From IMG/VR virus record IMGVR_UViG_3300027847_000667, positions 1 to 46,095 of that record: a DNA stretch of 46,095 nucleotides; one strand, written 5' to 3'. The translations under genes were made by a program, and so were the position numbers. A model generated the notes under the pieces. The model did no database searches and was not told the origin of the DNA. It was given only the letters and a program-made list of their open reading frames with translations. Below are positions 1-46,095 of this stretch, one piece after another (position 1 is the first letter of the stretch; the number at the start of each line of letters is the position of its first letter). This stretch comes from a virus.

Positions 1-2
1 GT

Positions 3-107
3 AGAATTGATGCAGATGAATGGACAATTGCAACATTGTTACCTGTACAGAGATTTAAGAAAGCTTCTGCATCAGAAGTATGGAAAGAATCTAGGAGTAT
101 GATTTAA
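3..107 (+). CDS. C-terminal end of an upstream tail gene (truncated by the window)
   Basis: An open frame enters from the left edge, encodes 34 residues ending in SRSMI, and stops with TAA at 105-107. The stop overlaps the next gene's ATG (TAATG), a coupling used repeatedly in this genome. Too little is visible to name it. Because a tail-tube family gene follows directly, a tail or baseplate protein is the natural guess, but that is context only. Confidence 0.6.
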   Translation, partial: RIDADEWTIATLLPVQRFKKASASEVWKESRSMI

Positions 108-820
108 TGGCAAAGCTTGCAAAATTTTTAGAAGGTACTGCATTTGGTGTTCTGAATGATTTTTTATCTACATTTCATTCAGACGATGGTTATGCAGTAC
201 CAAACCGATTTGAGGTAATAATTACGCCGCCAGGTTCTAATCCAAGAGATAACAAATCAATCTCTTTGAGATGTGAATCTATAAACCTTCCTGGCCGCAA
301 CCTAAACACCGGAACAGATACAAATATCTATGGGCCGACAAGAGAAGTTGTTGATGGAGTAACTTATGCTGAAGATATAGCCATGACTTTTCAAGCAAGT
401 TCTGGATTAGAGGAACGAATATTTTTTGAAGAATGGCAAGAACTCGCATTTGATAAAGAAACTTGGAATGTTAAATATTATAACGAGTATATAAGTGATG
501 TTGATATCTATGTATTAGATAAACAAAATACCCCGCGATTTGGCATTAGACTTAAAGAAGCATTTCCTAAAACAATTAATGCAACAGATTTAAGTCAAAG
601 CGCAAATAATGAAATTATAAAAACTTCTGTAAGTTTTTCTTTTAGATATTGGGAAACTCTAGATGAATCGAAACTTAGAGGACCACAAAGTCTTTGGGAT
701 AAAATGACTGATACTGTACTAAATTCAGTGGAACGAAATATTGCGGCAAATCTACCGCAAGTTTTAACTAAGGTTGATCGTTACGGAATTTACCGAAACA
801 TTCCCTGGGCTCGGCGATAA
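107..820 (+). CDS. Tail tube family protein (T4 gp19/gp54-like)
   Basis: 237 residues. The segment from about 30 to 190 looks like the T4 tail-tube fold: an early NRFEVIITPPG strand, SLRCESINLPGR, TYAEDIAMTFQAS, and a late SVSFSFRYWETLD strand matching the LALDYWE end of gp19. It would form hexameric rings of the inner tail tube, or the tube-initiating ring on the baseplate. It is longer than T4 gp19 (163 residues), with an extra C-terminal stretch of about 45 residues. That length and the position directly before gp26 and the tape measure leave gp54/gp48-type baseplate tube proteins as alternatives. The start is the ATG overlapping the previous stop. The family is fairly secure, the exact orthologue is not. 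Confidence 0.75.
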   Translation: MAKLAKFLEGTAFGVLNDFLSTFHSDDGYAVPNRFEVIITPPGSNPRDNKSISLRCESINLPGRNLNTGTDTNIYGPTREVVDGVTYAEDIAMTFQASSGLEERIFFEEWQELAFDKETWNVKYYNEYISDVDIYVLDKQNTPRFGIRLKEAFPKTINATDLSQSANNEIIKTSVSFSFRYWETLDESKLRGPQSLWDKMTDTVLNSVERNIAANLPQVLTKVDRYGIYRNIPWARR

Positions 821-849
821 ACAAATTATTTTAAAAAGGATTGATAATT

Positions 850-1554
850 ATGGCACTACCTAAACTTAATACTTTAACCTATGAATTGAAATTACCTTCA
901 ACCGGCAAGAAACTAAAATATAGGCCGTTTCTTGTGAAGGAACAAAAAGCTTTGATGATTGCTCAAGAATCAAAAGATGATAAATTGATTGAAAACACTT
1001 TTGCTCAAATTATTAACGATTGTGTTCTTGATGATGTTGACCCATATGCCATGCCCATGTTTGACATTGAATATCTTTTTTTAAGAATAAGAGGAAAATC
1101 TGTTGGAGAAAAAGTTAAATTAAATCTATTATGCCCCGATGATGAAAAGACTCGTGTAGATGTTGAAATTGATTTAGAAAAAGTCGATGTGCAAATGTCT
1201 GAAGAACATACTAATATTGTTAATTTGACAAAAGACATAAAGATGGTAATGCGATATCCTTGTTTAAAAGATATGACAGGATTTGATGATAAAGGAGAAG
1301 TAACATCTCTGTTTGATATGGTCAAACGATGTGTTAATGAAGTTCACGATGGAGACACTGTTTATAACAAAGTAGACATTTCAGAAAAAGAATTGGATGA
1401 ATTTATTGATAGCATGTCAACAGAAAATTTTGAGCAAGTAAGTAATTTTTTTAATACTATGCCAAAGTTGTTTCATGAGATTGAGGTAAAAAATCCAAAA
1501 ACAAAGAAGAAAACTAAGATTCCAATTGAGGGTTTGCAAAGTTTTTTCGTATAG
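850..1554 (+). CDS. 26: Baseplate hub assembly protein gp26-like (tail assembly chaperone, 0-frame product)
   Basis: 234 residues from the ATG at 850. A TTG nine bases upstream is in frame, but the AGGA at 837-840 is well spaced for the ATG, giving MALPKLNTLTYEL. The opening (LPSTGKKLKYRPFLVKEQKALMI) is typical of the T4 gp26-like baseplate hub family (PF12322-type), needed to assemble the central hub of the baseplate. The gene ends in a run of Ts followed by TAG, and a gp51-like reading frame continues in the -1 frame. This arrangement resembles the G/GT tail-assembly chaperone pairs of lambda-like phages. Neighbours are the tail tube gene and the tape measure gene. Confidence 0.8.
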   Translation: MALPKLNTLTYELKLPSTGKKLKYRPFLVKEQKALMIAQESKDDKLIENTFAQIINDCVLDDVDPYAMPMFDIEYLFLRIRGKSVGEKVKLNLLCPDDEKTRVDVEIDLEKVDVQMSEEHTNIVNLTKDIKMVMRYPCLKDMTGFDDKGEVTSLFDMVKRCVNEVHDGDTVYNKVDISEKELDEFIDSMSTENFEQVSNFFNTMPKLFHEIEVKNPKTKKKTKIPIEGLQSFFV

Positions 1555-1582
1555 CCCTTTCTCATGATTCTTTAGAGAATTA
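1542..1582 (+). other. Candidate -1 programmed frameshift site (slippery heptamer plus hairpin)
   Basis: The heptamer T TTT TTC at 1542-1548 lies in the correct X XXY YYZ register with the gp26 frame, one sense codon before the gp26 TAG at 1552-1554. A small hairpin follows: TGATTCT (1565-1571), loop TTAG, AGAATTA (1576-1582), seven pairs including one G-U, 16 nt after the heptamer. A shift of -1 enters the gp51-like frame. The hairpin is AT-rich and weak, so the stimulatory element is less certain than the slippery site. Confidence 0.65.
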
Positions 1583-1739
1583 CTATAAAACAAACTTTGC
1601 ACTAATGCAACATCATAATTATAGTTTGATTGAATTAGAAAATATGATGCCATGGGAGAGGGAAATATATCTTGGTTTGTTAATGAATTATTTGGAAGAG
1701 GAAAAGAAGAAAAGAGAAGAAGAACAAAGACGGGGATAA
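1548..1739 (+). CDS. 51: gp51-like / T-domain extension of gp26, in the -1 frame
   Basis: The -1 frame is open from 1530 to the TAA at 1737-1739, and 63 residues follow the slip site. The sequence holds the pattern YNYSLIELENM-PWEREIY-L characteristic of short tail-assembly chaperone C-domains annotated as gp51-like in marine T4 phages, then a charged Glu/Lys/Arg coiled tail. There is no plausible start with a ribosome binding site before the conserved part. The only in-frame ATG before the conserved core lies near 1605, inside the domain. I therefore read it as a gp26-gp51 fusion of about 296 residues made by frameshifting. T4 itself has separate genes 26 and 51. The frame is seen directly, the mechanism is inferred. 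Confidence 0.65.
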   Translation, partial: RIALSHDSLENYYKTNFALMQHHNYSLIELENMMPWEREIYLGLLMNYLEEEKKKREEEQRRG

Positions 1740-1743
1740 TTTA

Positions 1744-2067
1744 ATGGCTGAAGATACGGTAAAAGTAACAGAAACAACTAAGGAATATGAACTTCTAAAG
1801 GTTGATTTAGTTCCTAGTGCGGGGGAAGACGAACCCACATGGGCTAATAAAATTGCTGGACAATTGGATAGGTTTAGAGTAATTCCTAGACTAATTATGG
1901 TAGCATACATCTATGCGTTCTATTCATCAACAGTTTGGTTTATGTCATTATCTGATCCCACTAATGCACAAGCAGCATTCATTTCTACTATTGTAGGTGC
2001 AGGAGCAGCATTCTTTGGTTTGTATGTTGGTAAACCAGGCGCAGCATTGCCCAAAGGAAAAAAGTAG
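1744..2067 (+). CDS. Small two-helix membrane protein between hub and tape-measure genes (holin-like)
   Basis: 107 residues. A charged N-terminal third is followed by two hydrophobic segments, about 46-67 (VIPRLIMVAYIYAFY...) and 77-97 (AAFISTIVGAGAAFFGLYVG), and a short basic tail PKGKK. The PTNAQAAF...GAGAAFFGLYVG pattern resembles phage holin-like proteins that I associate with other marine phages. Its position inside a tail operon would equally suit a virion membrane-interacting protein. The ATG comes four bases after the gp51-like stop. Function is inferred from topology only. Confidence 0.6.
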   Translation: MAEDTVKVTETTKEYELLKVDLVPSAGEDEPTWANKIAGQLDRFRVIPRLIMVAYIYAFYSSTVWFMSLSDPTNAQAAFISTIVGAGAAFFGLYVGKPGAALPKGKK

Positions 2068-2076
2068 GATAGTTAG

Positions 2077-4056
2077 ATGGCAGAAAATTTCAGTGCAGTA
2101 ACAAAACAATTGATTGAAGATCGAAAGCTCCGCCAAGCCGAGCTTGAGGTGCAAAAAAATCTCCTAGAGAAAATGGGCAAGGAGCTTGAATCAGCGGGTA
2201 TGAAGGCTGAAGATAATGCTGAATATAATAAGAAATCATTAGAACTTGACAAGCAACAACTCAAATTTCGCCTAAAGGGTGCTGATAGTCCTTCTGCCAG
2301 AAAAGAAATAAAATCAGAACAAGCAGCTGCAGCAAAGAAAAATCAAAATCTTCTCCAGAAGATGGCTGGTGGTATTACTAATCTAGCAAAGGGATGGGCA
2401 GACGCAGCAAAATCAAAACTTAAAGGTGCTGGTAAAAGTCTTATGACAATGTTAAAAGGTGCTGCGATTGCTGGTTTGCTTGTTGCTGTTTTAGCATTTT
2501 TGGAAAGTAAATATTGGACAGATACTAAAGATTTCATTGTTAATAAAGTTGTGCCCATGTTAGTCGATTTTTATGAGAACATATTAAAACCAATAGGTGT
2601 GATTTTTGCAGACTATTTTGTAGCAACATGGAAAAATATTAAAACACTTTTTTCTGGCCTTGGTGATGCTTTTGATCTTTTTGCCAAGGGAGAATGGTGG
2701 GAAGGTATTAAAACAATGGTTTCTTCCATTGGGACATTTTTAGGAGAACAAATTGATTTAATATTGACAGCTGTATGGAATGTTATTGCTACAGTATTTG
2801 GATTAGGCAAAACTGATTCTGTCTTTGGTTCAATTTGGGGTCTTTTAACAGACACATATGATAGTATTGTTACTTGGATATCAACTGCTTGGTCTAATAT
2901 TAAAACTACGATTTCTACAACTTGGACTAACATTAAAGACTCAGTTGTTAAAGTGTTTACTGATGTTAAAGATTGGTTTGTTGGACTTTGGACTTGGGCT
3001 AGTGATGTTGCAGTAAGTGGTTGGACCAATGTTAAGGATTGGATGCAAGGAGTATGGGATGGCGTTTGGGGCTGGTTTACTAAAGCTTGGACTTGGGCTA
3101 GTGATGTTGCAGTAGGTACTTGGACTACTGTAAAAGATTTTATACAAGAAAAATGGGATTCTGTAGTAGGATGGTTTGAAGGTCTTTGGACTTGGGGAAA
3201 GAAGGCAGGCGCCACTGAAGAGGGTGGTTGGTCACTTAAAACTTTTATTGATGGTGCAGTTTTAAAGGTTATAGGATGGGTTAAAAGTTTATTTGCATGG
3301 GCAACTTCTGATGAAGCAACAGACCCAGCAGGATTTTCTATTTCCGGCATGATTAAAAAAGTCATTAAAACAGTTGTAGGATGGGTTACTGGACTTTTCA
3401 CTTGGGTATCTGAAGCTGGTAAAGTAGACGGTGAAGAATGGTCACTCATGACTATGATAGACGCTGCTATTGATAAAGCTATAGGTTGGGCAAAGGACAT
3501 ATTTACATGGGGTAGAGCAACTGGTGAAACAGAAGAAGGTGATTTTTCAATAACAACATTAATAAGTGGTTTGTGGGAAGATATCAAAACAGCTCTTTCA
3601 GATATTTTCCCAAGTCTTGATGATATAAAAGCTATGTTGCCAAGTCTTAGTGACGTTAAAGATACTTTGTTAGGTTTGATAGGTTTAGGTGGAAGGAAAG
3701 ATGCAGATGCCGCCGGGCCCGCCGTGCAAACACCGGCGACAGGCTTTCAGCCAGGCAGGGGCCCCGCCGAGAACGCCGCTGGCGGTTGGATGTCAGGCGG
3801 CCGTCCCACAATGGTTGGTGAATTAGGACCAGAATTAATATTCCCAGCTACTGGTGGGCAAGTTATGAATGCTCAAAGAACTGCACAAATACAAGCAGCA
3901 GGATTGCGAAGAGGTGCTATGGGCCAGGGCGGCGGACCATCAATAGTTAATGCTCCTGTTAATACAGTTAATAATAGTCAAAGTAACACTACTGTCACTT
4001 CAACTGAATTAAAACATCCAAACCCATTACTTGCATCAGTTAATCTTGCCGCATAA
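2077..4056 (+). CDS. 29: Tail tape measure protein (gp29-type)
   Basis: 659 residues. There is a charged coiled-coil N-terminus (1-100), a hydrophobic segment near 125-142 (GAAIAGLLVAVLAFLES), then about 350 residues of imperfect Trp-rich helical repeats (variants of VKDWFVGLWTWASDVAV). The Gly-rich C-terminus carries the tape-measure signature GGWMSGGRPTMVGELGPEL. Such proteins set tail length and line the tube lumen, and the membrane-type segment fits DNA passage into the host. It follows gp26/gp51 as expected for a hub/tape-measure block. The linker at about 545-575 is encoded by anomalously GC-rich DNA (3709-3803). It is the last plus-strand gene of the window. Confidence 0.85.
   Translation: MAENFSAVTKQLIEDRKLRQAELEVQKNLLEKMGKELESAGMKAEDNAEYNKKSLELDKQQLKFRLKGADSPSARKEIKSEQAAAAKKNQNLLQKMAGGITNLAKGWADAAKSKLKGAGKSLMTMLKGAAIAGLLVAVLAFLESKYWTDTKDFIVNKVVPMLVDFYENILKPIGVIFADYFVATWKNIKTLFSGLGDAFDLFAKGEWWEGIKTMVSSIGTFLGEQIDLILTAVWNVIATVFGLGKTDSVFGSIWGLLTDTYDSIVTWISTAWSNIKTTISTTWTNIKDSVVKVFTDVKDWFVGLWTWASDVAVSGWTNVKDWMQGVWDGVWGWFTKAWTWASDVAVGTWTTVKDFIQEKWDSVVGWFEGLWTWGKKAGATEEGGWSLKTFIDGAVLKVIGWVKSLFAWATSDEATDPAGFSISGMIKKVIKTVVGWVTGLFTWVSEAGKVDGEEWSLMTMIDAAIDKAIGWAKDIFTWGRATGETEEGDFSITTLISGLWEDIKTALSDIFPSLDDIKAMLPSLSDVKDTLLGLIGLGGRKDADAAGPAVQTPATGFQPGRGPAENAAGGWMSGGRPTMVGELGPELIFPATGGQVMNAQRTAQIQAAGLRRGAMGQGGGPSIVNAPVNTVNNSQSNTTVTSTELKHPNPLLASVNLAA
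3709..3803 (+). other. GC-rich palindromic patch inside the tape measure gene
   Basis: In an otherwise AT-rich gene this stretch is dominated by GCC/GGC/CCC codons and short palindromes: GGGCCC at the start, GGGGCCCC in the middle, CCGCTGGCGG and CGGCCG near the end. It encodes a Pro/Gly/Ala linker between the helical repeats and the conserved C-terminal motif. Base composition and codon use differ sharply from flanking sequence, which suggests late insertion or a separate mutational origin. Confidence 0.6.
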
Positions 4057-4059
4057 AAA

Positions 4060-4087
4060 AATCCCCTCTGATTCCTCAGAGGGGATT
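4060..4087 (-). terminator. Rho-independent terminator of the gp32 transcript
   Basis: A perfect 12-bp stem (4060-4071 with 4076-4087) and a TTCC loop lie between the convergent tape measure and gp32 genes. On the minus strand the stem is followed by a run of seven Ts, the classic intrinsic form, so it ends gp32 transcription. On the plus strand no T run follows, though the hairpin may still slow transcription arriving from the tail genes. Confidence 0.9.
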
Positions 4088-4102
4088 CTGCTGGATTAAC
4101 AA

Positions 4103-4993
4103 TTATTTGTCTTCAGCAAGTTTCTGAAAATAATCCATCGTATCTTCATTATTATCTTCAACTGTTACAGTAGGAGCAGGCTCCTCTTTTGTATCAACAG
4201 TAGCAGTTGCAGTAGGCTCATCTTCCATCAAGGTTGTTACGTTTCCTACCGTAGTAGTACCAGCAAGAACCATGCTGAGGCGAGTCTTCAGTTCATCATA
4301 TGACTTGAAGTTGGTTGGAGCAGTAAACTCATTAAGAGCATATTGCTTTTTCCATACTTCCTCAATATCATCATCATTATCAAACAATGCAGATGGGGCT
4401 TCAAACTCTGACTTATCATAGTTCCAATAACCATCTACCTTACGAATCTTCAACTTGAAGTTCGCACCCTGCCAGAAATCAAAAGGATTGACAGGAGTTT
4501 CATCTTCAAATGCAGGCTGCATCGACTCCATAAGCTTATCAAAGATTTTCTTACCATACCGAAAGAGGAATACTTTACCCTCATGCTCGGGATGCCTGGA
4601 ATCACTCACAACATAGATGTTAGAGTAATACTGCAACTTACGCTTCTGGCGACGAGCAATTTCCTTATCGGATTCTACACCAGAGTTCCAGTATGCAGAG
4701 TTCATCTCTGATACAGGATCGTTGTTACCGAGCGTAGTCAAAGAGTTCTCAATATACCATTGACCAGTTGGACCTTGAAATGCATGATTCCAAATCTTTG
4801 ACCACGGCATATTTTCACCATCTACAGCTGGCAAAAAACGAATGACTGCATAACCATTACCTGTCTTATCAAGTTCTGGCTTCCACAAACGCTCGTCCTT
4901 GTAGGACTTCTTTTCTTGGGTTTGATTTTCGGACTGTGCTGCACCGAGCAATGCGTCCAAAGAATTCTGCTTCTTGAGTTGTGCTAACGACAT
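4103..4993 (-). CDS. 32: Single-stranded DNA-binding protein gp32
   Basis: 296 residues, co-linear with T4 gp32. The basic N-terminal region (MSLAQLKKQNSLDALLG) matches the cooperativity domain. The core has YYSNIYVVSDSRHPEHEGKV and FRYGKKIFDKL (T4: [20 protein letters not shown] / YRFGKKIWDKI) and FWQGANFKLKIRKVDGYWNYD. The tail is acidic (EDNNEDTMDYFQKLAEDK) for partner binding. It coats ssDNA and organises the replisome. Unlike T4 gp32 there is no cysteine anywhere, so the zinc module (His-Cys3) is absent. A strong AAGGAG lies 8 bp upstream of the ATG, with its own sigma70-type promoter and a terminator downstream, so it looks like an abundant monocistronic transcript. Confidence 0.95.
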   Translation of the reverse strand: MSLAQLKKQNSLDALLGAAQSENQTQEKKSYKDERLWKPELDKTGNGYAVIRFLPAVDGENMPWSKIWNHAFQGPTGQWYIENSLTTLGNNDPVSEMNSAYWNSGVESDKEIARRQKRKLQYYSNIYVVSDSRHPEHEGKVFLFRYGKKIFDKLMESMQPAFEDETPVNPFDFWQGANFKLKIRKVDGYWNYDKSEFEAPSALFDNDDDIEEVWKKQYALNEFTAPTNFKSYDELKTRLSMVLAGTTTVGNVTTLMEDEPTATATVDTKEEPAPTVTVEDNNEDTMDYFQKLAEDK

Positions 4994-5040
4994 TTTATAT
5001 CTCCTTATGTTAATGTATATTATCGTATGTTAATTATTGT

Positions 5041-5069
5041 ATTGTATACTATTTTATACGGAATGTCAA
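5041..5069 (-). promoter_or_regulatory. Sigma70-type promoter of gp32
   Basis: On the minus strand, TTGACA (5064-5069), a 17-bp spacer, then TACAAT (5041-5046). The predicted start lies about 40 nt before the gp32 ATG. The TGA inside TTGACA is also the stop codon of the upstream oxygenase gene. Confidence 0.8.
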
Positions 5070-5737
5070 GTATCTTCTTTGACAAACCTAATACGGTATA
5101 GGTCTTTGTCTTTCTTTACGAAATTGACAAGACCATTCCATGCAATACCGATACGCTCCTCTTCTAATACACTTGCAGCATGGCCATGATACAGATGTGA
5201 ATTGAAAACAAGCATAGTGTCTTGTGTGCAGGGAAATGCTAAAGAGTGTGTGGTATTTGGATTACCTTTTTTATAATGCTCTGCCAGAGAAATAAAGGGT
5301 CCAAATTCCATCTTCTGTTTTCTGAATTCCAAAGGAGGATGTTCAGGTTCAGACTTTAGATACAATACTCCACTAAGAATTGAATTGGAGTGATTATGTA
5401 TCTTCTGATATCCCCCTTTGCCACTGATGTTCAACCAGCTCTCTGTAAGAAAGAATTCTTCATATTCCATCTCCAATATATTGTCAAGAAAATCCTTAGC
5501 ACACTCTTCTACCCAAACCTTTATCTCTTTGAATACGGGTTGAAGAAGAAGGTTATTAAACTTCTCTGTTCTAAGCTTAGTTTGTCCCTTGAATTTTTTA
5601 AATGTAAATTTAGACAAATCCAAATCATCCATAAAGGACTTGGGTGTAAAGTATTGCTTTACAATACCTGTTGGAAAAAGAGGTACGCCAGTCATACTAT
5701 TAGTCATCCAAATAGAAGTTTCATCTTCAGAAGTCAT
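5066..5737 (-). CDS. 2OG-Fe(II) oxygenase family protein
   Basis: 223 residues. The pattern YQKIHNHSNSILSGVLYLK, then FNSHLYHGHAASVLEEERIGIAWN, is that of the phage 2OG-Fe(II) oxygenase family (TIGR02466-like): an HxN/H metal ligand pair, a distal His, and Arg for 2-oxoglutarate. Substrate is unknown. Such enzymes in marine myophages may hydroxylate proteins or modified bases. It overlaps the upstream gene by 4 nt (ATGA), and its stop lies inside the gp32 promoter -35. A second member of the family lies at 16522-17187. Confidence 0.75.
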   Translation of the reverse strand: MTSEDETSIWMTNSMTGVPLFPTGIVKQYFTPKSFMDDLDLSKFTFKKFKGQTKLRTEKFNNLLLQPVFKEIKVWVEECAKDFLDNILEMEYEEFFLTESWLNISGKGGYQKIHNHSNSILSGVLYLKSEPEHPPLEFRKQKMEFGPFISLAEHYKKGNPNTTHSLAFPCTQDTMLVFNSHLYHGHAASVLEEERIGIAWNGLVNFVKKDKDLYRIRFVKEDT

Positions 5738-6558
5738 ACTATTTTTAGCTCCTCACACAATTCATTCTTTGTTATATAGGATACATTATTATCATCAAAT
5801 TTGACTTCAGAATCTACCAGATAAAATTTAGTTCCGTATAACAGAAATTCTCTAAACACTGTTTTCATCTGGTTATACCAATTCACAGAATTAAACCCCT
5901 TTGCGCCTGCTGATAAATAATTGTTCGTTCCCTTATATACATTGTTCAATGAGGCATCGTATGAACTAAGATCAAATCCTAAAATATAAACTTTTTCTGG
6001 TTGAGTTTGACATGCAAGATGTAGTGCAGTATTACCAGCAGACCATCCTACAGTATGGGACAAATTAATAGAAACTATGTTATCATTCGGCTCTACATAG
6101 GTAATCCAGATTCCAACATCCTTTTCCATCTTCTGTTTTAAATCTTTCATGTCAAGGTTTGGATTCATTTCAATAGCAAATTCAATTCTCTCTTGCAATG
6201 TTAAAGGGTCTTTTCCTGATATAATACATTGATCAGTTCGATTCCTACTTTTATGAATAAATGCTTCTGGAATATCATATCCCATAAACATCACATCTGC
6301 CACATCAGCTGGTAGTGGAGTCCAATTCGCAAAATGAACTACCTTTAGCTCATCATACTTTGGATCATCTAAGCAATAACCAGAATCATATATTTCCTGT
6401 TGCATAGCATAATCAACTGCTACTAGATTATGAACATATCCATCACGATAAATTGCATTACAGCCCCATGTAGTAACCGTATCATCAAGTATACGTTGCC
6501 GACATGGTTTAAACCATGCACGGGATTCACCGTTACCTATAACAAGAGCTTTATTCAT
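5734..6558 (-). CDS. Conserved phage protein with nucleotide-binding-like N-terminus (DUF115/MptE-like?)
   Basis: 274 residues from the ATG at 6558, which overlaps the ThyX stop by 8 nt (GATGAATAA). A longer frame extends to 6684 inside thyX but is unlikely. It starts MNKALVIGNGESRAWF, a glycine-rich beta-strand/loop, followed by TVTTWGCNAIYRD and an Asp-containing strand (LVAVDYAM). A later segment reads VYILGFDLSSYD. This layout recalls DUF115/6-hydroxymethylpterin-pyrophosphokinase-like proteins found in phage and glycosylation loci. I do not recognise a specific function. Confidence 0.6.
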   Translation of the reverse strand: MNKALVIGNGESRAWFKPCRQRILDDTVTTWGCNAIYRDGYVHNLVAVDYAMQQEIYDSGYCLDDPKYDELKVVHFANWTPLPADVADVMFMGYDIPEAFIHKSRNRTDQCIISGKDPLTLQERIEFAIEMNPNLDMKDLKQKMEKDVGIWITYVEPNDNIVSINLSHTVGWSAGNTALHLACQTQPEKVYILGFDLSSYDASLNNVYKGTNNYLSAGAKGFNSVNWYNQMKTVFREFLLYGTKFYLVDSEVKFDDNNVSYITKNELCEELKIV

Positions 6559-7165
6559 CTCGTAAAGCCTTCCAGCAGACGGGGAAAAGTTTTCTAGCAT
6601 ATTTGTCGATGTCCCATGCAACATCCTGTGTTTCCTTCTGGGCATCTGGTTTGCATCGTAAATTACATACTCTTGCAAACGCATATAATGTGCCGCTCCA
6701 ATACCATTCTGTATACATGGATTGTGGTAATATCATTCTTGCCATTTCTGGTGCAATACCCAAACTCAACATATTCTCATAACATTGTTTGGCAATTTTA
6801 TGTACAGAACTTTTGTACTTTATCGTTTTCTCTGATGAACCTTGTTTCTTATTCTCTGCGGCTAATCGCCATTCTGTAGGTTCATAAAATTCAACTTCTG
6901 TATCAACATATCGTCTGGATATCTCATTCCATGTCAAACCTACTTGATGCTTTACTAATTGTCTAGCAACAAATACTGGGGCCTTGATATGAAATTGCAT
7001 TGATGCATGTCCGAAAGGACTCCAATGATCATGTTTTGCAAGATAATTGATAAGTCGAGTATCACCCTTCTCATCAAATTCTTTATGAACTTTTGCAAAA
7101 GATACACGAGCAGCATTTACTGCTGATAAATCACTACCCATATGATCTATTAGTTCTACCTTCAT
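6551..7165 (-). CDS. thyX: FAD-dependent thymidylate synthase ThyX
   Basis: 204 residues. It makes dTMP from dUMP using FAD and NADPH, feeding phage DNA synthesis. The ThyX signature is present at 72-86 as KHQVGLTWNEISRRY, a variant of the bacterial RHR-x7-S motif. The N-terminal segment LAKHDHWSPFGHASMQFHI and the C-terminal ILPQSMYTEWYWSGTLYAF, which forms the dUMP site, are intact. The ATG lies within a 37-bp direct repeat that also forms the start of the 26-residue ORF upstream. No strong Shine-Dalgarno is visible (AGAAAG only), so it is probably coupled to upstream translation. Confidence 0.93.
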   Translation of the reverse strand: MKVELIDHMGSDLSAVNAARVSFAKVHKEFDEKGDTRLINYLAKHDHWSPFGHASMQFHIKAPVFVARQLVKHQVGLTWNEISRRYVDTEVEFYEPTEWRLAAENKKQGSSEKTIKYKSSVHKIAKQCYENMLSLGIAPEMARMILPQSMYTEWYWSGTLYAFARVCNLRCKPDAQKETQDVAWDIDKYARKLFPVCWKALRDE

Positions 7166-7290
7166 TTATTTTATCTTTCTAAAATGGTGCCGGAGGTAAG
7201 AAATACAAAATACTAGCTATAATCACCACACCTAATATAATTAATATAAATTTCTTCATTTATTTTATCTTTCTAAAATGGTGCCGGAGG
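7160..7290. repeat. 37-bp direct repeat spanning tRNA 3' end and gene start (copies 7160-7196 and 7254-7290)
   Basis: Two identical 37-bp copies lie 94 bp apart. Read on the minus strand, each contains the tRNA 3' terminus (CCTCCGGCACCA), an AT-rich spacer and an ATGAAG start. The copy at 7254-7290 is the real end of the tRNA-like gene plus the start of a 26-codon ORF. The copy at 7160-7196 is the end of that ORF plus the start of thyX. It looks like a tandem duplication of about 94 bp that has since diverged in the middle. Confidence 0.9.
7179..7259 (-). CDS. 26-residue hydrophobic membrane peptide
   Basis: The short ORF MKKFILIILGVVIIASILYF-LPPAPF is Lys-start, one hydrophobic helix, Pro-rich end. 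It fits between the tRNA-like gene and thyX and uses the same start context as thyX, because both ATGs sit in the 37-bp repeat. Its last residues (PPAP) are encoded by the duplicated tRNA 3' end, CCTCCGGCACCA. It has no recognisable family. It may be a genuine membrane micropeptide or a by-product of the duplication. Confidence 0.45.
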   Translation of the reverse strand: MKKFILIILGVVIIASILYFLPPAPF

Positions 7291-7360
7291 GAAGATTCAA
7301 ACTCCCGACCTATTGATTTTTATATCTAATCAATTGCTCTATCAATTGAGCTACTCCGGC
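7279..7360 (-). tRNA. tRNA-like gene with encoded CCA and expanded anticodon arm (anticodon undetermined)
   Basis: The acceptor stem GCCGGAG/CTCCGGC is perfect, followed by A and an encoded CCA. The D arm is GCTC-AATTGATA-GAGC. The T arm is GGGAG-TTTGAAT-CTTCC, with one G-U pair. The anticodon arm is 23 nt rather than 17: a 7-bp stem ATTGATT/AATCAAT around a 9-nt loop AGATATAAA, so a standard 7-nt loop and anticodon cannot be assigned. Total length is 79 nt before CCA. It could be a diverged or decaying tRNA, a tRNA with unusual decoding, or a tRNA-like RNA. It lies 16 bp after the coiled-coil gene and probably shares its transcript. Confidence 0.75.
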
Positions 7361-7376
7361 AAACCAGTTATTGGCT

Positions 7377-7595
7377 CTAACCAGAGTTGTGTCGCCTACT
7401 TTGATTTTGTGGACGATACCCCTTTGGCCATGCCGGTTGTCGAGATGCAAGCCTCTTAACTTGTTCTTGCAATTCAGATTTAGATTTCTGCAACTCTGCA
7501 CAATCATACTCAAGTGATTTTACTCTAGATTTTAGCACTTGAACTTCATTTTCCAAGAACGCTTCATTACGTTCAAGTTCTTCACTGCTACTCAT
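7377..7595 (-). CDS. Small coiled-coil protein
   Basis: 72 residues from the ATG at 7595 (GTG at 7598 also possible). GAGGAG is spaced 7 nt upstream of the ATG. Residues 5-50 are heptad-rich (ELERNEAFLENEVQVLKSRV...), and the tail is basic and Gln/Pro-rich. It overlaps the gp59 stop by 8 nt and has its own promoter within gp59. Function is unknown. The helicase-loader neighbourhood suggests a replication accessory role, which is inference. Confidence 0.65.
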   Translation of the reverse strand: MSSSEELERNEAFLENEVQVLKSRVKSLEYDCAELQKSKSELQEQVKRLASRQPAWPKGYRPQNQSRRHNSG

Positions 7596-8175
7596 CACTA
7601 GACTCCTCTATAAGTTTCAATAATTGTATTCTATACTGATTTTTGTCAATTGTCAAGAACCTTTTGTAATTTTTCATCAGTTTTTTAATATCGTACCATA
7701 TGTAATCTTCTGACATACGCCTATTCCAAGTTTTAGTGAATCCTACGAGTTCATCAAGAACTATAAGAGTTTCAAGTGATACTCTTTTGCCAAGATATTC
7801 TTTTAAAATAAGTGGATGATCAGAATCTTTTGCTTCAAATATTGGATTGAAATTCTTTACGAATGGCCTAATTTCTTCGGTGAATACATCATAGAAATTA
7901 TTTCTTTTCTCTTTCCAAGTCTCATAATTTTCATCATTAAAATTTGCAACATAGCAGTTTTTTTCCATAATGAAATTAGCAACTAGATAATTCTTAACAT
8001 CTTCGTACTCTTTATATTTTCTGGAAAGTTTGACAAAGAAAAATCTGTCCTTACGTTTATAGAACGAATCTCTAGGCACACGACTCTTACCTTTGTAAGT
8101 AAAGAAGTCATAATCATTCCTACTAAAATGTGCTTTCATAGCACAATACATCAAATAAATGTCAATTGGTTCCAT
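7588..8175 (-). CDS. 59: Helicase loader gp59
   Basis: 195 residues. It is co-linear with T4 gp59: PIDIYLMYCAMKAHFSR near the start and SFYKRKDRFFFVKLSRKYKEY (T4: AYQKRRDKYFFQKLSEKYKLK). The C-domain has VSLETLIVLDELVGF (T4: ISFETFILLDSFLNI) and NYKRFLTIDKNQYR (T4: KAYRKILNIDSQKA). It loads the gp41-type helicase onto gp32-coated forked DNA. It follows gp33 directly, three bases after its stop, keeping the T4 adjacency of 33 and 59 close to 32. No good Shine-Dalgarno is seen, so it is probably coupled to gp33. Confidence 0.9.
   Translation of the reverse strand: MEPIDIYLMYCAMKAHFSRNDYDFFTYKGKSRVPRDSFYKRKDRFFFVKLSRKYKEYEDVKNYLVANFIMEKNCYVANFNDENYETWKEKRNNFYDVFTEEIRPFVKNFNPIFEAKDSDHPLILKEYLGKRVSLETLIVLDELVGFTKTWNRRMSEDYIWYDIKKLMKNYKRFLTIDKNQYRIQLLKLIEESSDE
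7628..7656 (-). promoter_or_regulatory. Sigma70-type promoter within the gp59 3' end
   Basis: On the minus strand, TTGACA (7651-7656), 17 bp, TAGAAT (7628-7633). It would start transcription about 25 nt before the coiled-coil ORF and drive the tRNA-like gene, the 26-codon ORF and thyX. It matches the spacing of the other early-type promoters here exactly. Confidence 0.6.
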
Positions 8176-8178
8176 TGT

Positions 8179-8397
8179 CTAGATTGGAAGTTGTGCTTGT
8201 TTCGGTAAAAAATTTAAATCTCTTGCATTTGCTTCGATCTTTTCTTTAAGACCTTTTGAAATAAGTTTACTAATAGTCTCAGGTTCAATTCCTTCTTGTT
8301 CGCAATAGTGCAAAACAGCGTCCATATGAGTAATATGTTTCTCTTTTGCGAGGTTTTCAATTGTAATTGTAAAATTTTTTGTTGTGATTAAAGCCAT
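8179..8397 (-). CDS. 33: Late-transcription coactivator gp33
   Basis: 72 residues, shorter than T4 gp33 (112). The central region IENLAKEKHITHMDAVLHYC...IEPETISKLISKGLKEKIEANARDLNFLP aligns in pattern with T4 gp33 (IEKMVEEFGMSYLEATTAFL...IPETQFAKFIPSGIIEKIQSEAIDENLLRP). gp33 bridges RNA polymerase and the sliding clamp to activate late promoters, which agrees with the NATAAATA boxes seen elsewhere in the window. Its usual order beside gp59 supports the call. AAGGA is well spaced 6 nt before the ATG. It follows the tmRNA on the same strand. Confidence 0.8.
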   Translation of the reverse strand: MALITTKNFTITIENLAKEKHITHMDAVLHYCEQEGIEPETISKLISKGLKEKIEANARDLNFLPKQAQLPI

Positions 8398-8580
8398 TGG
8401 TATCCTTCATTATAATAAGTTGAGGGGTTAACCATAGACCCCCCACGGATGTATTACGGCATCACCCGTTGATGTTCTCTAGGCCAAAAAGAATAAACGG
8501 TTACACTTTTGAGGCCTCTAAATCCGCATCGTTCTCCTTATATGTAATAACTTTATTATATATTATAAAGTTATAATAAA
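8398..8580 (-). promoter_or_regulatory. Structured leader between tmRNA and gp33, with a three-codon mini-ORF
   Basis: No gene longer than a few codons is present. In transcription order I see a perfect 10-bp AT hairpin (ATAACTTTAT/ATAAAGTTAT around 8545-8572), a strong AAGGAG (8534-8539) four bases before ATG CGG ATT TAG (8518-8529), an AGGCC...GGCCT inverted repeat, and a GGGGT...ACCCC hairpin near 8422-8440. The Shine-Dalgarno and immediate stop suggest a leader peptide or decoy start. I cannot match it to a known riboswitch. Confidence 0.4.
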
Positions 8581-8624
8581 ATTATACTCGCCTTAGTGCG
8601 TTAGTATAAAATGAGGGTATTCTG

Positions 8625-8908
8625 TTGCTAGGAACCCCCAAAACCCCGAGCAATTATGCGGCTAGCGCATAATCCTCAATTGCAAAGTTATCGTTTGCGT
8701 TTACTTAATTTGATCATAAGGTGATCACTCCACAGTTCTCCACTTTCCTATACATTGTCAGTCGATCCTGTTTCGCCCCCATCAAAAGCGCACACCCAAC
8801 CCCAATTTTGGGGCAATCCCGAACTGCCGGGATGTGCGTTTGTGGTGGAGGCGCGGGGTACTGCCCCCCGGTCCTGGCCAACTTTCAGTCCGTTTCATCA
8901 AACTGTAC
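8625..8908 (-). ncRNA. ssrA: Circularly permuted (two-piece) tmRNA
   Basis: The acceptor piece comes first, from about 8908 to 8843: T stem CGGGG/CCCCG with loop GGCAGTA, then CGCCTCC and A-CCA. A 62-nt intervening segment (8842-8781) is closed by CGCACA/TGTGCG and holds two inner hairpins (CCCG/CGGG and CCCCAA/TTGGGG). The coding piece starts at 8780 with GGGGGCGAAACAGGATCGAC, the conserved tmRNA 5' end. GGGGGCG pairs with CGCCTCC of the first piece (one G-U) to form the acceptor stem, the hallmark of permuted tmRNA. CAAT/GTTG and AACTG/CAGTT pairings between the pieces fit helix P2. The tag ORF and a TTGCT/AGCAA helix (8653-8625) follow. It would rescue stalled ribosomes with SmpB, which is not in this window. 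Confidence 0.93.
8654..8698 (-). other. tmRNA proteolysis-tag reading frame
   Basis: GCA to TAA encodes ANDNFAIEDYALAA, 14 residues. The ANDNFA opening matches the Caulobacter-type tag (AANDNFAEEFAVAA), and the hydrophobic ALAA end is the ClpXP degron common to bacterial tags. The resume codon is taken as GCA after GTAAAC, by analogy to known tmRNAs. Confidence 0.93.
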
Positions 8909-8911
8909 TTA

Positions 8912-8942
8912 TATTTATACCACACTAAACATTTTTTGTCAA
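8912..8942 (-). promoter_or_regulatory. tmRNA promoter, combined sigma70-type and T4-late-type
   Basis: On the minus strand, TTGACA (8937-8942), 17 bp, TATAAA (8914-8919). The -10 is also a full T4-late box TATAAATA (8912-8919). The predicted start near 8908 coincides with the 5' end of the acceptor piece, which independently supports the tmRNA boundary. This is the only promoter in the window that fits both classes. Confidence 0.8.
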
Positions 8943-9057
8943 GGTGTTTGAACTGGTTTAGACTATTATCTTTTCCATTCATCAACTTCTTTATCATGGC
9001 CGGGACGATGGCCATCTTAGGAACGCCCTCCATTTCATAACTATATAAGATTTTAGA

Positions 9058-9777
9058 TTATTTGTAAATTCTAGGCTGGTCTTTACTATTTGTTTCATTC
9101 AGGGCTTCCCACTCTATAATAGAATCTTTCAATGCATCTAAATAGTTGCTCTTTTTCTTAATAAATTCTTGGACTGTGCCATCTTCTGTAACAACTAAAA
9201 TTACTATTTGATCTGTATCAATTCCTGTTAATTCAGTAAACATTTCTGCATATGCAGAGCATTGAATATAGTAATTTTCGTTCCAATCATCAAAGCGTTC
9301 TTTTGTTGATGTCTTAAAGTCGATGACTGAAAGAACACCATTATACTTTGCAATACAATCAACTCTACCAGCTACTTTATATTTATCGCTATACAATGCA
9401 CACTCTTGAGCATATATGTCGCTGATATTACATAAAACCTTATCTCTTAATTGGTCAAACAAACACCAAGGTAAAAAGTCTTTTTTATGTCTTTTCCATT
9501 TATCGGGCCATTCTGTATGTTGATTGTTTAAATAATCCTCACACATATGATGAACTTTGGTTCCTCTAGTTGCAGCAGTTCTTGCAACATAATTTGCCAC
9601 ATCATTTCCTACACGCTTACGCCATTCTATCAAACCTTCTTTATTTCGGATTGATAAAACGGTTGTTATTGATGGATAATAATTTTCCTTTGGTGTTACA
9701 TAGAATCTTTTATGATTTATTGTCTTAGTTTTTAGTTCTGGTAACTTCACTGGTACATGATTAAATTCTATCGTCAT
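9058..9777 (-). CDS. PD-(D/E)XK (RecB/Cas4-like) exonuclease
   Basis: 239 residues. An N-terminal YPSITTVLS and RGTKVHHMCEDY resemble the RecB-nuclease opening motif (GtxvH...E). The catalytic core is AGRVDCIAKYNGVLSVIDFKTS, with Asp and D-x-K, and the QxxxY motif is YYIQCSAYAEMF. Marine T4-like phages carry such an exonuclease next to phoH, probably for recombination or host DNA breakdown. It follows the PhoH gene with overlapping ends. Substrate polarity cannot be predicted from sequence. Confidence 0.8.
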   Translation of the reverse strand: MTIEFNHVPVKLPELKTKTINHKRFYVTPKENYYPSITTVLSIRNKEGLIEWRKRVGNDVANYVARTAATRGTKVHHMCEDYLNNQHTEWPDKWKRHKKDFLPWCLFDQLRDKVLCNISDIYAQECALYSDKYKVAGRVDCIAKYNGVLSVIDFKTSTKERFDDWNENYYIQCSAYAEMFTELTGIDTDQIVILVVTEDGTVQEFIKKKSNYLDALKDSIIEWEALNETNSKDQPRIYK

Positions 9778-10491
9778 TTATTCAATTCCTATGCCAAGCT
9801 TGATTTTATTAATAAGATAACTGCGAACAAACCCGCTACGAACAATATCTCCAATGGTAAATTCTGTACAATTAAATTCTTCCATCTCTCCTAGAATTCG
9901 TAGAAAATCATGTAGTCCATTTTTCTCATTTTGTCTCACTAAATCTGACTGATCAAAATCTCCACAAAATACAATCTTTGAATCTTGTCCTACTCTGGTG
10001 ATAATTGTGTCAAGCTCATGGAAATTTAAATTCTGACACTCATCTACTATAATGATTGTATTATCAAATGTCAGCCCCCTTAGAAAAGAAGTTGATAAAA
10101 AGTATAATGTACCTTGACCCTTTAGTTTATCATATAGATTATTAAATTGTTGTTCATTCTGCATTTCAAACATGAATTGCACCATGTTTTGATATGGAAC
10201 TTGATACAATGCAGCCTTATCTTCCTCATCGCCGGGCAGAAATCCAATCTCTCTGGTAGGAATAAGTGACCGAACAAGAACTACTTTGTTATAAGGTTCC
10301 TTTAAATTTAATACATCTCTTAATGCAAGATAGAGTGATATGAAAGTTTTACCTGTACCAGCAGCACCAAATAAAAATTGGTTCTTACCCTCTTTCCAAG
10401 CGTCAAAAACTACCTTTTGATTATCAGTAATTGATTTGATCGTTACAAGATTGGTATGGTTAATCTCTTTGTTCTTTTTAACACTAGCCAT
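9778..10491 (-). CDS. phoH: PhoH-like P-loop ATPase
   Basis: 237 residues. The Walker A is GAAGTGKT (42-49) and the Walker B IIIVDECQ (146-153), with VRSLIPTREIGFLPGD between them and FCGDFDQSDL after, the usual PhoH/SF1-like pattern. PhoH-like genes are marker genes of marine phages. The biochemical role is unsettled, with RNA-related ATPase activity likely. It lacks extra domains. The gene lies about 130 nt downstream of a late-type promoter and a structured RNA (10524-10621), so regulation through its leader is plausible. Confidence 0.92.
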   Translation of the reverse strand: MASVKKNKEINHTNLVTIKSITDNQKVVFDAWKEGKNQFLFGAAGTGKTFISLYLALRDVLNLKEPYNKVVLVRSLIPTREIGFLPGDEEDKAALYQVPYQNMVQFMFEMQNEQQFNNLYDKLKGQGTLYFLSTSFLRGLTFDNTIIIVDECQNLNFHELDTIITRVGQDSKIVFCGDFDQSDLVRQNEKNGLHDFLRILGEMEEFNCTEFTIGDIVRSGFVRSYLINKIKLGIGIE

Positions 10492-10523
10492 TTTTAATCC
10501 TAATTAACAATAAAGGTGAGGGG

Positions 10524-10621
10524 GGAAGCGCTTCCCCCCTCTATGGTACATAGGCGGAGGGACTTCCCAGCTTACATCAACGCTGTGCGTCAGTGCTGAA
10601 GTTTGATTTCTCGCCCGTACC
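10524..10621 (-). ncRNA. Structured RNA in the phoH leader (unassigned)
   Basis: Read on the minus strand from 10621: GGTAC-GGGCG pairs with CGCCT-AT-GTACC (10545-10556) to close a domain. Inside, ACTTCAGC pairs with GCT-GG-GAAGT. At the tip, TGACGC-ACA-GCGTTG forms a 6-bp hairpin. Immediately after comes a perfect 24-nt GC-rich palindrome (GAGGGGGGAAGC and its complement, about 10518-10541). A TATAAATA box lies 3 bp upstream of the first helix. Nested helices of this kind argue for a real RNA element, a cis-regulatory leader or a small RNA. No T run follows the palindrome. It matches no family I can name. Confidence 0.6.
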
Positions 10622-10623
10622 AA

Positions 10624-10631
10624 TATTTATA
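10624..10631 (-). promoter_or_regulatory. T4-late-type promoter box TATAAATA (phoH)
   Basis: An exact TATAAATA on the minus strand, overlapping the stop of the upstream gene and placed so that transcription would begin at the first base pairs of the structured RNA. A late-type activation needs gp33, which is encoded in this window. Confidence 0.6.
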
Positions 10632-10935
10632 TCACCCTATGTTTTTTCAACACGTTTCTTGTCTTTATTTCTTTATGCGATTTTATTTTACTACCACCAT
10701 ACCTATCGGCTAAAGGAGAGCCAGGATGTGAGTTTGCTATCTGCTCCATACGTTCATTAAACCCGCCATCAGTTTTTGGGCCAACGCCCATAACATGATC
10801 GCCAACAAATGCAAACATTACTGGAACTTGACTAATATGAGGATTATCTTTAAGATAATCTTCTCTCTCATCTATATTCATAAATTCATCATAAGTAAAT
10901 TCTGTATTGTTATCTATAAATGTATAAGTCGGCAT
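10627..10935 (-). CDS. Conserved marine-phage protein, FmdB-like N-terminus
   Basis: 102 residues beginning MPTYTFIDNNTEFTYDEFM, a pattern seen in small proteins of many marine myophages and reminiscent of FmdB-type zinc ribbons. The Cys residues of a true zinc ribbon are missing. The middle GVGPKTDGGFNERMEQIA is followed by a basic C-terminus. It overlaps the next upstream ORF by one base. Function is unknown. Confidence 0.6.
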   Translation of the reverse strand: MPTYTFIDNNTEFTYDEFMNIDEREDYLKDNPHISQVPVMFAFVGDHVMGVGPKTDGGFNERMEQIANSHPGSPLADRYGGSKIKSHKEIKTRNVLKKHRVI

Positions 10936-11123
10936 TAAAATTTCAACTCCAATTGATTAGGATCGCCCCCTAAAATAGCAACCTTTGCAGTAAGCTCATC
11001 TACTCTTTCTATCAGATTTTTTTGTCTAATGAAAGAATTTTGCAGACTTTTCTGTAATTCATAAACTTCTCTTTCCCACAAGTCAACCATACTGAGCGTA
11101 TTCTCTTTCTTGTTCATTGTCAT
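10935..11123 (-). CDS. Small coiled-coil protein
   Basis: 62 residues from the ATG at 11123, which has GGAG 7 nt upstream. A longer frame to 11162 runs inside the preceding gene. Residues 10-55 form heptads (VDLWEREVYELQKSLQ...LIERVDELTAKVAIL). It overlaps the 3' end of the upstream gene by 41 nt. No family is recognised. Confidence 0.55.
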   Translation of the reverse strand: MTMNKKENTLSMVDLWEREVYELQKSLQNSFIRQKNLIERVDELTAKVAILGGDPNQLELKF

Positions 11124-11595
11124 TGAACCACTCCGGTTTATCTCGACGTTTCCACGTTGCAAAGTCTGACTTCTCTAATATATAGTATTTATGGTATGCA
11201 GACACAGCATCATCATCCTTACAATAATCTGGCATACATTGTGGAGGGTCAGTGAATCCAAACCGATAAATGGCTGGAACATTACTCAATGGTTCTAATA
11301 ATCGTTCTGTCGCATGATGTTTACCATACCTATAAGTGTACTCTTTCATAAGAGCAACCATATGATTGTATAACCACATATAATGATCGAATGAATAACG
11401 AACCCATATAGTACTAGGATGGTTCTTATGAGCCATCTTATACATACCAACATTATCGGCATGTTCATCCCCATCAAGAATACGATGAGCCGTAGATAAC
11501 ATTTGAGCGGACTCAAGTATCATCTTGACAACGTGTTTATCACACATCATCTGTGCAGCAATCTCAGGGTCTTTATCAAGATAGAAAATGTTCAT
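11083..11595 (-). CDS. Conserved marine-phage protein of unknown function
   Basis: 170 residues starting MNIFYLDKDPEIAAQMMCDKHVVKMILESAQMLSTAHR. I associate this opening with unnamed proteins from T4-like cyanophages and pelagiphages. It is rich in His, Tyr and Trp (HKNHPSTIWVRYSFDHYMWLY) with a C-terminal DPPQCMPDYC segment, which might bind metal. It overlaps the next gene. No reaction can be assigned. Confidence 0.6.
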   Translation of the reverse strand: MNIFYLDKDPEIAAQMMCDKHVVKMILESAQMLSTAHRILDGDEHADNVGMYKMAHKNHPSTIWVRYSFDHYMWLYNHMVALMKEYTYRYGKHHATERLLEPLSNVPAIYRFGFTDPPQCMPDYCKDDDAVSAYHKYYILEKSDFATWKRRDKPEWFNDNEQEREYAQYG

Positions 11596-11601
11596 TACAA
11601 T

Positions 11602-11910
11602 TCAGCGGTTATCTCCACTTCCATTAATTTTATTACGTTTCATCCTTGACCTTAATTTATCAACATTGGCCTGTGCAATCTCTTCTAAAGTTACACCAAG
11701 ATCATCAGCAAGAGCAGAGATATACCATAGCACATCACCTAGTTCTAGTCCGACTCCATCCAGAGATTTACCATCCCGAATATTCTTCTTCACCTTCTCT
11801 GCAACCTCACCAGCCTCTCCACACAAACCAAGTGTAGGATATGTTATCTTACAATCTTCTGGATAGATTGCTGTTGATCGTGCAAATTCTTGGTATTCAT
11901 CAAATGTCAT
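11602..11910 (-). CDS. mazG: MazG-like nucleotide pyrophosphohydrolase
   Basis: 102 residues. The all-alpha MazG signature is complete: [16 protein letters not shown] (ExxE) and [18 protein letters not shown] (ExxD). These enzymes hydrolyse NTP/dNTPs to monophosphates. Phage MazG has been proposed to alter host nucleotide or (p)ppGpp pools, or to sanitise nucleotides for replication. It overlaps the SleB-type gene by 4 nt and has no separate promoter. Confidence 0.88.
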
Positions 11911-12449
11911 TTAATGTCCCATCTATAAAAAATGTGGTCTTGTATTTCCACGGTTTTCTGTTTTGTTTTTGCCCATCCAGGCGTTACATAATATGCATGA
12001 TAAAACAAAGCACCACCTGTAATATCTACAAATGATATTTCATCATACATTATTGCTTCAGCTAAGTCAAGTAACTCTTTATACTTTTCTTTGTTCTGAG
12101 GAATATCACTTTTCCCATCGCAATACCAAGAAAATTGACACCTATTTTTTATGGGATAATATTTTCGTTCACTTGCTAGTAAATTTTTGTGTTGGCGAGT
12201 TTTCCAACTTTCTCTAATCGGACCTTGTTCAATAACTTCACATACACTATTAGGAAACCGTGGGTCATTGACACGATTTAATACCACCGCAGATACAGCA
12301 AAAAGACCAGCAATCTCTTGATTTCTGGTTTCATAATACATATTGAGCGCAAGACACTCTGTAGCTCTATCTGGAACCTGTTGCGTTTGAATGGCAGAGG
12401 TTGTTAGAATTATTACAACCCCGGCCAAAACTATCGCAGCAAAATTCAT
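11907..12449 (-). CDS. SleB-type cell wall hydrolase (candidate endolysin)
   Basis: 180 residues. An N-terminal hydrophobic segment (residues 3-20) acts as a signal-anchor or secretion signal. It is followed by the Hydrolase_2 (PF07486) pattern: [14 protein letters not shown] with the catalytic Glu, [20 protein letters not shown], and [10 protein letters not shown]. It would cleave peptidoglycan glycan strands. The membrane anchor suggests a SAR-type endolysin or a virion/host-envelope muralytic enzyme. It overlaps its neighbours by 1-4 nt. The spanin pair of the window lies separately at 32.5-33.2 kb. Confidence 0.85.
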
Positions 12450-12931
12450 TATGCTTCTTCCATCATATCTTCACGATCTGCAATACCCATTTCCTCACAG
12501 AACCGAATGAATAGCCCTAATTGACGCCCATAGGCATCAATTTCCCAAGGGTAGTCCCAATAGTCCATATCATCAGTATGCATCTTTTCTCCCTTGAAAC
12601 GAACCATATTGGGAGAATTGACATACTCATACATTTCATCCTTTGCCCACTGCTTGACATGAACCAACTCATGGGCAAGCGTGATAAGAATGTTACGAAT
12701 GTTCATGGTACTGTCAAGTTCAATGGTGAATTCCTTCGGCCGACGGATATCGTCTTCCCAAATGCAGGAACCTTCCATATCATGGTTCTTACCAAGAGTG
12801 CGGTTTAACTTGATGGTAATTTCAAGACTCTCCATGAGTCTTTTACCCATCAATTTTTCAGTATAGAACCAAGTTGCATGTTCGACCAATTTGCGAAATG
12901 CTTTGTTGGAACCTTTAACGTGAAGTAGCAT
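12449..12931 (-). CDS. Zincin-like (SprT-type) protein with HELVH motif
   Basis: 160 residues. TLAHELVHVKQW contains HExxH at 87-91, and a downstream YPWEIDAYGRQ supplies a possible third ligand Glu, as in SprT/M48-like zincins. The N-terminal half has LEITIKLNR and FTIELDSTM strands. Such small putative metalloproteases occur in marine T4-like phages without known substrates. It ends one base into the hydrolase gene. Confidence 0.7.
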   Translation of the reverse strand: MLLHVKGSNKAFRKLVEHATWFYTEKLMGKRLMESLEITIKLNRTLGKNHDMEGSCIWEDDIRRPKEFTIELDSTMNIRNILITLAHELVHVKQWAKDEMYEYVNSPNMVRFKGEKMHTDDMDYWDYPWEIDAYGRQLGLFIRFCEEMGIADREDMMEEA

Positions 12932-12948
12932 AATTATCTCACATTATT

Positions 12949-13374
12949 TCAGATATAAGGGGCCAAGACCCCTTCCATATATAAGGGGCCAAGACCCCTT
13001 CCATCCAGATATAAGGGGCCAGTCCACTTGATAGCATAGTTACCATCAAGGACGTTACCCCTTGCAGCGTTTCGCGCAGGAGCAGCTGCTCCTGCGGGCT
13101 TCAGAATGTCACCCAACTTAAACTTCTTATCGTTGTCAACACCAACGACAAACGCAAGCACACCACCACGCTCATCGGCAATCTTGATGTACTTACTACC
13201 ATAGGTAATGGTGAACTTGTCGGCATACCTTGCCTTCATATCCTCATTAAAATGCGGCCACTGCCGCGCCGCGCGGCGCGCAGGAAAATTATGATAGTCC
13301 TCAATCATGGCAGCCTTCATCTTAGACAGACCAGACAGGATACTCTTAGAACTTTCTTTGACGTAAATAGTCAT
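12949..13374 (-). CDS. Hypothetical protein with repeat-derived C-terminus
   Basis: 141 residues from the ATG at 13374, which overlaps the preceding stop (TAATG). The core (YADKFTITYGSKYIKIADERGGVLAFVVG) is beta-rich and unnamed. Two oddities are visible. GC-rich palindromic DNA encodes ARRAARQ and AAAPARNAARG, and the last 25 residues are encoded by 26-nt direct repeats read in shifting frames (GPLYLDGRGL, GPLYMEGVL, APYI). The ancestral stop was probably earlier. Confidence 0.6.
   Translation of the reverse strand: MTIYVKESSKSILSGLSKMKAAMIEDYHNFPARRAARQWPHFNEDMKARYADKFTITYGSKYIKIADERGGVLAFVVGVDNDKKFKLGDILKPAGAAAPARNAARGNVLDGNYAIKWTGPLYLDGRGLGPLYMEGVLAPYI
12953..13021. repeat. 26-nt direct repeats with internal hairpins
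   Basis: Copies lie at 12953-12978 and 12979-13004, with a partial third at 13009-13021. Each contains AAGGGG-TCTTGG-CCCCTT on the minus strand, a 6-bp hairpin. Because 26 is not a multiple of three, successive copies encode different peptides. They lie at the 3' end of the ORF and could also serve as transcription-stalling hairpins, although no T run follows. Confidence 0.8.
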
Positions 13375-13628
13375 TATCCAGCAACTCCATTCACTTCCCA
13401 ATTGTAAATCCCAATGGCCTCATCCCACAACCGTAGGGCGTCACCATCGTCCTCAAAACCTTCTTCAGATGCAAAATCCATCGTGGAAGAGCCCATGACC
13501 CGATCAGCAAGTCCAACCGTCTTGAGAGTATAGGCAATACTTTCAGCAGTCTTTCCCCAACCCTTGAGGTTGAATGAACCAGCGAACATCTTAATACCAC
13601 CATTATCGGCAGAAATATAGTCAATCAT
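13374..13628 (-). CDS. Hypothetical protein, first gene behind an early-type promoter
   Basis: 84 residues from ATG at 13628 (TTG at 13631 is an alternative). AAGGA is about 8 nt upstream. It opens MIDYISADNGGIKMFAGSFNL and has an acidic mid-section EEGFEDDGDALRLWDEAI. No family is recognised. It begins the operon running through the zincin, SleB and MazG genes. Confidence 0.6.
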   Translation of the reverse strand: MIDYISADNGGIKMFAGSFNLKGWGKTAESIAYTLKTVGLADRVMGSSTMDFASEEGFEDDGDALRLWDEAIGIYNWEVNGVAG

Positions 13629-13658
13629 CAAATCGTCCTTCTTTTTTGATTATGTCTT

Positions 13659-13687
13659 ATGATACCATACGGAATAGGGTTTGTCAA
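13659..13687 (-). promoter_or_regulatory. Sigma70-type promoter of the 13.6 kb operon
   Basis: On the minus strand, TTGACA (13682-13687), 17 bp, TATCAT (13659-13664), about 30 nt before the ATG at 13628. Confidence 0.7.
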
Positions 13688-13700
13688 GAAGAATCGTATC

Positions 13701-13779
13701 TTCTAAGTCCTTGATTCTAAACGATTTTCTAAAAAAGTTCTAAGTCCTTGATTCTAAACGATTTTCTAAAAAAGTTCTA
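13701..13779. repeat. 37-bp tandem duplication at the cupin gene 3' end
   Basis: Two copies of a 37-bp unit (13701-13737, 13738-13774) plus five further bases. The right copy forms the last codons of the cupin-like gene (FLENRLESRT and stop). The left copy lies beyond the stop and is non-coding in that frame. The two are identical, so the duplication is recent. Confidence 0.9.
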
Positions 13780-14171
13780 TAATCTACCCAACCATCATCA
13801 GTCTGGAAGCCCCAAGTTCTTCTGGACGGGCCATGCCAGAAAAGGGTATAACAAGGTTTGTTCTCGTTTAGTTCCAGCCAATGCAAATCTGTGGATTTTT
13901 TAATTCTCCAAGTGCCAGGGCCCCTCCAAAAAGTGCCCTTTGGGGTATGCTCGTAATATCCCCCGCTGAAGATAAATGTTCCCCAATTCCAAGGATGATC
14001 ATGCAAAATGGGCTCATCAGAGAGAAGAATTTTGTGAAAATATGCGTTGAATGGCACTTTCACATTTTTCTCTAAATGATCTGATTTTTCTCTGAAAATA
14101 AGATGGTGTCGAATCATATACGGGGTTTCACCAGAACGATCATAAATGATTCTTTTTCTTGTTAGAGACAT
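13740..14171 (-). CDS. Cupin-fold phage protein
   Basis: 143 residues. ILHDHPWNWGTFIFSGGYYEHTPKG is the cupin metal-binding motif pattern (HxH...E/H), followed by a second beta-motif with LHWLELNENKPCYTLFWHGP. Small cupins like this are common in cyanophage and pelagiphage genomes beside 2OG oxygenases. The substrate is unknown. It overlaps GMP reductase by one base. Its 3' end is tandemly duplicated. Confidence 0.7.
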   Translation of the reverse strand: MSLTRKRIIYDRSGETPYMIRHHLIFREKSDHLEKNVKVPFNAYFHKILLSDEPILHDHPWNWGTFIFSGGYYEHTPKGTFWRGPGTWRIKKSTDLHWLELNENKPCYTLFWHGPSRRTWGFQTDDGWVDYRTFLENRLESRT

Positions 14172-15205
14172 TATTCATATATCCTATTATGAGTATTATT
14201 AACTCTAACAAATGTAGTGCATTTTGGCAAGTCCTTTAATCGTTTTGCACCAACATAAGTGCAAGCAGATCGAATACCACCAAGAATATCAATAACAGTA
14301 TCTCTTACGGGCCCACGATAGGGTACAGTAACCGTTTTACCTTCTTCCCCTCTATATTCTCTATTGGAATGACCATGTTTGTCCATTGCAGTCTTGGATG
14401 CCATACCGTAAAATTCCATACCAATTGGTTCTGGATTATCATCTTCAAAAACCAATTCACTATCACACTCATCATGTCCAGCAAGCATACCGCCAAGCAT
14501 AACAAAATCAGCACCAGCTGCGAAGGCCTTGACTATATCACCAGATGAATTACATCCACCATCTGCAATAATATGACCACCAACACCATGTGCAGCATCA
14601 GCACATTCAATTACAGCACTCAATTGTGGATAACCTATTCCTGTTTTAATACGAGTAGTACACACGCTGCCGGGTCCAACACCCACCTTTACAATATCAA
14701 CACCAGCAAGAATAAGTTCTGATGTCATATCTGCCGTTACCACATTTCCAGCAATAATTGTTGCATTAGGTAAATGATTTCTAAGATGTTTGATAGATTC
14801 TACAAAATTGATAGTATATCCATTTGCAACATCAAGACCTACAAATGAAATATCAGGAAAGGTACTTACAACGTCAACAAGTTCTAATATCTCCTTGTCA
14901 GAAATACCAGACATTACACAAAGATTATTTTTATATTGTGCTTGATCCCACAGTTTACCATTTTTATTATAATGTCGAGCAATACATGTAACCATACCAT
15001 GAAGATTCAATTCCTCATGCATATCAAATGTACCAACGGTATCCATATTACTTGTCATAATAGGTACGCCAGTCCATTCTTTACCACTATGATAAAACGT
15101 ATAGGTTCTTTTTAAATCAACATCAAACCTAGAGGTAAGAGTTGACCTTTTGGGACGAATCAATACATCAGAATAATCTAGTTTGATATTGTCTTCAATT
15201 ATCAT
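14171..15205 (-). CDS. guaC: GMP reductase
   Basis: 344 residues, full length and closely co-linear with E. coli GuaC: LDYSDVLIRPKRSTLTSR, MTSNMDTVGTF, FVGLDVANGY, IIAGNVVTADM and the catalytic loop VGPGSVCTTRIKTGIGYPQ with Cys182. There is no CBS-domain insert, and the GYPQLSAVIECADAAHG segment favours GMP reductase over IMP dehydrogenase. It converts GMP to IMP with NADPH, opening a route from guanine to adenine nucleotides. In a phage from an AT-rich host this could rebalance purines toward A. It lies between the cupin and DUF6433-like genes with overlapping ends. Confidence 0.92.
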   Translation of the reverse strand: MIIEDNIKLDYSDVLIRPKRSTLTSRFDVDLKRTYTFYHSGKEWTGVPIMTSNMDTVGTFDMHEELNLHGMVTCIARHYNKNGKLWDQAQYKNNLCVMSGISDKEILELVDVVSTFPDISFVGLDVANGYTINFVESIKHLRNHLPNATIIAGNVVTADMTSELILAGVDIVKVGVGPGSVCTTRIKTGIGYPQLSAVIECADAAHGVGGHIIADGGCNSSGDIVKAFAAGADFVMLGGMLAGHDECDSELVFEDDNPEPIGMEFYGMASKTAMDKHGHSNREYRGEEGKTVTVPYRGPVRDTVIDILGGIRSACTYVGAKRLKDLPKCTTFVRVNNTHNRIYE

Positions 15206-15678
15206 CCGTTTGCTGGGCCCGGCGTTTGAGGATAAATAACTACATCAACCATATACTCATCATTCCAATTAAATGCTTCCTTGACTACAGGAACAGAAAG
15301 TCCCTTATACATTTGATGCAATTTCTTATCTTTTGCAGCAACCAGAAGTGCTGCTTCACTTTCATGAAGTCCCTCTAATAGCTGAACAAACATTGATTCT
15401 CGCTTGTTCTGATTAATTTTAGAATTACCACCACGAATGAAATAATATAACTTACGAGATTCATACGATAAAGAAGAATGCTCTGTTCCTGGCGGAGCAT
15501 CGTTGCGAGTATATGGAACGTCACCTTCTGGTAATAACCACTCAATCTTTGGATCAAAAGAAGACTTGATAACCATTCTCAAAGATTGGTGATCATGCTT
15601 CCTTAGAATATTAATTTTTTCCTGCTTAGTTTTAACCTTTGAAACTTGTTCCAAAATTTCTGAAATTAGTAAATCCAT
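15202..15678 (-). CDS. DUF6433-like conserved phage protein
   Basis: 158 residues. The pattern LRKHDHQSLRMVIKSSFDPKIEWLLPEG...PYTRNDAPPGTEHS is what I associate with the DUF6433-type family of T4-like marine phages, with a helical C-terminal half (QLLEGLHESEAALLVAAKDK). Function is unknown, but it regularly accompanies RNase H and replication genes. The last codons (TPGPANG) come from a GC-rich GGGCCC palindrome. Confidence 0.65.
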   Translation of the reverse strand: MDLLISEILEQVSKVKTKQEKINILRKHDHQSLRMVIKSSFDPKIEWLLPEGDVPYTRNDAPPGTEHSSLSYESRKLYYFIRGGNSKINQNKRESMFVQLLEGLHESEAALLVAAKDKKLHQMYKGLSVPVVKEAFNWNDEYMVDVVIYPQTPGPANG

Positions 15679-15679
15679 T

Positions 15680-16525
15680 TTAAAATTCTCCTATAGATTC
15701 TGTGAGATTTCTCAACCTCTTGTTAATAAAATAATTTAGTAGTTTACTACGATCACCATATGGAGCTTCCTTATATGTATCAATTATCTCCGAAGAAAGT
15801 TCTTCTGGTGTGTATGTCAAATCAATCAATTTGCGATTTCTTTGATAGTTTCTTTTCACTTCATCATTAGGAGCAACATCTTCAAAATCATGTTCCATCC
15901 ATGAAGCAATTTTCTTTTTAGCTAATGGTTTTTGTCGTAGGCCGTCAGTAAATGTATTATCGGGAGATAGTACATTAGGTACTCCATCACTGGTGTCACC
16001 TTTAAAGATATGTTCTTTAAGATATGCGCCAGGGTTTTCACCATTTACTGTTTTCTTAGTGATAGGACTGAATTGTTTTACATTAGGAAATTTTTGAAGC
16101 TGAATGAAATCCTTATCACCAGAAATAATCATTATCTCATCAGAATATTCCGAACAAAGAACACCGATAATATCATCAGCTTCTGCACCGTATACTTCTA
16201 TAAACTTGTATGGCAAATTATTCCTAAGTTCATCTTTTATCTGATTGAGACAAAGAAAAATTGAATTCCAATCAAGGTCAGATTTTTCTCTACCCTTTCG
16301 TCTGCTAAATTTATATTCTGGAAAGTAATCACGCCTCCAATAATGCTTGGAATCATAACACAGAACCAACTCTCCAAATTCAGATGAATATTTGGTACGG
16401 TACATACGAAGCGAATTGAGAATCATATGCCGCACCATATTCTCATCAATTTCTTTAGACTTACTCATATGCAAATGCATCATCATACTTGCAAGAGAAA
16501 TCTGATTCATATCAACTAATATCAT
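15680..16525 (-). CDS. rnh: RNase H / 5'-3' flap exonuclease (T4 rnh type)
   Basis: 281 residues. FEN-family acidic residues are in place: LVDMNQ near the start, LCYDSKHYWRRDYFPEYKFSR, GAEADDIIGVL and ISGDKDFIQLQ, then a C-terminal helix-hairpin region (GDTSDGVPNVLSPDN). It removes RNA primers on the lagging strand, as T4 RNase H does, and interacts with gp32 and the clamp. Four bases overlap the oxygenase gene upstream. Confidence 0.9.
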   Translation of the reverse strand: MILVDMNQISLASMMMHLHMSKSKEIDENMVRHMILNSLRMYRTKYSSEFGELVLCYDSKHYWRRDYFPEYKFSRRKGREKSDLDWNSIFLCLNQIKDELRNNLPYKFIEVYGAEADDIIGVLCSEYSDEIMIISGDKDFIQLQKFPNVKQFSPITKKTVNGENPGAYLKEHIFKGDTSDGVPNVLSPDNTFTDGLRQKPLAKKKIASWMEHDFEDVAPNDEVKRNYQRNRKLIDLTYTPEELSSEIIDTYKEAPYGDRSKLLNYFINKRLRNLTESIGEF

Positions 16526-17187
16526 TCTGGCACAAATATATGAGCATTAAAGCTCATACTCCTTCTCTCACCTTCACTTTTAAAGGGATATACAAAATGT
16601 CTCAACCATGATGGGAATACCAACATCTTTCCCACTACTGGTTTGAACTTTAAATTGTCACTTCTAAAGTTTTGATTCTCACCGAACATAAATTCTATTA
16701 ATCCATTTGCTGGATAATGGTCTTCAAAATCTTCTTCTATTTCTTTGTGCATGTTGGGTGGTAGTTTAAGATAGATAACTGACGAGAAATCACCACTATG
16801 ATGATGCCAGGGATTGTATTCCCCAGCATATTGGCTGACTACCCAACTATGAGTTAGATGAATGTTATCCAATGTTGGTATTGCATTACCAGCAAGCTTC
16901 TTCCAACGATAAGCAGTATGATTCTCTACTGATTCTTTCAGATAATCAACACATGCAGATTTCATTACATTAAAAAGAAATTCTTTATCGGCTCTATTTT
17001 TTATGGGGATTTGTACTTCTTTATGTACTTTACCAACGAGGTTGTGTGACCAATCCCATTCAACGCTGGCAGTTTCACTATTAAGTACTTTATCAGCAGT
17101 ACCATTGATTATTTTAATAAATTTCTTTGGTACTTCTGTTTCCATAATCATAGGAGAGAATGGTTTATGGAATTTCGGGTGGGTCAT
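16522..17187 (-). CDS. 2OG-Fe(II) oxygenase family protein (second)
   Basis: 221 residues using the ATG at 17187, for which AAGGA is about 11 nt upstream. Earlier ATGs up to 17226 lie in the preceding gene. NPWHHHSGDFSSVIYLKLP provides the HxD motif, GKMLVFPSWLRHFVYPF the distal His, and EGERRSMSFNAHI the 2OG-binding Arg. It belongs to the same TIGR02466-like group as the protein at 5066-5737. Substrate unknown. Confidence 0.78.
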   Translation of the reverse strand: MTHPKFHKPFSPMIMETEVPKKFIKIINGTADKVLNSETASVEWDWSHNLVGKVHKEVQIPIKNRADKEFLFNVMKSACVDYLKESVENHTAYRWKKLAGNAIPTLDNIHLTHSWVVSQYAGEYNPWHHHSGDFSSVIYLKLPPNMHKEIEEDFEDHYPANGLIEFMFGENQNFRSDNLKFKPVVGKMLVFPSWLRHFVYPFKSEGERRSMSFNAHIFVPE

Positions 17188-17605
17188 TATTATCATCATC
17201 CTTAAAAGATTCACTAAACTCGACAAATTTTTCTAGCATATTTACATCAATTTGACTATGAATACTGCCATCCTCTTCATCAACACCAATATCTACAAGA
17301 GCTTCGAAAAGTGCATGTGTTGGATGGGGAATTTCCATACCTCTATATATACTTCCCTTTATCAATTCAATTATTAATCCTAAATCACGAATAAAAGATT
17401 CTTCTGCAATATCAATACTATTTTCGACCAAAGTATGAATCATTTGAATGATTATTTTTTGGTTAAGTTCTTCAGCAAATTCCAGATTTTCTTGCATCAG
17501 AAGAAATTCTTCATCAGGAACTTTAACCTTTCTTTTTGACTTTCGCCACGGGCCCTTTATTATGTTGTTGTTTTCCTTTGCGTTTCCGTTTTTCTGGTCC
17601 GACAT
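17165..17605 (-). CDS. Hypothetical acidic protein
   Basis: 146 residues from the ATG at 17605, which has AGAAAGG 7-8 nt upstream. An in-frame ATG at 17626 also exists. The N-terminus is basic (KGPWRKSKRKVKVPDEEF), the middle helical (IIIQMIHTLVENSIDIAEESFIRDLG), and the end acidic and Pro-rich (KDDDNNDPPEIP). The TH-ALFEALVDIGVDEEDG segment hints at conservation in marine phages, but I cannot name it. Confidence 0.6.
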   Translation of the reverse strand: MSDQKNGNAKENNNIIKGPWRKSKRKVKVPDEEFLLMQENLEFAEELNQKIIIQMIHTLVENSIDIAEESFIRDLGLIIELIKGSIYRGMEIPHPTHALFEALVDIGVDEEDGSIHSQIDVNMLEKFVEFSESFKDDDNNDPPEIP

Positions 17606-17618
17606 TAGAAATACCTTT

Positions 17619-18155
17619 CTATTCATTATCTTGGTTAAACATTTCTTGTGTATATTCACAACCCATATCTGGGTAAAAAACTCCTGTACTCCTTTTGACT
17701 GTACCATCATCATTATATGCTAATACAATACTTTTCCAACGAGTTTTATGCTGTTGATATTCACCATAAAAATTATCAACCCAATCACCGTCCCTAAGAT
17801 ATTTTTGCATATGTCTTATATATCCTTCATGGATAGCTAATTGTGCTTCTGCTCCCTTTAGATTCTGTTTTACAGAACTTCGTGCTGAACTCGCAAGGCC
17901 TTTTTGAGTTTTAATCCATTCTTTAACTTTTTTAGGATGTCTTGGATGATCCTCTAGTAAATCCCTTAAAGATTCTGCAATTCCACTTTGTCCATAATCA
18001 GGATTTTTCTCTTTACGTTTTTCTCTTGCTTTTTCCAAACGTACCGCTGCAGCAACCCGTTGTTCTTCCGACATAGGTTTGCGTTTCTTGCGTTTCTTAG
18101 GAGCTTGCCAATTACTATTGTCAGTTTCAACAGTAATTTTTTTCTTTCTAACCAT
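17619..18155 (-). CDS. Hypothetical basic protein
   Basis: 178 residues from the ATG at 18155, one base past the bS21 stop. The frame is open further into rpsU but unlikely to be used. The first 80 residues are extremely basic (KKRKKRKPMSEEQRVAAAVRLEKAREKRKEK), then GIAESLRDLLEDHPRHPKKVKEW, a possible nucleic-acid-binding region. The C-terminal DGDWVDNFYGEYQQHKTRWKSI seems conserved in marine T4-like phages. Function unknown. It sits in an operon with bS21, so RNA or ribosome contact is an idea only. Confidence 0.6.
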   Translation of the reverse strand: MVRKKKITVETDNSNWQAPKKRKKRKPMSEEQRVAAAVRLEKAREKRKEKNPDYGQSGIAESLRDLLEDHPRHPKKVKEWIKTQKGLASSARSSVKQNLKGAEAQLAIHEGYIRHMQKYLRDGDWVDNFYGEYQQHKTRWKSIVLAYNDDGTVKRSTGVFYPDMGCEYTQEMFNQDNE

Positions 18156-18156
18156 A

Positions 18157-18360
18157 CTACACTCCCAATTTTTCTTGGCGTTGTTTTTGTTCTTTTTTAT
18201 ATCTACGAATACCAGCAGCTTTTGCTCTTCGGCGTTTTCCACTCTTTGATACAAAATGTTCTCGTTCTTTTAGTTCATTGAACAATCCATCCAATAGCAT
18301 TTTCTTCTTTAGAACCCTTAATGCCTGATCGACATTGTTGTTTCTTACATCAACTCTCAT
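18157..18360 (-). CDS. rpsU: Ribosomal protein bS21
   Basis: 67 residues with the full bS21 pattern: DVRNNNVDQALRVLKKKMLLDGLFNELKEREHFVSKSGKRRRAKAAGIRRYKKE (E. coli: [30 protein letters not shown]...KRKRAKASAVKRHAKK). bS21 sits near the mRNA exit/anti-Shine-Dalgarno region of the 30S subunit. Phage copies are known from pelagiphages and may replace the host protein to favour phage mRNAs. The ATG overlaps the 59-codon ORF upstream by 11 nt. Confidence 0.92.
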   Translation of the reverse strand: MRVDVRNNNVDQALRVLKKKMLLDGLFNELKEREHFVSKSGKRRRAKAAGIRRYKKEQKQRQEKLGV

Positions 18361-18529
18361 TTAAATATTCCTTAATATGTTTCACGGCATCTTCCCATGA
18401 AGGTTTATATGTGCCGCCCATCCATTCTCCATCTTCAAACTCACGAATTTCTATTTTTCCTGCTGGTTTGACTTGACCATCAATAGATAGTTCATCCTCT
18501 TCCATAAGAGATACTTCAACGTGTCTCAT
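18350..18529 (-). CDS. Hypothetical 59-residue acidic protein
   Basis: A short ORF (MRHVEVSLMEEDELSIDG...) with AAAGG 9 nt upstream, ending in an 11-nt overlap with rpsU. It contains KIEIREFEDGEWMGGTY and SWEDAVKHIKEYL, a plausible small alpha/beta fold. Tight coupling to bS21 supports it being real. No family recognised. Confidence 0.6.
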   Translation of the reverse strand: MRHVEVSLMEEDELSIDGQVKPAGKIEIREFEDGEWMGGTYKPSWEDAVKHIKEYLNES

Positions 18530-18542
18530 CTTCCAATATCCT

Positions 18543-18662
18543 TTATATTACTTCTAAAAACTTTATATGTTGACGCTCTGCCCCAATCAAGGAAACAGGC
18601 CTCTTAGATTTCTTACGTTTACAGGTATTTGTAGTTGTAAAATATGCTGATAATATGTGCAT
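18543..18662 (-). CDS. Hypothetical 39-residue basic peptide
   Basis: The ORF MHILSAYFTTTNTC-KRKKSKRPVSLIGAERQ... ends 13 bases before the next ORF. The basic stretch TCKRKKSKRPVSLIG is typical of nucleic-acid-binding tails. Its ATG lies only 7 nt after the -10 of the promoter at 18670-18698, so the mRNA would be almost leaderless. Moderate support only. Confidence 0.4.
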   Translation of the reverse strand: MHILSAYFTTTNTCKRKKSKRPVSLIGAERQHIKFLEVI

Positions 18663-18669
18663 AGTCAAT

Positions 18670-18698
18670 AAGGTAACACATTATAACAATTTTGTCAA
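18670..18698 (-). promoter_or_regulatory. Sigma70-type promoter of the bS21 operon
   Basis: On the minus strand, TTGACA (18693-18698), 17 bp, TACCTT (18670-18675). The -10 is weaker than in the other examples. A TATAAT also lies in the spacer but is too close to TTGACA. It starts just past the stop of the upstream gene. Confidence 0.5.
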
Positions 18699-18700
18699 GG

Positions 18701-18937
18701 TTATTTTGATAATTTTACTGAATCTCGCAATGTTTTAGCCATTATTTCAGAGATAGGAATGAGTTCTTTGTCACCATCTTTATCAAGTTTAGTATGGATA
18801 AAACCATCCGATTCCAGTTTACTTAACAATCCTGATACTATAGGTTCAAAACTATTTTTTGTTGCCAAACGATGTCCAGTATAGTAACAACCAACCATAC
18901 AACTTATAGCTATTATTGTGTGTAGTATCGGGTCCAT
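18701..18937 (-). CDS. Small membrane-anchored protein
   Basis: 78 residues from the ATG at 18937 (MDPILHTIIAISCMVGCYYTG...). The in-frame ATG at 18979 overlaps the promoter -10 and would not be transcribed, so it is rejected as start. There is one N-terminal membrane segment (5-22), then a cytoplasmic part with LLSKLESDGFIHTKLDKDGDKELIPISEIM. No family recognised. Confidence 0.65.
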   Translation of the reverse strand: MDPILHTIIAISCMVGCYYTGHRLATKNSFEPIVSGLLSKLESDGFIHTKLDKDGDKELIPISEIMAKTLRDSVKLSK

Positions 18938-18970
18938 AACAATATTTATCTCTTTTATTTCACTATATAC

Positions 18971-18999
18971 ACTATACATGAAAAAGAAAAGAATGTCAA
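18971..18999 (-). promoter_or_regulatory. Sigma70-type promoter
   Basis: On the minus strand, TTGACA (18994-18999), 17 bp, TATAGT (18971-18976). It separates the curli island from the 78-residue gene and fixes that gene's start at 18937. Confidence 0.75.
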
Positions 19000-19022
19000 G
19001 AGCTATTTTAATTAAATAGACT

Positions 19023-19169
19023 CTAAATTAAAAATAAAATAATGGAACTAATGAGGGCACCTAAGAAAAATGATTTCACTAAATCAATATTATGCCAAAC
19101 TGCTAAGTTCTTAAAATATTCATCAGATGCTTTATGTCCTGTTTTTAGTGAAAAAAAGTTTTTATTCAT
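19023..19169 (-). CDS. 48-residue C-terminal-anchored membrane protein, last gene of the curli island
   Basis: The ORF starts MNKNFFSLKTGHKASDEYF and ends with a hydrophobic helix (SFFLGALISSIILFLI). Its ATG overlaps the cyclase stop by four bases (ATGA), the coupling used throughout this operon, so I treat it as real. Function unknown. Confidence 0.6.
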   Translation of the reverse strand: MNKNFFSLKTGHKASDEYFKNLAVWHNIDLVKSFFLGALISSIILFLI

Positions 19170-21223
19170 TTTGTCGTCGCCCTATAAATGCCATCCCAAT
19201 CAGTTGGAAGGTCTTCATTTCTTAATGCCTCTATACGTTTCTCCATCATAGCATAATAATCCGCCATAACACCATTAAATTCATTTCTCAAATCATTCAA
19301 CCACCTTAATGCCAAGTCCCAATGTTGTTGTCTATACAAGATTAAGAATTTATCATGTTGTTGTATGCATGTAGGATAATAACTCATTTCTTGATTAAGT
19401 TGTTCGTATCTACCTAATGAGGTAAAAATAGTCACACCTTCAGTCTTACCTTTAACAGCAATCTTATCTAATTCAATAATTGCAAATTCTTCTTCCACTC
19501 CTTTAGCTGTTTCGTCACCAAGAATTATCTTCAGGCCATATTCCTTACTTTGTCCTTCAAGACGAGCAGCAAGATTAACTGCATCACCCAAACAACTATA
19601 ATCAAATCTCTGTTCACTACCCATATTGCCCACGACCACTTCTCCCGTATTTAAACCTATTCCAACATTAATTGGAAGGGAATCTTCTTTCTCCAATACA
19701 ATATTCAATTCTTCTAAATGATATAACATTTGATGAGCTGATTTTAAAGCCATCTGTCTTTGTTGTTCTATATCAAGAGGTGCGTTCCAAAATGCCATTA
19801 TACAATCACCCATGTATTTATCAACAGTTCCACCATTTTTCATAATAATATCTGTCATTGGTGTTAAAAATCTATTAATCAATTTTGTTAGTCCTTGTGG
19901 GTCTGTTTTGAATTGTTCACTAATTGGTGTAAATCCTCTTATGTCACAAAACAATAAAGTCAGTTCTCTAGTATCTCCACCAAGTTTTAACAATTCTGGA
20001 TTCTTCTGCAATTTCTTAACCATTGCTGGTGCAAGATAATGCTCAAACTGTTTCTTGATTTCCATTCGTAATTTGTGTTCTTCCATAAATCTTAAAAATG
20101 TTGCAAGAGCCCATGCGATGAATACAGTGAGTACAGGATAACTCCAATCCACCAGATAATCATGTTTGGTAAAGAGGTATGAACTACCATAGAACAATCC
20201 TATAATAGATGCTGGCATAAGAACTGCACTAAAATACCAAGGCAACAATAACACAATAACCATTAGTGCAAGTGCAAATCCAAACGATACTCCTAGCTCT
20301 GCAACATTTGTCCAATAAGGTCTTGTGATGTTTCTTCCCGTCATCATCGTTGCTAGAGATGCACCAATCAAATCATGTGAATGAATTACACCAACAGGAG
20401 TAGATACAGGATTATCAAGACCTGATGCAGTTATTGATACTATCACGATTTTTTCAGTAAGGTCTGGAAGTTTTTCATGCATTGCATAGGTAGGCGTTTT
20501 CCATTTAAAGTCTAGCCATATATTACCATGTGCGTCCGTATCAATCATTTTGAATTTAGGTATGCGTAATTTCTCTACCCCAGCAATACCTGTCTTCATC
20601 TGATACGAAATATCCCCAGCAGCCATGCGTAGAATTTCCATACTTATAGATGGATATAATTTATCACCTATCGCAATTACCAGAGGCATGCGTCTAACCA
20701 CACCATCCGCCTCAGGTGCAACAATCATCATACCTACAGCATTAGCATTTTCTGCAAGTAAAGGTATTGGCCCGATGGCGCCTGGATATTGATATACCCA
20801 ACCTTTCCATGAGTTACCTATTTCTGAAACACCTCTTATAACACCGCTGTTATCTGCCTCATTGATAGGCATCTGTCCTATAATAGTTGGTGTTTGTTTA
20901 AGTGTTCTTGCTAACACTTCATCCTGCCCAAACCTATCTTCATCAGCAAATAAAATAGGAAGAACAACTAACGCAGCTCCTGCCTGATATAGTTTAATAA
21001 TTTCATTGGATAAAGAATTTCTATCCCAAGGCCATTGACCCCTTTTCTTGAGAGTTTCATTATTGATTTCTACTGTAACAAGATTGGATAGACTTTGTTC
21101 AATTTGATTTCTTTGATGCTGGTCTAGTGCTTTCATACGCACCATATCTAGAAACCAAGGATCAGTGAAACGTACTCCACATAAAACCAAAATCACAACT
21201 AATGATATAATCCATTTTTTCAT
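19166..21223 (-). CDS. CHASE2-domain class III adenylate cyclase
   Basis: 685 residues from the ATG at 21223, which overlaps the curlin-fusion stop by 4 nt. The order is an N-terminal TM helix (3-18), an extracytoplasmic CHASE2 sensor domain (about 20-300), three TM helices (about 310-380), and a class III cyclase domain (about 415-600). Catalytic features are intact: metal-binding FCDIRGFT (Asp427) and VDKYMGD (Asp473), adenine-selecting Lys469 with Asp547 in GDAVNLAAR, and Asn550/Arg554. K/D specificity predicts ATP as substrate. A C-terminal extension of about 70 residues follows. In bacteria, CHASE2 cyclases often sit beside FecR-domain genes, as here. Finding one in a phage is unusual. 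Confidence 0.92.
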   Translation of the reverse strand: MKKWIISLVVILVLCGVRFTDPWFLDMVRMKALDQHQRNQIEQSLSNLVTVEINNETLKKRGQWPWDRNSLSNEIIKLYQAGAALVVLPILFADEDRFGQDEVLARTLKQTPTIIGQMPINEADNSGVIRGVSEIGNSWKGWVYQYPGAIGPIPLLAENANAVGMMIVAPEADGVVRRMPLVIAIGDKLYPSISMEILRMAAGDISYQMKTGIAGVEKLRIPKFKMIDTDAHGNIWLDFKWKTPTYAMHEKLPDLTEKIVIVSITASGLDNPVSTPVGVIHSHDLIGASLATMMTGRNITRPYWTNVAELGVSFGFALALMVIVLLLPWYFSAVLMPASIIGLFYGSSYLFTKHDYLVDWSYPVLTVFIAWALATFLRFMEEHKLRMEIKKQFEHYLAPAMVKKLQKNPELLKLGGDTRELTLLFCDIRGFTPISEQFKTDPQGLTKLINRFLTPMTDIIMKNGGTVDKYMGDCIMAFWNAPLDIEQQRQMALKSAHQMLYHLEELNIVLEKEDSLPINVGIGLNTGEVVVGNMGSEQRFDYSCLGDAVNLAARLEGQSKEYGLKIILGDETAKGVEEEFAIIELDKIAVKGKTEGVTIFTSLGRYEQLNQEMSYYPTCIQQHDKFLILYRQQHWDLALRWLNDLRNEFNGVMADYYAMMEKRIEALRNEDLPTDWDGIYRATTK

Positions 21224-22695
21224 TGTGTACCCTGCGTTGTTGATATTGTACATCCTAAAGCATTACTACAAGTACTATCTAAAGTATAATTTTGTGAAGT
21301 ATTTCCCTGTTGTATTAAATCAAAATCTGTACTATACCCAGCTAAATTTATTCTTGCAGCATGATTGCCATTACCTCTTTGTGTAATTGTTACATCATGA
21401 TTTGCATCTAAAGTAACATCAAGATAATGTGTTCCTACATCTTCCTGTATAAATGTTCCTGTATTACTATTACCATTTACATCAAAAAACATTGTCTTTC
21501 CATTATTATCTTTTTGAGTTATAGTTAAGTTATTACTGTTACCATCAACATCTAAACTAAAAAAATGTTTTGCCAAAGTGCCACCATCATATTGAATAAG
21601 ACTAACCACATTTGATGTTCCTGTAATATCTATAATCGCTCTATGTTCACCTCTGTCGTTTGCATGATCGCCTTGATTGACAGTTACGTTTGTACTGTTA
21701 CCATTTATAGCTAGACCCAAGCCATTATTATCGCTGTTACCTGTTGTTGTTACATTGCCTTGTTTAATTGTAAGTGTGACATCATCTCCTGTAACTACAG
21801 CATTACCATTCCAATCAATATCACCAATAAAATTACCATCTCCCTTTTGTTGTATACTTGCTGTAAAATTATCACCGCTCTGTGTAATAAATACACCTTG
21901 CGCCAGAGTTGCATTTTGAGCAGTTGACTTTGTTGTTGATTGTGCTGATGTTATTGAAACAGCAATATTATATGTACTTGCTAACATTGTACGCATAGCA
22001 TTCATCCAGTTCTTATTGTTATTAGTATAGTAAGTACTATGTGAGTTGAAGTTTATATCTGTTATTACAACAACTTTACCTGAGTATGAACTACTTAAAT
22101 CATCACCATACCATACAGCACCTACAATTTTACCATTACCATCTTTTGCGAACCATGTACCATTACCAATAGAAGTGAATGAACCACCCGACGAAAATGT
22201 AACTGTACCACTAAAACTTGACAGCCATGACTCGTTTGAATTATGTTGAGTTATGCTATTACTCGAATATCCAGTTGATGTACTGCTGCTATATGTAATT
22301 GTACCACCACCTACCTCATCCTCAATGAAATCTGCTACACTTTGGTTTCTAGGATTACAACAGCCAGGATTTTCAGCCTGAAGATATAATGTACCACCTC
22401 TTGCAAGTAATGCTTTGTAGGCAGTTATTTGTGCTGATGATAAATTTTGATCTCCATTTGGCCAACCGTGTCTTACATCATATATTTGTTCATAAGATGT
22501 AGTATTAGATGGAAAGCTAGAACTTGTTATGTCAACAGAGGTTACAGTATGGCCTGCATCTTCTAGTCTATTCTTCCATTTAATATGTGAGTTTTCATAG
22601 CCCTGATGTATAATTAATACATCTTCAGCATATGCAACACTACTGATTACACTACTGAAGCTGAGTAATAGTAATATTATTAACCACTTCATCAT
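21220..22695 (-). CDS. Secreted ThuA/GATase-like domain fused to curlin repeats
   Basis: 491 residues. A signal peptide (1-23, ending AYA) precedes a Rossmann-like domain (about 25-260): EDVLIIHQGYENSHIKWKNR, YDVRHGWPNG, ARGGTLYLQAENPGCC, KVVVITDINFNS. This resembles ThuA/DUF4350 glutamine-amidotransferase-like folds. From about 275 on there are curlin-type repeats: GVFITQSGDNFTASIQQKGDGN, TLTIKQGN, NVTVNQGD, NLTITQKDNN, VTITQRGNGN, FDLIQQGN. The Gln-x-Gly-x-x-Asn spacing is that of CsgA/CsgB. A second ATG follows at 22692. Its 5' end overlaps FecR by 44 nt. It is probably exported through CsgG and built into or onto an amyloid fibre. Confidence 0.8.
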   Translation of the reverse strand: MMKWLIILLLLSFSSVISSVAYAEDVLIIHQGYENSHIKWKNRLEDAGHTVTSVDITSSSFPSNTTSYEQIYDVRHGWPNGDQNLSSAQITAYKALLARGGTLYLQAENPGCCNPRNQSVADFIEDEVGGGTITYSSSTSTGYSSNSITQHNSNESWLSSFSGTVTFSSGGSFTSIGNGTWFAKDGNGKIVGAVWYGDDLSSSYSGKVVVITDINFNSHSTYYTNNNKNWMNAMRTMLASTYNIAVSITSAQSTTKSTAQNATLAQGVFITQSGDNFTASIQQKGDGNFIGDIDWNGNAVVTGDDVTLTIKQGNVTTTGNSDNNGLGLAINGNSTNVTVNQGDHANDRGEHRAIIDITGTSNVVSLIQYDGGTLAKHFFSLDVDGNSNNLTITQKDNNGKTMFFDVNGNSNTGTFIQEDVGTHYLDVTLDANHDVTITQRGNGNHAARINLAGYSTDFDLIQQGNTSQNYTLDSTCSNALGCTISTTQGTQ

Positions 22696-23779
22696 TTGTA
22701 GTTATCTCCGGTACTTCTATAGCACCTTGTTTAATATTTATTGAATATCCATTATCATTATTCAAAACAAGATATATATTGTTACCATTAACCTCTCTAA
22801 TTATTCTTGTCTCATTTCCATCAATAACTGTAGTAACAAGTGTCTCTGGATTTAAACCAGACGTTCTTCCATCTATGTGTTCACCCCCTGCACCCGCACC
22901 TTTTTTTACTATTCTCAGTTTTCTTTCATATTTTCTGTTTAACTGTGTCAAGATATTCAATAATAAATCTATATCTAAAGGATTAATATCCAACAATCCA
23001 AATTCTAACTCATCTTTTTCTAATTCATTTTCATCTAGTTCTATATATGCTAACAAATCAACGTCAAGTAAATTAGTAGAGGTTGATGATTTTTTTATAA
23101 GTTCAATAATTTTCTCTTTTGGCGGTCTAATAATAAGCATATTATTAATTTGATCCAAAGTCAGATCAAGTATAACTGGCTTGGATGGATTACTTTCTGC
23201 CATGCCAACTGTTGTTGCTTCAAATGCTTGAGTCATAATTACCATCCCTGCTGCCGTTTCTACTGAAATCTCACCAACTGTTCCATCAGCATTCGGTAGT
23301 AAAATAATAAGAGATTTTCCTATCTCATCAACTGTCATACTAAATGCTGTACCCCGAACACCTATTCTAGCAGTCGGAGTACGAATCTCAACATTTTGTT
23401 GATTGAGTCTTGCTATGTTACCACTTGCATATCGAACTGTACCAAGAACAATTTTCATCACCAACTTAGACCCTGTTTGAGAATTAGGATCATATACAAA
23501 CTCATCAATAACAAGAGAACTTTGTGGACTAATTGCTACATTGGTATCATCTATAAATGTGATACCAATGTTTCCTTTACCTGTACGAACATTATCCTTG
23601 AAAAATATATCTGAGTTTTCTTGCAAACTCAAACTTTCATCTTCTCTCTCTACAGATGCATGTCCTTCATAAAGTACTACATTACCAATAATGTTGTTAC
23701 CATAACTCAACGAAGGTAACATAAGAAAGATTAGAATACTAATCGTCAGAAGTAATCGTAACACTGTGACCAGCCCCAT
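22652..23779 (-). CDS. FecR-domain secreted protein
   Basis: 375 residues from the ATG at 23779. A hydrophobic signal segment (about 5-25) is followed by the FecR domain with VLYEGHASVERED, RTGKGNIGITFIDDTNVAISPQSSLVIDEFVY, and VRYASGNIA...VEIRTPTARIGVRGTAFSM. FecR domains are carbohydrate/sensor modules, often paired with CHASE2 cyclases. The C-terminus has an acidic Leu/Asp-rich section and ends with NIYLVLNNDNGYSINIKQGA, which looks like one curlin-type strand. It overlaps the upstream curlin gene by 41 nt and the downstream fusion by 44 nt. Confidence 0.8.
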   Translation of the reverse strand: MGLVTVLRLLLTISILIFLMLPSLSYGNNIIGNVVLYEGHASVEREDESLSLQENSDIFFKDNVRTGKGNIGITFIDDTNVAISPQSSLVIDEFVYDPNSQTGSKLVMKIVLGTVRYASGNIARLNQQNVEIRTPTARIGVRGTAFSMTVDEIGKSLIILLPNADGTVGEISVETAAGMVIMTQAFEATTVGMAESNPSKPVILDLTLDQINNMLIIRPPKEKIIELIKKSSTSTNLLDVDLLAYIELDENELEKDELEFGLLDINPLDIDLLLNILTQLNRKYERKLRIVKKGAGAGGEHIDGRTSGLNPETLVTTVIDGNETRIIREVNGNNIYLVLNNDNGYSINIKQGAIEVPEITTNDEVVNNITITQLQ

Positions 23780-24437
23780 TAGTGGACAACACAACGTCTG
23801 AAGCATTATTTCCAGTTTGTGTTATCACAAAAGTTCCAGAAGCACCAATATGTGTCAATGTCGTATTATGGTGTGCAGCGCCACTATGAGTCGTAGTAAT
23901 TGTATTACTATCTCCTGTTACTGTAATGGCTGTATTTTTATCAGTATTTGTAGATGCTGAACTATTCTCATTAATGATAAGAGTGTTACTATCTGCACCA
24001 CTATTAAATACTACATCAATATTTACATCTGAAACTGAGGCAGAAGTACCTACATTATATGTGGTATTATTGCTGTTACCTATCGTGGCTTCATCAATAT
24101 GAACATCATCAGCAGCAGCATTAGTACCAACAGTAATCGTTGCTTCGTTACTATTACCAGTTTGACTAATAGCTAAGTCTTCTACATTAGTTGCACCAGC
24201 ACCTATAAATGAACCATCAATTACGTTTGTTGCACCAATTTGATCAATATCAAATGTTTGATTGGCTCCTGTTGCTGTAAATACAGTAGTAGAATTACCC
24301 ATCTGATTTCCGTTACCGTCCATATTAATATTGGCAGTAAAAGTTGCTCCTGATTGAGTAATAAAAACATCGTTATCTGCGTGACTTATACCAATCATAA
24401 AAAATGACATAATAACTGCGAGTATAATTTTCTTCAT
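23739..24437 (-). CDS. Curlin-repeat (CsgA/CsgB-like) protein
   Basis: 232 residues from the ATG at 24437, with GGGAAGGAG correctly spaced. A signal peptide (about 1-20, ending SHA) is followed by a low-complexity Asn/Thr/Gly/Ser protein with curlin-type strands: DVFITQSGATFTANI, TFDIDQIGATN, LAISQTGNSNEA, FVITQTGNNASD. The first strand is nearly the same as in the fusion protein (GVFITQSGDNFTASI). It is expected to cross the outer membrane via CsgG and form a cross-beta fibre. It is longer and less regular than E. coli CsgA (151 residues). It follows csgG immediately. Confidence 0.8.
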   Translation of the reverse strand: MKKIILAVIMSFFMIGISHADNDVFITQSGATFTANINMDGNGNQMGNSTTVFTATGANQTFDIDQIGATNVIDGSFIGAGATNVEDLAISQTGNSNEATITVGTNAAADDVHIDEATIGNSNNTTYNVGTSASVSDVNIDVVFNSGADSNTLIINENSSASTNTDKNTAITVTGDSNTITTTHSGAAHHNTTLTHIGASGTFVITQTGNNASDVVLSTNGAGHSVTITSDD

Positions 24438-24438
24438 T

Positions 24439-25338
24439 TTATTCTCCTTCCCTATAAGTATAATTTTCATGAATTTCATTATCATTAAAATTTATATTAT
24501 TCTCATCATTCTCATTATTATCATGATATTCTTCACTAACTATTACCACTGGAGTATCTGGTTCACTAAATTCCCATAAGCCCTTTTCAGCTCCCTTAAT
24601 TATCAACTCTGTCACAACTTTTTCTATTGCTTTTCTAACTGCATATGTAACAGATTCATTTTCTGTATATCCAACTTCTGTCTCCAATAGTTTTGTTCCC
24701 ATGTCTAAAAATTTAAACACATTGGCAGAAACTCTTGTGCTCAATATAGTTTTCTCAGAACTAATGGCCATTAGTATTTCACCTGTACCAACAGATACTA
24801 ATCTTATACCAACCGTCACCGTATCCTTACGATACTCTACTGATGATCCTATACCTAATAATCTTGCTCCAAACCCACCTGTAGTTGTATTTGCATCATA
24901 TCCAACAATACCCCCCTCAATTAACACACCAGCAAACAATAATGGTGTTATTTGATCTTTATCCCCAAAGCTTTCTCTTGTCTGTCGTATAATCTGTCGT
25001 TCTTTTAATAAATTATCAAGAGCAACTCTTTCAACAACTTGAAACCATTCTCCATTTCCTGCTCGTTTCAATGCTTGTATCAACCATATATGTGAACCTT
25101 GCGTAACAGCAGTACTAATCTGTGCTACTGATTGGTTTGGTTTCCTTTGACCAGTTACATCTGTAAAGGAATAAACCGCAATCGGAACTTTCATTTTGGG
25201 TGGTGGGAAAGCATCTAATTGATGTATCAGAGAGTTAGTAACTACTAAAGGTGCGTCAATCTTTTGGACTGATTGACACCCGACCAGTATACTAAAACTG
25301 AAAATCGTTAAGAGGAACCGTAATCGTTGATTTTCCAT
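24439..25338 (-). CDS. csgG: CsgG-like curli secretion channel lipoprotein
   Basis: 299 residues. A lipoprotein signal has lipobox ILVG-C21. The CsgG core is present: PPKMKVPIAVYSFTDVTGQRKP, VTQGSHIWLIQAL, FQVVERVALDNLLKERQIIRQTRE, LLFAGVLIEGGIVGYDANTTTGG, YRKDTVTVGIRLVSVGTGEIL and VSANVFKFLDMGTKLLETEVGYT. CsgG forms the nonameric outer-membrane pore of type VIII secretion. A C-terminal tail of about 30 residues, rich in Asn, Asp and Glu, is extra relative to E. coli CsgG (277). The gene overlaps csgF. The ATG at 25338 is preferred over one at 25347. Confidence 0.93.
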   Translation of the reverse strand: MENQRLRFLLTIFSFSILVGCQSVQKIDAPLVVTNSLIHQLDAFPPPKMKVPIAVYSFTDVTGQRKPNQSVAQISTAVTQGSHIWLIQALKRAGNGEWFQVVERVALDNLLKERQIIRQTRESFGDKDQITPLLFAGVLIEGGIVGYDANTTTGGFGARLLGIGSSVEYRKDTVTVGIRLVSVGTGEILMAISSEKTILSTRVSANVFKFLDMGTKLLETEVGYTENESVTYAVRKAIEKVVTELIIKGAEKGLWEFSEPDTPVVIVSEEYHDNNENDENNINFNDNEIHENYTYREGE

Positions 25339-25816
25339 CTGCACCATCTATTGTTAAAGTTACTACGTCTGTTGTGGTGTTCTTTTCATAACTAATTGTT
25401 GTACCTTCAAATGTTACTGTACCACTACAGCTTCCTACTCCAACCGTATCTCCTTGGCCAACTTTATCTGTCGGAGGTACAACTACTCCAAGTCCATCGT
25501 AAGTTGTTCCACATGATTCACCAAATAAACTATCCGTTAAATTTTTTGATAGCTGAGCATAAATTCTTGATTCTATATTCTTAATAAACTTAGCATAATT
25601 TGTATTGCCCGCATCTCTGATTTCTTGTCGCAGCGCACCCGCTTCCTTTTCTTTTATTGCGGCCTTGCGAGAGAACTCTTGGTTCTCAATCGTTAACACA
25701 TGAGCGCTAAATCCAATACCATTAAATACTGGAGATTTAAAATTAAACACCATACCCTCGGCAAACGCATTAGGTGCTATGATACAAAAAAATAATATGT
25801 AAAATAAATATTTCAT
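25292..25816 (-). CDS. csgF: CsgF-like curli assembly factor
   Basis: 174 residues from the ATG at 25816, which begins a clear signal peptide (MKYLFYILFFCIIAPNAFA). The mature start EGMVFNFKSPVFNGIGFSAH matches the CsgF N-terminus ([24 protein letters not shown]), the segment that plugs the CsgG pore. The helix FIKNIESRIYAQLSKNLTDSLFG follows (CsgF: FTQAIQSQILGGLLSNI), then a C-terminal beta region (TVTFEGTTISYEKNT...TITVPLNDF). The middle has a Gly/Val-rich insert with a Cys pair (GESCGTTYDG...GVGSCSG). Confidence 0.85.
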   Translation of the reverse strand: MKYLFYILFFCIIAPNAFAEGMVFNFKSPVFNGIGFSAHVLTIENQEFSRKAAIKEKEAGALRQEIRDAGNTNYAKFIKNIESRIYAQLSKNLTDSLFGESCGTTYDGLGVVVPPTDKVGQGDTVGVGSCSGTVTFEGTTISYEKNTTTDVVTLTIDGADGKSTITVPLNDFQF

Positions 25817-25820
25817 TTTT

Positions 25821-26102
25821 TTAGTTTTGCTTTTTCCTTTTTTTATTTGCTGCTTCAAAAGGGTCATATTGTTGATTTTGTATTTCTATAATAGTATGAA
25901 TTTTTTGATCCAATCTAATCATATCATTGTCAAGCATTCTCACTCTGTCAATCAAACCCACTAATGTACCACTTGCTTTACTCAAACTTGGTAAAATATT
26001 ATGCGTAACAAATTTCCAAATATAAAATATAAAATATCCCATCCCTACTGCTACAACAATTGGCACTCCATACTGATTAACAAGTTCTACAATACTATCC
26101 AT
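25821..26102 (-). CDS. Small membrane protein with coiled coil (paralogue of the next gene)
   Basis: 93 residues: one N-terminal TM helix (about 10-33), then an amphipathic region (VGLIDRVRMLDNDMIRLDQKIHTIIEIQNQ) and a basic tail KKRKKQN. The layout and the D-R-V...N-D/E-x-I-R-L-D pattern are shared with the gene at 26105-26383, suggesting duplication. A holin-like or envelope scaffolding role is possible. It sits directly before csgF. Confidence 0.6.
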   Translation of the reverse strand: MDSIVELVNQYGVPIVVAVGMGYFIFYIWKFVTHNILPSLSKASGTLVGLIDRVRMLDNDMIRLDQKIHTIIEIQNQQYDPFEAANKKRKKQN

Positions 26103-26104
26103 AA

Positions 26105-26383
26105 CTAATCTTTCCTAGCATCTTCTTTACCATCAGCAGCAGACATTCTACGAGTATCGGGTTTTACTCCTAATGCATGACATATAAGAGCATCTAACCT
26201 CACTATTTCATTATTAATAGTCTTCACACGATTGTCTAACGACGATATCATTCCATTCAGACCCTCAGCCCTACTTACAACCGAATTCAAAATATATTTC
26301 AAAAGCAAAATAATAAAAAACCCGCCGCCGAATACAGCTGCGATGGAAAAGCCTAGGTCAGCAATTAATTTAAATGCTTCCAT
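26105..26383 (-). CDS. Small membrane protein with coiled coil, first gene of the curli island
   Basis: 92 residues from the ATG at 26383, chosen because GGAG is spaced 6 nt before it (the ATG at 26404 has nothing). TM helix about 10-32 (FSIAAVFGGGFFIILLLKYIL), then SSLDNRVKTINNEIVRLDALICHAL and a charged tail. It is preceded by a TATAAATA late box and a leader hairpin. Confidence 0.6.
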   Translation of the reverse strand: MEAFKLIADLGFSIAAVFGGGFFIILLLKYILNSVVSRAEGLNGMISSLDNRVKTINNEIVRLDALICHALGVKPDTRRMSAADGKEDARKD

Positions 26384-26399
26384 CAGGCGCTCCAGTTTT

Positions 26400-26423
26400 A
26401 TCATGATTACATATAATCATGAT
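26400..26423 (-). promoter_or_regulatory. Inverted repeat just downstream of the curli-island promoter
   Basis: A perfect 10-bp inverted repeat, ATCATGATTA and its complement, around a 4-base loop. It lies 10 bases past the late box and immediately before the GGAG of the first gene. It would form a hairpin near the 5' end of the mRNA or an operator for a dimeric repressor. Confidence 0.6.
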
Positions 26424-26433
26424 TATTCTGAAC

Positions 26434-26441
26434 TATTTATA
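26434..26441 (-). promoter_or_regulatory. T4-late-type promoter box TATAAATA (curli island)
   Basis: Exact late consensus on the minus strand, 50 bp before the first ATG. No other promoter is visible between here and 19023, and the genes overlap throughout, so the island is probably one late transcript of about 7.4 kb. Confidence 0.7.
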
Positions 26442-26462
26442 ACTTATAGGAAAGAAACTTTG

Positions 26463-27026
26463 TTAGATTTGCTCTAACATCCATTCTAGATATAATTCTT
26501 CATTAAGAATAGAGTAATTATTACAATTACCATAGGTTTTTATATGCGTATATATACGTTTCGGAGCATATTTTTCTACCATTGTTTTCCAAAACTCGAT
26601 TGGCTCAACGGTACAATGTGCATTTTCTCCACTTGGAAGAACTGCAATTGATGGTTTAGTACATATTGCAAGGAACACAAATTTCTCTGCTCGGGAAAAT
26701 ATGTTGTTAAAAGTTTCAGGCAATTGTTCTTTCGGTATATGTTCCAACACATCTGTAGAATATACACCATCAAAGGGCCCATCAGGAAGTTCTTCGTATT
26801 CTGGAACAGCAGGATCATACAATTCAGGCATTACACCAAGTTCTTCATGATGTTTCCACTTCGTATATTGCAACCCCTTACCACAACCATAATCCAATAG
26901 AGTTTCAGATTTAGTGTCCTTTACCAAATCTACAATATGATGTAGTTGCAGCTTCAAATTATTGCCGGGATAATTTGTATTCAATTCGGCATGATATTGT
27001 TTATATTGTTCAATCCACCAATTCAT
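26463..27026 (-). CDS. Class I SAM-dependent methyltransferase
   Basis: 187 residues. Motif I is TLLDYGCGKGLQYTKW (about 42-57), followed by PFDGVYSTDVLEHIPKEQLP, a motif-IV region with Asp. Residues AICTKPSIAVLPSGENAHCTV and FWKTMVEKY support a small-molecule or sugar-methyltransferase-like fold. Substrate unknown. Its 5' end overlaps the nuclease gene by 17 nt. Confidence 0.75.
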   Translation of the reverse strand: MNWWIEQYKQYHAELNTNYPGNNLKLQLHHIVDLVKDTKSETLLDYGCGKGLQYTKWKHHEELGVMPELYDPAVPEYEELPDGPFDGVYSTDVLEHIPKEQLPETFNNIFSRAEKFVFLAICTKPSIAVLPSGENAHCTVEPIEFWKTMVEKYAPKRIYTHIKTYGNCNNYSILNEELYLEWMLEQI

Positions 27027-27351
27027 TATGTAATCTCACAAAATAATCTGCATCAAGAACCACTAAGGGTTTTTGATTATTTCTCTTGATAAAAACGACA
27101 GGTTCATAATCTCCAGAGTTGGATTCTGCCTGTTCATATGCCTTCCATACATTAAGTGACTCTTGATTTTTACATTCTATAGAATATGGAAACTTTTTTC
27201 TTGCAGCACGAGCCATAATTAAATCTTCACCCCCAGCACCCATAGAACGACTCTCTATATCTTCTGGATGAACATTAAGGGATTCGATTAATTGGTCACG
27301 AACCCATTGCTGGAATCTACGACCTTTTGATTTAGCACTACTCGTCTTCAT
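27010..27351 (-). CDS. Small PD-(D/E)XK nuclease (resolvase/VSR-like)
   Basis: 113 residues. An N-terminal KGRRFQQWVRDQLIE (Glu missing, Gln present) is followed by SMGAGGEDLIMA, giving an Asp, and PYSIECKNQES, the E-x-K of the PD-(D/E)XK fold, then VVFIKRNNQKPLVVL. This matches small phage Holliday-junction or nicking endonucleases. It overlaps the zinc-ribbon ORF upstream. Confidence 0.65.
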   Translation of the reverse strand: MKTSSAKSKGRRFQQWVRDQLIESLNVHPEDIESRSMGAGGEDLIMARAARKKFPYSIECKNQESLNVWKAYEQAESNSGDYEPVVFIKRNNQKPLVVLDADYFVRLHNELVD

Positions 27352-27493
27352 CTATCCATACTATTTCATCTTCAAGTTCAGCTAATAATTCTGTCCCACA
27401 AAATGTACAATAGACAACTTTATAATAATATTCATCCATTAAATATTTTATAGAAAACTCAGCTTCACATGACTCACATACAACTAATTTCAT
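27338..27493 (-). CDS. 51-residue zinc-ribbon protein
   Basis: A short ORF starting MKLVVCESCEAEFS with two CxxC knuckles (CESC at 6-9, CTFC about 29-32) and an acidic tail. This is a typical single zinc ribbon, like small regulators or rubredoxin-like proteins. The ATG overlaps the nrdJ stop (TAATG), and the end overlaps the nuclease start by 14 nt. Confidence 0.65.
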   Translation of the reverse strand: MKLVVCESCEAEFSIKYLMDEYYYKVVYCTFCGTELLAELEDEIVWIDEDE

Positions 27494-29415
27494 TAAATTT
27501 CACAACCGCCCGCCGTACATGCCAATTCCTGTGATCCAATAGTCATATCAGTTTTTTCATACTCTGACAATTTACTCCACTCCACTTCCTTCGGCATCTT
27601 ATCAAGAAGAATTTCATACTCTTCTTTTTTAATGTCTTGATATGGTGCTTGTTTATATGTATGTTCTGCAAATGGAAGGAAACTAACGCCACTCATATAA
27701 TCAAAATGTTTATAGACCCACGCACCAACTTCCAACCATTCGTTTTCCTTAACAGAAATAGTAACTGACGGTTTGTGTTCACACCAATATTTTTGATATG
27801 TCAACCACAACTCCAATTGTTCAATTGCCGACATATCTGTACGAAATACAGCGCTCTCATCTACTTTCATAGGAAAAGAAAAGACAGATGTATTGCTTGG
27901 ATTCATTGCATCATCTTCTACAGGAAATCCAACATCCATCATCATTTTTGTAAGAGGGTCTTTCTTATCTCCACGCACTGTACGAATATAGTAAGGATTA
28001 TGACGAGCATGAATACCAGATGCAGCATCAACCAACTGAGAGACTGTCCCAGACGGTTTAACGCATGTTACAGAGACACTTTGATTGATACCTATCTTTT
28101 TTGCGAACTCTGCATTGGTTTTAATTGCTTCATTTCTCAAATCTTGTAACAGTGTGGGTAAAGTTTGATGTGGTGTTTTACCATTAAGAAGTTTGTTATC
28201 CATGATGCCAGTAAGAGAAACGCCAAGAAGTCTTTCCTCTTCGCAATTCTTTTTCCATGCAGATGAAACATATTTGAAATTCACTAATGTTGATTGGAAT
28301 GTTCCTAGAATTGTTGCAAGCCGTACCTTCTCTAAAAGAGTTCTTCTTGTATCAGACGGACGAACCACAACTTCTGATAAATTACAGAACTCACGATTAC
28401 GCAAAATAATTTCTGAACATGGATTTGTTCCAAAATCAAAATCTGTAGTATTACGCCTACCACTTTGCTCTGATACCTTCACTGCACTTTCACGATTGAA
28501 AATACCACGTTCACCAGACTTGGATTCATAAAGTGCTTTCCACTCATCCATGAATACACCAATATCTGGCTTCTCTGTATAACATGCAGAATTATTTGCA
28601 AGAGATCGTTGAGGTTCAGTAGTCCACCACTGGCCATGCTTTGCAGCTCTCATACGATCATCAGATAAATTTGATAAACTAATAAGAGCAGACCTACGCA
28701 CACCACCAACAACTACAACCTCGGCAATCTTGCATACGATATCGTGGCATTCAATTGAAGATAACTTACGACCATTTGCATTTTTAAAAATGGTGACTGT
28801 AAAATTAAATAAGGATTCTAATGGTTCTGGGCCTGAGGCACGACCACCAAAGGTCTTCAAAGGAGCCCCTGCTGGACGTATTTTAGACAAATTCCAACAT
28901 GGAATCTGACCAATATATAACATACCAACCAACTCTTTTAATGCTTTTGCCCATCCCAATTTACTATCTGCAACAGTAATTGTAGTATCAGACATATGAA
29001 ACTCGTCTGCAATACGAGGCAATTCATTTATATACTGACGTTCAACACTAAACCCTACACCAGTTCCATTCATCAAAACATAAAGAATTTCGTCAAATGA
29101 TGACGGTCTATCTACTGCAATATAGGAACAATTATACCCTGCAATATTTTCTCGTTTAAGTGCTTCTCCAGCAGTCATAAGACAACGCATAGAAGGCATT
29201 ACTTTTAGAGACAATACTGCGTCCTCTAATTCTTCTCTTAGAGTTTTTGTCAGTTTGTAATCATGAAGGTCTTTAAGATGTTCAGTGAAAAAATCAAAAT
29301 ACCTTGCAACTGTTTCATCCCACGTTTCTCTTCTCTCTTTGTTTGGCAACCATCTGGAATATCTGGACAAATGAATAAACTCTTGGTATGATGTAGGCAG
29401 ATAGTTGTTAGGCAT
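27493..29415 (-). CDS. nrdJ: Class II (adenosylcobalamin-dependent) ribonucleotide reductase
   Basis: 640 residues. Features of the monomeric B12-dependent class are NCSYIAVDRPSSFDEILYVLMNGTGVGFSVE, VGGVRRSALISLSN, the radical-site loop TNPCSEIILRNREFCNLSEVVV, CVKPSGTVSQLVDAASGIHARH, and a C-terminal redox pair CTAGGC. It converts ribonucleotides to deoxyribonucleotides independently of oxygen, feeding phage replication together with ThyX. Dependence on cobalamin ties infection to host B12 supply. It lies between a methyltransferase gene (8-nt overlap) and the zinc ribbon. Confidence 0.9.
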   Translation of the reverse strand: MPNNYLPTSYQEFIHLSRYSRWLPNKERRETWDETVARYFDFFTEHLKDLHDYKLTKTLREELEDAVLSLKVMPSMRCLMTAGEALKRENIAGYNCSYIAVDRPSSFDEILYVLMNGTGVGFSVERQYINELPRIADEFHMSDTTITVADSKLGWAKALKELVGMLYIGQIPCWNLSKIRPAGAPLKTFGGRASGPEPLESLFNFTVTIFKNANGRKLSSIECHDIVCKIAEVVVVGGVRRSALISLSNLSDDRMRAAKHGQWWTTEPQRSLANNSACYTEKPDIGVFMDEWKALYESKSGERGIFNRESAVKVSEQSGRRNTTDFDFGTNPCSEIILRNREFCNLSEVVVRPSDTRRTLLEKVRLATILGTFQSTLVNFKYVSSAWKKNCEEERLLGVSLTGIMDNKLLNGKTPHQTLPTLLQDLRNEAIKTNAEFAKKIGINQSVSVTCVKPSGTVSQLVDAASGIHARHNPYYIRTVRGDKKDPLTKMMMDVGFPVEDDAMNPSNTSVFSFPMKVDESAVFRTDMSAIEQLELWLTYQKYWCEHKPSVTISVKENEWLEVGAWVYKHFDYMSGVSFLPFAEHTYKQAPYQDIKKEEYEILLDKMPKEVEWSKLSEYEKTDMTIGSQELACTAGGCEI

Positions 29416-30010
29416 TTATGTCTCCTTCTTTTTTATATACACTGAAATAACCTCTAAGATGAGGTTGTATGTTGCTGTAAAAAAATGTATCCTTGAGTTC
29501 AATACATTTAAAATCAAATCCAGAGAAAAACTCCATCAGTTGGTTTTCATTAAAACGATAAGGCCCAGAATGAATTACTGGATTAAACCTTGTCTCATAT
29601 CGACTCAATACTTTGAGAACAATATAACTCTCATCATGAATTATATTTTCAATCATCTCAAAATATTTGTGTCTCTTATCCTTTAAATGAAAAAGATTAT
29701 GTATCAATCCTCTGTCTACAATAATATCATATTTCTTAGTTAATTTAGAATCCAACGCATCATCTATAATAAAATTCTTAATATCATATTTCAAAACATT
29801 TACTATATCCGTGGCAGTTACATCAAATATATTTCCTGATTTTTCTATGTAATGTGCTTGAGTTCCATTGCCGCAACCTAAATCTATAACTGAAAATTTT
29901 CTAGTGCCAAAATGTCTGGCTCTAAAAAATTCTGATAAGTCTTTATCAAACTTATCATAATTCCAAGGTGGTTCTTTTTTATTGTATTGTTTTTCCCATA
30001 TTTCCTTCAT
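29408..30010 (-). CDS. Class I SAM-dependent methyltransferase
   Basis: 200 residues. Motif I SVIDLGCGNGTQAHYIEK (about 40-57), then VTATDIVNV (motif II Asp) and KYDIIVDRGLIHNLFHL. The YNKKEPPWNYDKFDKDL opening is like thiopurine/tellurite-resistance-type methyltransferases. Substrate unknown. It overlaps the primase gene by 32 nt. Confidence 0.78.
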   Translation of the reverse strand: MKEIWEKQYNKKEPPWNYDKFDKDLSEFFRARHFGTRKFSVIDLGCGNGTQAHYIEKSGNIFDVTATDIVNVLKYDIKNFIIDDALDSKLTKKYDIIVDRGLIHNLFHLKDKRHKYFEMIENIIHDESYIVLKVLSRYETRFNPVIHSGPYRFNENQLMEFFSGFDFKCIELKDTFFYSNIQPHLRGYFSVYKKEGDINA

Positions 30011-31022
30011 CTGTTTTCTTCCATTCTATAAATCTCAGTTGTGCAGATGCACCAGAAAATGTATTACTATCTATAATTTCTTGTATCTGCTTTTTCGTAT
30101 ACCCTGCCATAATCATATCGTTAATGTCTTTGTGTTTCATACTGTCAGGCCAAATTACAATATTTTTATTGAATTTGATGCAAAAACTCATCTGTTTGCA
30201 AATTTCTCTATTTCTTGGTTCATTATCAAAAATTATTATTATATCATTCTTCAACTTAACTAAATCTGCTCCACCTACTGCAATACAATTATTCAAAAAT
30301 AAACTATCAAGTGGACCTTCTACTGCATATATTTGCTTACTCTTATCAACTCTATCCAAACCAAAAATTTTAGTTGTATCATCATCAAGTTTGATGGTTA
30401 GATATTTGGGCTGTTCTTTTCCAAATGATCTTCCTTGATATGCAAACACTTCTCCTTTATCATTTCTAAATGGTATTAACAACCTTGGGTGATCACCATC
30501 CAAGGAAGGAAATTTATTTGGTATTAATGTATTCGTAAATTTATAGAATGACTGGCATAGATATAAATCGGAAAGGAATTCTGATGGAATAAGTCTTTCT
30601 TCAACAATCTTTCGTGCCGGATGATCTGTGGATAAATCTGAAATAGCAGGTCCACCAGCTGACCAACCATTTTTGAGAACACCTTTGCGTTTTTTGCGAA
30701 AGACAGGAACACTAAAATTAAACTCCGGCTCTGGGTTGTTAGTCTTAACCCCACTTTTATATCGTTCCATTATATAGTCTTTATGAATTTTTGAGTCTAC
30801 ATACTTGATAAGATTACCAAGGGTTGCTCCTATTCCACAGTTATGACATTTATAGAACAGGTCATTTTTCTTGCGATAGACAAATCCTCTTGCCTTGGAA
30901 CGAGACTTCTGAGAATCACCGCAATACGGACATCTAAAATTCCATAAAAAATCCCCCTTCTTCTTGAATTTAAGGAGTTGGGGGCTAACAATGTTTAGAT
31001 ATTTTGAGTCAATATACGACAT
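29979..31022 (-). CDS. 61: DNA primase gp61
   Basis: 347 residues. An N-terminal zinc ribbon has CPYC (31-34) and CHNC (59-62). A TOPRIM-type region includes YAVEGPLDSLFLNNCIAVGG and IIIIFDNEPRNREICKQM with the metal-binding Asp. The order matches T4 gp61, which primes Okazaki fragments with the gp41 helicase. Its ATG lies just 11 nt past the -10 of its promoter and has no Shine-Dalgarno, so the mRNA is nearly leaderless. Confidence 0.88.
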   Translation of the reverse strand: MSYIDSKYLNIVSPQLLKFKKKGDFLWNFRCPYCGDSQKSRSKARGFVYRKKNDLFYKCHNCGIGATLGNLIKYVDSKIHKDYIMERYKSGVKTNNPEPEFNFSVPVFRKKRKGVLKNGWSAGGPAISDLSTDHPARKIVEERLIPSEFLSDLYLCQSFYKFTNTLIPNKFPSLDGDHPRLLIPFRNDKGEVFAYQGRSFGKEQPKYLTIKLDDDTTKIFGLDRVDKSKQIYAVEGPLDSLFLNNCIAVGGADLVKLKNDIIIIFDNEPRNREICKQMSFCIKFNKNIVIWPDSMKHKDINDMIMAGYTKKQIQEIIDSNTFSGASAQLRFIEWKKTDEGNMGKTIQ

Positions 31023-31033
31023 AATATTATTAC

Positions 31034-31062
31034 ATCATACACGATAAAAACTATAATGTCAA
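31034..31062 (-). promoter_or_regulatory. Sigma70-type promoter of the primase
   Basis: On the minus strand, TTGACA (31057-31062), 17 bp, TATGAT (31034-31039). The TGA in TTGACA is the stop codon of the coiled-coil gene upstream, as at the gp32 promoter. Confidence 0.75.
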
Positions 31063-31493
31063 GAACCAAAATTGATAAATTTATGTAACATAAACCCTAT
31101 GACAATTGATCCTCCAATAAGAACATGACGCCATTTTTCCAAAACACCTACTCTAGAAACTAGTTCATCTTTTATTTTTTGAATTTCTTTATTTTGTTGT
31201 TTATGCTGTACCGCAGCAGCAGACATTATCTCTTTGGTATTGGTAGTAATTCTAGAATGTAATTCATCTAACCGTTTAGATAATTCTAATCTGCGAACTT
31301 CTATTTGTTCTTCTGCTTGAAATATTGCTTCTTCTTGTCGTGCAATTTTTTCTTCATGCACAGCAAGCATACGATGAATAGAATTAGAAACGTCAGTCAA
31401 TTTCTCAATTGCAACATCCAAACGATCATGAATTTTTGCTTGATCTTTCAACTCTTTTTTAATAAGTTTGACCTCCGTTTCTAACCCTGCCAT
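31059..31493 (-). CDS. Coiled-coil protein with C-terminal membrane anchor
   Basis: 144 residues: long heptad-rich helix (1-118, for example KLIKKELKDQAKIHDRLDVAIEKL) and one C-terminal TM segment (HVLIGGSIVIGFMLHKFI). The topology is like XhlA-type phage membrane proteins. The neighbourhood of small membrane genes and spanins suggests a lysis or envelope role, which is inference. Confidence 0.6.
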   Translation of the reverse strand: MAGLETEVKLIKKELKDQAKIHDRLDVAIEKLTDVSNSIHRMLAVHEEKIARQEEAIFQAEEQIEVRRLELSKRLDELHSRITTNTKEIMSAAAVQHKQQNKEIQKIKDELVSRVGVLEKWRHVLIGGSIVIGFMLHKFINFGS

Positions 31494-31495
31494 AA

Positions 31496-31660
31496 TTAAT
31501 CTTTCTTAAGCACAGACCACACGCCCCAAGCAAGGGCACCATATAAAACAACTTGTGTCAGTGCCATACCACCAAAAAGTACCGCGACTGCGGCAACTAT
31601 AACAATTGCGCCTTGGTGGGTTGAACCTTGACTTACTCTATCTGAAATAAAATTACTCAT
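31496..31660 (-). CDS. 54-residue membrane protein
   Basis: A short ORF starting MSNFISDRVSQG, then a long hydrophobic stretch (AIVIVAAVAVLFGGMALTQVVLYGALAWGV, about 19-48), enough for one long or two short helices, ending LKKD. The ends abut both neighbouring genes. A holin-sized protein, but function unknown. Confidence 0.55.
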   Translation of the reverse strand: MSNFISDRVSQGSTHQGAIVIVAAVAVLFGGMALTQVVLYGALAWGVWSVLKKD

Positions 31661-31909
31661 TTAATTCTCCTTTTCTAGTTTCTCTATTTTGGCTTCGAGT
31701 TCTTCGATTTTCATGGCGACATTTGGATACTTTGTCTTCCAATTATTTTCATCCTTTAAAATCTTCAACCCCAATTTTTTTGAAGCCCATGTTGAAACAT
31801 CATCAACCTTATTGTAGAACCAAATTCCCAGTTTAGTATCTGCAAACCAACTATTGGCTGCACTACCTAGAATTGCTCCTGCAATATTGCTAATTAAAAA
31901 AAACCACAT
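31661..31909 (-). CDS. Small membrane protein with C-terminal coiled coil
   Basis: 82 residues from the ATG at 31909, which overlaps the Cys-rich ORF stop (TAATG); an ATG at 31924 lies inside that ORF. TM-type segment MWFFLISNIAGAILGSAA, then WFADTKLGIWFYNKV and a heptad tail (IEELEAKIEKLEKEN). Possibly part of the lysis/envelope cluster. Confidence 0.6.
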   Translation of the reverse strand: MWFFLISNIAGAILGSAANSWFADTKLGIWFYNKVDDVSTWASKKLGLKILKDENNWKTKYPNVAMKIEELEAKIEKLEKEN

Positions 31910-32025
31910 TACTCCCCATCCCATATCTCACAACATGTGCAGGGAGTTTTCTCTGTACAATTACAAGGATCGCAATCACATAGAGGGTTTTTACATTCTT
32001 CATTAATACAATCTATACCAGCCAT
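31909..32025 (-). CDS. 38-residue cysteine-rich (metallothionein-like) miniprotein
   Basis: Nine cysteines in 38 residues: MAGIDCINEECKNPLC, then DCDPCNC and PCTCC. The CxC and CxxC spacing suits zinc or iron-sulfur binding, as in metallothionein-like peptides. The ORF sits snugly between the DUF1353 gene and a membrane gene with a TAATG overlap. I cannot assign a role. Confidence 0.6.
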   Translation of the reverse strand: MAGIDCINEECKNPLCDCDPCNCTEKTPCTCCEIWDGE

Positions 32026-32026
32026 T

Positions 32027-32497
32027 TTAATCTTCCTCTCTTGGAATAATTGACCATCTACCAAACATTCTTACTGAATAATATGCTGCTGCAATCTTCC
32101 ACCCCGCAACAGATGGGTTTGCATCTTTCATGGCCATATGAAATACATCATCAGCTGCTTTCTTTGCATCACTAATTACTTTTGGGTTTTCAGTAATCTT
32201 TAAATCTTTAGAACATTTAGCACGATATTGACGAATACTTTTATAAAGAAGATCATGAATTATTGCAGCACGAGCAACATCCCAAGGTGCAATAAATGCC
32301 CAACAAATGCGAGGAACAGATGCAAGATCAGTTACAAAACCTTTTTTCACAAAAATCTCAAACCCCTGTGCAGAAACACCGACACGCTCTAATGCATCCT
32401 TATCTATATCTGGATTTTTGTATGTTAATGCTCGGGACAAAACCCATTTACGAGGGGGATCAAATTCTGCTTCTATTTTGTTATTAAACATGCCCAT
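32027..32497 (-). CDS. DUF1353 family protein
   Basis: 156 residues. The family pattern is visible: VKKGFVTDLASVPRICWAF, then AAIIHDLLYKSIRQ, then ADDVFHMAMKDANPS and AAAYYSVRMFGRW. DUF1353 proteins are common in tailed-phage lysis or tail regions but have no proven activity. The ATG is at 32497 or 32491. It lies downstream of the spanin pair. Confidence 0.75.
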   Translation of the reverse strand: MGMFNNKIEAEFDPPRKWVLSRALTYKNPDIDKDALERVGVSAQGFEIFVKKGFVTDLASVPRICWAFIAPWDVARAAIIHDLLYKSIRQYRAKCSKDLKITENPKVISDAKKAADDVFHMAMKDANPSVAGWKIAAAYYSVRMFGRWSIIPREED

Positions 32498-32508
32498 TTA
32501 CTTTATCC

Positions 32509-32904
32509 TTAATTATTTGGTTTAGGTGCCACTGCCTTCTCATAATATATAATAATTAGTTGCTGTTGTTCTATATATCTTTTTAATTCTGCCATATTTA
32601 ATGCAATAGTTTCATAGTCTCTTACACTAATAGCATAGAATAAAAAATCTCCCTGTTCTTTTACAAACCTTTCTTTAAATTCATCAAGAGTATCCTCTGT
32701 CACAATATAAAAATGAACATCACCCATATTTACAGCACGGGGATGATTTTGTGTGGGGATTGATCTTTCAACTTCTACAGTTTTTATCTCGACGGTTTTA
32801 AGGCCTTCCCAAGTACTGCATCCACTAGTCAGGAGCAGGAACGGGATTAGACTCAGGAGGAGTAGTAAGTTGTTCCAACGAATTAAATAATTCTTTAGTT
32901 GCAT
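32509..32904 (-). CDS. Outer-membrane spanin lipoprotein (Rz1-like)
   Basis: 131 residues. A long hydrophobic signal and lipobox LLTSG-C29 are followed by a periplasmic domain with VEIKTVEVERSIP, FYIVTEDTLDEFKERF and a helical end (MAELKRYIEQQQLIIIYY). It starts within the 3' end of the next upstream gene in another frame, with 80 nt of overlap, as Rz/Rz1 pairs do. Together they would fuse inner and outer membranes at lysis. Longer than typical Rz1. Confidence 0.7.
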   Translation of the reverse strand: MQLKNYLIRWNNLLLLLSLIPFLLLTSGCSTWEGLKTVEIKTVEVERSIPTQNHPRAVNMGDVHFYIVTEDTLDEFKERFVKEQGDFLFYAISVRDYETIALNMAELKRYIEQQQLIIIYYEKAVAPKPNN

Positions 32905-33232
32905 TGTTAATTATATTCTCCACTAATCCTGGCTTTTGCATAGACAATCTTGCCAGGTCATGTCTCTGCAATTTCTCTATAAGAACATTCTTATAGTCAT
33001 TTGCAGCTTCTAGTTGAGTATTTAGTTCTCTATTTAACTTACCGAATCTCTCAGCGTCATCTACAAGTGTTTTAATTGTTTGAGTTTGTTGTTGTGTAGC
33101 AACTTCTAATCTCGCACTATTTTCTGTGAGAATTTGAATACGAGATTGTGTATCTTTATAATAATACCATCCACCATAAACTACACCACCTACAAGTCCC
33201 ATAACTATAACTAGTATATATATCTTTAGCAT
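32825..33232 (-). CDS. Inner-membrane spanin (Rz-like)
   Basis: 135 residues. N-terminal TM anchor (1-22, LKIYILVIVMGLVGGVVYGG), a long periplasmic coiled coil (TDTQSRIQ-type heptads, LTENSARLEVATQQQTQTIK), and a Pro-rich end (TTPPESNPVPAPD). It overlaps the lipoprotein gene out of frame, the embedded architecture of i-spanin/o-spanin pairs. Confidence 0.7.
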   Translation of the reverse strand: MLKIYILVIVMGLVGGVVYGGWYYYKDTQSRIQILTENSARLEVATQQQTQTIKTLVDDAERFGKLNRELNTQLEAANDYKNVLIEKLQRHDLARLSMQKPGLVENIINNATKELFNSLEQLTTPPESNPVPAPD

Positions 33233-33281
33233 GAATATATTTAGGTGTGATTAATTATCTACAACAGGTACAATCACCTTA

Positions 33282-33596
33282 TTATGCATTTTGAGTTTCA
33301 CGCATTGCTTTATAAGCTGCCTTAACGGCATCAGTCCAAGCTGCGTTAGAGATTGCTTGCACGGTTGCGTCCTCACCAGAAATGTCTGTGTCTGTGTGTG
33401 TCCAACTGTCATCATCGTTCTTGACTGATTTGCATGGATGAAGCACATGCCTGTGAAATGAACGAGAAAGTACAGTTAAAGAACCGTCTGCATTTTCTTC
33501 CATAATCTTAGTAGCCTTACGAACTTGGATATTCCAAGAACCAACTACCTCAATTTTATCGTATTCAAATACTTTTGTTATGTCGCCATTTGCCAT
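33282..33596 (-). CDS. Conserved structural-region protein
   Basis: 104 residues with strong AAGGAGATAAAAT before the ATG. It begins MANGDITKVFEYDKIEVVGSWNIQVRKATKI and has an acidic Trp/Thr-rich middle. Similar small proteins occur next to fibre genes in marine T4-like phages. Function unknown, probably virion-associated. Confidence 0.55.
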   Translation of the reverse strand: MANGDITKVFEYDKIEVVGSWNIQVRKATKIMEENADGSLTVLSRSFHRHVLHPCKSVKNDDDSWTHTDTDISGEDATVQAISNAAWTDAVKAAYKAMRETQNA

Positions 33597-33647
33597 ATTT
33601 TATCTCCTTTATGGTTTGGACTGTCCGACCCAAAGCTATGCAGTGGG

Positions 33648-36600
33648 TTATGCTGGTTCAGTTTTATATACAATTTGAAACAAACAAACAAAACTAACGC
33701 CAGCACTTGTGCCTGGATACTGGGCAACTGACGTTTCTGTCTGAGTAAAGAAATTAAGAATAGTAGAGTTAGTATATTGAAGCAAAAAAGTATCTTCACC
33801 GTTGCCAGCACAGGCGTTTATGTACATCGTCGCTACAGTGTAGTTGCTAGGTGACTGATTGGCGGACGTGTATGGAAGACCACTAATGCCAAAGTGGCTA
33901 GAGTTCGCCGTCCCAGAGCCGTCTAAATCCAGACGCCCATTGGCTGTAACCACATTTCCTATTTTTGTGTAAAAGCCAACCTGCCTGCTATATCCAGGGC
34001 TACTAATTCCCAGCTCTAGAGCAGGAGTCCAAGTCCCCTCTTCATAGTCCGTCAAAATTTCACTTGTATCAGTAGCATCATCAGTAGCAGAAAAATCAAT
34101 TCCCTTACCAGATGTTTGTATGACCAGATTGCCCGCGTGTAACCCCAGATTACCAGCAGAACTTAGAGTCATTTTAGTTGCAGCAGCTTCACTTACACCT
34201 GTCATAAAATCTATTGCGGTAGCATTAGCACTAGAACTAAAGTCTCCTTCTGACCTTGCCTGAATTGCAGCTGCTACTAGAACAGCATCCGTACCTGTAC
34301 CTTCATCTGGTGCTTGAAATGCAATCTTACCAATAACATCATCAGCAGCAATATCAGTTTCACCAGTTTGTAGAGTTAATAGGACTGGGTTGTTATCAGC
34401 AGTAGCAATAGATTTCAAAAATAGTCCGTCATCAGGATCATGCGTTACGGTAACATCTTGATCATTACCAAAGAAAATTACACCACCATCAGCAAGATAT
34501 AGGTCGGACCATTCTAATGATGCAGTACCTAATGTATCTCCATCAGCCGAAGCTGGATCAGAACCACCACTAGCTGCAGCCCACGCGATATCGGTTCCGT
34601 CGCTGGTTAATACTTGGTCTGCGGTGCCTTTCGTCAGAATAGTAGTAACAGCACTAGCATTTCCTATAAGAACACTACCGCGTGACAATGCGTCTAATTT
34701 GTTTAGTTCAGCAGCTGTTGAACTAACAGCTGTACTTCCTAAAGTAAGACCACCATCAGGTATAACAACACCACTTCCCGATAAAGCTGTAAAAGTATTA
34801 GCGGTGAACTGGAAATCATCTGCACCTGCTATTTTAATATCAATAGTATCATCTGTGTCAGCAGTAATTGTCGTGTCAGCATCGGCATCAAGAATAAGTT
34901 CACCAGCATTCATGTCTATTGTATTGGTTCCAGCATTCAAGAATGATCCGCCAGATGTAATTGACCATTTTGTTGCCGCAGCTTCACTTGAACCCGTCAT
35001 AAAGTCAATTGAAGTTGCATTAGCACTAGAACTAAAGTCTCCTTCAGACCGTGCTTGAATAGCAGCTGCTACTAGAACAGCATCTGTGCCCGTTCCTTCA
35101 TCTGGTGCCTGGAACGCAATCTTACCAAGAACATCATTAGCAGCCATATCAGTCTCACCAGTTTGCAGAGTCAAGAGAACTGGACTATTATCAGCAGTAG
35201 CAATAGATTTAAGGAATAAACCATCATCAGGATCGTGTGTAAGTGTAACGTCTTGATCATTACCAAAGTAAATTATACCGCCTTCAGCAAGAAATAGGTC
35301 AGACCATTCTTTTGATGCAATACCTAATGAATCCCCATCAGCCGAAGATGGATCAGAACCACCACTACCCCCACTAGCATCTTCCCAAGCAGCAGCTGCC
35401 CCTGCACCACCAGAAGTTAGTACTTGACCATCGCTACCATAATTAGCACCTCCGACACCAAGCTCTCCTTGAGAAGTAAACCTAAACTTTTCTGTGGCTG
35501 CTTCTGAATGCCCTGTATAAAATATTAAATCTGTCGCATTGACAGAAGAACTAAATGTACCTTGGGCAAGAGCTTGAATGGAAGCAGCAACAGTAATAGC
35601 ATCTGTTCCTCCGGCTTCAAGCGGAGCTTGAAAGTCTATTTTTCCTATTACGTCATTTGCATTAATATCTGTTAAAGCTGTAGCTAAAAGAAGTTTACCC
35701 GTACTAGTAACAGCATCAGCAGATGCTCCCACAATTCTAAGTTGGTCTGCACTTTCATCCCATTCCATATATGCACCGGCAGAAGCACCAAAGAATTTAA
35801 CATCGTGTCCTGTATTATCTACACCAACTGTTATTGTACCTTTTGCTGTTAATGCACCATCTGCTAAAGTTAAGAGGTCAGTATCGTCTGTATGTCCTAT
35901 TGTCGTACCATTGATTAAAACATTATCAATATCTAGTGATCCACCACTAATTAATCCTGTTGTTGTAATTGCAGACGAACCAGTATCAATAGTACCAAAG
36001 CCAGAGGTAATTGAACCAGAATTTAAGGCACCAGTTGTTACAATATTTCCACCGCCAACACTATGAGATGCAAAATACGTTGACACTGTATCCACATTAG
36101 TCATAGCCATTGTACCAGCATCATTGATTAAGATGCCGTCACCGGAAGCAACCGCAGTAGTTCCTCTGGCAGTACCACCATCTATTAAGTTAATTTCGGC
36201 AGCAGTGGTTGTAACATTCGTTCCACCAATATCTAATGTGGTTACTGAGATTTCTCCTGCAACAGTCAACAATCCATCTGCCACCGTCATTAGGTCAGTG
36301 TCATCAGTGTGTCCTATTGTAGCACCATTGATTAAAACACTATCAATATCTAATGATCCACCACTAATTAATCCTGTTGTTGTAATTGTTGATGCCCCAG
36401 TATCAATAGTACCAAATCCAGAGGTAATTGAGCCAGCATCTAAAGCACCAGTTGTTACAATATTACCTCCACCAACACTATGGGATGCAAAATATGTAGA
36501 CACGGTATCAACATTGGTCATAGCCATTGTGCCAGCATCATTGATTAAGATGCCGTCGCCACTTGCTACTGCGGTAGTACCTCTCGATGTACCACCATCT

Positions 36601-38060
36601 ATTAAGTTTAACTCTGCTGGAGTAGAACTAATTGCTGTTGTTGTGGAAGCTGCTAATAGTGGAATGTAACCAGTTTGGTTGATTAAATATTGTGTGTGGT
36701 CAGCTGTAGGATCAACAATGGTAAGAGTTGTTTCATAATCATCAGCAGTAGCCCCTTCAAAAATAACTGCGTTTGCTGCTTCCATAGTAACTGTATCTAC
36801 AGTTTTTGTTGTACCTGATACAACCAAATCTCCAGCAATGGTAAGATTTCTAAATCCTGTAATATCTTTATTTGAATCTAAGATGACAGCTTTGCTTGCA
36901 GAAGCTGTTCCAGCAGTTATACCATCAAGAAGATTTATTTCAGCAGCAGTACTTGTAACTCCATCAAGTATATTTAATTCATCAGCAGTTGATGTAACAG
37001 CAGTACTGCCAATAGTAAGTCCAGTTGTAGTGACCGTTGAATTAAATGTTGCTGCACCAGCTTCACTACCATCAAGGGTCAATATTGTTATGTCGGAACC
37101 ACCATCCGTACCCTTGAAAATAATATCAGTATTATTTGCAGCTGCATCTATTGTGATATTACCAGAAGTTGTTGTTATATTAACAGCAGCATCACCAGCT
37201 GATATATCATCTGCTGCTGATGATCCACCAGAGGCATCTGCACCTATCCACTTACTATCTGAAGAACTATATTTGAGGAATTTACCATCTACCTTTGCAG
37301 TAGACCTTTGTATATCATCTAAAAATTCTAAACGAACTTCACCACTACCAGCACCAGAATGATCCTGATGTGATATATGCTGTTGAATATGATTTCTAAA
37401 TTTACCAAATTCATCACGCAATGCAGCAATCTGATCAACTTCTTCTTTTACTTCTGTTTTGCTATTAAGGTTATCAAGAGTGCTGACAATATCTTGAATA
37501 ATATCACTTGTTCGTTCAGCAGCTTTAGGCACCAACAATCCAGCTGGATCAGTTATTGCTTTTGAGTATACCTTTGGAAGTTCTGGAATCTTTTCTTCTT
37601 CATCAACTGGATCAGTTATTGCTTTTGAGTATACCTCTGGAAGTTCTGGAATCTTTTCTTCTTCATCAACTGAATCAGAAATTGTTTCAACAACAAATTC
37701 TGACTCAGGTTTAAAATCTCGGAAAAGAAAATCTGGGGAATGATCACCACTGGAATGAATTGAATCATCTGGATCAGAAATTGTTTCAACAATAGATTCT
37801 AACTCAGGTTTAAAATATGGTCCTACAAGTTTTTGAAACAATTCTTCAAACTCAGTGATTTTTTTAGTTTCATCAACTGGTTCAACTGGCTCAACTGGTT
37901 CAACTGATTCTTTAACTTCTATAGTTTTTACAGAAGTGTTTAAAGAATCTATTAGATTAGAAAATATTTCTAATCTGTCTTGATCTTCAACAGATAATTT
38001 ATTGTCTTGATCTTCAATTAATGAATGTTCTCCATCATTAGATGTTTGAGATTTTGACAT
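33648..38060 (-). CDS. Large repeat-rich tail fibre / virion structural protein
   Basis: 1470 residues. The N-terminal 230 are acidic with a 21-residue tandem repeat (EEKIPELP-VYSKAITDPV). A coiled segment precedes residue 250. Then come Ala/Thr/Gly/Asp-rich beta repeats typical of phage fibres (STADELNILDGVTSTAAEINLLDG and variants). A 139-residue unit is duplicated (GTTAVASGDGILINDAGTMAM...), and a second duplicated block lies about 265 residues apart (QDVTLTHDPDDGLFLKSIATAD). The C-terminal 120 (TEILTDYEEGTWTPAL...VVTANGRLDLDGSG) resembles a receptor-binding tip. It is likely to determine host adsorption. Confidence 0.8.
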   Translation of the reverse strand: MSKSQTSNDGEHSLIEDQDNKLSVEDQDRLEIFSNLIDSLNTSVKTIEVKESVEPVEPVEPVDETKKITEFEELFQKLVGPYFKPELESIVETISDPDDSIHSSGDHSPDFLFRDFKPESEFVVETISDSVDEEEKIPELPEVYSKAITDPVDEEEKIPELPKVYSKAITDPAGLLVPKAAERTSDIIQDIVSTLDNLNSKTEVKEEVDQIAALRDEFGKFRNHIQQHISHQDHSGAGSGEVRLEFLDDIQRSTAKVDGKFLKYSSSDSKWIGADASGGSSAADDISAGDAAVNITTTSGNITIDAAANNTDIIFKGTDGGSDITILTLDGSEAGAATFNSTVTTTGLTIGSTAVTSTADELNILDGVTSTAAEINLLDGITAGTASASKAVILDSNKDITGFRNLTIAGDLVVSGTTKTVDTVTMEAANAVIFEGATADDYETTLTIVDPTADHTQYLINQTGYIPLLAASTTTAISSTPAELNLIDGGTSRGTTAVASGDGILINDAGTMAMTNVDTVSTYFASHSVGGGNIVTTGALDAGSITSGFGTIDTGASTITTTGLISGGSLDIDSVLINGATIGHTDDTDLMTVADGLLTVAGEISVTTLDIGGTNVTTTAAEINLIDGGTARGTTAVASGDGILINDAGTMAMTNVDTVSTYFASHSVGGGNIVTTGALNSGSITSGFGTIDTGSSAITTTGLISGGSLDIDNVLINGTTIGHTDDTDLLTLADGALTAKGTITVGVDNTGHDVKFFGASAGAYMEWDESADQLRIVGASADAVTSTGKLLLATALTDINANDVIGKIDFQAPLEAGGTDAITVAASIQALAQGTFSSSVNATDLIFYTGHSEAATEKFRFTSQGELGVGGANYGSDGQVLTSGGAGAAAAWEDASGGSGGSDPSSADGDSLGIASKEWSDLFLAEGGIIYFGNDQDVTLTHDPDDGLFLKSIATADNSPVLLTLQTGETDMAANDVLGKIAFQAPDEGTGTDAVLVAAAIQARSEGDFSSSANATSIDFMTGSSEAAATKWSITSGGSFLNAGTNTIDMNAGELILDADADTTITADTDDTIDIKIAGADDFQFTANTFTALSGSGVVIPDGGLTLGSTAVSSTAAELNKLDALSRGSVLIGNASAVTTILTKGTADQVLTSDGTDIAWAAASGGSDPASADGDTLGTASLEWSDLYLADGGVIFFGNDQDVTVTHDPDDGLFLKSIATADNNPVLLTLQTGETDIAADDVIGKIAFQAPDEGTGTDAVLVAAAIQARSEGDFSSSANATAIDFMTGVSEAAATKMTLSSAGNLGLHAGNLVIQTSGKGIDFSATDDATDTSEILTDYEEGTWTPALELGISSPGYSRQVGFYTKIGNVVTANGRLDLDGSGTANSSHFGISGLPYTSANQSPSNYTVATMYINACAGNGEDTFLLQYTNSTILNFFTQTETSVAQYPGTSAGVSFVCLFQIVYKTEPA
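35880..36610 (-). repeat. 417-nt in-frame duplication within the fibre gene
   Basis: Copies of about 310 nt start near 35880 and 36298 and differ by scattered substitutions. They encode the GTTAVASGDGILIND...GGSLDID segments. Such in-frame duplications let fibres change length by recombination. Confidence 0.75.
37548..37673 (-). repeat. 63-nt tandem repeat in the fibre N-terminal region
   Basis: Two nearly identical 63-nt units encode a 21-residue acidic repeat (ITDPVDEEEKIPELP-type). Only a few bases differ, so the duplication is recent. Confidence 0.8.
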
Positions 38061-38099
38061 ATTTAAAGTTCTCCACGGTAAACAATTCTCAGAGACAAT

Positions 38100-38495
38100 T
38101 TACTTCTTCTTTTTCTTTTTAGAGGCTTGCAGATTTCGGTTTGACATATCAGCCATAGGGTTTACAATATCAAAACCATGACCATATGCCACTTCAATAG
38201 TTTTCTTTTTTATATTCTCAATAAATTTACTTCCACTAGAATTTTTACGCTCTAATCTTTTTTTTCTAACAGCTTCAAGTTTTCTACGATGTTCACGATA
38301 TGCTTTTGAACGACCATCAATTTTTCCATTGCGGTCAATAAGAGTATGTTTCTTCTTTTTCTTTTTTGGATCAATTCCAGGCTCACCGTGCGGCCCTACA
38401 CCTATACCATGTACATTACCGCTACCCGCTGCATTTGCTGGTGCATCTTCTTCTATTCCAGTATACGGGGATACTACTTTCCATTTAGTTTTCAT
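38100..38495 (-). CDS. Lysine-rich structural-region protein
   Basis: 131 residues. NAAGSGNVHGIGVGPHGEPGIDPKKKKKK is followed by a highly basic helix (YREHRRKLEAVRKKRLERK) and ends with six lysines. The AGxGNVxGIGVGPxGEPG pattern recurs in T4-like marine phage structural modules. The charge suggests DNA or acidic-protein contact, perhaps inside the head. Overlaps the next gene by 4 nt. Confidence 0.55.
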   Translation of the reverse strand: MKTKWKVVSPYTGIEEDAPANAAGSGNVHGIGVGPHGEPGIDPKKKKKKHTLIDRNGKIDGRSKAYREHRRKLEAVRKKRLERKNSSGSKFIENIKKKTIEVAYGHGFDIVNPMADMSNRNLQASKKKKKK

Positions 38496-39115
38496 TCTTT
38501 GATATCCTCCAAACTTACATATATTTTTTCTTGTGTTTTCATATGCACAACAGGAAAAATTTCAACTCCTAATACTGTATCTATAGGAGCTTCATCTTCA
38601 AAGGTAACAACTTTATCTCCCGCTTTAGCAGTAAGTTCTTCTTCTTCCGTATTTAGAATATCATTGACTAGAACATATTCTCCTTTTGGAAGAACTTCAC
38701 CAAATCCAATAACTTCTTCTGAAATGCTATCATCAATCTCATAACCTTGTTCTTTAAGATACTTCATAAATTCCTTTTCAAACATATCAGGGTCATCTAC
38801 TGATTCCTTGAAAGTATCTTTGAGAAGGAATAGTGCTGCTGCATAAGTTCCTAACTTAGTTCTAAGTCCAGGCACCTTTCCAAAAATTTTCTTGATGTTA
38901 AATACAAGTTTATGAAGGATTGTATAAGAGTTTTTTTCGTCTGAAGTTCTTAAAGGCTCTGGTTTAGTTTGACGAACTCCAGCAACAGGAGAAGGCATAA
39001 TCCGATTACCTTTTTCATCAATGATACCTAGTTTAAACGCCTCTGTTTTGTCAAAAGGTGTAACTAACAACTTTATGAATCTATATGTAACAAATAAGTC
39101 TATCGCTCTGCCCAT
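38492..39115 (-). CDS. Conserved virion-associated protein
   Basis: 207 residues. FIKLLVTPFDKTEAFKLGIIDEKGNRI and a helical centre (LRTKLGTYAAALFLLKDTF), then an acidic beta-rich C-terminus (GEVLPKGEYVLVNDI...DTVLGVEIFPVVHMKTQEKIYV). I associate this pattern with a structural protein of marine T4-like phages without a T4 counterpart. One-base overlap with the next gene upstream. Confidence 0.6.
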   Translation of the reverse strand: MGRAIDLFVTYRFIKLLVTPFDKTEAFKLGIIDEKGNRIMPSPVAGVRQTKPEPLRTSDEKNSYTILHKLVFNIKKIFGKVPGLRTKLGTYAAALFLLKDTFKESVDDPDMFEKEFMKYLKEQGYEIDDSISEEVIGFGEVLPKGEYVLVNDILNTEEEELTAKAGDKVVTFEDEAPIDTVLGVEIFPVVHMKTQEKIYVSLEDIKE

Positions 39116-39477
39116 TATAGTTTTCCTAAAATCTCCGAAACTTTATTATTTCCATTTATATCTTTCAATTCATCATCTCTAATTATATTTAGGAATAATA
39201 AAAAAGACTTGAGTGTTTCCCAATACTCTTTTTGTATTTTGAAGAGTAATAGGGTCACGCAAGCCTCGGCACCAAACAAATTATTCAATACGATAATATG
39301 GTTCAAAAGCAATCTTTCTTTAAGAATGCCTGTATCTTTATGCTTTCTCAAAAGACGTTTAATATACTTAAACCTCTTCATATCATCATAAAATTCTCTT
39401 TCTCCTTCGCATTGAGGATTGTCATAATGCTTAATTGCAAACATTATGACATTATCGTTAGTTATCTTTTCATACAT
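39115..39477 (-). CDS. Conserved hypothetical phage protein
   Basis: 120 residues, mostly helical: MFAIKHYDNPQCEGEREFYDDMKRFKYIKRLLRKH and LNHIIVLNNLFGAEACVTLLLFKI. The pattern seems widespread in marine myophages next to structural genes. Function unknown. Confidence 0.6.
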   Translation of the reverse strand: MYEKITNDNVIMFAIKHYDNPQCEGEREFYDDMKRFKYIKRLLRKHKDTGILKERLLLNHIIVLNNLFGAEACVTLLLFKIQKEYWETLKSFLLFLNIIRDDELKDINGNNKVSEILGKL

Positions 39478-39900
39478 TTATTCAATGCTAGCAGATAACC
39501 TACATGAATTATCCTCTTGCATTTCATAACCAATAACTAGTTTAAGCCCGCCCTCTACTTGATGAGAAATACCGTCATCTACTTCAAACTCATCATGTGG
39601 AGTGGTCAACCCTTTACCAAATCGGCCACCAAACGAAGTTAGGGGCAATTCAACAGAACCACTTTCACCTTCCATCATAGAAACTTCATCAAACGACAAT
39701 CCAATTTTTGATAACGAACTTCTCAATTTGCTGATAGCATCTTCTGGTAATACATAATTACCCGTAATTGATCCTACCCAAGCATTAAGTTTCCTTACAA
39801 CAGATGGATCACTATAAACACTCATGTTCATATTATTATCTATAGCCTGATTTTGATGCGAGGTATTTATTTCATTAATGAATGATTTAAAATTCTTCAT
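39478..39900 (-). CDS. Conserved hypothetical phage protein
   Basis: 140 residues beginning MKNFKSFINE, a start shared by several head-gene products in marine T4-like phages. It contains VVRKLNAWVGSITGNYVLPEDAISKLRSSLSKIGLSFDEV and a beta end (GGLKLVIGYEMQEDNSCRLSASIE). Function unknown; the context is structural. Confidence 0.55.
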   Translation of the reverse strand: MKNFKSFINEINTSHQNQAIDNNMNMSVYSDPSVVRKLNAWVGSITGNYVLPEDAISKLRSSLSKIGLSFDEVSMMEGESGSVELPLTSFGGRFGKGLTTPHDEFEVDDGISHQVEGGLKLVIGYEMQEDNSCRLSASIE

Positions 39901-40063
39901 TTTTTTCTTCCTCTTCTATGTCACAAGGCAATAAGTCCCTAATTTGTTCTTCCAACATTTTAGGTTGTTTTTTCTGTAATTTATTCTTAATTTTATTAAT
40001 AGGTTGGCCAGCCCAATTTGGCATCTGCCAATTAACTTCTGAAAGAACCTCTACCATTTTCAT
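39887..40063 (-). CDS. 58-residue conserved small protein
   Basis: A short ORF with MVEVLSEVNWQMPNWAGQPI, then a basic helix and the end LPCDIEEEEKNEEF. AGGAG abuts the ATG at 40063 and is better spaced for the ATG at 40057, which may be the true start. It overlaps the next gene by 14 nt. Function unknown. Confidence 0.55.
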   Translation of the reverse strand: MKMVEVLSEVNWQMPNWAGQPINKIKNKLQKKQPKMLEEQIRDLLPCDIEEEEKNEEF

Positions 40064-40073
40064 CTCCTATAAA

Positions 40074-40105
40074 ATGAGGGGAGAAGGAAGTCCCCCTCCC
40101 CCCAT
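40074..40105 (-). terminator. Probable intrinsic terminator after the 40129-40608 gene
   Basis: On the minus strand, a 10-bp stem with one G-U (40096-40105 with 40074-40083) and a 12-nt loop, followed by TTTTA. The T run is short, so it may be partial, or an attenuator before the genes that follow. Confidence 0.5.
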
Positions 40106-40128
40106 TTAGATATAATTACTAACTAAAA

Positions 40129-40608
40129 TTAGTTAGCAATATCAATCAAGCCTAGATCAGCAGCAACTGCAACTTGACTCAATACAGCCCAACCAGTTGT
40201 TCCTGTCCAAATCAACATGGCAGTGTCGCCATCGTCTGCAAAGTCAAGATCGGCAAAACCAAGAGCATCAGTCACGGCCATGATGGAGTTTCCAGCATCA
40301 ACGTCATGTACGATAATCTTAATCTGACCAATAACAGTGCCGTCAGCAAGAGTCGTAGCGGTGTCTGTACCACTGGACGCAAGCAAAGTCAGCGCAGTTG
40401 TAATACCAACAGCGGCCTGAATGCCGTCGGTAATATTTTCATACGAATTTGAGAATCCGATGAAAGAAGGAAGGTTATTGACTAGATCAGTAACCGAAAT
40501 CTTCTTGTTGATTGGTGTACCCGTGGGGTCATCAATCACATGAAGCAAATCAGCACCAGCCACACCTGTCGAAAGGTCGGTAAGCGCTGTAATTTTCTTG
40601 TCAGCCAT
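40129..40608 (-). CDS. Virion structural protein with MADxKITALT N-terminal module
   Basis: 159 residues. [37 protein letters not shown] is the same N-terminal module as in the gene at 41019-41579 and in many phage fibre proteins, where it may attach to the virion. The rest is beta-rich ([28 protein letters not shown]). Leader: GGGGG, TTTTT, then ATAAGGAGA before the start. Likely a decoration or fibre-base protein. Confidence 0.65.
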
Positions 40609-40675
40609 ATGGCTTCTCCTTATAAAAACCCCCAGGCATAATTACCCTTCGGAGGAATGTTACTGATGGTATTGA

Positions 40676-40927
40676 CTATCCTCCGTCATTCCCATCATCA
40701 CTAGCCATTTCTGGCTCTTCATTATCTAACTCTTCATTATCTAACTCTTCATTATCTGACTCTTTAAGGAATTGTTCACACTGCTGATATGCTCCTGTAA
40801 GTGCATTTAGCAATGCAATATCTTCCTGTTTCTTTTTATCATACTCTGCCATACGTTGTTTAGCAGCATTCATATCATTCATAAGAACATTCTTACGTTC
40901 TTCAATATTTTCTTTAGTAATAGACAT
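40676..40927 (-). CDS. Small coiled-coil protein with acidic pentapeptide repeats
   Basis: 83 residues from the ATG at 40927 (GAGG 5 nt upstream; a GTG at 40933 is an alternative). Helical N-terminal half (TKENIEERKNVLMNDMNAAKQRM), then DNEEL tandem repeats encoded by a 15-nt DNA repeat and an acidic tail. A TATAAATA late box lies 35 nt upstream. Function unknown. Confidence 0.6.
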   Translation of the reverse strand: MSITKENIEERKNVLMNDMNAAKQRMAEYDKKKQEDIALLNALTGAYQQCEQFLKESDNEELDNEELDNEEPEMASDDGNDGG

Positions 40928-40961
40928 TTTCACCTCACTGTGTTTAATGTTGTTGTAATCT

Positions 40962-40969
40962 TATTTATA
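40962..40969 (-). promoter_or_regulatory. T4-late-type promoter box TATAAATA
   Basis: Exact box on the minus strand, 35 bp before the ATG at 40927. It lies in the short gap after the stop of the 41019-41579 gene. Confidence 0.7.
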
Positions 40970-41018
40970 ACAGAAAATTGATGGTTGCTATCTCTAGCAA
41001 CCATCAACTAACTAACTA

Positions 41019-41579
41019 CTACGCAGATGCGTCAGAGAATGATGGAGCAGTAACACTAGAAACAAAACCAGTTACATGCCACAAAGTTGCTGACCGGCCA
41101 ACAATAGTAATATCATAGTGGCCAGGAAGAAAAATATTTAGAAAATCATTCGAGTTTACATCCGGCCATACAACAGAATTTGCATCTCCGTCTGTATCAA
41201 GGAATGTCAGTTGACCATCAAATCTAACAGAACCATCAGTGGTTGTAGTCTTGATTCGTAGATCATGTCCATCAGCAGCAGTCATAACAGCTGGACCGAC
41301 AATTCTAAATTCCATACCAGCAACAGGTGTAGGAAGCGTAATAACCCTATCAGCTGTAAGATCGAAGCCAATCAAATATCGACCAGCATGAGTTGCTTCA
41401 GTCAATGTTAAATCAGCATCAGTAAAAGCTACTGGTGATCTACAAGCGTTTTCCCATTCACCAACAGTTACCTTTTTGTTAATCGGTGTGCCCGTGGGGT
41501 CATCGATCACATGGAGCAAATCAGCTCGGGCGGTGGCAGTACCCAATGAGGTTAGTGCCGTAATTTTTAAATCAGCCAT
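41019..41579 (-). CDS. Virion structural protein with MADxKITALT N-terminal module (paralogue)
   Basis: 186 residues. [37 protein letters not shown] parallels the gene at 40129-40608. The body is a beta-rich fibre-like domain ([58 protein letters not shown]). The leader holds CCCCC...GGGG-TTTTTATAAAGGAGA, close to that of its paralogue. A late box lies 155 nt upstream. Confidence 0.65.
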
Positions 41580-41734
41580 AATGGCGTTCTCCTTTATAAA
41601 AACCCCTCCACCTAATTGTTTTGGGGGATACTACTGTAGGAAATCAGTAATTACCTATCCTACATCACGCATCTATCTTCATAGACGTACCATTATGTAA
41701 TTCCTTACTGAAAACATATGCCTTCAATTTCTTT

Positions 41735-41742
41735 TATTTATA
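41735..41742 (-). promoter_or_regulatory. T4-late-type promoter box TATAAATA
   Basis: Exact box on the minus strand at the end of the 41747-43039 gene, giving a leader of roughly 150 nt for the next gene. The leader (41580-41734) has no ORF of note, only a CCCC/GGGG hairpin near 41602-41625. Confidence 0.65.
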
Positions 41743-41746
41743 ACAC

Positions 41747-43039
41747 CTATGCAGCAACATCCATACCTTTTAGGATGTATGCAGAACCACTACTAGAACC
41801 AGATGCTGTGTATGTAGCAGCATCATTCAATGAAATTTCTACAACATATGGTGAAGTAACAAGGAGTTTGCCTTCTTCATTTCTACCATCGCTATCATTT
41901 GATGCAGCATTTTCAGATTCTTGTACAAGTCTTCCACCACTAGAGTATGCAGTAACTCCATCAAGGTCTGTTGTATCACCTTCCAACTGAATTGCAACAC
42001 TATCGTCTGCACCGACTCTTGTAATTGTAGTAATATCAGAACGAGATGCATATGTTGGTCCAGCAACTACGAAACTCAACGCATCCACGGTAATTTCATC
42101 ACCACCATTTGTGGATGCAAGCAGAACGATGTCATTCGCAACTGTGATTTTCTCACTGACTGTAACTTCTGTTTGGTCCTCAACAGCTGTAATAGTAAGC
42201 GTATTGTCTGTCGAAATACCTGTTCCCCCATCTGCATCAGTAATTGAAGAAGCGGGGGCGCTGCCAGAACCATTAACAGTAACAACCTGTCCAACTGCAA
42301 GTGTTGCACCAGAAACCGCATTAATCACAAGAGTTGTTGACTGATCAAGCGCACCGTTAACTGTCATAGTTGTAGCGGCACTTCCGTCTGCGATTATACT
42401 ATCGCCAGATGTACCAGCTGCAGCAGTTCCAGATTCCTGACGAATGCCTATTGCAGAAAAACCATCTTCGTCATCTAAAGCAGCAGTACCGTTGAAGATA
42501 ATTCCTGTAATAACGTCATCGTCACCTACACCAGCACTATTGAACCCAAGGTATGCAGCGTCACCAGTTTGGGCTGTGCCTCTGAATACTAATTGGTTAG
42601 AACCGTCACCAGAGTAGTACATGCAAGCCATAGTACTGTCTTCAACCATGTCTGTTTTACCCAAACGAGATAATAGAATGTATGCTTTGTTAGTGACTGT
42701 CTGATTGGCAGACCAAGCAGCAGATGTAATATCAACTGCTTCGTCAAATGTTACTGTAATATCGAATGTTCCAGTATCGGTAACTGTAGCATCAGTCCAA
42801 TCAATACCGATAACAGAAGCAGCACCCATAAATGTAGCAAGGTTTTTGACACAAACCAGAACTTCTGGCATCGCATCTTTGTTATCATTGCCTGAAGCGC
42901 CAAGGCCAGGGGATAATCCCCATCCACCCGCAACGGCAATAGCATGTTCTCTAGCGCCCGTGCTACCAGCAGCGTTAGCGTCTACTGGTAGGAATTTTGG
43001 TTTGTCGCCAGCGGCGGTAGTTGTTCCCCATAATGGCAT
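41747..43039 (-). CDS. Virion structural protein (marine-phage 'MPLWGT' type)
   Basis: 430 residues with AAAGGAG well placed upstream. MPLWGTTTAAGDKPKFLP is a start I associate with structural proteins of cyanophages and pelagiphages. The body is Ala/Gly/Thr/Asp-rich beta structure (VTDTGTFDITVTFDEAVDITSAAW; TTLVINAVSGATLAVGQVVTVNG). It may be a head or tail decoration protein. A GATAAATA late box lies 40 nt upstream. Confidence 0.65.
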   Translation of the reverse strand: MPLWGTTTAAGDKPKFLPVDANAAGSTGAREHAIAVAGGWGLSPGLGASGNDNKDAMPEVLVCVKNLATFMGAASVIGIDWTDATVTDTGTFDITVTFDEAVDITSAAWSANQTVTNKAYILLSRLGKTDMVEDSTMACMYYSGDGSNQLVFRGTAQTGDAAYLGFNSAGVGDDDVITGIIFNGTAALDDEDGFSAIGIRQESGTAAAGTSGDSIIADGSAATTMTVNGALDQSTTLVINAVSGATLAVGQVVTVNGSGSAPASSITDADGGTGISTDNTLTITAVEDQTEVTVSEKITVANDIVLLASTNGGDEITVDALSFVVAGPTYASRSDITTITRVGADDSVAIQLEGDTTDLDGVTAYSSGGRLVQESENAASNDSDGRNEEGKLLVTSPYVVEISLNDAATYTASGSSSGSAYILKGMDVAA

Positions 43040-43077
43040 TATTTTTCTCCTTTATTCTTTAAGAATATGTTTCCTTC

Positions 43078-43085
43078 TATTTATC
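43078..43085 (-). promoter_or_regulatory. T4-late-type promoter box GATAAATA
   Basis: Matches the NATAAATA late consensus of marine T4-like phages on the minus strand, about 40 bp before the ATG at 43039. Confidence 0.6.
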
Positions 43086-43604
43086 TTATTTAAATCCTAG
43101 ACGTTTCAGTTCGCTTATGGTTTTTCTAACATCAGTGTGGTGTATTCCAGTACCACCAGCAGCTTGCCACTCTCGTATGTTTTTAATATAATCATCTATT
43201 AGAATATTTGGTTTTCCATTCGTTGTTGCGTAACTTTTTTTCTGTGACCGTAAAACCAAATGGATATTTCCTCTTTTAAACCCTGTATTTTTCTTCAACC
43301 ATTTTATTTTACCTACCTTTGAAGTATTATCACGACCAGTATATGCAGATAAAACATGAGGATTGTATCTTATAATAAAATCATGCAATCTCTTTGCATT
43401 TGGTTTCCAATCAAGATTTGCCCAAAAGCCCTTGGTTTGATTTACCTTATTCCACCTCTCATCTTTATCCATTTTGACAAAATTACCACCGACAGCTATA
43501 TCCGCACCTCGTATAAAATCTACTAGGACTTCATCTAAGTCACAGTAAATTTCAGGCAATTCCTCCTTGGATACCTCTGTTAATTCTACTAGTTCTTTCA
43601 TCAA
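43086..43604 (-). CDS. HAD-family nucleotidase-like protein
   Basis: 172 residues. Motif I IYCDLDEVLVDF (19-30) with the nucleophile Asp, Ser/Thr in LSAYTGRDN, Lys in the middle, and ILIDDYIKNIREW with the motif IV DD. It resembles phage 5'(3')-deoxyribonucleotidase-like HAD proteins. It probably removes phosphate from nucleotides, but the substrate is not determined. Confidence 0.7.
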   Translation of the reverse strand: MMKELVELTEVSKEELPEIYCDLDEVLVDFIRGADIAVGGNFVKMDKDERWNKVNQTKGFWANLDWKPNAKRLHDFIIRYNPHVLSAYTGRDNTSKVGKIKWLKKNTGFKRGNIHLVLRSQKKSYATTNGKPNILIDDYIKNIREWQAAGGTGIHHTDVRKTISELKRLGFK

Positions 43605-43607
43605 TCA

Positions 43608-44246
43608 TTAGTCTGCAATTTTAGGGTTAAGATCAATTACAGCAGCTTTCTTACCAGTTTCAGTTTTTACCCTCTTTTTATTTTCTTTATCATCATCTTC
43701 TTTTTTAAAAGGATTTTTACCTTCTTTCATACCCCAGACTCGTGCAAGAGCAGCCTTCATGGACTGAATTTTAAACTCTCTAACCTGAGACATAGCAGCT
43801 TCTGCTTTCTCATTATCAGCTTCCCAATTCTTATCAATGTAGTCAAAGAATTTCTTTTTCTGATCACCCTTTAGTTCAGCAGGAGAAGAGACTTTGAACT
43901 TCTTCAATGCAGCATCAAAGAATTTCTTATATGCTTCTTTGTCACCAGAAGCTTCTGAAATATTAGGAGCTGGTTCTTTTGCCTTTTTCATTTTCTTTGC
44001 AGTTTCCACACCGCCTGCACCATCAGGTTCCTTATCCAACTCATCACGATCTTCGGGATCAACATGAGTGTCATGTTTTTCTGTCCTGACTTGCATAAGA
44101 GCATCTCTCATATCAGGCAATTCAGCTTCTTTAGTCATCTGAGCAGCATCTCTAATTGCTTCGCCCTCTTCAATTGCAGTCTCCCACACTCCTAGAACGG
44201 ATGACTCAAGACTGTTATTCTTAGTATCCAAATATTTCTTACCCAT
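43608..44246 (-). CDS. Conserved charged structural-region protein
   Basis: 212 residues beginning MGKKYLDTKNNSLESSVLGVWETAI, typical of a protein family near head/neck genes of marine T4-like phages. A disordered Lys/Glu/Asp-rich centre is followed by a helical segment (KKFFDAALKKFKVSSPAELKG) and a basic end. Possibly an internal head or scaffold-like protein; function unknown. Confidence 0.55.
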   Translation of the reverse strand: MGKKYLDTKNNSLESSVLGVWETAIEEGEAIRDAAQMTKEAELPDMRDALMQVRTEKHDTHVDPEDRDELDKEPDGAGGVETAKKMKKAKEPAPNISEASGDKEAYKKFFDAALKKFKVSSPAELKGDQKKKFFDYIDKNWEADNEKAEAAMSQVREFKIQSMKAALARVWGMKEGKNPFKKEDDDKENKKRVKTETGKKAAVIDLNPKIAD

Positions 44247-44258
44247 TTTTTCTCTCCT

Positions 44259-46094
44259 TTAAGACTCTCTATAGCCTTTTTTCACCAATTCTTGTGTGGC
44301 GTCTTGAGTCGTTTTTGCTTTTAATTCTTGTTCTTTTCCTGCGCGTCCTTGCGGTACTAAAATAAATGTTCCTTTATCATTCTGGCCCCGAGGAGCCCGA
44401 GTTCGGATGGCCCTTACTAAAGAAAATTTCTTTCCGGCCAATTCCCATCTGTTTGATAGAACCTCAAGAATTTCTTTTCTCTCCTTGAGTTTTTTATCAA
44501 TCCTATCTAGAATTGTTTCGTCAACTTCTTCTGTGTGTACAATTTTTCCACCTTTATCCTCAATAGAAATTTTAGCGCCGGGATTATTTTTCTTAAATAA
44601 TTTTATAGCATCTTTAAATTCTAATTTTGATATGCTGTGTTGTTGATCTACAACCTTTTTATTTTTAATAGCTACGATTGTATAATCAAATTTTTCTTCA
44701 TCAAGTTCAACTTCTTCTCCCACTCCTTTGACTTTTTCTCCAACTTTTATAGTAACGCCCTGCATAATATAACCATCTCCGCCATCTTTTTTGAGTTGTT
44801 TCAAATTCTTTTCTGTCTGTTTCTTATTACCAACAAAAACAACCTCACCAGGAGAATGCTGTATAATTCGACCTCTTTTTCCAGAAATCTTTACAGTTCC
44901 ATATGTTTCATCAAGTTCAGTTTCTTCATTATAACCAGCCTTCAATACGCTCAGCATATCCTTATAAGACTTCGCAACTTGTGCTTGGAACTTCTCTTTA
45001 TCTGCTGGTTTTTTGAAAGAATTATATTTGTTTTGAACTGCGTGTGCAATATTAACTGGAACTTTCTTCTTTTTCCTATCAAGAAATTCTACATCAAAAT
45101 TTCCTCGCATAGATATTACCTTACGCAATTGCATAATAATGTTCTTTGATGCACCCTTTACATCTTCGGGAGAGGCATCTGTATCAACATCAGCAGGGTC
45201 TACTTCCTTCTTACCCCTACGCATTGCTCGTATTGCATCAGCACGAGCAGATGCTTCATCAAGACCAATATCTTCCTTGATTGCTTTCAAATCATTTGGT
45301 GATAATTTAGTTTTCCAGTTAGATGCCGCACCACCTGTGTCTATAGCATTTTTCTTTGCTTCATTCTCATCCTTACCATATTCCTTACCAAGATATGTTT
45401 TACCTTTATAAATTTTGTATCTATACCGTGGTGCTTCTTCAAGGCCAACTTCTTCTTTTTTGATTTTTTGCATTACTTTCTTAAAAAGACTTGGTTTTTC
45501 CTTATTAACTTTAGACATAAACCCTTCAACATCATCCTTTTCTGATTTAGATAATTTGTAGTTTTTATTCTTTTTGAGTTTGTCAACTAAACTTTTTATT
45601 GGTGGGCCCGCAAGTGCGGTCGCACCCATATAAAGGGCAGGAAGAAGCGCAGCAATTAGGGTGCCCATCCAAATAAGTCCCATCGTTTGACCCAAATCCT
45701 CATCAACTTCACCCGGCGTCAATTTTTCAATATACTCCCGATACTCATTCGTACCAAGTTCATATGCTTCGCTCATAAGTGATTTAATTGTTTTAACATC
45801 AACTCCCATTTTCTTTGCAATCCACTCAGCAGATTTACCAGCTTCAATATAACCGTGAAGTTCTTTCATTCTACCTTCATCAAGGTCAGCTTCTTTTAAT
45901 TTTTTAACCTCTTTCTTATCACCCTTCTTTTCAGCACGTTCAATGTCATCTTCAACAGCTGCTCGTCTACCCGTATCAGCAGGAGTATTGCCCCTAATCT
46001 TGGCAAGTTGTTCTGCGACTATTTCAGCAATTGTCCGTTCTACAAATTCAGTTTCTTCACCGTATCCAGCTTTGACCTGTTTCATAGCAAAGGA
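44259..46094 (-). CDS. Large charged structural-region protein (5' end outside the window)
   Basis: At least 611 residues. The frame is open to the window edge, and the first ATG (46085) opens MKQVKAGYGEETEF, a motif that recurs internally as LKAGYNEETELDE, so the true start is probably outside. The protein alternates acidic patches (VGEEVELDEE, IGLDEAS) and Lys-rich helices, with one hydrophobic segment (LIWMGTLIAALLPALYMGATALAG). This suggests a polyprotein-like internal head or morphogenesis protein. Not identified. Confidence 0.6.
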   Translation of the reverse strand, partial: SFAMKQVKAGYGEETEFVERTIAEIVAEQLAKIRGNTPADTGRRAAVEDDIERAEKKGDKKEVKKLKEADLDEGRMKELHGYIEAGKSAEWIAKKMGVDVKTIKSLMSEAYELGTNEYREYIEKLTPGEVDEDLGQTMGLIWMGTLIAALLPALYMGATALAGPPIKSLVDKLKKNKNYKLSKSEKDDVEGFMSKVNKEKPSLFKKVMQKIKKEEVGLEEAPRYRYKIYKGKTYLGKEYGKDENEAKKNAIDTGGAASNWKTKLSPNDLKAIKEDIGLDEASARADAIRAMRRGKKEVDPADVDTDASPEDVKGASKNIIMQLRKVISMRGNFDVEFLDRKKKKVPVNIAHAVQNKYNSFKKPADKEKFQAQVAKSYKDMLSVLKAGYNEETELDETYGTVKISGKRGRIIQHSPGEVVFVGNKKQTEKNLKQLKKDGGDGYIMQGVTIKVGEKVKGVGEEVELDEEKFDYTIVAIKNKKVVDQQHSISKLEFKDAIKLFKKNNPGAKISIEDKGGKIVHTEEVDETILDRIDKKLKERKEILEVLSNRWELAGKKFSLVRAIRTRAPRGQNDKGTFILVPQGRAGKEQELKAKTTQDATQELVKKGYRES

Positions 46095-46095
46095 C

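Follow-up and report, generated by a model that had tools for sequence, protein, structure and literature searches.

Structured RNAs of T4-like phages occur in several genomic settings. The stable RNAs C and D of T4 are encoded in its tRNA cluster and not at phoH, which is widely used as a marker for marine viruses and encodes a product without a settled function. Permuted two-piece tmRNAs are known from pelagiphages and from the phage Melnitz. The manA and wcaG motifs were described from T4-like cyanophages in a study that contains no mention of phoH (Weinberg 2010; PMC2864571), and a glutamine (glnA) riboswitch accompanies ssrA in the phages Melnitz and Mosig (PMC9004378). PhoH proteins are NTPases whose function is unknown; the one of E. 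coli, YbeZ, interacts with the RNase YbeY (PMC5101352). Here we analyzed a 46-kb virus fragment (the window, 46,095 nucleotides in full) with T4-like genes, among them those for a single-strand binding protein, a late coactivator, ribonucleotide reductase, and phoH. An earlier note, made from the letters of the window, had proposed a candidate new structured RNA upstream of phoH, and we searched for relatives of this element and for signs that its base pairs are maintained.

A covarying RNA domain between phrog_385 and phoH

The phoH gene (positions 9778 to 10491; phrog_170, E 4.6e-89) is preceded by a 135-nt gap that ends at a phrog_385 gene (10627 to 10935), a "transcriptional regulator" by its phrog match and the syntenic neighbor of the RNA. 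The minus strand is used throughout. The gap contains a T4-type late promoter box (TATAAATA), an RNA domain of 77 nt, and a perfect GC palindrome of 24 nt. All elements of the earlier proposal, the closing, middle, and tip helices as well as the palindrome, are present on this strand. The domain (10545 to 10621) scores 100.4 bits with our model R1 and consists of three nested helices. The closing helix P1 pairs 10609 to 10621 (5' strand) with 10545 to 10558 (3' strand) and reads GGTACGGGCG.../...CCGCC-TAT-GTACC. In P2, ACTTCAGC (10595 to 10602) pairs with GCT-GG-GAAGT (10562 to 10571), which carries a 2-nt bulge, and P3 is the tip hairpin GACGC-ACA-GCGTT (10579 to 10591).

Folding of the single sequence was modestly unusual (z = -2.5, with 2 of 200 shuffles folding equally well), and P2 was missing from the minimum-energy fold of the window sequence alone. 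The comparative signal is decisive. When 60 versions of the RNA were aligned by MAFFT without structure and RNAalifold was then run on the alignment, the same three helices emerged that had been drawn from the window. Across these versions 99.7% of the cells were paired, and compensatory changes on both sides occurred in 12 of 25 base pairs, including 7 of 12 in P1 (99.6% paired) and 3 of 5 in P3. None of 500 shuffles reached any of five measures, counts that are not probabilities because the sequences are related, and sliding the partner strands reduced pairing to 31-40%. A stronger argument than these counts is the number of different pair types found per position.

P2 was nearly invariant within the 60 versions and paired in 100% of them, with compensatory changes in the versions from loci L019 and L049. 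More changes came from divergent versions found by R1 without being in its training (E 1e-11 to 1e-14), in which ACUUC/GAAGU is replaced by ACCAC/GUGGU, ACUAC/GUAGU, or AUUAC/GUAAU, and AGC/GCU by AGU/ACU. The wider set had 99.5% of cells paired and compensatory changes in 13 of 19 pairs. We counted 71 G-U cells and no A-C cells in the aligned versions, and hence the RNA strand is the minus strand; the plus strand, which folds well too, is ruled out by the same count. A search for pseudoknots by mutual information left top column pairs that were mostly non-complementary. The element is thus a structured RNA under selection on pairing, and the earlier observation was real and understated. Since matched mutations have preserved its base pairs across scores of viruses, the RNA very probably serves a function.

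The late box at 10624 to 10631 shares bases with the stop codon of the phrog_385 gene. As such, TATAAATA is not enriched in the window (5 occurrences against 5.9 expected), and the evidence for a late box is its fixed position before the RNA. The most common distance in the family, exactly 5 nt from the end of the box to the first pair of P1, is seen in 51 of 108 versions; the window copy is a variant with 2 nt. Since late boxes of T4 precede the start site by about one turn of the helix (PMC2988020), the 5-nt spacing would make the 5' nucleotide part of, or adjacent to, the first P1 pair. The suggestion that transcription starts at the first base pair therefore agrees with the family and fits less well the very copy for which it was made. 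Measured against a T4-type late unit, with an 8-bp TATA box about one turn upstream, the box is present, with the 5-nt spacing in half of the family and 2 nt in the window.

The palindrome (10518 to 10541; halves GAGGGGGGAAGC/GCTTCCCCCCTC) is a separate, terminator-like hairpin directly 3' of the RNA domain, starting 3 nt after P1, and ranks first among the terminator-like candidates of its region. Among 98 distinct downstream sequences, practically all have a GC-rich hairpin (mean -21.9 kcal/mol) that begins 0-4 nt beyond P1; inspection of the exceptions, in L005 and L076, suggests that longer or interrupted hairpins were misassigned in folding. Length and sequence of the hairpin vary widely while the RNA domain is conserved: the RNA has a pairwise identity of 0.82, hairpin plus spacer 0.39, and phoH 0.75, or 0.56 when only its third positions in unchanged residues are counted. 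The hairpin is followed by a moderately U-rich tail (ACCTTTATTG, 10508 to 10517), and across the family T makes up a fraction of 0.476 of the first 10 nt beyond the hairpin and 0.288 of the 15 nt that come next. As an intrinsic terminator, the element thus has a GC-rich hairpin and a T-enriched but imperfect tail; the U-tract (ACCUUUAUUG) is weak in many versions. Termination here may be weak because of this imperfect tract, whereas a hairpin between convergent genes at 4060 to 4087 is a canonical terminator whose minus strand carries U7.

Two more RNA genes of the window lie on the minus strand. A permuted two-piece alpha-type tmRNA at 8610 to 8946 (Rfam RF01849, 118.6 bits, and RF04321) has the ARAGORN tag ANDNFAIEDYALAA and contains a TATAAATA box at 8912 to 8919. 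A tRNA-like gene at 7282 to 7360 reaches 57 bits with the Rfam tRNA model but is missed by ARAGORN; by eye, the anticodon loop seems enlarged to about 11 nt, and the 3' end of the gene with the next 25-30 nt (CTCCGGCACCATTTTAGAAAGATAAAATAAATGAAG) recurs about 90 nt downstream, the two copies flanking a tiny ORF.

Distribution and linkage to phoH

Pattern scans of IMG/VR found the RNA on 61 and then on at least 119 contigs, and the database holds at least 87 distinct versions. Most loci of phoH relatives in this database carry the same RNA. The upstream sequence was long enough for scoring in 76 loci, of which 54 were positive by regular expression, R1 added at least one that the expression had missed (L018), and about 20 were without the RNA. 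phoH lies within 200 nt downstream in 100 of 106 distinct placed instances; three of the others are contig ends, and in three (L010, L104, and L110) another ORF lies between the RNA and phoH. That small ORF, at 2157 to 2499 in L010, has a signal-peptide-like start and is inserted between the RNA hairpin and phoH. The upstream gene is the same wherever the contig has room, with one exception among the 106.

In the lineages without the RNA, phoH directly follows the upstream gene, and a separate leader with a ribosome-binding site is absent as well. Six of these loci (L002 to L004 and L006 to L008) seem to have lost RNA, hairpin, and ribosome-binding site in a clean deletion that left the late box or a remnant of it only a few nucleotides before the phoH ATG, which suggests a nearly leaderless phoH mRNA. 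In loci lacking the RNA at phoH we found no copy elsewhere within the flanks searched, the contigs being fragments. Other phoH leaders (the L276/L318 and L308/L392 groups, L278, L279, L290, L380, L386, and L460) have unrelated cores and, in single folds, share the layout of a late box, 4-5 nt, a P1-closed domain, and an abutting GC hairpin. Possibly, one genomic slot upstream of phoH holds several RNA families.

The RNA was not found in the cyanophages sampled. Seven of eight have 0-6 nt upstream of phoH, which leaves no room for it, and P-SSM3 has 61 nt; Melnitz has no gap at this position. R1 detected no copy in HTVC008M, Melnitz-2, or Mosig, and a second model, R2, found none that was convincing in ten named phages including cyanophages (one match at E 0.14). 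A blastn search against 50,697 phage records, which is insensitive to divergent copies, gave no match. Two exact-pattern scans of 84,980 prokaryote species genomes, which could miss remote homologues, revealed no cellular homologue.

Possible modes of action

Strand, position, RNA-level structure, late-box spacing, and the recurrent hairpin are established here. We favor, with a probability of about 50%, the view that the RNA is a discrete small transcript of about 110 nt, made late from its own promoter, ended by its own terminator, and leaking into phoH. The phage-modified host RNA polymerase would start at the late box, with the 5' nucleotide in or next to the first P1 pair as the spacing and the T4 rule predict, and the transcript would fold into a P1-P2-P3 rod. 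Judging from their conservation, the internal loops, the 2-nt bulge, and the nearly fixed P2 may form a recognition surface. Partial termination at the adjoining GC hairpin would release a stable small RNA, and the remaining transcription would run on into phoH. The small RNA would most likely be trans-acting, with a host or phage protein as its binding partner late in infection; we prefer protein binding to an antisense function because most of the invariant bases are found in helices, the bulge, and short joints rather than along an extended open stretch. The preference for a discrete small RNA rests on the promoter with a predicted start at P1, the terminator-like hairpin, the absence of the RNA from several phoH lineages, and the intervening ORF in three loci. 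Against it stands the proximity of phoH in 100 of 106 instances, equally expected for a cis-acting leader, and so do the imperfect U-tract and the 2-nt instead of 5-nt box spacing in the window.

A cis-acting leader of the phoH mRNA that sets translation or stability of phoH late in infection is a serious rival and nearly as likely, because the phoH neighborhood is almost exclusive. The RNA domain might then bind a protein, perhaps PhoH or a host RNA-binding protein, or shield the 5' end, and the GC hairpin would be an insulator or partial attenuator. Beyond the position next to phoH, such a role is consistent with the absence of leader and ribosome-binding site in lineages without the RNA and with a weak U-tract that would permit read-through. 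It is harder to reconcile with the roughly 20 of 76 phoH loci that do without the RNA and with the foreign ORF in three loci. Moreover, the hairpin lies 0-4 nt from P1 without overlap, so that the usual aptamer/terminator switch is absent, and our folds showed no pairing with the phoH start region.

The properties of PhoH as an NTPase and the interaction of YbeZ with an RNase make an RNA partner for PhoH an attractive idea. The RNA could be a dedicated cofactor, guide, or substrate of the neighboring PhoH ATPase in a phage-encoded ribonucleoprotein whose targets late in infection would be host RNA or ribosomes, with the slot upstream of phoH holding several RNA lineages whose unrelated cores share late box, closed domain, and GC hairpin. 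This is a tentative proposal that we consider rather unlikely.

We regard as improbable a metabolite-sensing riboswitch of a new class that uses the terminator as its expression platform. The aptamer-like conservation, the terminator-like hairpin directly 3' of the domain, and the report of a glutamine riboswitch in Melnitz, a related phage (PMC9004378), would suit such a switch. P1 and the hairpin do not compete, which disfavors a terminator-type riboswitch: they share no bases and folded together in 52 of 53 sequences, where a switch would have them exclude each other. Furthermore, phoH is not a metabolic gene of a known ligand, and no Rfam riboswitch matched.

A small protein gene in place of an RNA is very unlikely: an NTG triplet occupies columns 1-3 before P1 in 75 of 87 distinct cores and the frames through the RNA are mostly open, but one-nucleotide indels spread the conserved 3' half over three frames (41, 29, and 17 of the 87) with the nucleotides still conserved, a distribution that contradicts the reading, compensatory P1 changes fall at all codon positions, and the NTG would lie upstream of the predicted start. 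A DNA-level element (a cruciform or a replication or recombination site) or chance palindromes would account for the perfect palindrome of the window, yet are contradicted by the 71 G-U and 0 A-C cells that select one RNA strand, by the covariation that no shuffle matched, and by a palindrome that varies freely while the RNA domain is kept.

Comparison with known RNAs

The families in Rfam 15 include objects of the same type, compact covarying RNAs of bacteria and phages. We searched three members of the new family against all 4227 models at gathering and permissive thresholds, and no family reached its gathering cut-off; the best weak match, SIB_RNA (RF00113), had 21.8 bits against a cut-off of 56 and was on the plus, that is the wrong, strand. 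No known RNA family was identified among these models, and among open-licence PMC papers we found no description of the RNA. The earlier note would have been refuted by a lack of covariation in homologues or by a match to a known family; neither outcome occurred. Its proposal of a new structured RNA is supported, and the best explanation is a new family of structured non-coding phage RNA that is absent from Rfam.

A covarying RNA beside phoH in many uncultured marine T4-like phages provides a concrete handle on the effects of late infection in marine bacteria and can be spotted quickly in metatranscriptomes that already exist. Few structured RNAs are known from marine phages of the T4 type, and this one would extend them by a phage-specific family. 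The manA and wcaG motifs are likewise structured RNAs upstream of genes in marine metagenomes and T4-like phages; their sequences and genes differ from those of the phoH RNA, which matched neither in Rfam. The glnA riboswitch of Melnitz and Mosig belongs to related marine T4-like phages and to the same neighborhood of tmRNA, late coactivator, and phoH, but it sits with ssrA and not upstream of phoH.

The nearest counterpart may be found in a cultured phage. In the Pelagibacter phage HTVC008M, a 108-nt gap at the same position holds a phoH leader with the helix GUUAAC-AGC/GCU-GA-GUUAAC, which has the AGC/GCU and the 2-nt bulge of P2 but neither a typical P1 nor a terminal GC hairpin. Leaders of this group (L144, 2893 to 3000, and L233 to L243) have the P2-like bulged helix and a conserved GUAGG-AUAUCAUAU segment. 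In ten aligned leaders the bulged helix is paired throughout (100%), and 6 of its 9 pairs show compensatory changes. As R1 and R2 gave no significant link (R2 E 0.64 for one locus), we call the HTVC008M leader a possible remote homologue only, by which the RNA would possibly also occur in a cultured phage.

Follow-up and report, generated by a model that had tools for sequence, protein, structure and literature searches.

A CHASE2 class III cyclase gene within the curli module of a marine T4-like phage and its counterparts on bacterial chromosomes

Results

The phage curli module and its genomic context

The analysed DNA, referred to as the window, is the whole 46,095-base stretch corresponding to positions 1-46,095 of the IMG/VR record IMGVR_UViG_3300027847_000667. 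The window was found to encode a CHASE2 class III cyclase. Its gene closes a run of six genes (csgF, csgG, curlin-like, FecR, curlin-like, cyclase) that overlap or abut one another. The following features were assigned:

8563-8946, minus strand: permuted tmRNA of alphaproteobacterial type, tag ANDNFAIEDYALAA
14171-15205, minus strand: phage-encoded GMP reductase (NCBIfam NF003470, 5.5e-151)
19166-21223, minus strand: CHASE2 class III cyclase, predicted adenylate type, 685 aa (Pfam PF05226 and PF00211)
19169-19408, minus strand: C-terminal extension of the cyclase, residues 606-685, missing in most HTVC008M-type cyclases
19430-19969, minus strand: class III catalytic domain with D427, K469, D473, S543, N550 and R554
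20045-20314, minus strand: three transmembrane (TM) helices and signalling helix, residues 304-393 (model)
20267-21196, minus strand: CHASE2 region, comprising the N-terminal TM helix, the periplasmic domain and the first residues of TM2 (Pfam match, model)
21220-22695, minus strand: second curlin-like secreted protein (CUR2), with a repeat-like C-terminal half and an unrelated N-terminal domain
22652-23806, minus strand: secreted FecR-domain protein (PF04773, 5.7e-08)
23739-24437, minus strand: first curlin-like secreted protein (CUR1)
24439-25347, minus strand: CsgG, curli outer-membrane pore lipoprotein (PF03783, 6.4e-57; NCBIfam CsgG)
25292-25867, minus strand: CsgF (PF10614, 7e-08)
25821-26102, minus strand: short coiled-coil protein with one TM helix, encoded before csgF
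26105-26404, minus strand: paralogue of the preceding protein, likewise short, coiled-coil and with one TM helix
32509-33232, minus strand: spanin-like pair, an inner-membrane protein overlapping a lipoprotein

The window contains a T4-like gene set (gp19-like tail tube, T4 baseplate protein, gp59 and gp61-type primase), together with genes for PhoH, ThyX and ribonucleotide reductase, and represents a marine, uncultivated T4-like phage. Melnitz was the best named relative for both the primase and the flap endonuclease, with Mosig and HTVC008M close behind in the case of the primase. The tmRNA resembles that of Melnitz (tag ANDNYVPVDYALAA) in form. The assignment of a host via the tmRNA was attempted and dropped, as the tag differs from those of the five sampled SAR11-family genomes and the best matches were not SAR11 genomes. 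The CsgG protein of another IMG/VR contig (3300009786_002432; L247, 3365-4216) is identical to that of the window.

The genes encoding CsgF, CsgG, a curlin-like protein, FecR and the cyclase are adjacent on one strand, and the order csgF-csgG-curlin-FecR-(curlin)-cyclase was kept across phages. Of the CsgG-anchored contigs, 19 extend for at least 6.5 kb downstream, and all 19 contain both FecR and the cyclase; these contigs are near relatives and partly redundant. The curlin-repeat motif count was 5 for CUR1 (shuffled sequences: mean 0.5, maximum 4), whereas the motif count for the C-terminal half of CUR2 was inside the shuffle range; neither had a Pfam match. The CUR1 model was all-beta and had no match among PDB folds. 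The two proteins encoded before csgF (93 and 99 aa) had no kinase domain and no match in Pfam or NCBIfam. The scan for promoters and terminators gave no signal above shuffled sequences.

Architecture and catalytic residues of the cyclase

The reading frame of the cyclase is open to position 21253. The start at 21223 was favoured because its ATG overlaps the stop codon of the upstream curlin-like gene as ATGA and close relatives align from that methionine. The Pfam scores were well over cut-off for both CHASE2 (7.7e-36) and Guanylate_cyc (9.3e-21). The AlphaFold model (m5517241ffb1f; mean pLDDT 86, pTM 0.59) comprises one N-terminal helix (residues 2-20), a periplasmic alpha/beta domain, three helices (residues 304-393) and a cyclase fold matching CyaB, CyaC and Cya2. 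The CHASE2 domain is thus placed behind one TM helix and ahead of three, as in CHASE2 receptors. Pairwise dN/dS values of the cyclase ranged from 0.04 to 0.16, and both the CHASE2 sensor and the cyclase enzyme were constrained among close relatives of the window. The full-length protein matches PHROG 35576 (8.6e-200), and at least 600 IMG/VR stretches match it. Matches from Acinetobacter ‘phages’ were rejected as relatives of the whole protein, since they have only the cyclase domain in common with it. In one contig (L259) the cyclase is split over two ORFs, possibly by a frameshift. In another phage contig (L045, 8356-8811) a Type IV pilin-like protein (GFTLIELMIVVAIIGILAAIA) is encoded immediately behind the cyclase.

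The window protein has the two metal-binding aspartates (Asp427, Asp473), the base-reading pair Lys469/Ser543, the transition-state residues Asn550 and Arg554, and Lys591. Together with the fold, the metal-binding and transition-state residues identify a class III nucleotidyl cyclase. The original prediction of an intact, phage-encoded CHASE2 cyclase with all catalytic residues was confirmed by the Pfam matches, the model, this residue set and the T4-like context. Asp427, Lys469, Asp473, Arg554 and Lys591 were invariant across 77 phage sequences, and Asn550 was present in 73 of them. In the remaining four, Melnitz-type cyclases (L006, L008, L009 and L083, the last being Melnitz itself), the transition-state Asn is replaced by Ser and the base site has Asp; their cyclase domain has moved between CHASE2 types. 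These Melnitz-type enzymes may be weakly active, judging from the Ser substitution.

Lys469 and Ser543 form an ATP-specifying pair, as expected for the adenylate type. Lys469 aligns with the Lys of the adenylyl cyclase CyaB and with the Glu of the guanylyl cyclase Cya2. The change from Glu to Lys at the base-reading site is the known switch to ATP, and the structure 6fht is the Lys form. The fold also matches Cya2, which would be compatible with cGMP as the product; however, Lys469 never varies and Cya2 has Glu there, and we regard cGMP as very improbable. Adenylate rather than guanylate specificity, as originally proposed, and activity of the enzyme are strongly predicted, and the cyclase is very probably catalytically active.

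Exchange of the cyclase domain among phages

The phage proteins were found to be recombinant, with an exchange point just past the TM helices (residues 386-400) at a conserved KKQF hinge. The window protein is 80% identical to that of L006 over CHASE2 and the TM helices and 40% identical over the cyclase domain. The reverse was observed between L006 and Melnitz (36% and 87%, respectively) and between L012 and HTVC008M (35% and 81%). The thresholds applied separate three cyclase types, with 45, 23 and 4 members in all, and a single CHASE2 group of 61 members carries all three (45, 12 and 4). CHASE2 distances correlated with those of FecR (r 0.91-0.92), CUR1 (0.87) and CsgG/CsgF (0.83), but only weakly with those of the cyclase domain (0.37); the CHASE2 and cyclase distances of 36 non-phage bacterial proteins were also weakly correlated (r 0.38). 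Everything 5' of the hinge moves as a block with csgF, csgG and FecR, while the enzyme is replaceable. Co-variation of FecR and CHASE2 was considered as proof of their contact and rejected: CHASE2 tracks CUR1 and CsgG/CsgF almost equally well, so that linkage can explain the correlation.

Counterparts on bacterial chromosomes

The best bacterial relative of the window cyclase (40% identity) was found in a contig of a Caulobacteraceae MAG (L084, GC 57.6%), where the gene order is csgF-csgG-curlin-curlin-FecR-CHASE2 cyclase. The locus is flanked by glycosyltransferases on one side and by an S9-type peptidase and a TonB receptor on the other. A search for CsgF in 398 genomes of the same order gave matches in 42, one of which (L205) carries csgF-csgG-curlin-FecR-CHASE2 cyclase. 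The L205 contig is 705 kb long, and the locus is bordered on each side by TonB receptors. The neighbourhoods of the two loci consist of glycosyltransferase, TonB-receptor and metabolic genes. Neither FecR nor a cyclase was found in the 16 further stretches inspected around CsgF matches. The two bacterial loci share gene order and clade with the window; they differ from it in lying on a bacterial chromosome with a GC content of 52-58% and in lacking the second curlin between FecR and the cyclase. They run counter to the published statement that FecR, the kinase and the cyclase do not occur within bacterial curli operons (PMC9599517). The coupling of the cyclase to FecR and curlins, which had been read from the window alone, thus holds directly upstream of the gene, in the 19 phage contigs and in both bacterial loci.

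In the CHASE2 and CsgG trees, L084 and L205 grouped with phages of the L036/L037/L040 kind (support 96), and the phages together with L084 and L205 were set apart from 36 (CHASE2) or 14 (CsgG) other bacterial sequences (support 99-100). The cyclase-domain tree alone does not place the two loci among the phages. An AU test on whole-protein trees against phage monophyly gave a p value of 1e-8, which we treat with caution; because the protein is recombinant, the domain trees were used instead. Because these two loci branch from within the phages, the module may have been transferred from phage to bacterium in these cases. The module is common to phages and alphaproteobacteria (relatives of Caulobacterales), and it is best read as bacterial in origin and co-opted by phages.

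Search for a cAMP reader

No cNMP-binding protein (PF00027) was found in ten phage records, namely the complete genomes of HTVC008M and Melnitz and eight contigs of 56-204 kb. The domain was also missing in 75 of 79 SAR11-family genomes; the family sampled was that of a genome recognised as SAR11 by its 16S probe sites. Matches in the other four genomes were mostly not CRP-like: an FNR-like regulator carrying cysteines at its N-terminus, two proteins of about 1000 aa in one genome, a protein of about 870 aa and a short protein. A class III cyclase over cut-off was missing in 77 of the 79. The two assemblies with PF00211 over cut-off (L244, L245) were rejected as sources of SAR11 cyclases, since the matches look like phage contigs within the assemblies: in L244 a spanin-like pair, similar to that of the window, follows the cyclase, and in L245 the indication is closeness to phage cyclases only. 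Many of the SAR11-family assemblies are small and perhaps incomplete, and other cAMP-binding folds exist; the absence therefore concerns the standard receptor only. Since no examined phage encodes a recognisable cAMP receptor, the receptor is most likely a host protein. The search for cAMP-binding proteins, which had been suggested as a check on the original prediction, was thus negative, and no reader was found for the claimed tie between the cAMP level of the infected cell and a periplasmic signal. The cAMP level may rise in infected cells, and fibre status may be the signal.

Discussion

A phage curli module that includes the cyclase was already published in 2022, and the window is another phage carrying it. 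Wittmers et al. 2022 (PMC9599517) described the order CsgF-CsgG-CsgA/B-FecR-CsgA/B-AC in podo- and myovirus pelagiphages, proposed an alphaproteobacterial origin, and noted that myovirus modules often have two curlin genes and a cyclase; the csgF/csgG part had been described by Zaragoza-Solas 2020 and Buchholz 2022 (PMC7029224, PMC9004378). The window agrees with this pelagiphage T8SS/curli module in genes and order, the cyclase included. It differs from the podovirus modules, in which the genes upstream of csgF were described as histidine kinases, in having no such kinase, which is not required for myoviruses. A homologue annotated as a cyclase lies in the same position in HTVC008M and in four Melnitz records. 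HTVC008M AGE60353.1 and Melnitz gp104 are full-length homologues within the same module (37-40% identity to the window cyclase); the former lacks the C-terminal extension and the latter has Ser at the transition-state Asn. Beyond the published module, the present analysis adds the CHASE2 architecture, the exchange of the cyclase domain and the bacterial loci with FecR and cyclase.

We modestly favour the interpretation that the phages have co-opted a FecR/CHASE2 relay from bacteria, in which the condition of the periplasm or of the curli governs cAMP synthesis. The protein would be seated in the inner membrane and provide the signalling output of a curli secretion module. Its CHASE2 domain would sense the periplasm. 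The most likely intermediary is the secreted FecR protein encoded alongside it, which would convey how the CsgG/CsgF pore or the curlin substrate is faring. The signal would then cross the TM/hinge helix and switch a dimeric class III cyclase converting ATP to cAMP. This relay would have entered phages together with the fibre genes. We give the complete path from the outer membrane or curli through FecR and CHASE2 to cAMP roughly an even chance; contact between FecR and CHASE2, and the sensing of curli or of the envelope, are inferred. FecR is the immediate upstream gene in seven of 53 other bacterial CHASE2 cyclases. A Burkholderia biofilm operon pairs a LysM-FecR protein with a CHASE2 kinase (PMC5192318); as in the window, FecR stands beside a CHASE2 sensor with a link to biofilm, but the output is a histidine kinase and curli genes are missing from this BiofilmReg operon. 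In Sinorhizobium, CHASE2 cyclases raise cAMP in a response that passes through the outer-membrane protein NsrA (PMC13001267). These enzymes (CyaD1, CyaD2 and CyaK) are comparable to the window protein as class III cyclases that receive their input from the outer membrane, here from the NsrA barrel; Sinorhizobium has the CRP-family receptor Clr, while none was found in the phages examined here. Among the same 53 upstream genes (alignment A3), cyclic-nucleotide-binding domains were observed in seven and domains of ABC transporters or HlyD in eight to nine, perhaps representing cAMP-gated type I secretion.

The Sinorhizobium pathway from CHASE2 through cAMP to Clr could also be taken to mean that phage cAMP acts via a host CRP/Clr-type regulator and reprogrammes transcription, the curli genes being mere neighbours. 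The window tmRNA tag is unlike those of the sampled SAR11-family genomes, and its host may therefore own such a regulator. PF00027 is almost always missing from SAR11, which HTVC008M infects, yet this phage keeps the enzyme, and the gene has a fixed place in the curli module of phages and two bacteria; we consider this explanation unlikely. Another reading is that a phage imposes a second messenger on a host lineage, SAR11, from which class III cyclases and cNMP-binding proteins have both largely disappeared. The cAMP would then have to work through a receptor of an unrecognised class, or extracellularly, the output enzyme being one that phages swap as a module. This reading is likewise unlikely, though conceivable.

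The lack of a cAMP reader in the ten phage records and in 75 of the 79 SAR11-family genomes would also fit a cyclase that is a passenger of little consequence, the module being kept for curli (aggregation, superinfection block or an altered pore); fibres or pores are what the published proposals for the module invoke (PMC7029224, PMC9004378, PMC9599517). Such a passenger appears decidedly unlikely, as its catalytic domain is under strong purifying selection, the catalytic residues survive repeated domain exchange, and the cyclase was present in every one of the CsgG-anchored contigs. In PADLOC the catalytic domain scored against the PycC profiles (2.9e-30), as would be expected if the enzyme interfered with or mimicked nucleotide-based antiphage signalling of the Pycsar type. 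However, these profiles have the class III fold in common with it, and the CHASE2/TM architecture and the Lys/Ser base pair speak against this. The neighbours are curli and T4-like phage genes, with no PycTM or PycTIR among them, and the origin of the protein leads back to curli operons. A Pycsar-like role is accordingly extremely improbable.

That SAR11 mostly lacks a recognisable cAMP reader raises a sharply defined and testable question, and the bacterial counterpart loci offer a system for genetic testing of a FecR-CHASE2-curli relay. Provided that the enzyme is active, relatives of the phages that infect the most abundant bacteria of the ocean import a surface-fibre system along with a signalling enzyme of its own.
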